Shown piece by piece: positions 1-34,645 of a DNA stretch of 34,645 nucleotides. Each line of letters opens with the position of its first letter. The stretch's first letter is position 1. Below the pieces are notes generated by a model. It was not told where the DNA came from, did no database searches, and saw only the letters and a program-made list of their open reading frames with translations. The position numbers and the translations under genes were made by a program. Source of the DNA: Bacteroidetes bacterium MED-G13 (lineage in GTDB: Bacteria > Bacteroidota > Bacteroidia > Flavobacteriales > Flavobacteriaceae); NCBI GenBank assembly GCA_002457735.1, contig NTKO01000013.1, positions 1 to 34,645 on the forward strand. The letters are read 5' to 3'.

Positions 1-1020
1 AATATTTTTATTAAAATCATAAAGTAATATTTTGTAAAGATGCGTAGTTCTATCACTTATTGATTTCACTTTAAGTAAATCCAAAGATCCATCTCCTAAA
101 CTTCTATTATACATTTCTAAAGGATTATAAGACGTGGTAAATAGCTTTTGTATTGTTAATTTATTTTTTTTAAATGCAGCATAATCAATAAAAGTATTGA
201 TATGTCTCCATTCATTGAACGAAAACCTGTTAAAATCCATATTAAAAATTTTATTGTTATTTATGAAGGTTTCAATTTCATTTATGCCCATAACATTATT
301 TGTTAAATTCATTTTATCATACGAATCAACTCCAAATCCAACTATACCTGAAACTTTTAAGGTGTCAGAAATATATTTTTCATTTACTTTCTTCAGGTTT
401 AGTTTTTTGAATCCTAATTTGGGATTTTCATATAGACCTTCATGGTTTCTAAATAATTGTTTGTAAAAAATATTTTTAACGATAGGGGGGATTGTATCCT
501 TAATTCTCTCTTTTTTAAATTTTAAAGGATTGATTGGGTGATCATTTTTGTCTCTTATTTCGTAATGTAAATGAGGCCCTGTACTTCTCCCGGTATTTCC
601 ACTAAATCCAATTAGTTCCTTTTTTTTAATTCTATATTGGTTTTTTTTTGGAAATAAACGGATTTCAAATTTTTTTTCTGAGTATTGAATTTCTTTGACT
701 ATTTTTTGGATTCCTGGCGAAAAGTTTTCAAGATGGGCATATACTGATGATTGACCATTGTCATGCTTTATATATATTGCTTTTCCATTTCCACCAAGGG
801 TTATTTGTATTCTTTGAATGTATCCATCTTCCAAGGAAAAAATTTTATAGCCTGTTTTACCTTTGGTTTTAATATCAATTCCGGAATGAAAATGATTTGG
901 CCTAAGCTCTGCAAAGCTACCTGAAAGATATATGGGGAGTTCAACCGGAAAATCAAAATTATTTTGTGATTTTGCAGAAATGAAAACTATTAATAAAAGA
1001 TAAAATAAACTGGCTTTCAT
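1..1020 (-). CDS. M23 family metallopeptidase (LytM-type), C-terminus cut by window edge
   Basis: The minus-strand frame is open from an ATG at 1020 to the left edge (340 codons, no stop), so the C-terminus is missing. Residues 1-18 look like a Sec signal peptide (MKASLFYLLLIVFISAKS), placing the protein outside the cytoplasm. The LytM zinc site is visible: HxxxD at about residues 45-49 (HSGID) and HLH at about 150-152 inside GPHLHYE, with a YAHL segment between them. Family members cleave peptidoglycan cross-links or, if degenerate, regulate other hydrolases; the intact ligands suggest an active enzyme. The part after residue 160 has no motif I recognise and is probably the long C-terminal region common in Bacteroidota M23 proteins. 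It diverges from the zapA operon. Confidence 0.85.
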   Translation of the reverse strand, partial: MKASLFYLLLIVFISAKSQNNFDFPVELPIYLSGSFAELRPNHFHSGIDIKTKGKTGYKIFSLEDGYIQRIQITLGGNGKAIYIKHDNGQSSVYAHLENFSPGIQKIVKEIQYSEKKFEIRLFPKKNQYRIKKKELIGFSGNTGRSTGPHLHYEIRDKNDHPINPLKFKKERIKDTIPPIVKNIFYKQLFRNHEGLYENPKLGFKKLNLKKVNEKYISDTLKVSGIVGFGVDSYDKMNLTNNVMGINEIETFINNNKIFNMDFNRFSFNEWRHINTFIDYAAFKKNKLTIQKLFTTSYNPLEMYNRSLGDGSLDLLKVKSISDRTTHLYKILLYDFNKNI

Positions 1021-1063
1021 TTTTAACTAAATTATAATTTATTGCGAATTAATAATTAAAAAA

Positions 1064-1095
1064 TTCTGAAAAGTTATTTACTAATATTAAATTTG
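1064..1095 (+). promoter_or_regulatory. Putative promoter of the coiled-coil gene-zapA operon
   Basis: TAAATTTG at 1088-1095 fits the Bacteroidota -7 box TAnnTTTG exactly. An upstream TTC at 1064-1066, 21 bases away, is an imperfect match to the -33 TTG. Transcription would start about ten bases before the TTG start codon at 1112. This is pattern matching only. Confidence 0.45.
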
Positions 1096-1111
1096 ATTCA
1101 AAGCACATATT

Positions 1112-1411
1112 TTGAGTAAAAGTTTAGATCTATTAGAAGTTATTGAAGAAAACGTTTTAAAGAATATTGAAAAAATCAAGTATTTAGAGGAATTTAATAT
1201 GAAAATTCAAAAAGAAAACGAAAACCTTAAGTTGGAGTATAATTTGACTATTGATAAGTTGAAATTACTTCAAAATGAATTAAAAGCTGTAAAAATTGCC
1301 AAATCAATAACTCAAGGTGATAAGAGTAGTTCAAATGACACAAGAGAATTAGTTGACAGTTTAATTAAAGAGATTGACTTATGTGTAACACAACTTTCTA
1401 ATAATGAGTGA
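1112..1411 (+). CDS. Small coiled-coil protein upstream of zapA
   Basis: This 99-residue, highly charged protein is almost entirely predicted helix: heptad-like Leu/Ile spacing from about residue 5 to 65, a short polar linker (about 70-78), then a conserved-looking end (RELVDSLIKEIDLCVTQL). It starts with TTG at 1112; no in-frame ATG lies nearby that would keep the N-terminal helix. Its stop overlaps the zapA start by 8 bases, so the two are translationally coupled. From memory, a similar small coiled-coil gene precedes zapA in many Bacteroidota and has no assigned function. Partnership with ZapA, in the manner of the coiled-coil ZapB of proteobacteria, is an inference from position and architecture, not from sequence homology. 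Confidence 0.75.
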   Translation: MSKSLDLLEVIEENVLKNIEKIKYLEEFNMKIQKENENLKLEYNLTIDKLKLLQNELKAVKIAKSITQGDKSSSNDTRELVDSLIKEIDLCVTQLSNNE

Positions 1412-1688
1412 AAAGCTAAAAATTAAAATTTCAATTGCAAATAGAGTATATCCTTTGATTATTGATCCCAAAAAAGAAGAAAGTTTAAGAATTGCTGCTC
1501 AAGAAATAAATTCACTTGTGAAAAAAATTGAAGAGAATTACTCTGTCCAAGATAAACAAGACGCACTCGCCATGTGTGCACTTCAAATTTCAGCTAATAA
1601 AAAACAATCAATTATTAAGGATAATGAATTGATTAATGAACTTGAAAATAAAATTGATTCTATCAATAATTTATTCAATAAAAAATAA
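1404..1688 (+). CDS. zapA: Cell division protein ZapA
   Basis: At 94 residues this matches the ZapA family in length and layout. An N-terminal beta-rich segment (KLKIKISIANRVYPLII, residues 4-20) is followed by the typical EExLRxAAxEINxLV helix and a long C-terminal coiled coil used for dimer and tetramer formation. ZapA binds FtsZ filaments at midcell and promotes bundling of the Z ring. The DxxDALAMCALQ segment (about residues 50-62) matches the family pattern. It is the second gene of a two-gene operon and overlaps its partner by 8 bases. A 6S-like RNA follows directly, an arrangement characteristic of Bacteroidota. Confidence 0.88.
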   Translation: MSEKLKIKISIANRVYPLIIDPKKEESLRIAAQEINSLVKKIEENYSVQDKQDALAMCALQISANKKQSIIKDNELINELENKIDSINNLFNKK

Positions 1689-1700
1689 TTACTTTTATAA

Positions 1701-1850
1701 TGCCTGTATTGGTTTTTTGTAAACTCAACGCTATATAATTAAAAATGGTGAGTCTTTAATGCTAAATCGTGCTGATGTTCTCAGATTTTTGATCATTAAG
1801 TTAGCCATAAACTTGTTTTTTTGGAGTTTAATAAACAACTTTTACAGGCT
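1701..1850 (+). ncRNA. ssrS: 6S-like RNA (6S-Flavo type)
   Basis: The gap between zapA and xerD folds as a long rod. The ends pair perfectly (GCCTGTA at 1702-1708 with TACAGGC at 1843-1849), an inner stem pairs TAAACTC (1720-1726) with GAGTTTA (1824-1830), and a central hairpin CTGA/TCAG sits near 1772-1784. A T-run at 1850-1856 can terminate it. A -7-like box TACTTTTA (1690-1697) places the start near 1702. Position after zapA and the bulged rod shape fit the Bacteroidota 6S RNA, which sequesters RNA polymerase by mimicking an open promoter. Exact ends are inferred. Confidence 0.72.
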
Positions 1851-1854
1851 TTTT

Positions 1855-2748
1855 TTATGAACGCGGATGAAATCTTTTCATCACATTTACTAATGCTTTA
1901 TTATCTAAATGTGTATATATTTCCGTTGTTGTTATACTCTCATGTCCTAGCATTTGTTGAATAGTTTTTAAATCTGCTCCATTTTCAAGTAAATGAGTTG
2001 CAAAAGAGTGTCTAAATGTATGGGGAGATATATTTTTTTTTATTCCAGCTAACTTTGTCAAATTTTTAACAATTGTAAATATCATTGCTCTTGTAAGACC
2101 TTTTCCTCTTCTATTTAAAAATAAAGTATCTGTTTGTGTTGGGTTTATTTTATTTTTAGATCTTGATTTTTTTAAATAATTCATTATACATTTTTTATTT
2201 ATTTGACTAATTGGAACTAATCTTTGCTTGTTACCCTTTCCTGTAACCTTTAAAAAGTCCTCGTCTAAATGTAAATCTGATAATTTTAAATGAATAAGTT
2301 CACTAACTCTTAGCCCGCAACCATAAATAGTTTCAATTATTGCAATATTTCTATAATATTCATTCTTATTCTTCTCGATTTTTGAGACCATTAAATTAAT
2401 TTCTTCAATGCTTAAAGTGTCAGGTAACTTTCTTTGAGTTTTAGGTTGTTCAATTTCAGCAAGGGGATTGGATTTAATTAGTTTTTCAAATAATAGATAT
2501 TCATAAAAACTTTTTATTCCAGAGATAATTCTAGATTGAGAAGATGGGCTAACATCTTTAGAAAGGTGTTTTATGAATTCTTTGATTATTTCAGAATCAA
2601 GCTGTAAGGGCTTAATTTTTTTATTAACATCTAAAAACTTTGTCAACTTTATCAAATCATGCTCATAACTCATAATTGAGTTTATGCTCAATCCTCTTTC
2701 AATTTTTAAATAATCTTTAAAATCACTGATTGCATCTTTCCAATTCAT
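1855..2748 (-). CDS. xerD: Tyrosine recombinase XerD (XerC/D family)
   Basis: This 297-residue protein is full length for XerC/XerD, which resolve chromosome dimers at dif with FtsK. The N-terminal SAM-like DNA-binding domain spans about residues 5-90. The catalytic domain carries the complete set: Arg147 (GCGLRVSEL), Lys171 (TGKGNKQR), His243 and Arg246 (HTFRHSFATHL), His269 (LGHES) and nucleophile Tyr278. The size, the absence of extra domains and the housekeeping neighbours argue against a phage or integron integrase. It is divergent from aroQ with only 39 bases between the starts, a pairing I recall from other Flavobacteriia. Its stop codon lies against the T-run that ends the 6S-like RNA on the other strand. 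XerD rather than XerC is the likelier name. Confidence 0.9.
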   Translation of the reverse strand: MNWKDAISDFKDYLKIERGLSINSIMSYEHDLIKLTKFLDVNKKIKPLQLDSEIIKEFIKHLSKDVSPSSQSRIISGIKSFYEYLLFEKLIKSNPLAEIEQPKTQRKLPDTLSIEEINLMVSKIEKNKNEYYRNIAIIETIYGCGLRVSELIHLKLSDLHLDEDFLKVTGKGNKQRLVPISQINKKCIMNYLKKSRSKNKINPTQTDTLFLNRRGKGLTRAMIFTIVKNLTKLAGIKKNISPHTFRHSFATHLLENGADLKTIQQMLGHESITTTEIYTHLDNKALVNVMKRFHPRS

Positions 2749-2787
2749 ATTATTAATAAAATTAATTAATTTTAATAAATTTAGAAC

Positions 2788-3210
2788 ATGAAAAAAATTA
2801 TGATAATAAATGGACCAAACTTAAATCTTCTTGGCACAAGAGAAGTGGACATTTATGGAAATATTTCATTTGAATCATATCTTACAAATCTTAAAAAAAA
2901 ATATTCTGAAGTTGATATTCATTTCTTTCAATCAAATATTGAAGGTGAACTAATTAATAAGATTCAAGAGGTTGGTTTTAGTTATGATGGGATAGTTCTA
3001 AACGCTGCAGCATATACTCACACTTCAGTTGGCATCTCTGATTCTATTGCTGCTATTTCATCCCCTGTAATAGAAGTTCACATTTCAAATATTCACGCTA
3101 GGGAAGAGTTTAGATCAAAGTCTCTTATTTCAAAAAATGTTGAAGGCATCATATGTGGATTTGGATTAAAGTCTTATGATTTAGCAATTGACTCTATCAT
3201 TTATAAATGA
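2788..3210 (+). CDS. aroQ: Type II 3-dehydroquinate dehydratase
   Basis: AroQ catalyses 3-dehydroquinate to 3-dehydroshikimate in the shikimate pathway to aromatic amino acids and folate. The protein (140 residues, cytoplasmic dodecamer in the family) begins with the hallmark INGPNLNLLGTRE; the flexible lid holds Arg18 and the catalytic Tyr23 (REVDIYG). The substrate-binding segments NAAAYTHTSVGISDSI, EVHISNIHAREEFR and the closing ICGFGLKSYDLAI are all present, including the histidine of EVHISN. The usual REPEIYG reads REVDIYG here, a mild variant. Its last 10 bases overlap the end of the convergent lpd gene. Type II is unrelated in fold to the AroD type I enzyme. Confidence 0.95.
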   Translation: MKKIMIINGPNLNLLGTREVDIYGNISFESYLTNLKKKYSEVDIHFFQSNIEGELINKIQEVGFSYDGIVLNAAAYTHTSVGISDSIAAISSPVIEVHISNIHAREEFRSKSLISKNVEGIICGFGLKSYDLAIDSIIYK

Positions 3211-4577
3211 ATAACTTCATTATAAGCATCAGCCACTGCCTCCATTATAGCCTCTGACATAGTTGGGTGTGGATGTATAGTTTTTAATACCTCCATTCCT
3301 GTGGTTTCTAGTTTTCTTCCTAATACAGCTTCGGCTATCATATCTGTTACGCCAGCTCCAATCATATGGCAACCAAGCCATTCACCGTATTTTTTATCAA
3401 AAATTACTTTTACAAATCCTTCCTTGTTTCCGGATGCGTTGGCTTTACCAGATGCAGAAAAGGGAAATTTACCAACTTTAATTTCATATCCTTGCTCGAT
3501 GGCTTGTTTTTCTGTTAGCCCTACACTTGAAACCTCTGGATGACAATAGGTACATCCAGGAATATTACCATAATCAATAGGTTGGACATCATGCCCTGAG
3601 ATTTTTTCAACACATAAAATTCCTTCTGCAGATGCGACGTGAGCTAATGCAGGACCAGAAACCACATCACCGATAGCATAATAACCAGGAATATTTGTGT
3701 TATAATATTTATCAACAAGAATTTTGTCTTTATCTACTGCAATACCAACTTCCTCTAATCCAACATCTTCAATATTGGATTTAATCCCAACAGCTGATAA
3801 TAATATTTCAGATTCAATATTTTTTTCTCCCTCATTAAGCTTTATCGTCGCGATTACTGATTTAGTATTTTTCTTAACCGAAACAACTTCAGATGAAGTC
3901 AAAATTTTAATTCCTTTTTTCTTGAATGATTTTTGTAATTCTTTAGAAATATCCTCATCTTCAATTGGGGCGATATTTGGCATATATTCAATTATTGTAA
4001 CATCTGTACCCATACTATTATAAAAATATGCGAATTCAATCCCTATTGCACCTGATCCCACTATCGTTATACTTTTAGGTTGTTTTTTAAGGGTCATTGC
4101 TTCTCGATAACCTATGATTTGTTTACCATCTTGAGGAATAGAGTCCAGTATTCTAGATCTAGATCCTGTAGAAATAATTATATGATCAGCTTGATATTCT
4201 GTTCCATCAACTGAAACTAATTTATTGGGTTTAATTTTCCCGTAGCCCATGAGAACATCAATTTTATTTTTTTTCATCAAAAAGTTTACTCCTTTGCTCA
4301 TTCCCGCAGCAACATTTCTGCTTCTTTGTATGACCTTATTAAAATCTTTCTTTACAGAGTCAACACTAAAGCCAAATTCATCAGCTTTGTTTAGATATTC
4401 AAAAACTTGAGCTGATTTTAATAATGCCTTAGTCGGAATACACCCCCAATTCAAACAAACACCGCCCAAACTTTCCTTCTCAACTATTGCGGTTTTAAAA
4501 CCTAACTGTGAAGCTCTGATTGCAGTCACATACCCACCTGGACCACTTCCAACTACTATTACGTCATATTTATTCAT
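3201..4577 (-). CDS. lpdA: Dihydrolipoyl dehydrogenase (E3)
   Basis: This FAD enzyme reoxidises dihydrolipoamide with NAD in 2-oxoacid dehydrogenase complexes and in the glycine cleavage system, whose T protein is also in this window. Features seen: N-terminal FAD motif GSGPGGY, redox-active disulfide in GGVCLNWGCIPTK, NAD motif GSGAIGIEFAYF, second FAD motif AIGDVV, and the C-terminal HPHPTMSEA active-site His/Glu pair. I chose the ATG at 4577 (MNKYDVIVVG), giving 458 residues; an in-frame TTG at 4601 would add eight residues before the FAD strand and looks less natural. With the ATG, the start overlaps the msrB stop by 8 bases, so translation is probably coupled. The stop overlaps aroQ by 10 bases. 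Confidence 0.93.
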   Translation of the reverse strand: MNKYDVIVVGSGPGGYVTAIRASQLGFKTAIVEKESLGGVCLNWGCIPTKALLKSAQVFEYLNKADEFGFSVDSVKKDFNKVIQRSRNVAAGMSKGVNFLMKKNKIDVLMGYGKIKPNKLVSVDGTEYQADHIIISTGSRSRILDSIPQDGKQIIGYREAMTLKKQPKSITIVGSGAIGIEFAYFYNSMGTDVTIIEYMPNIAPIEDEDISKELQKSFKKKGIKILTSSEVVSVKKNTKSVIATIKLNEGEKNIESEILLSAVGIKSNIEDVGLEEVGIAVDKDKILVDKYYNTNIPGYYAIGDVVSGPALAHVASAEGILCVEKISGHDVQPIDYGNIPGCTYCHPEVSSVGLTEKQAIEQGYEIKVGKFPFSASGKANASGNKEGFVKVIFDKKYGEWLGCHMIGAGVTDMIAEAVLGRKLETTGMEVLKTIHPHPTMSEAIMEAVADAYNEVIHL

Positions 4578-5073
4578 CTTTCTGATTATTTTTTTTGTCA
4601 AAATTTATACTTATTGAATTAACACAATATCTTTTACCTGTTTCGGTAGGTCCATCATCGAAGATGTGACCGAGATGTCCATCACAATTAGTGCATATAA
4701 TTTCAGTTCTAATCATATTATGTGAAAAATCATCAACATATGTGATAGCACCCTTAATTGCATTATCAAAACTTGGCCAACCACAATCTGACTCAAACTT
4801 TTGATCACTATTAAACAATGGTGTATTACATCCTTTACAGTTATATACGCCATTTTCAAAATGTAAATTATATTTCCCTGTATTTGGATATTCAGTACCC
4901 TTATTTCTTAGAATTCTAAATTCTTCTGGGGATAAAATTTCTTTCCATTCTTTTTCAGACTTGATAATCTTTTTTTTAGTCATACTAATCTTTTTTGATG
5001 ATATGTTATTTTGTGAATAACAACTTGCTGATATTGAAATAATTATAAAAAAAAAGCTAATTTTTTCTAGCAT
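4570..5073 (-). CDS. msrB: Peptide-methionine (R)-S-oxide reductase, exported (probable lipoprotein)
   Basis: MsrB reduces methionine R-sulfoxide in damaged proteins. The 167-residue protein has a hydrophobic N-terminus ending in a lipobox-like SASC (Cys18), so it is likely anchored in an envelope membrane; an internal Met31 would give a cytoplasmic form, so the export call is moderate. The MsrB domain spans about residues 40-160: zinc Cys pairs C79/C82 (NCKGC) and C127/C130 (CTNC), the SDCGWPSF substrate segment, GHLGHIF, and the catalytic Cys150 in RYCVNS. It is the first gene of a two-gene unit with lpd, overlapping by 8 bases. Both are redox enzymes, but the pairing may reflect only compact packing. 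Confidence 0.9.
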   Translation of the reverse strand: MLEKISFFFIIISISASCYSQNNISSKKISMTKKKIIKSEKEWKEILSPEEFRILRNKGTEYPNTGKYNLHFENGVYNCKGCNTPLFNSDQKFESDCGWPSFDNAIKGAITYVDDFSHNMIRTEIICTNCDGHLGHIFDDGPTETGKRYCVNSISINFDKKNNQKDE

Positions 5074-5131
5074 TTAAAATTTACTTTAAAGAAAAAAATA
5101 TTTTTAATTAAACATAAATGTTTAGATTTAG

Positions 5132-5139
5132 CAAAGTTA
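5132..5139 (-). promoter_or_regulatory. Putative -7 box for msrB-lpd
   Basis: Read on the minus strand this is TAACTTTG, an exact match to the Bacteroidota TAnnTTTG box. It lies about 60 bases before the msrB start in the 76-base divergent gap. I see no good -33 TTG, so the call is tentative. Confidence 0.35.
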
Positions 5140-5149
5140 TTTTAATTAT

Positions 5150-6490
5150 ATGAAAATTTATAAGAAAGGAGCTAAAAAATTGTTAAATGCTTGGGCATTT
5201 TATGATTGGGCAAATTCAGTATATCCTTTAGTAATTTCAACAGCCATTTTTCCTATTTTTTATGGGATTATTACTGATGACTATATATTGGTTGGAGGGT
5301 ATAGTATAAAAAGTACTGCGTTGATTACTTATATTTCAACACTTGCTTTTCTTTTATTAGTAATAATTACTCCAATTTTGTCTGGTATTGCAGACTATAC
5401 AGGAAATAAAAAGCTTTTTATGAAATTATTCTGTTATACTGGATCATTTTCATGTATTATGCTTTATAATTTTAACATTGAATCCCTTGAGATTGGACTA
5501 TTATTTTATTTTATTGCTCTTATTGGATTTTGGTGTAGTTTAGTTTTTTACAATTCTTATCTTCCCGACATAGCAAGACAAAGCCAACAAGATTACATAA
5601 GTGCTAAAGGCTACTCTATGGGATATGTAGGAAGCGTAATTTTACTATTTGTAATAATATTAATGGTAAATTTTCCTGATTTTTTTTCAATTTTGGAAGT
5701 AAACAATATTCCAGCAGAAATTATGGCAATGAAATACTCCTTTGTTATGGTGGGAATTTGGTGGTTTTTATTTAGTCAATACAGTTTTTATCATCTTCCG
5801 GGAAGGAAATATTATTTATCAAAAAAAGATTCTGTAAGAAATATTTCTGGAAATATAATATTTAATGGTTTTAATGAGTTAATTTCTGTATTGAAAATAT
5901 TAAAAAACAAACCTGTTTTAAAAACTTTTTTATTGTCGTTTTTTATATACAGTATTGCATTACAGACTGTTATCCTTGTTGCTACATATTTTGGAGAATC
6001 AGAAGTTAATTGGAGTGCAGAAGAAAAAACATCTGGTTTGATAATTAGTATTTTAATAATTCAATTAATAGCTGTTTTAGGTTCTATTTTAGCTGCATTT
6101 TTTTCAAAGAAAATAGGAAATCTTTACACATTAATCTTTTTTAATTTCCTTTGGAGTGTACTTTGTATTTATGGGTTTTTTGTTTATGAACCTATTCAAT
6201 TTTATGTTGCAGCTGCTTTTGTAGGATTTGCAATGGGTGGTATTCAATCCTTATCTAGATCTACATTTTCAAAATTTCTGCCAAAAACAACAAATACTAC
6301 ATCTTTTTTTAGCTTTTATGATATTGCCCAAAAACTAAGTATTGTGATTGGAACATTTCTTTTTGCTACAATTGACCAAATAACAGGCTCAATGAGATAT
6401 GCTATTATATTTTTTCTAATTTTCTTTGTTATTGGTGCAATCATATTAATACAATTAAATATTAGAATTAATAAAAATTTAATGGCATAG
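5150..6490 (+). CDS. MFS transporter, UMF1 (Atg22-like) family
   Basis: This 446-residue inner-membrane protein has about twelve hydrophobic segments, with a longer polar loop in the middle (about residues 220-250). The N-terminal pattern NAWAFYDWANSVYPLVISTAIFP is a hallmark of the UMF1 family, the bacterial relatives of yeast vacuolar effluxer Atg22. A second family marker is the GGIQSLSRSTFSKFLP stretch near residues 365-380. The substrate is unknown; Atg22 exports amino acids from the vacuole, but that cannot be carried over safely. The gene diverges from msrB and precedes lon with an 83-base gap, so shared transcription with lon is possible but not shown. No signal of horizontal transfer. 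Confidence 0.85.
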   Translation: MKIYKKGAKKLLNAWAFYDWANSVYPLVISTAIFPIFYGIITDDYILVGGYSIKSTALITYISTLAFLLLVIITPILSGIADYTGNKKLFMKLFCYTGSFSCIMLYNFNIESLEIGLLFYFIALIGFWCSLVFYNSYLPDIARQSQQDYISAKGYSMGYVGSVILLFVIILMVNFPDFFSILEVNNIPAEIMAMKYSFVMVGIWWFLFSQYSFYHLPGRKYYLSKKDSVRNISGNIIFNGFNELISVLKILKNKPVLKTFLLSFFIYSIALQTVILVATYFGESEVNWSAEEKTSGLIISILIIQLIAVLGSILAAFFSKKIGNLYTLIFFNFLWSVLCIYGFFVYEPIQFYVAAAFVGFAMGGIQSLSRSTFSKFLPKTTNTTSFFSFYDIAQKLSIVIGTFLFATIDQITGSMRYAIIFFLIFFVIGAIILIQLNIRINKNLMA

Positions 6491-6573
6491 TACTTGAAAT
6501 ATACATATGTGTTATTTCTGATAATTTATATTAACAGATATAAAATGTTTAATTATAATTACATTTTCAAACT

Positions 6574-9024
6574 ATGTCCAAAAAAAATTTATTCAATATT
6601 GACAGTTTGTCAGTAAAAGATATTGATGAAAATTCAGAGTTAATTCCTTTAATGACACCTGAGGATGAAATTGAAATCAATAAAGAAGAGTTACCGCTTA
6701 CTCTTCCAATATTGTCCTTAAGAAATACTGTTTTGTTTCCTGGTGTTGTTATTCCCATTACAGCTTCTAGAAATAAATCTATTCAATTGATTAAAGATGC
6801 TAATAATTTCAATAAACTCCTTGGCGTGGTTTCTCAAAAAAACGAAAAAATTGAAGATCCAAAAGCAAATGACATATTTAAAGTTGGAACAGTTGCTAAA
6901 ATATTGAAGGTGTTACAAATGCCAGACGGTAATACAACTGTAATAATTCAAGGAAAAAAAAGATTTGAAATTGATAGAATAATTTCTGAAAAGCCTTACA
7001 TAACAGCTAATATAAAAAATTCACCTGAGTTAAATCCAGGTCCTAAAAATTCAGAGTTTACAGCTACAATTGACTCAATAAAAGATCTTGCACTTGAAAT
7101 TATTAAAAGGAACCCAAATATTCCATCTGAGGCATCATTTGCAATTAAAAATATTGAAAGTAATTCTTTTCTTATCAATTTTGTTTCATCAAATCTTAAT
7201 TTACCTGTTTCAGATAAGCAGGTTATCCTTGAAATTAATGACTTGCAGGAGCGTGCAATTGAAACTTTAAAACAGATGAATATTGAGTTTAAAAAACTGG
7301 AAATTAAAAATGATATTCAATCTAAAGTTCAAACAGATTTAAGTCAGCAACAGCGAGAATTTTTTCTTCACCAACAAATGAAAACAATTCAAGAAGAATT
7401 GGGGGGTGTTAGCCATGATTCCGAGATTGATGAAATGAAAAAAAGGTCTAAAAAGAAAAAATGGAATAATGAGGTAAAAAACCATTTTGAAAAAGAGCTT
7501 GCAAAACTTCAACGAATGAATCCTCAAGTATCAGAATACTCTGTACAAAGAAATTACCTTGATTTATTACTTGATTTACCATGGAATGAGTATACAAAAG
7601 ATAAGTTTGATTTAATAAAAGCGAGAAAAATATTAGACAGGGATCATTTTGGATTAGATGATGTAAAAAAGAGAATAATTGAATATTTAGCTGTTTTAAA
7701 ACTTAGAAATGACATGAAATCTCCAATATTATGCCTTCATGGTCCACCTGGGGTTGGAAAAACTTCATTGGGGAAATCTATATCAGAAGCAGTTGGGAGA
7801 AAGTACGTGAGAATTTCCTTGGGTGGCCTTAGAGATGAAGCAGAAATAAGAGGTCATAGAAAAACTTACATTGGTGCAATGCCAGGTAGAATCATACAAA
7901 ATATTAAGAAAGCTAATTCCTCAAATCCAGTTTTTGTTTTAGATGAAATTGATAAACTAACTTCTTCCTCAATTGGTGATCCCTCTTCTGCAATGCTTGA
8001 GGTATTAGATCCAGAGCAAAACAAAGAATTTTATGATAACTACCTAGAAAAAGGTTTTGACCTGTCAAAAGTCATGTTTATTGCTACATCGAATAATTTA
8101 TCCCTAATACAGCCCCCTCTTAGAGATAGAATGGAGATCATTAATGTTAGTGGATATACCACAGAAGATAAAGTTCAAATTGGAAAGAAATTCTTGTTAC
8201 CAAAACAAATTAAGGAACATGGGTTAAGTAAAAATGATGTAAAAATCAGACCCAATGTAATTGAGAAAATCATTGAAAGTTATACAAAAGAGTCTGGAGT
8301 AAGAAGTTTAGAAAAAAATATTGCCAAAATAGTTAGAAATTGTGCCAAAAATATAGCCACAGAAGAGAAATATGATGTCAATATAAAGTTAGAAGACTTA
8401 AAATCTATATTAGGACCTAAAAAAATAATTCGTGATAAATATGAAACAAATGGTGTTGCAGGAGTGGTTACAGGTCTAGCTTGGACACAGGTAGGAGGAG
8501 ATATTTTATTTATCGAATCAATAATATCACCAGGTAAAGGTAAATTATCAATTACCGGAAATATAGGAAAAGTTATGTCAGAATCAGCTACTATTGCTTT
8601 GGAGTACATAAAGTCAAACGCCAAAAGGTATAAATTAGATCAAGTAATATTTGATAAATATAACATTCATATTCATGTTCCAGAGGGAGCTACGCCAAAA
8701 GATGGTCCTAGTGCAGGTATTGCCATGTTAACTTCTCTTATTTCATTATTTACGCAGAAAAAGATAAAATCCAAATTGGCAATGACCGGAGAGATTACTC
8801 TAAGAGGCAAGATATTGCCAGTTGGAGGAATTAAAGAAAAGATATTAGCTGCCAAAAGAGCAAATATCAAGGAAATCATTTTATGTAATCAAAACAAAGC
8901 TAATGTTGAAGAAATAAAAAAAGAATATGTCAAAGGCTTAAAGTTTCATTATGTATCCAAAATGAGTGAAGTTGTTGATATTGCGATTACAAATTATAAT
9001 GTAGATAATTTTAAAACTCTGTAA
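6574..9024 (+). CDS. lon: ATP-dependent protease Lon
   Basis: Lon is a cytoplasmic homohexameric AAA+ serine protease that degrades misfolded and regulatory proteins. At 816 residues it is full length. Order: acidic N-terminal tail (1-40), LON substrate-binding domain (about 43-240), coiled helical region, AAA+ module with Walker A GPPGVGKT at 390-397 and Walker B VFVLDEID, then the protease domain with catalytic Ser713 (DGPSAG) and Lys756 (GGIKEK). The start is the ATG at 6574. Just upstream, TACATTTT (6560-6567) resembles a -7 box, which would give a nearly leaderless transcript; this is weak. lon, porQ, cmk and rpsA in this order is a conserved neighbourhood in Flavobacteriia as I recall it. 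Confidence 0.97.
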   Translation: MSKKNLFNIDSLSVKDIDENSELIPLMTPEDEIEINKEELPLTLPILSLRNTVLFPGVVIPITASRNKSIQLIKDANNFNKLLGVVSQKNEKIEDPKANDIFKVGTVAKILKVLQMPDGNTTVIIQGKKRFEIDRIISEKPYITANIKNSPELNPGPKNSEFTATIDSIKDLALEIIKRNPNIPSEASFAIKNIESNSFLINFVSSNLNLPVSDKQVILEINDLQERAIETLKQMNIEFKKLEIKNDIQSKVQTDLSQQQREFFLHQQMKTIQEELGGVSHDSEIDEMKKRSKKKKWNNEVKNHFEKELAKLQRMNPQVSEYSVQRNYLDLLLDLPWNEYTKDKFDLIKARKILDRDHFGLDDVKKRIIEYLAVLKLRNDMKSPILCLHGPPGVGKTSLGKSISEAVGRKYVRISLGGLRDEAEIRGHRKTYIGAMPGRIIQNIKKANSSNPVFVLDEIDKLTSSSIGDPSSAMLEVLDPEQNKEFYDNYLEKGFDLSKVMFIATSNNLSLIQPPLRDRMEIINVSGYTTEDKVQIGKKFLLPKQIKEHGLSKNDVKIRPNVIEKIIESYTKESGVRSLEKNIAKIVRNCAKNIATEEKYDVNIKLEDLKSILGPKKIIRDKYETNGVAGVVTGLAWTQVGGDILFIESIISPGKGKLSITGNIGKVMSESATIALEYIKSNAKRYKLDQVIFDKYNIHIHVPEGATPKDGPSAGIAMLTSLISLFTQKKIKSKLAMTGEITLRGKILPVGGIKEKILAAKRANIKEIILCNQNKANVEEIKKEYVKGLKFHYVSKMSEVVDIAITNYNVDNFKTL

Positions 9025-9053
9025 TAAAATTTAGATATTGTAGTTTTAATATT

Positions 9054-10085
9054 ATGAAAGTTAACTCATATAAACTTTTTATAAGGTTTGTCTTTTTATT
9101 ACTACCTCTTTCCATTGTTTCTCAATCTGCTGGTGAGTCAACTTATCAGTTTTTGAATATACCCGTCTCACCTAGACAACTTGCTCTTGGTGGTAAAACA
9201 ATAACTACATTCGATAACGATGTTTCAATGGCATTGTATAATCCATCTACAATTAACCAAGAAATGGACAATATTTTTTCATTTAACTATTTTAATTATT
9301 TCTCTGATATTTCATATGGGAATATTTCTTATGCGTACAGATTAAACAATAGAGGTAGCACCCTTCATTTTGGTTTTAAGTATATTAATTATGGTGATTT
9401 TTCAGGCTACGACGAATCAGGTAATTATACTGGAGAATTTACCGGTAATGAAGGTTGTTTTATTGCTTCATATTCAATAAAGCTTCGATCAATTCCAATT
9501 TACTTGGGTACAAGTATAAAGCTCATTTCATCAAGATTAGAGCAGTATAATTCTTATGCGCTTGCTACAGATATTGGAGCATTTTATTATGATGATTTGA
9601 ATGACTTAAATATTTCATTAGTATTAAGAAATCTTGGATATCAAATTAAGCCATACAACGAAGTTCGAGAGTCATTCCCAATTGAAATTAATCTTGGTGT
9701 TTCTCAAAGATTACAAAATGCACCAATAAATTGGCATTTAACATTTGAGAATTTACAAAAATGGCCTATTGGATATTCCAATCCATCAAGAATAACATCA
9801 GATTTGGATGGTAATATCACTGAAGAAAAAATAGGTTTATTTAACGAGCTATTAAGGCACGTCATTATTGGGGTCGAGCTATTTCCAAAATCTTTTTTCA
9901 ACATGCAACTTGGATATAGCTTTAGAAGGGGTGAAGAATTAAGAATTTTAGAGCAAAGAAATTTCTCTGGCTTATCTTTTGGATTTGGAATTAGATTTAA
10001 TAAAATAAAACTTAATTATTCTCATTCTAGATTTTCAAGTGCACAGAATATAAATTATATTGGACTGCAAATGAATTTAAATTAA
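9054..10085 (+). CDS. porQ: Type IX secretion system protein PorQ
   Basis: PorQ belongs to the PorV/FadL-like outer-membrane beta-barrel group of the type IX secretion system, which exports proteins with conserved C-terminal domains and, in many flavobacteria, supports gliding. The 343-residue protein starts with a signal peptide (hydrophobic to about residue 23, ending VSQS). The mature start has the family signature SPRQLALGGKTITTFDNDVSMALYNPS split around residues 40-65, followed by alternating strands typical of a barrel, closing with LNYSHSRFSSAQNINYIGLQ. It lies 29 bases after lon, and its stop shares one base with the cmk start (TAATG). Other secretion genes are not in the window. Confidence 0.85.
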   Translation: MKVNSYKLFIRFVFLLLPLSIVSQSAGESTYQFLNIPVSPRQLALGGKTITTFDNDVSMALYNPSTINQEMDNIFSFNYFNYFSDISYGNISYAYRLNNRGSTLHFGFKYINYGDFSGYDESGNYTGEFTGNEGCFIASYSIKLRSIPIYLGTSIKLISSRLEQYNSYALATDIGAFYYDDLNDLNISLVLRNLGYQIKPYNEVRESFPIEINLGVSQRLQNAPINWHLTFENLQKWPIGYSNPSRITSDLDGNITEEKIGLFNELLRHVIIGVELFPKSFFNMQLGYSFRRGEELRILEQRNFSGLSFGFGIRFNKIKLNYSHSRFSSAQNINYIGLQMNLN

Positions 10086-10768
10086 TGGTAGGTAGAATTA
10101 TTGCAATTGACGGACATGCCTCAACCGGTAAAAGTTCTCTGGCAAAATACTTGTCAAAGGAATTTAATTGCATTCACATTAATTCTGGCTCAATGTATAG
10201 AGCAATCACTTTATATATGATTAACAATAATTTGATTAAATATGTCGATAAAGATATAGATTATTTGTTATCTAAGCTTAGTGATATCAGAATTGAATTT
10301 AAAGAAGTCGATGATAAATTAAAATTATTTTTAAATGAAAAAAATATTGAAAAAGATTTGAATTCCTTGAGCGTTTCAAATGAGGTTAGTAATATCGCTG
10401 CAATCCCTGAAATCAGAACTAAACTAGTGAAACTTCAAAGAGAAATTGATAGGTCAAAAGGTGTTATAATGGATGGCAGGGATATTGGCTCTGTTGTATT
10501 TCCCAATGCAGATTTAAAATTATTTTTAACCGCATCCATTAAAGTTAGAGCAAAAAGAAGGTATGATGAATTGATAAAAAAAGGTGCAAATATAACTCTA
10601 ATTGATGTTATAAATAATATAGAAGATCGTGATCATAAAGATTCTAACAGAAAAACTTCTCCACTTGTCATTGATGATGACGCTATTGTAATTGATAATA
10701 CCAATAAAACAATTCCTGATCAAGTAGAGTTGATAAAAGAAATAGTAAAATCTACATTTTATAATTAA
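10085..10768 (+). CDS. cmk: (d)CMP kinase
   Basis: Cytidylate kinase phosphorylates CMP and dCMP with ATP, recycling nucleotides from RNA and lipid turnover and feeding DNA synthesis. The 227-residue cytoplasmic protein shows the P-loop GHASTGKSS at about residues 10-18, the NMP-binding NSGSMYRAIT segment, MDGRDIGSVVFP (about 129-140), and the lid DRDHKDSNRKTSPL, followed by the closing DDAIVIDNTN. Length is usual for the family. It is translationally coupled to porQ through a one-base overlap and precedes rpsA; the cmk-rpsA order is ancient and found across many phyla. rpsA has its own promoter downstream. Confidence 0.96.
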   Translation: MVGRIIAIDGHASTGKSSLAKYLSKEFNCIHINSGSMYRAITLYMINNNLIKYVDKDIDYLLSKLSDIRIEFKEVDDKLKLFLNEKNIEKDLNSLSVSNEVSNIAAIPEIRTKLVKLQREIDRSKGVIMDGRDIGSVVFPNADLKLFLTASIKVRAKRRYDELIKKGANITLIDVINNIEDRDHKDSNRKTSPLVIDDDAIVIDNTNKTIPDQVELIKEIVKSTFYN

Positions 10769-10772
10769 TATA

Positions 10773-10801
10773 TTGAATTAAGAAAATATTTTTTATTTTC
10801 G
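10773..10801 (+). promoter_or_regulatory. Promoter of rpsA
   Basis: TTG at 10773-10775, an 18-base spacer, then TATTTTCG at 10794-10801 matches the Bacteroidota housekeeping promoter (TTG, 17-23 bases, TAnnTTTG) with one mismatch. The start would fall near 10807, leaving a leader of about 100 bases. Confidence 0.6.
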
Positions 10802-10854
10802 CAGTCCCGATTGTTATTTAAGGTTCAGCATTGGGATTAAAATATGTTAATCTC

Positions 10855-10892
10855 TTCTAGAATTAATATTAAATGAACTAATAATTCTAGAA
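10855..10892 (+). repeat. Inverted repeat in the rpsA leader
   Basis: TTCTAGAATTA at 10855-10865 is repeated as its exact complement TAATTCTAGAA at 10882-10892, separated by 16 bases. Each arm contains the self-complementary octamer TTCTAGAA, so the two copies are also direct repeats 30 bases apart. It ends 16 bases before the rpsA start. It could form an 11-bp mRNA hairpin or be a double operator. Upstream, CCCGA (10806-10810) can pair with TTGGG (10831-10835), suggesting a structured leader. S1 autoregulates its own mRNA in other bacteria; a link here is inference. Confidence 0.55.
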
Positions 10893-10908
10893 TACAAATT
10901 TACTTGCC

Positions 10909-12984
10909 ATGCCAAAAAAAGAAGAAGAAAAGGCAACTAGTCCTACAAAAAAAACATTAAATAAAACTACTCTAAAAGTAAAAGAATCTAAAGCCAAACC
11001 AACCAAAGCTAAGGAAACCAAAGCGAAAGCTGCTAAAGTAAAGGAAACTAAAGAAAAAGTTGCCAAATTGAAGGAAACTAAGACTAAGGCCACAAAATCA
11101 AAAGAAACCAAAACTAAGGCTAAAAAAGATAATAAATTACTAACTGACGAAAAGGCTGCAGACAAAACCTCTAAAATTATCGACAAAAATTTATCAGATA
11201 TTAAATCCGAGGATTCTACAAAAACTCCAGATCAATCTGAAGAAAAGCTTAATATTGAAGATTTTGATTGGCATAATTTTGAAGAAGGTATTGAAGAAGT
11301 TAATGAAAAACAAATCAAAGAATTTGAAAAATTAGTTGAAGAAAATTTTGTTGAAACTCTTACCAATAATGTAGTTGAAGGTACTGTTGTTCATATGACT
11401 GAAAGAGAGGCTATTATTGATATAAATGCAAAATCAGAAGGCGTAATTTCTCTAAATGAGTTTAGATATAATCCTGATCTTAAGATAGGTGATAAAGTTG
11501 AAGTCCTAATTGATATTAGAGAAGATGCAACTGGACAACTCATTTTATCTCACAGAAAAGCCAGAGTAATTAAAGCTTGGGAAAGAGTAAATAATGCACA
11601 TGAATCTGGAGAAATTGTTAACGGATATATAAAATGTAGGACTAAGGGTGGAATGATTGTAGATGTATTTGGTATTGAGGCTTTCCTGCCAGGATCTCAA
11701 ATTGATGTTAAGCCAATTAGAGATTATGATCAATATGTCGACAAAACAATGGAATTTAAAGTTGTAAAAATTAACCACGAATTTAAAAATGTTGTTGTTT
11801 CTCATAAAGCTCTGATAGAAGCAGATATTGAACTACAAAAGAAAGAAATAATTAAGCAACTTGAAAAGGGCCAAATTTTAGAGGGTATTGTAAAAAATAT
11901 CACTTCATATGGAGTATTTATGGATTTAGGTGGAGTTGATGGATTGGTTCATATTACTGATTTATCATGGTCAAGGATTAATCATCCAAATGAAATAGTT
12001 GAGCTAGATCAAAAATTAAAAGTTGTAATACTAGATTTTGATGAAGATAAATCAAGAATACAGTTAGGATTAAAGCAATTAAATAAGCATCCCTGGGAGG
12101 CACTTTCTGATGATACGAAAGTTGGAGATGAAGTAAAAGGAAAAGTAGTTGTAATTGCAGATTACGGCGCGTTTGTTGAAATTTCTGAAGGAGTAGAAGG
12201 TTTAATTCATGTTTCTGAAATGTCTTGGTCTACACATCTTCGGTCAGCTCAGGATTTTTTCACAATTGGAGATGAAGTAACTGCTAAAATTTTGACTTTT
12301 GACAGAGAGGAAAGAAAAATGTCTCTTGGAGTTAAGCAGTTAACTCCAGATCCTTGGACAGACATAACAAAAAAATATCCTGTTGACTCAAAACATAATG
12401 GAATAGTAAGAAATTTTACAAATTTTGGTGTATTTGTTGAACTTGAGGAAGGAGTTGATGGATTAGTACATATTTCAGATTTATCATGGACTAAAAAAAT
12501 TAGACATCCTAGAGAATTTTGTGAATCTGGTAAAAATATGGATGTAGTTGTACTTGAATTAGATGTTAATAACAGAAAGCTAAGTTTGGGGCACAAACAA
12601 CTTCAAGATAATCCCTGGGATAATTATGAAGTTGAATTCGGAGTAAACACAGTACATAATTTTGAAGTTACAGAAATTGTACCTAAGGGTGCTACTGTAA
12701 AATTCAATGAGGATATTACTGCATTTATTCCCTCAAGACATATGTTAAAAGAAGACAACTCAAAGCTTGAAAAAGGAGAAAAAGTAGATCTTAAGGTTAT
12801 AGAATTTAATAAAGATTCAAAGCGTGTGGTTTTATCTCACACTCAAACTTTTAAGGATATCGCTTCTAAATCTAAGAAAAGCTCTAAAACTGTAGTTTCT
12901 GTTGATAATGATCCACCAAAAAATACATTAGGTGATGCAAATGAACAATTGCAAGAACTAAAAGATAAAATGGACGGAAAATAA
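10909..12984 (+). CDS. rpsA: 30S ribosomal protein S1 with Lys-rich N-terminal extension
   Basis: S1 binds mRNA and helps deliver it to the 30S subunit, which may matter more here because genes lack Shine-Dalgarno sites. The 691-residue protein has six S1 OB-fold repeats, at roughly residues 153-220, 233-303, 321-389, 406-474, 492-562 and 577-645; repeats 3-5 are the best conserved (GxVKNxxxYGxFxxLxxxxGLxHxxxxSW). Residues 1-110 are an unusual Lys/Ala/Thr-rich extension with five tandem ten-residue units, followed by an acidic stretch near 110-150. The start at 10909 (MPKKEEEK) follows a defined promoter and leader. The gene ends 9 bases before a strong hairpin terminator. Confidence 0.93.
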   Translation: MPKKEEEKATSPTKKTLNKTTLKVKESKAKPTKAKETKAKAAKVKETKEKVAKLKETKTKATKSKETKTKAKKDNKLLTDEKAADKTSKIIDKNLSDIKSEDSTKTPDQSEEKLNIEDFDWHNFEEGIEEVNEKQIKEFEKLVEENFVETLTNNVVEGTVVHMTEREAIIDINAKSEGVISLNEFRYNPDLKIGDKVEVLIDIREDATGQLILSHRKARVIKAWERVNNAHESGEIVNGYIKCRTKGGMIVDVFGIEAFLPGSQIDVKPIRDYDQYVDKTMEFKVVKINHEFKNVVVSHKALIEADIELQKKEIIKQLEKGQILEGIVKNITSYGVFMDLGGVDGLVHITDLSWSRINHPNEIVELDQKLKVVILDFDEDKSRIQLGLKQLNKHPWEALSDDTKVGDEVKGKVVVIADYGAFVEISEGVEGLIHVSEMSWSTHLRSAQDFFTIGDEVTAKILTFDREERKMSLGVKQLTPDPWTDITKKYPVDSKHNGIVRNFTNFGVFVELEEGVDGLVHISDLSWTKKIRHPREFCESGKNMDVVVLELDVNNRKLSLGHKQLQDNPWDNYEVEFGVNTVHNFEVTEIVPKGATVKFNEDITAFIPSRHMLKEDNSKLEKGEKVDLKVIEFNKDSKRVVLSHTQTFKDIASKSKKSSKTVVSVDNDPPKNTLGDANEQLQELKDKMDGK
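10981..11130 (+). repeat. Five tandem 30-bp units coding a KETKxKxxKx repeat in S1
   Basis: Five in-frame 30-base units begin at 10981, 11011, 11041, 11071 and 11101. They encode KESKAKPTKA, KETKAKAAKV, KETKEKVAKL, KETKTKATKS and KETKTKAKKD (residues 25-74). The register is exact and the first four codons are nearly invariant (AAG/AAA GAA ACC/ACT AAA/AAG). The pattern suggests growth by unit duplication in a disordered, strongly basic tail. Confidence 0.85.
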
Positions 12985-12990
12985 CAAAAA

Positions 12991-13020
12991 AAAGCCTTTC
13001 AATTGAAAGGCTTTTTTTTT
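12991..13020 (+). terminator. Intrinsic terminator after rpsA
   Basis: A 7-bp stem GCCTTTC (12994-13000) / GAAAGGC (13005-13011) with loop AATT is followed by nine T. The preceding A-run makes it symmetrical, but no opposing gene uses it. It lies 26 bases before the pyrR start. Confidence 0.92.
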
Positions 13021-13045
13021 AAATTAAAATTAATTTTATTAAAAT

Positions 13046-13582
13046 ATGGGTCAGCATATATTATTTAATCATTCTCAAGTAAATATTTGCTTAGAAAGAC
13101 TTGCATATCAACTACTAGAAAATCATGATGATTTTTCAGAAACTGTTCTAATAGGTCTTCAACCACGAGGAAGGTTTCTCTCTGAAAATATGGTTAATAT
13201 TTTAAAAAATAAATATGATTTACGAGAATTAGATTATGGTTATTTAGATATTACTTTTTTTAGAGATGATTTTAGAACTAAGAGTGATATTTTAATTCCA
13301 AATGAATCAAACTTTAAGCTAAATGTTAATAATAAAAAAGTTGTGTTTATTGATGATGTTTTATATACAGGAAGAACAATAAGGGCAGCTTTAACAGCAA
13401 TTGAAAGTTTTGGTAGGCCCAAATCAATTGAGCTACTTATTTTAATAAATAGAAGATATAGTAGAGAACTTCCAATTCAAGCAGATTATAAGGGGTTTAA
13501 TGTTGATGTTTATGAAGATCAAAAAGTTTATGTGAATTGGAGTGAAAAAAATAATTATGTTTATTTAGAGAATATAAAGTGA
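13046..13582 (+). CDS. pyrR: PyrR-type phosphoribosyltransferase (pyrimidine regulator / uracil PRTase)
   Basis: The 178-residue protein is a type I phosphoribosyltransferase of PyrR length. The PRPP-binding loop VVFIDDVLYTGRTIRAAL lies at about residues 99-116, an upstream IGLQPRGRFLS segment (about 36-45) corresponds to the IGIxxRGxxLA of PyrR, and LDITFFRDD (about 67-75) matches the family LDITLYRDD. In Gram-positives PyrR binds pyr mRNA with UMP and causes attenuation, and it also converts uracil to UMP. The next gene is pyrB, which supports a pyrimidine role. No room exists for a classic PyrR attenuator between this gene and its upstream terminator, so RNA-binding regulation is uncertain. 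The stop shares one base with the pyrB start (TGATG). Confidence 0.9.
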   Translation: MGQHILFNHSQVNICLERLAYQLLENHDDFSETVLIGLQPRGRFLSENMVNILKNKYDLRELDYGYLDITFFRDDFRTKSDILIPNESNFKLNVNNKKVVFIDDVLYTGRTIRAALTAIESFGRPKSIELLILINRRYSRELPIQADYKGFNVDVYEDQKVYVNWSEKNNYVYLENIK

Positions 13583-14514
13583 TGGAATCTCTTAGTGTAG
13601 ATAACTTAATTGGAATCAAGAATTTAAATATTAATGATATCAAGTTGATATTTAAAACTGCAGATAATTTTAAAGAAATTATTAATCGTCCCATTAAAAA
13701 AGTACCCTCCTTAAGAGATATAACAATTGCAAATTTATTCTTTGAAAACTCAACAAGAACTAAACTCTCTTTTGAATTAGCCGAAAAAAGATTATCAGCA
13801 GACGTTTTAAATTTTTCAGCCTCTCAGTCATCTTTGAAAAAAGGAGAGTCACTTATCGATACTATAAATAATATTTTATCAATGAAAGTAGATATGATTG
13901 TTATCAGACACCCAAATGCTGGAGTACCTGAATATATTTCAGCAAAAGTTGATGCAACCATTATTAACGCAGGAGATGGTGCTCACGAACACCCAACACA
14001 AGCACTACTGGACTCTTATTCAATAAGAGAATCATTAGGAGAGATTAAAAATAAAAATATTTTAATTGTTGGAGATATTATTCATAGCAGAGTGGCTTTA
14101 TCAAATATATTTGCATTAAAAATGCAAGGAGCAAATGTTAAGCTATGTGGACCAAATTCACTAATGCCAAAATATATAGATAAACTTGGTGTAGAGATTA
14201 TTAATAATTTAGATGATGCATTACAATGGTGTGATGTGGTTAATATGCTAAGGATTCAAAATGAAAGAATGAATAAAAGTTTTTTCCCTAGCTTAAGAGA
14301 ATATGTTAAGTTGTATGGATTAAATTATGAAAGGTTAAGTAAGTTAAATCGAGATATAATTATAATGCACCCAGGACCCATAAATAGAGGAGTTGAACTT
14401 ACTAGTGAGTTGGCAGATTCGAAAAATTCAATAATTCTTGATCAAGTTGAAAATGGTGTTGCTATTAGAATGGCTGTTATTTATTTACTTGCAAAACAAA
14501 AATTCAATCGTTGA
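13582..14514 (+). CDS. pyrB: Aspartate carbamoyltransferase catalytic subunit
   Basis: PyrB makes N-carbamoyl-aspartate from carbamoyl phosphate and aspartate, the committed step of pyrimidine synthesis. I start it at the ATG at 13582, giving 310 residues, the usual length; a GTG one codon upstream is also possible. Diagnostic motifs: carbamoyl-phosphate loop FFENSTRTKLSFELA, the SSLKKGES mobile loop, HPTQALLDSYSI, and the aspartate-binding HPGPINRGVEL near residue 260. No pyrI regulatory subunit gene is adjacent. It is coupled to pyrR upstream (one-base overlap) and to rnz downstream (TTGA overlap). The ornithine transcarbamylase alternative is excluded by HPGPINRGVE. Confidence 0.96.
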   Translation: MESLSVDNLIGIKNLNINDIKLIFKTADNFKEIINRPIKKVPSLRDITIANLFFENSTRTKLSFELAEKRLSADVLNFSASQSSLKKGESLIDTINNILSMKVDMIVIRHPNAGVPEYISAKVDATIINAGDGAHEHPTQALLDSYSIRESLGEIKNKNILIVGDIIHSRVALSNIFALKMQGANVKLCGPNSLMPKYIDKLGVEIINNLDDALQWCDVVNMLRIQNERMNKSFFPSLREYVKLYGLNYERLSKLNRDIIIMHPGPINRGVELTSELADSKNSIILDQVENGVAIRMAVIYLLAKQKFNR

Positions 14515-15413
14515 AATTAAAAATATTAGGTTCACAAGGTGCATTGCCGAAAAGAGGTTTGTATTCCTCCTCACAAGTTTTAAATATTAAGAATAAATAT
14601 ATATTAATTGATTGTCCTGAAGGTATTCAGTTTCAGTTAAAAAATTATCGAGTTAAATTTTCAAAAATTGATTTTATTTTAATTTCACATGCCCATGGTG
14701 ATCATTATTTTGGATTAATGGGCTTAATTTCAACATATTCTCTTTTGAGAAGGACAAATAAATTAACAATATTTTGCCCCAAAGTTGTCTCAGAAATTAT
14801 AAACTCACAAATGAAAATTTCATCAATATTTCTTTACTATGATCTAGAGATCATTTCATTAAATTCAAAAGATTCTGAAAAGATTTATGAATCAAATGAT
14901 TTTACAATAGTTACAATCCCGTTAAAGCATTCAATATATTGCAATGGGTTTCTTATCAGTGAAAAAAATAATAAAAGAAAGTTGAATTTAGATTTAGCTA
15001 AAAAATTAAATATAAATAAAGTTTATTTTAATAAATTAACCAAAGGGGAAAATGTATTTAATGAAATGGGGAGGGAAATTGATTTTAGAGATGTAACATC
15101 AAAGGTTTTAAATAGATCTTACGCATATTGTAGTGATACAATTTACTTTCCTAATATAATTGAAAAAATAACCCACATTGATTTATTATATCATGAATCT
15201 ACTTTTTTGGAAAAAGACAAAAAAAAAGCAAAATTAACTATGCATTCGACTGCAATGGATGCAGCTAAAATCGCAAGTAAAGCACAAGTTAGTAAATTAT
15301 TGATTGGACATTTTTCTTCAAGATATGAAAATTTAGACTTATTTATAAATGAAGTTAAACAGAGGTTTCAAAACGTAGAATTAGCATTTGATGGTAAAGA
15401 AATCAATATATAA
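14511..15413 (+). CDS. rnz: Ribonuclease Z (tRNA 3' processing endonuclease)
   Basis: RNase Z cuts tRNA precursors just after the discriminator base. This 300-residue zinc-dependent metallo-beta-lactamase protein is of the short bacterial type. The zinc motif HAHGDH with following YFGL lies at about residues 60-69; further ligands are the His of PLKHSIYCNGF, the Asp of YCSDTIYF and the His of LLIGHFSSRY; HESTF is the family AxDYD-adjacent HE motif. The N-terminus KILGSQGALP is a variant of the common LGxxSAxP. Translation starts with TTG at 14511, overlapping the pyrB stop (TTGA). The link to pyrB is probably organisational rather than functional. Confidence 0.92.
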   Translation: MKLKILGSQGALPKRGLYSSSQVLNIKNKYILIDCPEGIQFQLKNYRVKFSKIDFILISHAHGDHYFGLMGLISTYSLLRRTNKLTIFCPKVVSEIINSQMKISSIFLYYDLEIISLNSKDSEKIYESNDFTIVTIPLKHSIYCNGFLISEKNNKRKLNLDLAKKLNINKVYFNKLTKGENVFNEMGREIDFRDVTSKVLNRSYAYCSDTIYFPNIIEKITHIDLLYHESTFLEKDKKKAKLTMHSTAMDAAKIASKAQVSKLLIGHFSSRYENLDLFINEVKQRFQNVELAFDGKEINI

Positions 15414-15443
15414 TTTAAGAATTAAATTAATTAAATTTGTACA

Positions 15444-16091
15444 ATGAAATCTGATCTTAGTAATTACAGAAAATCCTACAATAAGGGATATTTATCAGAG
15501 GAAGAAATATTTGACAGCCCTTTGGAATTATTTAATAAATGGTTTAATGAAGTCTCCTCAACTTGTCTTGATATTGAAATTAATGCTATGACTTTATCAA
15601 CTATTGATAAAGAGGGTTTTCCTAGAAGTAGAGTCGTTTTATTAAAATATTTTTCTGAAGAAGGGTTCACTTTTTTTACTAATTACAATAGCAATAAAGC
15701 CAAATCTATTCTAAATAATAATAAAGTTTCTTTATCATTTTTTTGGGAAAAAATGGAAAGACAGATACTAATTAAGGGAGAGTCATTTAAGACAAGTGAA
15801 GTTGTAAGTGATAATTATTTTAATTCACGTCCATCTGGCAGTAAAATAGGTGCATTAGTTTCTTCTGATCAAAGCTCTGTAATCCCGTCTAGATCTTTTT
15901 TAGAAAATAAATTTAAAGAAATTAAAAAAGAATTCGAAAATAGCGAAATTTGTCGCCCACTTAATTGGGGTGGATTTATTGTAAAACCAATAGAATATGA
16001 GTTTTGGCAAGGTAGAGAAAACAGGTTGCACGATCGAATTAGGTACAATAACAAAAATAATAAATGGATTATTGAAAGATTAAGTCCATGA
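15444..16091 (+). CDS. pdxH: Pyridoxamine 5'-phosphate oxidase
   Basis: PdxH is an FMN-dependent homodimer that oxidises pyridoxine or pyridoxamine phosphate to PLP. Length (215 residues) is typical. Markers seen in order: AMTLSTIDKEGFPRSRVVLLKY (about residues 45-67, FMN contacts), FFTNYNSNKAKSI, FFWEKMERQILIKG, SRPSGSKIGALVSSDQSS, and the C-terminal signature WGGFIVKPIEYEFWQGRENRLHDRI. The gene starts 30 bases after rnz and ends in an ATGA overlap with the next gene, so it belongs to the same run. PLP made by this enzyme would serve many aminotransferases and glycine cleavage P protein, though none of those is in view. Confidence 0.96.
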   Translation: MKSDLSNYRKSYNKGYLSEEEIFDSPLELFNKWFNEVSSTCLDIEINAMTLSTIDKEGFPRSRVVLLKYFSEEGFTFFTNYNSNKAKSILNNNKVSLSFFWEKMERQILIKGESFKTSEVVSDNYFNSRPSGSKIGALVSSDQSSVIPSRSFLENKFKEIKKEFENSEICRPLNWGGFIVKPIEYEFWQGRENRLHDRIRYNNKNNKWIIERLSP

Positions 16092-16996
16092 AAAAATTAA
16101 AACTAAAAAAATTAGCCGCAATAGATATTGGATCAAACGCTATTAGATTGTTAATTGCTAATACATACATTGAAAATAAAAATCTAACATATAAAAAAGT
16201 ATCTCTAATTAGACTTCCTATAAGACTAGGAAATGATGTTTTCACTAAAGGAGAAATTTCAAAAAATAATGTAAACAACTTGATTAAATCTGCAGAAGCT
16301 TTCAAAAGTATTATGAAAATTCATAATGTTTCTAGATATATAGCTGTTGCTACATCTGCTATGAGAGAAGCACAAAATGCAAAGCAAACGATAGATAAAA
16401 TTTACAAAAAAACAAAACTAAAAATTCAAATAATTTCTGGTGATTTAGAGGCTTCTTACATACTTCACTTATTTAAAAATAATTTGAATATTAAAAATAA
16501 AAATTATTTATTTATTGATGTTGGTGGTGGTAGTACAGAAATCAATCTATTATCAAACGGAAAAATAATTGCTTCTGATTCGTTCAAAGTAGGAACAGTT
16601 AGACTGATAAATAATTTTGATAATAACATTTTAAATGATTTGTCCGATTGGATTAATAGAAAAACAATGAAAATTAAAAACATAATTGTAATTGGAACAG
16701 GTGGAAATGCAAATAAAATCTTAAAAATTTTAAATAAAAACCCCTATGAAATAATAAAATTAAACTATTTATTAGATCTATTTAAAAAAGTTAAAAATTA
16801 TACGATTAATGAAAGAATAATAAAGCTAAAGTTAAATACTGACAGGGCAGATGTAATTGTACCTGCATTAGAAATTTATACTGATGCATTAAAATGTTCT
16901 AATTCAAGTAAATTTATGGTTCCAAGAATAGGATTAGCAGATGCTTTGATTCTAAGTTTGTACAAAGCTAATGTGAAAGGGAATAATTTAGATTGA
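16088..16996 (+). CDS. Ppx/GppA family phosphatase
   Basis: This is an ASKHA-fold hydrolase of the exopolyphosphatase / pppGpp phosphatase family. Key elements: phosphate-1 loop AAIDIGSNAIRLLIAN (about 9-24), VATSAMREAQN (about 88-98), phosphate-2 loop DVGGGSTEINLL (about 145-156), and IGTGGNANKI (about 203-212). At 302 residues it is the short, two-domain form without a C-terminal HD-like domain, so the choice between polyphosphate and pppGpp as substrate cannot be made from sequence alone. It is coupled to pdxH through ATGA. Its last 9 bases overlap the 3' end of the convergent dnaX gene, leaving no room for an intrinsic terminator. Confidence 0.9.
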   Translation: MKKLKLKKLAAIDIGSNAIRLLIANTYIENKNLTYKKVSLIRLPIRLGNDVFTKGEISKNNVNNLIKSAEAFKSIMKIHNVSRYIAVATSAMREAQNAKQTIDKIYKKTKLKIQIISGDLEASYILHLFKNNLNIKNKNYLFIDVGGGSTEINLLSNGKIIASDSFKVGTVRLINNFDNNILNDLSDWINRKTMKIKNIIVIGTGGNANKILKILNKNPYEIIKLNYLLDLFKKVKNYTINERIIKLKLNTDRADVIVPALEIYTDALKCSNSSKFMVPRIGLADALILSLYKANVKGNNLD

Positions 16997-18624
16997 AAGT
17001 TTAAACATATTTTTAAGCTTTTCAATCTTGGGATTTTTTTCTTTTAAAGCATTGTATTTTTCTGTAGTAGTATATTTAAATTTTTTTCTGATGTTTTTGT
17101 CAACAGAAATAATCAATTTTAAATTATTTTTTAATTCTTCACGAATAAAATTTTGAATTGAAATTATTTCTTTTTCAATTTCAAGCCTTGTTGTGTCATT
17201 AGGAACATTATAGGATATTGAATTTTTAGATAATATAGGAGTTGAAATTCTTAATATTGAGGCTATATTATACCTACCATTGGATTCTAATGTTTCAGCA
17301 TATTTTACCCATGCAGATTGCATATTTTTTTCAGATGTATTTACACTTGGTGAGTCTATAAAAATCTCCTCAATGGAGTCAATATGTTTTGTATTTTTTT
17401 CTTGTTTTACACTTTTTAATGACAACGTTGATGCAAATAAATTTTCATCAATTTTTGCAACTGGAGCTTCATCAGCTACAACTTCTTTATTTTCTTCATT
17501 AATCAAAATTTCTGTTAAGAAATTTAAGCCTTTAAATGTAGAAAAAGGAATTGGTTTAAAAATTACTTTTTTTTTTTATCATCATGTTCTAGTGAAGTGA
17601 TTTTTAAGAAAGTTAATTCAATAAGTAAATTTTGATTAAGACTTTTTTGAAAGTTTAACTCAGCTTGATTTAATATTGACAAAATTTCAATAATAATGCT
17701 ATAACTCAATTTTTTAGAATATTTTGACAAATTATCAATTTCAGCTTTTTCATTGTGACTTAATAACATTGTGTGTTCATTTTTACTGACCAATATGTCA
17801 CGCAGGAAAGAAGAAAAAGTTGAAATAAATATTTCACCTGCAATACCTTTATTTAAAATATTATTTATTTCAACTATTAAATTAGGAATATCTTTTTTAA
17901 GAATATGATCTAGAATTTTAATACTATCATTAATATCTAAGGAATTTAGATTATTTTGAACAGCATCTTTATTTATTTCTTTGCTTACACCTAAAACTTT
18001 GTCAAAAAGCTGCAATGCGTCTCTCATAGATCCATCACTCTTTGTTGCTATTATCTGCAAGGATTCTTTGTCATGAGATATATTTTCCAAAGAACAAATC
18101 TTTTCGAGATTTTTAATAATATCAAAATTGGAAATACGTTTGAAATTATAAATTTGACATCTAGAAATGATAGTTGGAATGATTTTATGTTTTTCGGTAG
18201 TAGCTAAAATAAAAATACAATGTTTAGGAGGCTCCTCTAATGTTTTTAAAAAGGCATTAAAAGCACCAGCTGAAAGCATATGCACCTCATCAATAATATA
18301 AACCTTATAATTTCCTTTTTGAGGAGGAATTCTAGTCTGTTCAATTAAGTTTCTTATATCATCAACTCCATTATTTGATGCAGCATCTAATTCAAATACA
18401 TTATATGAATAATCATCATCAATTTTAAATTTATTAATTTCTCTAGCTACAATTCTAGCACAACTTGTCTTTCCAACTCCTCTTGGCCCAGTAAATAAAA
18501 GAGCATGAGGTAGTTTACCGCTAGAAATTGTGCTTTCTAGACTATTGGTTATTATTTCTTGACCAATAACATCTTTAAATTTTAGGGGCCTATATTTTCT
18601 TGCAGAAATAATAAATTGACTCAT
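16988..18624 (-). CDS. dnaX: DNA polymerase III subunits gamma and tau, with a -1 frameshift joining two frames
   Basis: The N-terminal frame (18624 to 17563, 353 residues) has the clamp-loader AAA+ ATPase: Walker A GPRGVGKT (46-53), Walker B VYIIDEVHML, sensor TTEKHKI, and the gamma domain III. The usual four-Cys zinc module after Walker A is absent, as I recall in other Flavobacteriia. This frame ends DDKKKK-stop at an A11G tract. A second frame, open from the same tract to 16988, encodes about 190 more residues with an acidic/proline linker then a C-terminal helical domain, as expected of tau. A -1 slip (or one extra A) fuses them into about 545 residues. So gamma would be the normal-frame product and tau the shifted one. 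Sequencing error in the A-run is the main alternative. Confidence 0.85.
17563..17577 (-). other. dnaX slippery tract A11-G followed by stop
   Basis: On the minus strand the coding frame reads GAT AAA AAA AAA AAG TAA. The zero frame contains the E. coli dnaX slippery heptamer A AAA AAG, immediately followed by the stop. Shifting back one base reads AAA GTA ATT TTT and stays open to the end of tau. Eleven A are also enough for transcriptional slippage as in Thermus dnaX. Only a weak 5-bp stem (CCTTT/AAAGG, 17529-17548) lies downstream, favouring transcriptional over ribosomal slippage. Confidence 0.65.
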
Positions 18625-18719
18625 GAATATAATAATCTATAGATTAATAAATATAAATAAAAGAGTCATAATAAAACACTAAAAATTTATCAAATTCTTT
18701 ATATATTTCAACAATTATT

Positions 18720-18727
18720 TATTTTTG
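18720..18727 (+). promoter_or_regulatory. -7 box of the rnpB promoter
   Basis: TATTTTTG matches TAnnTTTG exactly and ends 3 bases before the first P1 base of RNase P RNA. The -33 region has only TTC (18695-18697, 22-base spacing). Confidence 0.55.
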
Positions 18728-18730
18728 CGT

Positions 18731-19019
18731 TGTGAATCGTCTTGTCGCTATTTATAGAGGAAAGTCCGAACACCAAAGTACATCACAATGGTTAATTGCC
18801 ATCAATCGTGAGATTAGGAATAGTGCAACAGAAAGTATGTACAGGTTATGCTGTAGTGAAATCATGTAAACTCTGTGAGGTGCAATGTCATGTAAACCAG
18901 CACTTGAGAATTGTACGTTCGATGTTGGAGGGTAGACAGCTAGAATATACTGGCAACAGTATATCAAGATAAATGACAAGAACTATTATTAGTACAGAAT
19001 TCGGCTTATAGATTCACAA
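18731..19019 (+). ncRNA. rnpB: RNase P RNA
   Basis: This RNA is the catalytic component of RNase P, which removes the 5' leader of tRNA precursors. The ends pair perfectly as helix P1 (TGTGAATC at 18731-18738 with GATTCACA at 19012-19019). The 5' conserved core GAGGAAAGTCCGAACACC is at about 18757-18774, an internal AACAGAAA lies near 18827-18834, GGGTAGACAGCTAGAA is near 18930, and the 3' core ACAGAATTCGGCTTATAG is at about 18995-19012. The length, about 289 bases, is short for a bacterial type A RNA. A matched promoter box precedes it and a hairpin terminator follows. Confidence 0.95.
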
Positions 19020-19020
19020 A

Positions 19021-19049
19021 AAAGCGGGTTATATCCCGCTTTTTTTTTT
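19021..19049 (+). terminator. Terminator of rnpB, shared with the end of rsmD
   Basis: AAAGCGGG (19021-19028), loop TTATAT, CCCGCTTT, then a T-run to 19049. On the opposite strand the same hairpin is followed by five T, so it can also stop rsmD transcription; the last three codons and stop of rsmD lie in it. Confidence 0.92.
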
Positions 19050-19577
19050 AAAAAAACTAAATTTTGAATCACCATAACTTCTTTCATCAAATAAATGATT
19101 ATTTTGGGCAAATGTATTTTTTTTATAATGCTCCAAGATAAAAATACTATTGTTATTTTTTAGGCAATTGCTTATTATGCAATTAATGATGTTTTCATAT
19201 TTATTGTTGTCAAATAAATAGGGTGGGTCAGCAAAAACTAGATCATAAGTTCTTGTGAAGTTGTGGGAATAATTAAAGAAATTTTTAAAATAAACTGTAT
19301 GATTAATTTCTAATTTTAATGATGTTGACTTAATAAATTTAACACAATCATAATTTTTTTCTAAAAAATCTATTTGCTTGGCACCTCGGGAAGCACATTC
19401 ATATCCAAAAAAACCAGATCCTGAAAAAATATCAAAAACTTTAATATTATCAAATGAAATCAAGTTATTTAGAATATTAAAAAGCGCATGTCTACAAATA
19501 CTTGTAGTTGGTCTAATGGGTAATTTTTTAGGTACATTTATTATTCTTCCTCCAAATTTTCCAGCTATAATTTTCAT
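19029..19577 (-). CDS. rsmD: 16S rRNA (guanine966-N2)-methyltransferase
   Basis: RsmD uses SAM to methylate G966 of 16S rRNA in the small subunit. The 182-residue protein starts with the family pattern KIIAGKFGGRIINVPK and PIRPTTSICRHALFNIL (about residues 20-36), then the SAM motif FDIFSGSGFFGYECASRGA (about 48-66) and the catalytic motif FADPPY (about 115-120). Length is normal. The gene is the last of a three-gene minus-strand unit; its ATG overlaps the upstream DUF3822 stop by 4 bases. Its final residues (KKKSGI) are encoded by the rnpB terminator hairpin read in antisense. Confidence 0.93.
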   Translation of the reverse strand: MKIIAGKFGGRIINVPKKLPIRPTTSICRHALFNILNNLISFDNIKVFDIFSGSGFFGYECASRGAKQIDFLEKNYDCVKFIKSTSLKLEINHTVYFKNFFNYSHNFTRTYDLVFADPPYLFDNNKYENIINCIISNCLKNNNSIFILEHYKKNTFAQNNHLFDERSYGDSKFSFFKKKSGI

Positions 19578-20341
19578 TTAAACTTGTTAAAAAGTATATT
19601 TTTTTCAGAAATATTTTCAAACGAAGGTATACTAAATTTATCATTGATGATTTCAATATTTCGCACATATTTGTAAAGAAATTCATATTTTTTTGATGAT
19701 AAGCATATTTCACCAGTACATGCTACGTGAATTTTTTCATTATTTATATTTAGTTGTGTGAAAGTAAATAATGTATAGTACAAATAATCTTCGATCGAAT
19801 TGGATTTAAAGTTATTATAAAATTCTAATTTTTTATTATTAAAAAATATTATATCAAAGCTCTCCTGATGAAAATTCAGAAAAATATTTTTCTTGTTCTC
19901 AATATTACATTTTTGTTTAAATTCACTAATTAATAAGGAAGCATAATGAAACTCTTTAAATAACGGGAATTTCTTGGAAAAAAAATTATTAATTTTTTTA
20001 CTTGAAACATATAACCCCGTAATGCTATTTTCTAAAAATCTATAATAATTAATGAATGAGTTTGCTTTAAGTTTGGTATTAAACTTTAGATAGTCAGATA
20101 AATACCTTTTGTCAAAAACAGATGTAGGCACAATAGATAATGGACAATCATAATATATTAATTTTATTTCTTCAATTGAAATATCACTTTTTTCCAAAGA
20201 ATTTATTGTTTTTTTTATGTCGGCTAAATGGTCAGAAAAGTTATTATTGTTAGTGAATTTTTTTTTCTTACTATCTATAATCTTCTTTTTGTGAGTAAGT
20301 ATATAGTATATATATTTTAAACCAATATGTATGGAAAACAT
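19574..20341 (-). CDS. DUF3822 family protein
   Basis: The N-terminal MFSIHIGLKYIYYIL, the central NIFLNFHQESFDIIFFNNKKLEFYNNF (split by turns), and the C-terminal IHVACTGEICLSSKKYEFLYKYVRNIEI fit DUF3822, a Bacteroidota family of about 260 residues with an ASKHA/actin-like look and no known function. I start it at the ATG at 20341, one base after the upstream stop (TAGTATG). An ATG at 20380 would add 13 residues and overlap the upstream gene by 38 bases. It overlaps rsmD by 4 bases. From memory DUF3822 is regularly beside rsmD in this phylum, which suggests a role near ribosome assembly or merely stable synteny. Very Lys/Asn/Phe-rich, consistent with local base composition. Confidence 0.72.
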   Translation of the reverse strand: MFSIHIGLKYIYYILTHKKKIIDSKKKKFTNNNNFSDHLADIKKTINSLEKSDISIEEIKLIYYDCPLSIVPTSVFDKRYLSDYLKFNTKLKANSFINYYRFLENSITGLYVSSKKINNFFSKKFPLFKEFHYASLLISEFKQKCNIENKKNIFLNFHQESFDIIFFNNKKLEFYNNFKSNSIEDYLYYTLFTFTQLNINNEKIHVACTGEICLSSKKYEFLYKYVRNIEIINDKFSIPSFENISEKNILFNKFK

Positions 20342-20342
20342 A

Positions 20343-21224
20343 CTAATTTCCTTTTGAGTAGTTTTTTGGCCAATTCCCATTTGTATTTACCTCATTCATA
20401 GAACCAATCTTAAGAGATCGTCCATTAACACCATCGACAGATTGAACTTGATTCTCCTTTAAAACAAGGTTTATGGATAGATCGTGTAATATAACTTTTT
20501 TACTTATTTTAGCCTCAAACACAGGGATGTCAATACCATTTTGGTTTAGAAAACCTGCATTTAATTCAAATTTAGTTTTAGGATCTTTAGCATTAGGGAC
20601 ATAAAACATTTGCTCATATCTATTATCAAATCCAAATAAAGAGTCTTTTACTTGAATAAATCCTAAGGTATCAATAATAATAATATCTTTGTATGTCTTT
20701 ACCCCACCATACCTTTTAGTCATTTCTTTATCTAAAATACTTGAATCTTTTCTTTGAGTTATAGTGAAAGAATCTGTTTCTATGAATCTAACAAGACTGT
20801 CCCAATTATTTTGAAAATAGCCCTTGACAGATCTGTGAGCTATCTGTGAATCTCTAATATCTTTAAGTTTAAGAATAACCTGTTGATAACGAATGTTTTT
20901 GACATCATCAAATCTGATTTCATCATTTATGGATGTAAACATTAAAAAGGCAAAAAACACTACATGTGCAAGCAATGCATATGATAGATAATTTTTTTGT
21001 ATAGTGCTTATTTTAAACCTTATAAAATATACAATAATTAGTGCAAAAACAGGCGATAATATAATTTGCAATATAGCAGGCATATTCCAAAAAAATGCGT
21101 AAAAAATAAAGGTTAAATAGTATATAATATTATCATTTTTTCCTTGCTTTTTTCTAAAAAAATATATAGAAATTAAAATGATGAAGATTAAAAGAGGGAT
21201 AAGTAAATCAGAAATATAATACAT
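20343..21224 (-). CDS. Membrane protein of unknown function, first gene of the rsmD operon
   Basis: I do not recognise a characterised family. The 293-residue protein has about four N-terminal membrane segments (roughly residues 5-22, 33-52, 53-70 and 81-98), then a soluble region that, from the segment order, would lie on one side of the membrane. That region holds a helical stretch (YQQVILKLKDIRDSQIAHRSVKG), then beta-rich sequence with the segment GYFQNNWDSLVRFIETDSF. The C-terminus ends in polar, Asn/Gly-rich residues. It sits directly upstream of DUF3822 and rsmD (one base to the next ATG), so it is probably cotranscribed. I recall similar genes in this position in other Flavobacteriia. 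Confidence 0.7.
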   Translation of the reverse strand: MYYISDLLIPLLIFIILISIYFFRKKQGKNDNIIYYLTFIFYAFFWNMPAILQIILSPVFALIIVYFIRFKISTIQKNYLSYALLAHVVFFAFLMFTSINDEIRFDDVKNIRYQQVILKLKDIRDSQIAHRSVKGYFQNNWDSLVRFIETDSFTITQRKDSSILDKEMTKRYGGVKTYKDIIIIDTLGFIQVKDSLFGFDNRYEQMFYVPNAKDPKTKFELNAGFLNQNGIDIPVFEAKISKKVILHDLSINLVLKENQVQSVDGVNGRSLKIGSMNEVNTNGNWPKNYSKGN

Positions 21225-21246
21225 ATCATTAAAATAATAATCTAAA

Positions 21247-21254
21247 CAAAACTA
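21247..21254 (-). promoter_or_regulatory. Putative -7 box for the membrane protein-DUF3822-rsmD operon
   Basis: Minus-strand TAGTTTTG fits TAnnTTTG, 23 bases before the start at 21224. No clear -33 element. Confidence 0.4.
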
Positions 21255-21301
21255 CAATTTTTTTTATTGTTAAGAAGTTAATATCTATAAAAACATATTT
21301 T

Positions 21302-21309
21302 TATATTTG
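21302..21309 (+). promoter_or_regulatory. Putative -7 box for the helicase gene
   Basis: TATATTTG matches TAnnTTTG exactly, 20 bases before the ATG at 21330. The -33 position holds GTTA rather than TTG. Confidence 0.45.
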
Positions 21310-21329
21310 AATTGAAATACTTTATCTAA

Positions 21330-22742
21330 ATGGAAGAAACTTTTTCTTCAATTATTTTTTCAGATCCTACTATTGAATTTAATGTAAATCAAAAATCAGC
21401 GATCTTAAATATTCATGATTTTATATACTCATCTAGTAAAACTATTTTTGTTTTAAAAGGTTATGCTGGGACAGGAAAAACATACATCATTTCAAAAGTT
21501 GTAAAAAACTTATGGAAAATTAAAAAACCCGTAATTTTATTGGCTCCTACGGGTAGGTCTGCAAAAGTTTTATCTTCTTATTGTAATAAAGAAGCACATA
21601 CAGTTCACAGGGAAATTTATTACGTTAAAAATAATCCAAATGGAAATATAAACTTTTCCCTAAAAATAAATAAACATAAAAATACAATATTTATTGTTGA
21701 TGAAGCATCAATGATTCCAACTGCAAAAAAAAATGAAACTGGTCTCTTTTCAGATTCACTTTTAGATAATATTGTAAAATATGTCTACTCTGGATTTAAA
21801 TGTAGTTTAATTATTATCGGCGATTTAGCACAATTACCACCAATTTTTTCTGAAAATTCCTTGTCGCTAGATGAAGGTTTTTTAAATAAAAAATATGATT
21901 TAAAAGTTATTTCCTCTGAATTGACTGAAGTTGTTAGGCAGAAAGAGCATTCAGGTATTTTATCTCTAGCCACATATTTGAGAAATTTAATAAAGATGGA
22001 CATTGTGGAGGAATTAAAAATTAATTTATCTACTTACAATGATATAGCTCTTGTTGAAGATGGAAATGAGTTAATAGATTTACTTCAGGATTCTTATGAC
22101 AAATTTGGCCTGCAAGAGACTGCTGTAATAGTAAGATCTAATAAAAGATCAAATATTTATAATAAAAATATTAGAGAGAAAATTCTTTTTAACGAAAATA
22201 TTATTTCTGTGGGGGATTTGATGATGGTAGTAAAAAATAATTACCATTGGTTAAATAATAGTAGAGTAGGTTTCATCGCTAACGGGGATATAATTAAAAT
22301 TGAAGAAATACATAGCATAAAAGAATTATACGGGTTTAGATTCGCTGATGTTAAGGTTACAATGATTGATTATCCAAATCTTAATGCATTTGAAACAGTT
22401 TTAATTTTAGACGCGATTGAAATAAATTCGCCTTCATTAGACTATTCCTCAATGAATAAGCTTTACAAGGAGGTTTCTAAGGACTATTTAGAAATTAAAA
22501 CTAAATACAAAAGATATTTAGCTATTAAAAAAAATCAATACTTTAATGCATTACAGGTTAAATTTGCCTATTCTTTTACATGTCATAAATCTCAAGGTGG
22601 TCAATGGGGATCAGTCTTTGTTGAAATGCCTTTTTTATCCAATGGTTATAATCAGGATTTTCTCAGATGGTTTTATACTGCTGTAACAAGAGCAAAAAAT
22701 AAATTACACCTCATTGGTTTTAAAAATGAATTTTTTAAATAA
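21330..22742 (+). CDS. RecD-like superfamily 1 DNA helicase
   Basis: This 470-residue protein is an SF1B-type helicase related to RecD and TraA, with AAA_30 and UvrD C2 domains. Motif I is GYAGTGKT (about residues 44-51), motif Ia LLAPTGRSAKVL (about 70-81), motif II VDEASM (about 122-127), motif III IIGDLAQLPP (about 161-170), motif V/VI FTCHKSQGGQWGSVFVE (about 414-430) and YTAVTRAKNKLHLIG near 449-463. It lacks the N-terminal RecB/C interaction region, and no recB or recC gene is near, so a stand-alone 5'-3' helicase in DNA repair is likely. An acyltransferase gene follows after 22 bases; the functional link is unclear. Confidence 0.88.
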   Translation: MEETFSSIIFSDPTIEFNVNQKSAILNIHDFIYSSSKTIFVLKGYAGTGKTYIISKVVKNLWKIKKPVILLAPTGRSAKVLSSYCNKEAHTVHREIYYVKNNPNGNINFSLKINKHKNTIFIVDEASMIPTAKKNETGLFSDSLLDNIVKYVYSGFKCSLIIIGDLAQLPPIFSENSLSLDEGFLNKKYDLKVISSELTEVVRQKEHSGILSLATYLRNLIKMDIVEELKINLSTYNDIALVEDGNELIDLLQDSYDKFGLQETAVIVRSNKRSNIYNKNIREKILFNENIISVGDLMMVVKNNYHWLNNSRVGFIANGDIIKIEEIHSIKELYGFRFADVKVTMIDYPNLNAFETVLILDAIEINSPSLDYSSMNKLYKEVSKDYLEIKTKYKRYLAIKKNQYFNALQVKFAYSFTCHKSQGGQWGSVFVEMPFLSNGYNQDFLRWFYTAVTRAKNKLHLIGFKNEFFK

Positions 22743-22764
22743 TTTTAAACTTTTATGATCACCA

Positions 22765-23328
22765 ATGAAAAAGATAATTTATAATTTTATTTTAAACAAT
22801 TTTATTGGTTGGGAAATAAAAGGAAATTCAACTCTTTCTAAAGAAAAAGTAAAAAAAGCAATATTAATTGCAGCTCCCCACACCCATTGGCATGATTTAT
22901 TTTTAGGAATATTGATTCGTGGAACTATTGGTTTTAAATCTAATTTTATTGCAAAAAAGGAATTGTTTTTTTTTCCACTTAATATTTTTTTAAAACTTAT
23001 TGGTGGTTTTCCTGTAAATAGATCAAAAAAAAATAATACAGTTAACGAGATAGCAAATATCTTTAATCAAAAAAAGGAATTTAGAATTTCACTTTCACCT
23101 GAGGGAACACGGCAAAAGGTTAGTAAATTTAAAACGGGTTTTTATTATATAGCAAAAGAGGCTAATATTCCAATTATTATGATTACCATGGACTATTCAA
23201 ACAAACAAAGTTTAATTTCTGATCCATTTTATCCTACAGAAAATTTCAAAGAGGATATAAAGTTTATTGAAAGTTTTTTTGATGGTGTAGAGGGTAAAAT
23301 AAAGGAATTTAGTTTTACTAAATCTTAA
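22765..23328 (+). CDS. Lysophospholipid acyltransferase family protein (PlsC-like)
   Basis: The 187-residue protein carries the glycerolipid acyltransferase motifs: HxxxxD in APHTHWHDLFLG (about residues 32-43), the GGFPVNRSKKN substrate-binding motif (about 74-84), SPEGTRQKVSKFKTGFYYIA (about 111-130), and the motif IV-like IPIIMITMDY (about 135-144). Family members move acyl chains onto lysophosphatidate or related acceptors at the inner membrane. It is shorter than the usual 240-residue PlsC and lacks a clear N-terminal membrane anchor, resembling the short Bacteroidota branch whose acceptor is unclear. It follows the helicase by 22 bases and ends one base from the convergent yebC stop. 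Confidence 0.82.
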   Translation: MKKIIYNFILNNFIGWEIKGNSTLSKEKVKKAILIAAPHTHWHDLFLGILIRGTIGFKSNFIAKKELFFFPLNIFLKLIGGFPVNRSKKNNTVNEIANIFNQKKEFRISLSPEGTRQKVSKFKTGFYYIAKEANIPIIMITMDYSNKQSLISDPFYPTENFKEDIKFIESFFDGVEGKIKEFSFTKS

Positions 23329-23329
23329 A

Positions 23330-24040
23330 TTAAAATTTAATAGTGTGAAAAACATTTTGAACATCATCATCATTTTCAATTTTTTCTAATAATTTTTCAA
23401 CTTCCTCTTTTTGCTTTTCATTAATTTCTTTGAAGGTATTTGGTATTCTATCAAAACCAGAGGAAATTATTTCAATATTTCTATTCTCAAGTTCTGATTG
23501 CAAACCCCCAAAAAATTGGAAAGGCGCATAAATCATTATATAACCTTCATCAATAAAAACTTCTTCAGCCCCAAAATCAATTAGATCAAGCTCGATTTCA
23601 TCCAAATTTAATCCTGTTGATTTAATTTTAAAATTACATATGTGGTCAAACATAAATATAACAGATCCTGAGGTACCTAAACTACCACCATATTTGTTAA
23701 AGTAACTTCTGATATTTGCAACTGTTCTTGTATTATTATCTGTTGCTGTTTCAACCAGTACAGCAATGCCATGTGGGGCATATCCCTCAAAAAAAATTTC
23801 TTTAAATGTTCCTTGACTTTTGTCAGTTGCTCTACTAATAGCTCTTTTAATATTATCTTTTGGCATATTTACAGCCTTGGCATTTTGAATTACAGCCCTA
23901 AGTTTAGAATTGCTATCGGGGTCAGGACCACCATCTTTTACAGCTATAACAATATCTTTCCCAATTCTAGTAAAAGCTTTACTCATTGCTGACCATCTTT
24001 TCATTTTCCTTGCTTTCCTAAATTCAAATGCCCTACCCAT
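23330..24040 (-). CDS. yebC: YebC/PmpR (TACO1) family protein
   Basis: The 236-residue protein matches YebC in length and along the whole sequence: N-terminal MGRAFEFRKARKMKRW, AFTRIGKDIVIAVKDGGPDPDSN, NMPKDNIKRAI (about residues 59-69), EGYAPHGIAVLVE, and NIRSYFNKYGGSLGTSGSV. These proteins were annotated as transcription regulators; mitochondrial TACO1 and some bacterial members instead act in translation, helping ribosomes through difficult sequences. Its acidic C-terminus (EKQKEEVEKLLEKIENDDDV) is typical. It follows gcvT by 2 bases on the same strand. The cytoplasmic role in this organism cannot be decided here. Confidence 0.94.
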   Translation of the reverse strand: MGRAFEFRKARKMKRWSAMSKAFTRIGKDIVIAVKDGGPDPDSNSKLRAVIQNAKAVNMPKDNIKRAISRATDKSQGTFKEIFFEGYAPHGIAVLVETATDNNTRTVANIRSYFNKYGGSLGTSGSVIFMFDHICNFKIKSTGLNLDEIELDLIDFGAEEVFIDEGYIMIYAPFQFFGGLQSELENRNIEIISSGFDRIPNTFKEINEKQKEEVEKLLEKIENDDDVQNVFHTIKF

Positions 24041-24042
24041 AA

Positions 24043-25104
24043 CTATTTAAACGGAGTTTTAACGATTAATGCTAATTTCATATTTTTTCTGATTTCAATA
24101 TAAATTTCATTATCTAGATTTGAACAGATAGATTTGACATAACCCAAACCTATTCCTTTTTTCAAAGATGGGGACATTGTACCAGACGTTACAATACCAA
24201 TTTTCTTTTTATCTAATGAATAAATATTATATCCCTTTCTTGGAATTGCCTTTTCTAACATCTCAAACCCAATTAATTTTTTAGCAACTCCAACTTCTTT
24301 TTGTTTTATGAATAAAGAGCTAGATGTGAAAGTTTTATTTGTTTTTGTAATCCAAGAAAGACCAGCTTCAATAGGGGAGGTCTCATCATTTAATTCATTA
24401 CCATAAAGACAGAAACCCATTTCTAACCTTAAGGTGTCTCGAGCAGCCAAGCCTATAGGTTTAATATTAAATTCTATTCCAACTTCAAAAATACCCTTCC
24501 ATAGACTAACAGCATCATCATTTTTACAATATATTTCATAACCTCCGCACCCAGTATAGCCTGTATTAGAAATAATTAAATCATTATGATTTAGAAAACT
24601 ATAATATTTTAGATTTACCAACTCCAATTTAAATAGCTTTTCTAGAACATTTAATGAATTTGGTCCTTGTACAGAAATTAGAGAATAACTGTCTGATAAA
24701 TTATCGATATCTACAATATCATTGTTTTTATTATTTAAAAAGACTAGGTTTTTTTCAATATTGGAAGCATTAACAACCAACATATATTTATTGATATCTA
24801 ATTTGTATAAAATTAAATCATCTACAATACCTCCTTTTTCATTTGGCATGCAATTATATTGAGCTTGTCCAGATTTTAAAATTGAAATATCGTTACTTAG
24901 AACAGATTGTAAGAAAGCCTCTGATTTTTGACCAGAAATTATAAATTCGCCCATGTGTGATACATCAAATACACCAACGTTATTTTTAACGCAATTATGT
25001 TCTATAGATACTCCTTCATATTGAATAGGCATTAAAAACCCAGCAAAATCAACTAATTTTGCATCATACCTAAGATGATAATCATAAAGAGTAGTTTTTT
25101 TCAT
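24043..25104 (-). CDS. gcvT: Glycine cleavage system aminomethyltransferase (T protein)
   Basis: GcvT transfers the methylene from aminomethyl-lipoyl H protein to tetrahydrofolate and releases ammonia. I start at the ATG at 25104 (MKKTTLYDYHLRYDAK), giving 353 residues; an upstream in-frame ATG at 25176 adds 24 residues with no family counterpart. Motifs: VDFAGFLMPIQYEG, NVGVFDVSHMGEF (about 44-56), NCMPNEKGGIVDDLI (about 79-93, with the conserved Asp), TGYTGCGGYEIY, LRLEMGFCLYGNELNDETSP IEAGL around residues 225-250, and the C-terminal VTSGTMSPSLKKGIGLGYV. The gcvH and gcvP genes are elsewhere; lpd, the L protein partner, is 20 kb away in this window. Confidence 0.95.
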   Translation of the reverse strand: MKKTTLYDYHLRYDAKLVDFAGFLMPIQYEGVSIEHNCVKNNVGVFDVSHMGEFIISGQKSEAFLQSVLSNDISILKSGQAQYNCMPNEKGGIVDDLILYKLDINKYMLVVNASNIEKNLVFLNNKNNDIVDIDNLSDSYSLISVQGPNSLNVLEKLFKLELVNLKYYSFLNHNDLIISNTGYTGCGGYEIYCKNDDAVSLWKGIFEVGIEFNIKPIGLAARDTLRLEMGFCLYGNELNDETSPIEAGLSWITKTNKTFTSSSLFIKQKEVGVAKKLIGFEMLEKAIPRKGYNIYSLDKKKIGIVTSGTMSPSLKKGIGLGYVKSICSNLDNEIYIEIRKNMKLALIVKTPFK

Positions 25105-25173
25105 AAATTGCCTTTTTTTAAATTTAGCAAATAGCAAAAAGTATAATTCCAAATATTTTAATTTGGAGCTATT

Positions 25174-25207
25174 CAAATTTAACCATTTTTAGAAATAATA
25201 TATTCAA
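25174..25207 (-). promoter_or_regulatory. Putative promoter of gcvT-yebC
   Basis: On the minus strand TTG (25205-25207), 23 bases, then TAAATTTG (25174-25181) fits the Bacteroidota promoter at the long end of its spacing. It lies about 70 bases before the chosen gcvT start. A small inverted repeat CCAAAT/ATTTGG (25149-25166) sits at the predicted transcript start. Confidence 0.4.
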
Positions 25208-25208
25208 T

Positions 25209-26711
25209 TTGAACAATTTCATTTTAAAAGATAATAAGATAACTCTATATGACATTAATCATATTATTTGTAATAATCTACAAATTGAATTAGACAATAA
25301 TCTTATTAAAAAAGTCAAAAAGAGTAGACTATTTCTTGAAAATAAAATATCAAAAAATGATGATGTGATATACGGGGTAAATACTGGCTTTGGTGATCTT
25401 CACAACATAAAAATTGAACAAAAAAAATTAAGTGAACTTCAGCTAAATTTAATCCGATCACACGCATGTGGAACAGGAAAAAAAATAAACTTTGAAATTG
25501 TAAGATTAATGCTGCTTTTAAAAATTATATCTCTTTCTAAAGGAAATAGTGGAGTAAAAATAGAAACAATTAATAGACTAATTTTTTTGTTTAACAATAA
25601 TTTATTTCCAATTGTTTATGAATATGGTTCCTTGGGTGCCTCTGGAGATTTAGCTCCATTGGCTCATATGTCTTTACCGGTCATAGGTGAGGGTGAATTA
25701 GAGTTTCAAGGAAAAATTCAAAATTCAAAAACCATATTAAAAAAATATAAACTTGATAAAATTAACTTAGCTCCAAAAGAGGGATTGGCACTAATTAATG
25801 GTACTCAGTATATGCTAGCTTCATTTATTTATTCAGTATTTCATGCATATAATCTTTCTGAATTAGCTGATAATATTTCTTCTGTTTCAATTGATGGTTA
25901 TAATTGTAATTTAAACCCATTCAACCCTCTGGTAAATTCAGTAAGAGGCTATAATGGTCAAAAGCAGGTTTCAAAGAGAATTTTAGACTTCATAAAAGGG
26001 GGTGAAATTGAAAATTTACAAAAAAAAGAAACACAAGACCCTTATTCGTTTAGATGTATACCTCAAGTACATGGTGCATCGCTTGATGTTATTAATTATT
26101 GCTCTGATATTATAAATACTGAAATAAATTCTGTTACTGATAATCCACTAATTTTTGATGAAAAAGAAATGATCATTTCTGGTGGTAATTTTCATGGTCA
26201 ACCCCTAGCATTATCCATCGATTTTCTAAAATTATCCATTTCAGAACTTGGGAATATTTCTGAGCGCAGAACTTTTAATTTAATGTCCGGAAAACGTGGA
26301 TTGCCTGTTTTTTTAACCGAAAACCCAGGCATATATTCTGGGTTAATGATTTTACAATATACTGCAGCAAGTTTAGTTAGCTCAAATAAACAGTTTTCAA
26401 CTCCCGCTAGTATAGATTCAATTACATCATCAAATGGACAAGAAGATCATGTGAGCATGGGAGCTAATGGTGCAAATCAATTACTAAATATTATAAATAA
26501 TGTCTATGATGTTTTATCAATTGAACTGATTTCTGCATGTCAAGCAAAAGAATTTAATAATCACAAAACATCCAAGATGGTGGAAAAATTAATTATGAAA
26601 GTTAGAAAACTTTCAAAAAAAGTAACAAAAGATAGAGCACTATATAAGGATGTTAAAATAATATCTAAATTTTTGAAAAATCAAAGAGATCTAATTTTCA
26701 AGAAGTCTTAG
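25209..26711 (+). CDS. hutH: Histidine ammonia-lyase
   Basis: HutH eliminates ammonia from histidine to give urocanate. The 500-residue protein has the self-forming MIO cofactor triad Ala144-Ser145-Gly146 in GSLGASGDLAPLAHMSL. Tyr55 in the IYGVNTGFG loop, Ser84-His85 (RSHACG, the position that separates histidine from phenylalanine or tyrosine lyases), QDPYSFRC near residue 276, and QEDHVSMGANGA near 412 all agree with histidine as substrate. Translation starts with TTG at 25209. No hutU, hutI or hutG gene is near, so the rest of the pathway must lie elsewhere or be absent. The end overlaps convergent clpC by 14 bases. The N-terminal leader region is also used by the divergent gcvT promoter. 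Confidence 0.92.
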   Translation: MNNFILKDNKITLYDINHIICNNLQIELDNNLIKKVKKSRLFLENKISKNDDVIYGVNTGFGDLHNIKIEQKKLSELQLNLIRSHACGTGKKINFEIVRLMLLLKIISLSKGNSGVKIETINRLIFLFNNNLFPIVYEYGSLGASGDLAPLAHMSLPVIGEGELEFQGKIQNSKTILKKYKLDKINLAPKEGLALINGTQYMLASFIYSVFHAYNLSELADNISSVSIDGYNCNLNPFNPLVNSVRGYNGQKQVSKRILDFIKGGEIENLQKKETQDPYSFRCIPQVHGASLDVINYCSDIINTEINSVTDNPLIFDEKEMIISGGNFHGQPLALSIDFLKLSISELGNISERRTFNLMSGKRGLPVFLTENPGIYSGLMILQYTAASLVSSNKQFSTPASIDSITSSNGQEDHVSMGANGANQLLNIINNVYDVLSIELISACQAKEFNNHKTSKMVEKLIMKVRKLSKKVTKDRALYKDVKIISKFLKNQRDLIFKKS

Positions 26712-29229
26712 GTGTCTTATTTGACTTAATTTTAATTTTTAAACTTTCAGCTCCATTTATATAATCTAAAGATATTATATCTCCGGTATTAATTTTGGAA
26801 TCTAATATTTCCGATGCAATCAGATCTTCAATATATTTTTGGATTGTTCTTTTCAAAGGTCTTGCTCCATACTTTTTATCATAACCTTTATCGCATAAAA
26901 AATCTTTGGCTTTTTTTGAAATTTTTACAAAATACCCCAATTCATTTATCCTTTTTAATAATTTATTTAGTTCTATATCAATAATGCTGTGAATATTTTC
27001 AATAGTTAAATGATTAAATATTACTATTTCATCAATCCTATTTAAAAATTCTGGTGCAAACTTTTTTCTCAGAGAATTCATTATTATTTTGTCACTAGCA
27101 CTGCTTTCTTGTTCTTTCTTGGCAGTTGTTCCAAAACCAACACCAGAACCAAAATCTTGAATTTTCTTGACACCAATATTTGAAGTCATTATAATCACAG
27201 AATTTGTAAAATCAATTTTTCTTCCTAAACTATCTGTTAAAAAACCATCATCCAACACTTGTAATAACATATTAAATATATCAGGATGTGCCTTTTCAAT
27301 TTCATCTAAAAGAATTACAGAGTATGGCTTTCTTCTAATTTTTTCAGTAAGCTGACCGCCGTCTTCATATCCTACATATCCAGGGGGAGCACCAACAAGT
27401 CTTGAAACAGCAAACTTTTCCATATACTCACTCATATCAACTCTAATAAGTGACTCTTCACTTTCGAATAGTTCTTTTGCTAAAACTTTTGCCAATTGAG
27501 TTTTACCAACTCCAGTTTGGCCAAGAAAAATAAAGGATCCAATAGGTTTTTTAGGATCTTTTAAACCAGCTCTATTTCTTTGAATTGATTTTACTACTTT
27601 TTCTATTGCAGTATTTTGTCCAATGATACTTTTTTTAATGATATCAAATAGCTTTGAAAGCTTTTTACTTTCACTTTGTTTCAATTTATTTAGTGGTATT
27701 CCAGTCATCATAGAAACTACATCTGCTATATTCTCTTCATTAACAATTTCTTTGTTTTTTTTACATTCATCTTCCCAAACATTATGAGCATTGATAAGTT
27801 TTTTTTCAATAATTTTCTCTTTGTCTCTTAAATTAGCTGCTTCTTCATACAATTGACTTTTAACCGCATCATTTTTATTATTTTTAATTCTTTCTAATTC
27901 TTGCTCTAAATCAGTAATATGTATTGGAACATCTAAATTCGTTAAATGAACTCTTGACCCAGCTTCGTCTAATGCATCAATAGCTTTATCAGGTAAAAAT
28001 CTGTCATTCATATATCTAGAAGTGAGTTTTACACAAGCATCCAATGCTAAGTCAGTGTAAATGACATTATGATGTTCTTCGTATTTAATTTTAATATTTT
28101 GAAGAATTTCTAAAGTTTCTTTTTCATTTGTTTGCTCAACAATTATCTTTTGGAATCTTCTTTCTAATGCACCATCTTTTTCAATGGAATTTCTATATTC
28201 ATCCAAGGTAGTAGCTCCAATACATTGAATAGTTCCTCTAGCTAAGGCAGGCTTAAACATATTTGAGGCATCTAAACTGCCAGTAGCCCCACCAGCTCCG
28301 ACTATAGTATGAATTTCGTCGATAAAAAGAATAATATTATTATTTTTTTCTAACTCATTCATTACAGCTTTCATTCTTTCTTCAAATTGTCCTCTATATT
28401 TTGTTCCAGCAACTAAACTTGCAAGGTCTAATGAAATAATCCTTTTATTAAACAGAATTCTAGAAACTTTTTTATTAATGATTCTTATAGCTAAACCTTC
28501 AGCAATAGCAGATTTACCAACACCAGGTTCACCAATCAATATTGGATTATTTTTCTTTCTTCTACTTAAAATTTGCGATACTCTCTGAATTTCATTATTT
28601 CTTCCAATAATTGGATCTAATTCGTCTTTTTCAGCAAGTGATGTTAAATCTTTACCAAAATTATCCAAAACAGGTGTTTTGGTTTTTTTCTTGGATATTT
28701 TTTTATTTGATGGGGTAGTGGTTTCAAATGATTGCTTTTCTTCTTCAATTCCATCTTGGACATCATAAGATGAGTCATCACGATCAATCAAGGATTTATA
28801 CTCATCTTTAATATGATTGTAATTTATGCTCATTTTATTGAAAACCTTTGTAGTAGGGTCATTCTCATTTCTTAAAATACATAGTAAGAGGTGTGCGGTA
28901 TTTATAATTGAACTTTGAAATAACTTGGCTTCTAAAAATGTTGTTTTTAAAGCTCTCTCAGCTTGTCTTGTTAAATGTAAATTTTTTTTGTTTGCTAAAT
29001 CTTTACTTTGAGAATCAAAATTGACAGGATTAAGAGATTCAATTTTTCTTCTAAGCTCATTTAACTCAATACCAATGTAATTTAGAATATCAATTGCTTT
29101 CCCTTCATCATTTCTTAATATTCCTAAAACAAGATGTTCAGTTCCAATAAAATCATGACCAAGCCTAAGAGCTTCCTCTTTACTAAATGTTATAACATCT
29201 TTTACTCTTTGAGAAAAATTATCATCCAT
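26698..29229 (-). CDS. clpC: ATP-dependent Clp protease ATPase ClpC
   Basis: ClpC is a cytoplasmic Hsp100 unfoldase that feeds ClpP. The 843-residue protein has a double Clp_N repeat (about 1-145), first AAA+ domain with Walker A GEPGVGKS (233-240) and Walker B LFIDE (301-305), a UVR-like middle segment (about 448-480) that marks ClpC rather than ClpB, and second AAA+ domain with Walker A GQTGVGKT (570-577) and a C-terminal D2-small domain ending about residue 830. The ClpP-docking loop typical of ClpC (VGFG-like) is seen as GVGFG near 700. Residues 150-185 are a charged linker. It diverges from gyrA across 183 bases. Confidence 0.94.
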   Translation of the reverse strand: MDDNFSQRVKDVITFSKEEALRLGHDFIGTEHLVLGILRNDEGKAIDILNYIGIELNELRRKIESLNPVNFDSQSKDLANKKNLHLTRQAERALKTTFLEAKLFQSSIINTAHLLLCILRNENDPTTKVFNKMSINYNHIKDEYKSLIDRDDSSYDVQDGIEEEKQSFETTTPSNKKISKKKTKTPVLDNFGKDLTSLAEKDELDPIIGRNNEIQRVSQILSRRKKNNPILIGEPGVGKSAIAEGLAIRIINKKVSRILFNKRIISLDLASLVAGTKYRGQFEERMKAVMNELEKNNNIILFIDEIHTIVGAGGATGSLDASNMFKPALARGTIQCIGATTLDEYRNSIEKDGALERRFQKIIVEQTNEKETLEILQNIKIKYEEHHNVIYTDLALDACVKLTSRYMNDRFLPDKAIDALDEAGSRVHLTNLDVPIHITDLEQELERIKNNKNDAVKSQLYEEAANLRDKEKIIEKKLINAHNVWEDECKKNKEIVNEENIADVVSMMTGIPLNKLKQSESKKLSKLFDIIKKSIIGQNTAIEKVVKSIQRNRAGLKDPKKPIGSFIFLGQTGVGKTQLAKVLAKELFESEESLIRVDMSEYMEKFAVSRLVGAPPGYVGYEDGGQLTEKIRRKPYSVILLDEIEKAHPDIFNMLLQVLDDGFLTDSLGRKIDFTNSVIIMTSNIGVKKIQDFGSGVGFGTTAKKEQESSASDKIIMNSLRKKFAPEFLNRIDEIVIFNHLTIENIHSIIDIELNKLLKRINELGYFVKISKKAKDFLCDKGYDKKYGARPLKRTIQKYIEDLIASEILDSKINTGDIISLDYINGAESLKIKIKSNKTPKTS

Positions 29230-29245
29230 AATTAAAAGTAGATTA

Positions 29246-29276
29246 TAAAAATAACTATAATCATTATTTAAAGCAA
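29246..29276 (-). promoter_or_regulatory. Possible promoter of clpC
   Basis: Minus-strand TTG (29274-29276), 20 bases, then TATTTTTA (29246-29253), one mismatch to TAnnTTTG. It is close to the start at 29229. AT-rich sequence gives such matches by chance. Confidence 0.3.
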
Positions 29277-29363
29277 CATATTAAAGAAATTATATTGGTT
29301 ATGATTGTTAATAAAATTGTATTTAAAAGCTTTTTATTAACCGTAAATGATTTAGCATATTAT

Positions 29364-29371
29364 TATATTTG
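29364..29371 (+). promoter_or_regulatory. Putative -7 box of the gyrA promoter
   Basis: TATATTTG fits TAnnTTTG exactly and lies 41 bases before the gyrA ATG. The -33 element is not clear. The remaining 183-base gyrA-clpC gap shows nothing else that I can name. Confidence 0.5.
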
Positions 29372-29412
29372 TAATTGATCATGTTTAATCATATAAACCA
29401 ACCTTTTACGAC

Positions 29413-31911
29413 ATGGATAATGGAGAAAAATTAATCCCTATAAACATCGAAGATGAAATGAAATCTGCTTACATTGATTATTCAATGTCAGTTATTGTTT
29501 CTAGAGCTTTACCAGACGTCAGAGATGGATTAAAACCCGTACACAGAAGAGTTCTTTATGGTATGCATGATTTAGGAGTTAAATCCTCTTCTGCTCACAA
29601 AAAATCTGCTAGAATAGTTGGTGAAGTAATGGGTAAATATCATCCCCATGGTGATTCAGCTATTTATGATACTATGGTAAGAATGGCTCAAAACTGGAGT
29701 TTGAGGTATATGCTCGTTGATGGACAAGGTAATTTTGGATCTGTAGATGGTGATAGTCCTGCAGCTATGCGTTATACGGAAGCTAGAATGCAAAAAATTT
29801 CAGAAGAAATGCTCTCTGATATTGACAAAGAAACTGTTGATTATAAATTAAATTTTGATGATACCCTTAAAGAACCTACTGTTCTCCCAACAAAAATTCC
29901 AGCACTTCTTGTAAATGGAGCCTCCGGAATTGCTGTGGGAATGGCAACAAATATTCCTCCACATAATTTAACTGAAGTTATTAACGGAACTTTAGAATAC
30001 ATTAAAAATAATTCAATTGATATTGATGGTTTGATGGAATTTGTGAAAGCTCCAGATTTCCCAACTGGAGGTACAATCCATGGATATGAAGGAGTAAAAG
30101 ATGCTTTTCACACTGGCAGAGGTAAAATTGTACTAAGAGGTAAAGCTGAAATTGAGGAGGTTGATGGAAAAGAATCCATTATTGTAACAGAAATCCCTTA
30201 TCAGGTTAATAAAGCTGATATGATAAAAAAAATAGCTGACTTAGTCAACGATAAAAAACTTGATGGGATTTCTACAATTAGAGACGAGTCTGATAGAAAT
30301 GGAATGAGAATAGTATTTGTATTAAAAAGAGATGCTATCCCTAATATCGTTTTAAATAAACTTTATAAATACAGTCCATTACAATCTTCTTTTAGTGTAA
30401 ATAGTATTGCACTTGTAAAGGGTCGCCCACAAATGTTAAATCTAAAGGACAAAATAAAACACTTTGTTGATCATAGACATGATGTAGTTGTTCGAAGAAC
30501 CAACTTCGAATTAAAAAAAGCAGAGGACAGATGTCATATTTTGGAGGGATTAATTATTGCATCAGACAATATAGATGAAGTAATAGAAATTATTAAGGCT
30601 TCAGAAAATGCTGATAATGCAAAAGCAAATTTAATAAAGAAATATAATCTTTCCGAAATTCAGTCTAAAGCTATTGTTGAAATGAGGTTACGTCAATTAA
30701 CTGGCCTAGAGCAAGATAAACTTAGAGGAGAATTTGAGGAGATTAAGAAACTTATAAAAGATTTAAATAATATTTTATCAAATGAAGATCTTAGAATGAA
30801 AATAATTTCAGATGAACTAATTGAAATCAGAGAAAAATACGGAGATGAAAGAAGATCAATTATAGAATACTCTGGTGGTGACCTCTCCATTGAAGACATG
30901 ATACCTGATGAAAAGGTTTTAATAACCATATCACACGCTGGTTATATTAAAAGAACATCGTTAACAGAATATAAAATTCAAAACAGAGGTGGAGTTGGTC
31001 AAAAAGCATCTACAACAAGGAATGAAGATTTTCTACAAGACTTATTTGTTGGAAGTAATCATCAGTATATGCTTTTCTTTACCCAAAAAGGAAAGTGTTT
31101 TTGGATGCGTGTTTATGAAATTCCTGAAGGGGGCAGAACTGCTAAAGGCAGGGCAATTCAAAATCTAATAAATATTGAGCAAGATGATAAGGTAAAAGCT
31201 TTTATTTGTACAAAAGACCTCAAAGATGAAGATTATATCAACAATCACTTTGTAATAATGGTAACGAAAAAAGGTCAAGTTAAAAAAACATCTCTTGAAC
31301 AATATTCGAGACCTAGAGTTAATGGAATAAATGCTATTACAATCAAAGTAGAAGACGAACTTTTAGAAGCGAAGCTTACAGATGGTAATAGCCAAGTAAT
31401 GTTGGCTCTAAAATCAGGAAAAGCAATCAGATTTGAAGAGGCTAAAACACGACCTATGGGTAGAAATGCCTCTGGAGTTAGAGGTATAAGGCTTCAACAT
31501 GATAAAGATGAGGTCATTGGAATGGTTTCTGTTAACGATATGGAAAGTAATATCCTTGTGGTTTCATCTAACGGATATGGTAAAAGATCAAAACTTGAAG
31601 ACTACAGACTTACTAACCGTGGCGGTAAAGGAGTCAAAACAATTTCAATTACAGAAAAAACTGGTGATTTAGTAGCCATCAAAAATGTTGATGACTCAAA
31701 TGGATTAATGATTATTAATAAATCTGGTATAGCAATAAGAATGGCAGTTGAAAACCTAAGAGTTATGGGAAGAGCTACACAAGGAGTTAAATTAATTAAT
31801 ATTAAAGACGGAGATTCAATTGCTGCTGTTGCTAAAGTAGCACATGAAGACAGCCAAGATGAAGAAGTAGATCAAATTGATGAAATTGAACAAAACAATC
31901 AAACTGAGTAA
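29413..31911 (+). CDS. gyrA: DNA gyrase subunit A
   Basis: GyrA is the DNA-cutting half of gyrase, which introduces negative supercoils. At 832 residues it is full length. The catalytic Tyr121 is in [10 protein letters not shown], and the quinolone region reads [17 protein letters not shown] with Ser82 and Asp86, the susceptible-type residues. The tower and coiled-coil segments follow, then the C-terminal beta-pinwheel; a GyrA-box-like [10 protein letters not shown] (about residues 515-525) that helps wrap DNA is present, with a second NRGGKGVKT near 735. The tail is acidic (about 815-832). ParC is excluded by the GyrA box. A TPR gene begins 2 bases after the stop. Confidence 0.96.
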
Positions 31912-31913
31912 AA

Positions 31914-33176
31914 ATGAAAAAAATAATAGCACTTTTATTATTGTTAGTATCTTTTCAAATTAATGGACAGAAAAAAGAGTTGAAAATTATTGAAAAACTT
32001 ATAAAGAGTGAAAACTTCACGTTAGCTTTAAGTGATTTAAATATTATAGCAGAAAAAATTCCCACTAACGATAAAAAAACATTAGCTAAGTTTTACTATT
32101 TGAAGGGTTTGGCATTATATCAAAATGGTAATAGCACATATACAGAAACTAAATCTAGTATTAACAGTTTAAATAAATCTATTAGTACTGAAATTGGTGG
32201 AAATAATTATTATACCACTAGAATTAATAAACTAAAAATAGATATGCTAAATAATTTTATTTCCAATGGAAACAATTATTTGGATGAAAAGCTCTTTGAA
32301 AAATCATATAAAAACTTTGAATTAGCTTACAGAGTTTCATCAAGAGATACACTTTACTTAAGAAATGCAGCACTAGTAGCAAATCAAGCAAATAATTTTG
32401 AGGAAGCGCTTGATTTTTATCTTGAGTTAGTAGATTTGAATTATACCGGAATTTCAATGACATATTATGCAATTGACAAAGAAAGTGGTGACGAACAAAG
32501 ATTTCAAGATTCTGAATCAAGAGATTTTTCTATAAATGTTATTAAAACTCATGAAAAGCCAAGAGATGAATTAGGTAAATCAGAAAAAGATATAATTTTA
32601 AGGACAATTGCCGCAATTTACAGAGATAAAAAAGACTTTGAAAATTCATTGAAATATATTGAATTATCAAAAAAGATTGATCCAAATAATATTAATTTGA
32701 TTCTTTTAGAGTCAAATATTCGATGGGAACAGGGTGATGTGGAATCTTATGAGAAGCTTATAACAAAAGCATTGGAAATAAATCCTGAAAATACTGACTT
32801 AGTTTTCAATTTAGGTGTTGTCAATGCAGATAAAGGAAATATAGATTTAGCTTTAGAATATTACAGCAAAGCTATTCAGCTTGATCCTTCTTACACTAAA
32901 GCATATTTAAATGCAGCAGCATTAATTCTAGAAAAAGACGAACCCATAATTGAAGAAATGAATTCATTAGGCATGTCAACTGCTGATTATAATCGATATG
33001 ATGAATTAAAATTAATAAGAGAAGACTTGTTTAAAAGTGCTATTCCCTACCTGGAAAAAGTTTATGAATTAGATCCTAACAATATTGACTGTATTAAAAC
33101 TCTAAGAAATATTTATGAGCAATTAGGTAACTCAGATGAAGCTAAAAAATATAAAGACCTGCTTCAAACATTTTAA
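31914..33176 (+). CDS. Secreted tetratricopeptide repeat protein
   Basis: The 420-residue protein has a signal peptide (MKKIIALLLLLVSFQINGQ, cleavage likely near residue 18), so it functions in the periplasm or outer membrane. The C-terminal half contains clear TPR units with the alternating small and aromatic positions: about residues 230-260 (AAIYRDKKDFENSLKYIELS), 265-295, 300-330 (NLGVVNADKGNIDLALEYYS, LDPSYTKAYLNAA) and 380-415. The N-terminal half is also helical and may be diverged repeats. It has no catalytic motif; TPRs usually hold partner proteins. It starts two bases after gyrA, an adjacency I recall from other Flavobacteriia, but a functional link with gyrase is unlikely given export. 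Confidence 0.85.
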   Translation: MKKIIALLLLLVSFQINGQKKELKIIEKLIKSENFTLALSDLNIIAEKIPTNDKKTLAKFYYLKGLALYQNGNSTYTETKSSINSLNKSISTEIGGNNYYTTRINKLKIDMLNNFISNGNNYLDEKLFEKSYKNFELAYRVSSRDTLYLRNAALVANQANNFEEALDFYLELVDLNYTGISMTYYAIDKESGDEQRFQDSESRDFSINVIKTHEKPRDELGKSEKDIILRTIAAIYRDKKDFENSLKYIELSKKIDPNNINLILLESNIRWEQGDVESYEKLITKALEINPENTDLVFNLGVVNADKGNIDLALEYYSKAIQLDPSYTKAYLNAAALILEKDEPIIEEMNSLGMSTADYNRYDELKLIREDLFKSAIPYLEKVYELDPNNIDCIKTLRNIYEQLGNSDEAKKYKDLLQTF

Positions 33177-33185
33177 TATTTTTTA

Positions 33186-33929
33186 TTAAATTATTTTTTT
33201 TATGAATCTTAATTTGTGTGTATGAGTATTTAGCTCATTATTGTAAATTCCCGTCTGGTCAAGCCTATCAATTCTAACTTTCCCAAATGCATGTATTATA
33301 TAATTGTTTTTGAGTATTATACCCACGTGTACAATTTTATCATCTTGGTCATGAAAAAATGCCAAGTCTCCAGCTTGAGACTCATCTATAAAACTTAGTG
33401 TAGATCCAATTTTTGCCTGATCTTTAGCATCTCTAGGAAGATTTACCCCAATCATTTTGTAGGCTAATTGAGACAAACCGGAACAATCAATACCAAACGG
33501 ACTTCTTCCTCCCCACAAATACGGTGTATTAATTAATAACAATGCAATTTTAACCGCTTCTTCCTTTATCTTTCTACTATTACTAAAATTTCCTTCAAAT
33601 TTATCATTCAAAATTCCAGCATTTGATACATTAGATCCCATTACAATTGTTTTTAATTTTTTGTTAGAACTCTCAACAAATTCAACTAAATCTGAACAAT
33701 AAATAGATTTATCTGTTTTTTTAAATTCTTTGTGATCAATTATAAGATATTGATTGTTTTTTATCCATCCTTCATAATTATCAAAATTCATTTTAATATG
33801 AGACCAGTTATTTGATAATTCTAAAATTTCAAAAGTTTCTCCATATAATAATTGAGAAATCATTTCTGATTTTTGAGATTTTTCCTTTCTCAAAGGAACA
33901 ATACTAATATTACAAATCCCAAATTTCAT
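33186..33929 (-). CDS. NlpC/P60 family peptidase with SH3-like domain
   Basis: This is a C40 cysteine peptidase, a group that cleaves D-Glu-diaminopimelate links in peptidoglycan peptides. The 247-residue protein has an N-terminal bacterial SH3-like domain (about 1-65, with SHIKMNFDNYEGWI), then the NlpC/P60 domain. The triad is visible: Cys149 (GIDCSGLSQ), His201 (DKIVHVGIIL) and His213 (YIIHAFG). I see no N-terminal signal peptide or lipobox, so it may be cytoplasmic and act on recycled muropeptides, as in the YkfC group. Its ATG shares one base with the thiolase stop (TAATG), so it is the second gene of that minus-strand unit. It is convergent with the TPR gene (9 bases between). Confidence 0.88.
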   Translation of the reverse strand: MKFGICNISIVPLRKEKSQKSEMISQLLYGETFEILELSNNWSHIKMNFDNYEGWIKNNQYLIIDHKEFKKTDKSIYCSDLVEFVESSNKKLKTIVMGSNVSNAGILNDKFEGNFSNSRKIKEEAVKIALLLINTPYLWGGRSPFGIDCSGLSQLAYKMIGVNLPRDAKDQAKIGSTLSFIDESQAGDLAFFHDQDDKIVHVGIILKNNYIIHAFGKVRIDRLDQTGIYNNELNTHTHKLRFIKKII

Positions 33930-34645
33930 TAAATGGTATTTATCATCACTGATGTTGATCCACCACCACCATTACAAATAGAAGCTATTCCTATTGATTT
34001 TTCTTCTTGAATTAAATTATGTGTTAATGTGGAAATAATCCTAGCACCAGAACATCCCAGAGGATGCCCCATTGCAACTGCTCCTCCATAAATATTTGTT
34101 ATATCTCTTTTCAAGCCTAATATTTTCATGTTAGCTAAAGTAACTGTTGCAAAAGCTTCGTTAATTTCAAATAAATCAATATCGTTAATTTTTTTATTTG
34201 TAATTGAAAGTAGCTCATTAATTGATTTCGATGGAGAAGTAGTAAACCATTTGGGATTATTAGAGGAATCTTTGAATGCTTTGATTTCAGCTATTGGATT
34301 AATTTTTAATTCTTTAGCTTTCTTTTTACTCATAAGAATAAGCATTGAAGCCCCATCACTTATTGGCGATGAATTTGCAGCAGTAATTGTCCCATTTGAA
34401 TCAAACACAGGCCTTAATTCTTTAATTTTATCAGGGTTATACTTACTTAAGTTCTCATCTTTTTCTAAAAAAACTGATTTTCCAAAAGAATTAGATGTGC
34501 TAATTTTTATAATATTCCTTTTGACATATTCTTTTTTATAACCTTCAATTGTTTTTATAAATGACTCATTAGTAAATTCATCTTGCATTTCCCTAGAGAT
34601 ATTATATTTTTTTGCACATATTTCTGCTAAAACGCCCATAGAAGC
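33929..34645 (-). CDS. Acetyl-CoA acyltransferase (thiolase), N-terminus cut by window edge
   Basis: The frame is open to the right edge; about 239 C-terminal residues are visible and the N-terminal part with the nucleophilic cysteine lies outside the window. The visible part starts with MGVLAEICAKKYNISREMQDEF, the thiolase segment after the nucleophile. The catalytic motifs seen are NEAFA (about 75 residues before the end), GGAVAMGHPLGCSGARI with the active-site His, and CNGGGGSTSVMI with the second Cys. Thiolases condense or cleave acyl-CoAs, in beta-oxidation or in acetoacetyl-CoA synthesis; the class cannot be fixed from this part. The NlpC/P60 gene is coupled downstream. Confidence 0.92.
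   Translation of the reverse strand, partial: ASMGVLAEICAKKYNISREMQDEFTNESFIKTIEGYKKEYVKRNIIKISTSNSFGKSVFLEKDENLSKYNPDKIKELRPVFDSNGTITAANSSPISDGASMLILMSKKKAKELKINPIAEIKAFKDSSNNPKWFTTSPSKSINELLSITNKKINDIDLFEINEAFATVTLANMKILGLKRDITNIYGGAVAMGHPLGCSGARIISTLTHNLIQEEKSIGIASICNGGGGSTSVMINTI

Follow-up and report, generated by a model that had tools for sequence, protein, structure and literature searches.

An A11 run in dnaX very likely gives a flavobacterium both gamma and tau

The dnaX gene yields two proteins, the clamp-loader subunit gamma and the longer tau that ties polymerases together, and the route by which the pair is produced differs between bacterial lineages. In Escherichia coli the dnaX shift site is the heptamer A_AAA_AAG, which is intrinsically slippery (PMC5009743). 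In Thermus thermophilus, as the work of Larsen et al. 2000 is relayed in two later papers (PMC1088944, PMC5009743), transcriptional slippage takes place on a run of nine A and tau is the default product. Slippage of this kind is described for enterobacterial RNA polymerase on runs of at least nine A or T and can go in either direction (review, PMC6260861). In the account given by Antonov et al. 2013 (PMC3711429), 17 dnaX genes from 12 genera need recoding to produce tau and nine of these genes have A10, and a mixed direction of the shift among orthologues is taken as a mark of transcriptional realignment; this two-ORF form of dnaX is also mentioned in Atkins et al. 2016 (PMC5009743). Lastly, a poly-A frameshift in dnaX of the insect endosymbiont Blochmannia is presumed to be rescued by transcriptional slippage (PMC3017870). 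Our literature search found no paper that names Flavobacterium or Bacteroidota as having such a tract. Here we describe a dnaX gene in which, as far as sequence can tell, a run of 11 A very likely lets a flavobacterium make the short and the long protein from one gene.

The gene lies on the minus strand of a 34,645-nucleotide stretch of DNA, referred to here as the window, from Bacteroidetes bacterium MED-G13 (contig NTKO01000013.1). Its unshifted product is a gamma ORF of 353 residues (17563-18624, minus strand) that consists of the AAA+ ATPase, lid and domain III of the clamp loader, with Pfam matches to DNA_pol3_delta2, DNAX_ATPase_lid and DNA_pol3_gamma3 and a score of 365 bits against the NCBIfam model TIGR02397 (dnaX_nterm, cut-off 250). 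Read directly, minus-strand positions 17580 to 17563 are GAT AAA AAA AAA AAG TAA. The tract is exactly 11 A (17567-17577, minus strand) at the boundary between domain III and the tau extension, where relatives also keep a run, and a homopolymer count over the whole window places it as the longest homopolymer present. The heptamer A_AAA_AAG (17566-17572, minus strand) stands in the phase of the gamma frame, and the in-frame gamma stop TAA (17563-17565, minus strand) adjoins the tract, one nucleotide after it. A second TAA, in the third frame that encodes neither gamma nor tau, lies eight nucleotides after the tract (17556-17558, minus strand) and is referred to here as a trap stop. The -1 frame relative to gamma is open from GTA at 17566 to TAA at 16990-16988, which gives a tau extension of 192 residues plus the stop (16988-17566, minus strand) and a tau of 545 residues in total. 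A preliminary description of this DNA had claimed the arrangement of A11, G and a gamma stop right after the heptamer, a tau of about 190 more residues in a -1 frame open to 16988, and a logic reversed relative to E. coli with gamma unshifted, and all three are borne out. We found only one copy of dnaX in the genome, which is a 1.06 Mb draft in 32 contigs and 82% complete.

Several features surround the gene. Tail to tail with the tau frame, which ends at 16988 on the minus strand, lies a ppx-like gene that ends at 16996 on the plus strand; the two 3′ ends overlap by 9 bases. The gap upstream of dnaX holds an RNase P RNA gene (18729-19024, plus strand; Rfam RF00010, 192 bits), and dnaX and rnpB are divergent. 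The last codons of an rsmD-like ORF (19029-19577) enter a hairpin, A10 - GCGGGATATAACCCGC - T6 (window 19019-19049, minus strand), and the stop of that ORF sits in the loop; the hairpin looks like a terminator common to both strands that would also serve rnpB. A 6S-Flavo RNA (1723-1829, plus strand; Rfam RF01685, 105 bits) lies in the first part of the window, where ORFs are otherwise few.

We compared the gene with other Bacteroidota using a set of 190 dnaX loci, among them that of the window, which were sampled at the levels of genus, family, order and phylum; 169 could be scored for the frame of tau. The loci are related, and the counts that follow are not independent. A run of at least nine A is present at the same domain boundary in 174 of the 190 loci, mostly as A10 and over a range of A9 to A13, and it is found even in genes of 42-60% GC where many other lysine codons are AAG. 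Outside the tract, the gamma domains of the 169 loci hold no A-run of nine or more in 172,809 nt. Eight loci, mostly from Bacteroidales, have no A-run of six or more at the boundary (L057, L062, L074, L075, L084, L089, L105 and L110), and in these the tau frame is continuous, as if slippage had been lost there.

The product that is read without a shift varies, being tau at 125 of the 169 loci and gamma at 44, of which 38 need a -1 and six a +1 change to reach tau. Gamma is the default in cultured isolates, among them Flavobacterium psychrotolerans, F. quisquiliarum, F. denitrificans, Flavicella marina, Aquimarina sp. RZ0, Halpernia humi and Chryseobacterium lathyri. By a hand count from record titles, 8 of 20 isolates are gamma-default, which is at least as common as in MAGs, and the state is kept over whole clades, for instance the clade to which Chryseobacterium and Halpernia belong. 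Its presence in isolates and conserved clades indicates that gamma-default is generally not assembly noise. Placed on a tree of the gamma domain, well-supported branches force at least 12 switches of the default, and parsimony needs 26 at the fewest, a rough figure since the FastTree phylogeny was quick and unrooted.

Long homopolymers in coding sequence are otherwise rare in this genome. We counted them over about 405 kb, window included, and took the expectation from synonymous codon shuffles. There are two coding A-runs of 11 or more against 10.3 expected, five A10 against 13.5 and no T10 against 9.2, whereas A8 is over-represented and A9 matches expectation. Most of the coding runs of at least 10 that remain lie within the opening or closing codons of their genes. 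The genome has two further coding runs of 11-12, both in frame: an A12 in a ubiE-like gene and a T11 where a gene begins. Because coding runs of at least 10 A or T are depleted two-fold or more and A8 and A9 are not, such runs seem to be costly here, yet dnaX keeps one. This suggests that the cost of slippage begins at 10 nt in this genome, although the depletion could have its source in replication slippage rather than in transcription.

The genus of the window is represented by 17 loci; 15 of them have tau as the unshifted product, and the window is one of the two exceptions. The other is L018 (genome G002), where the run, at about position 2550-2560 of the locus, reads GAAGG-A11-CTTAAAAATAA and tau needs +1, so that the direction of the offset is mixed inside the genus; the same holds in Flavobacterium, with +1 at L047 and -1 at L048 and L049. 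The nearest relatives of the window, L002 and L003, are 83% identical to it over the whole protein, 88% over gamma and 75% over the tau extension. Both of these sisters read ATG-A11-GTAATTTTTAAACC, and the window reads AT-A11-GTAATTTTTAAACC. The run is therefore equally long in all three, and what the window lacks is the G before it. The simplest reading is that one deletion, the loss of this G, flipped the window to gamma-default; a change of G to A together with the loss of one A, in the genome or in the assembly, is a possible alternative. Viral contigs were also scanned by sequence pattern, to check the run length in the same species, and held no second copy of the exact site.

An error of sequencing or assembly would give a different account of the window, in which the true tau frame is continuous, through A12 or through G-A11 as in the sisters, and the gene is an ordinary tau-default dnaX with a tract. 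The unshifted tau of most of the genus and of both nearest sisters fits this account, as does the draft state of the genome. However, the sisters also have A11 and differ by the G, which leaves a pure miscount of the homopolymer possible but not the simplest explanation, the two other coding runs of 11-12 in the same genome are in frame, and the gamma-default state recurs in isolates and over clades. We therefore consider an error unlikely, and a true A12 in particular, though possible, is less likely than the preliminary description had claimed. That description had also held that relatives reading through in one frame would speak against dual coding. Taken literally, this is what 15 of the 17 congeneric loci do, but the tract and the stops that follow it are present in all 17, so that dual coding is not refuted.

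These stops bear directly on the mechanism. Both frames other than tau are closed by a stop within 30 nt past the tract at 163 of the 169 loci, compared with about 37% expected (62 loci when the same codons are redrawn synonymously, 63 when positions in the tau linker are used). Within 15 nt the figure is 129 loci, against 37 from synonymous redraws and 24 from tau linker positions, and in the window's genus all 17 loci have both stops inside this distance. The effect is large at each of the three levels, genus, family and broader set, although the loci are related and not independent. For a -1 shift by the ribosome, a stop in one other frame would be enough; slippage during transcription yields both other frames, and the paired trap stops thus favour slippage of the RNA polymerase. 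Conservation of the tract and of these stops also supports the dual coding of gamma and tau through a slippage tract that had been claimed for the window.

The preliminary description had further named a -1 slip, next to the slippery A_AAA_AAG, or the insertion of one A as the ways to reach tau. In a ribosomal version of the former the mRNA would be uniform, and programmed -1 frameshifting at the heptamer, with the stop in the next codon acting as a pause, would make tau. The window does have the E. coli shift site in the gamma phase and a TAA directly after it, and -1 ribosomal slippage could thus also make tau here. The stimulators are missing, however: downstream of the site we detected no structure beyond that of shuffled sequences (z = 0.37), and the upstream segment CACTAGAACATGATGAT, inspected by eye, has no AGGAG-like motif that would serve as a Shine-Dalgarno-like stimulator. 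Only 10 of the 38 genes that need a -1 change have the heptamer in phase, and the six loci that need +1 are impossible to explain by a -1 shift. Together with the trap stops kept in both other frames, these results make a purely ribosomal origin of tau quite unlikely; the heptamer stands in phase in the window as was claimed, but the relatives point to transcriptional slippage. The comparison shows how the sequence is laid out, that the tract and the trap stops are conserved, that tau is under selection and that the default switched repeatedly. That the slippage is transcriptional, and how efficient it is in this organism, we infer; the mechanism would be mainly transcriptional, and in the window the ribosome may contribute to it.

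We propose that the A11 run is probably a programmed dnaX slippage tract on which RNA polymerase slips, and that the gene is indifferent to which product is the default, which the loss of one nucleotide could then flip. In this model, slippage on A11 would generate mRNAs that vary in their number of A. Gamma would come from mRNAs of 11 A (or 11 ± 3n), whose reading would stop at the TAA adjoining the tract, those with 12 A or 9 A would be read into the tau extension, and the third class would stop three codons later and give a gamma-like protein as well. With all frames supplied by slippage, the unslipped product would matter little, so that single-nucleotide indels at the tract would be tolerated and the default would flip. 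The loss of one nucleotide beside the tract would thus have turned a tau-default gene like that of the sisters into the gamma-default gene of the window. For Bacteroidota at large, we favour on balance the view that selection acts on the length of the run and on trap stops in both frames and not on the frame of tau, with the default flipped at least 12 times. The default would drift between tau and gamma, since every frame would be supplied whenever the tract is transcribed.

The tau extension itself is intact, as the preliminary description had maintained. It matches the C-terminus of the NCBIfam gamma/tau model PRK14971 (466-613 of 614, E 4.5e-16), and its dN/dS is 0.21 between the window and the sisters, compared with 0.19 between the two intact sisters. 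Judged by these ratios, the tau domain is under purifying selection as it is in the sisters, which argues that tau is still made, and the ratio and the profile match rule out decay. A true frameshift mutation after which tau is lost and gamma alone is made would explain the break in frame compared with the sisters, but it is very improbable for 192 open codons with such a ratio, in the single dnaX copy, whose tau is expected to couple polymerase cores, and with the lesion exactly within a conserved slippage tract. In an AlphaFold model the extension is predicted to form a linker followed by a globular C-terminal domain (confident at about residues 80-190, mean pLDDT 75). A search by sequence with the profile of this domain gave no match among solved structures. 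The predicted fold has weak matches only, the best being DnaA domain I in 4tps (E 0.003, probability 1.00), with DciA domains ranked below it, and these give only a hint that the tau C-terminus may be a helicase- or polymerase-binding domain.

Taken together, a tract kept across the phylum, closing stops in the two remaining frames and a default that flips are good comparative evidence for transcriptional slippage in this group. They also carry a warning for annotation, as many normal dnaX genes of Bacteroidota will be called frameshifted, truncated or pseudogenes.

Among the systems described before, dnaX of Blochmannia shares with the window an AT-rich genome and a poly-A indel in the same gene. 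The Blochmannia indel, however, lies inside the region coding for tau only and not at the gamma/tau boundary, and it reads as a tolerated accident as opposed to a conserved dual-product site. E. coli dnaX has the same pair of products and the same heptamer in phase, but there tau is unshifted and gamma comes from the -1 shift, the reverse of the window, and the window has neither the Shine-Dalgarno-like element nor the stem-loop that stimulate the E. coli shift. T. thermophilus, as its dnaX is presented in those later papers, likewise has an A-run at the gamma/tau boundary and near stops in both frames other than tau. The window has the homopolymer of at least nine and both stops, and it departs from Thermus in that gamma is unshifted; the sisters, being tau-default, do not show this difference.

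The preliminary description could not place the arrangement, which in fact agrees with the two-ORF dnaX as set out by Antonov et al. 2013 (PMC3711429). In those genes, as in the window, the unshifted frame ends with gamma just past a poly-A run after domain III and tau is encoded in the -1 frame; A10 is typical there, with transcriptional realignment proposed, and the window has A11. A gene with gamma as default and tau by recoding was thus already published in 2013. In the literature we searched we did not find phylum-wide conservation, the two-frame trap stops or the number of switches stated, and we claim no priority for them. The window itself comes from an AT-rich flavobacterium with a small genome whose congeneric sisters keep tau unshifted. 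What the present comparison adds to the two-ORF dnaX is a tract conserved across a phylum, at which the default product, as read from the gene tree, has switched at least 12 times.
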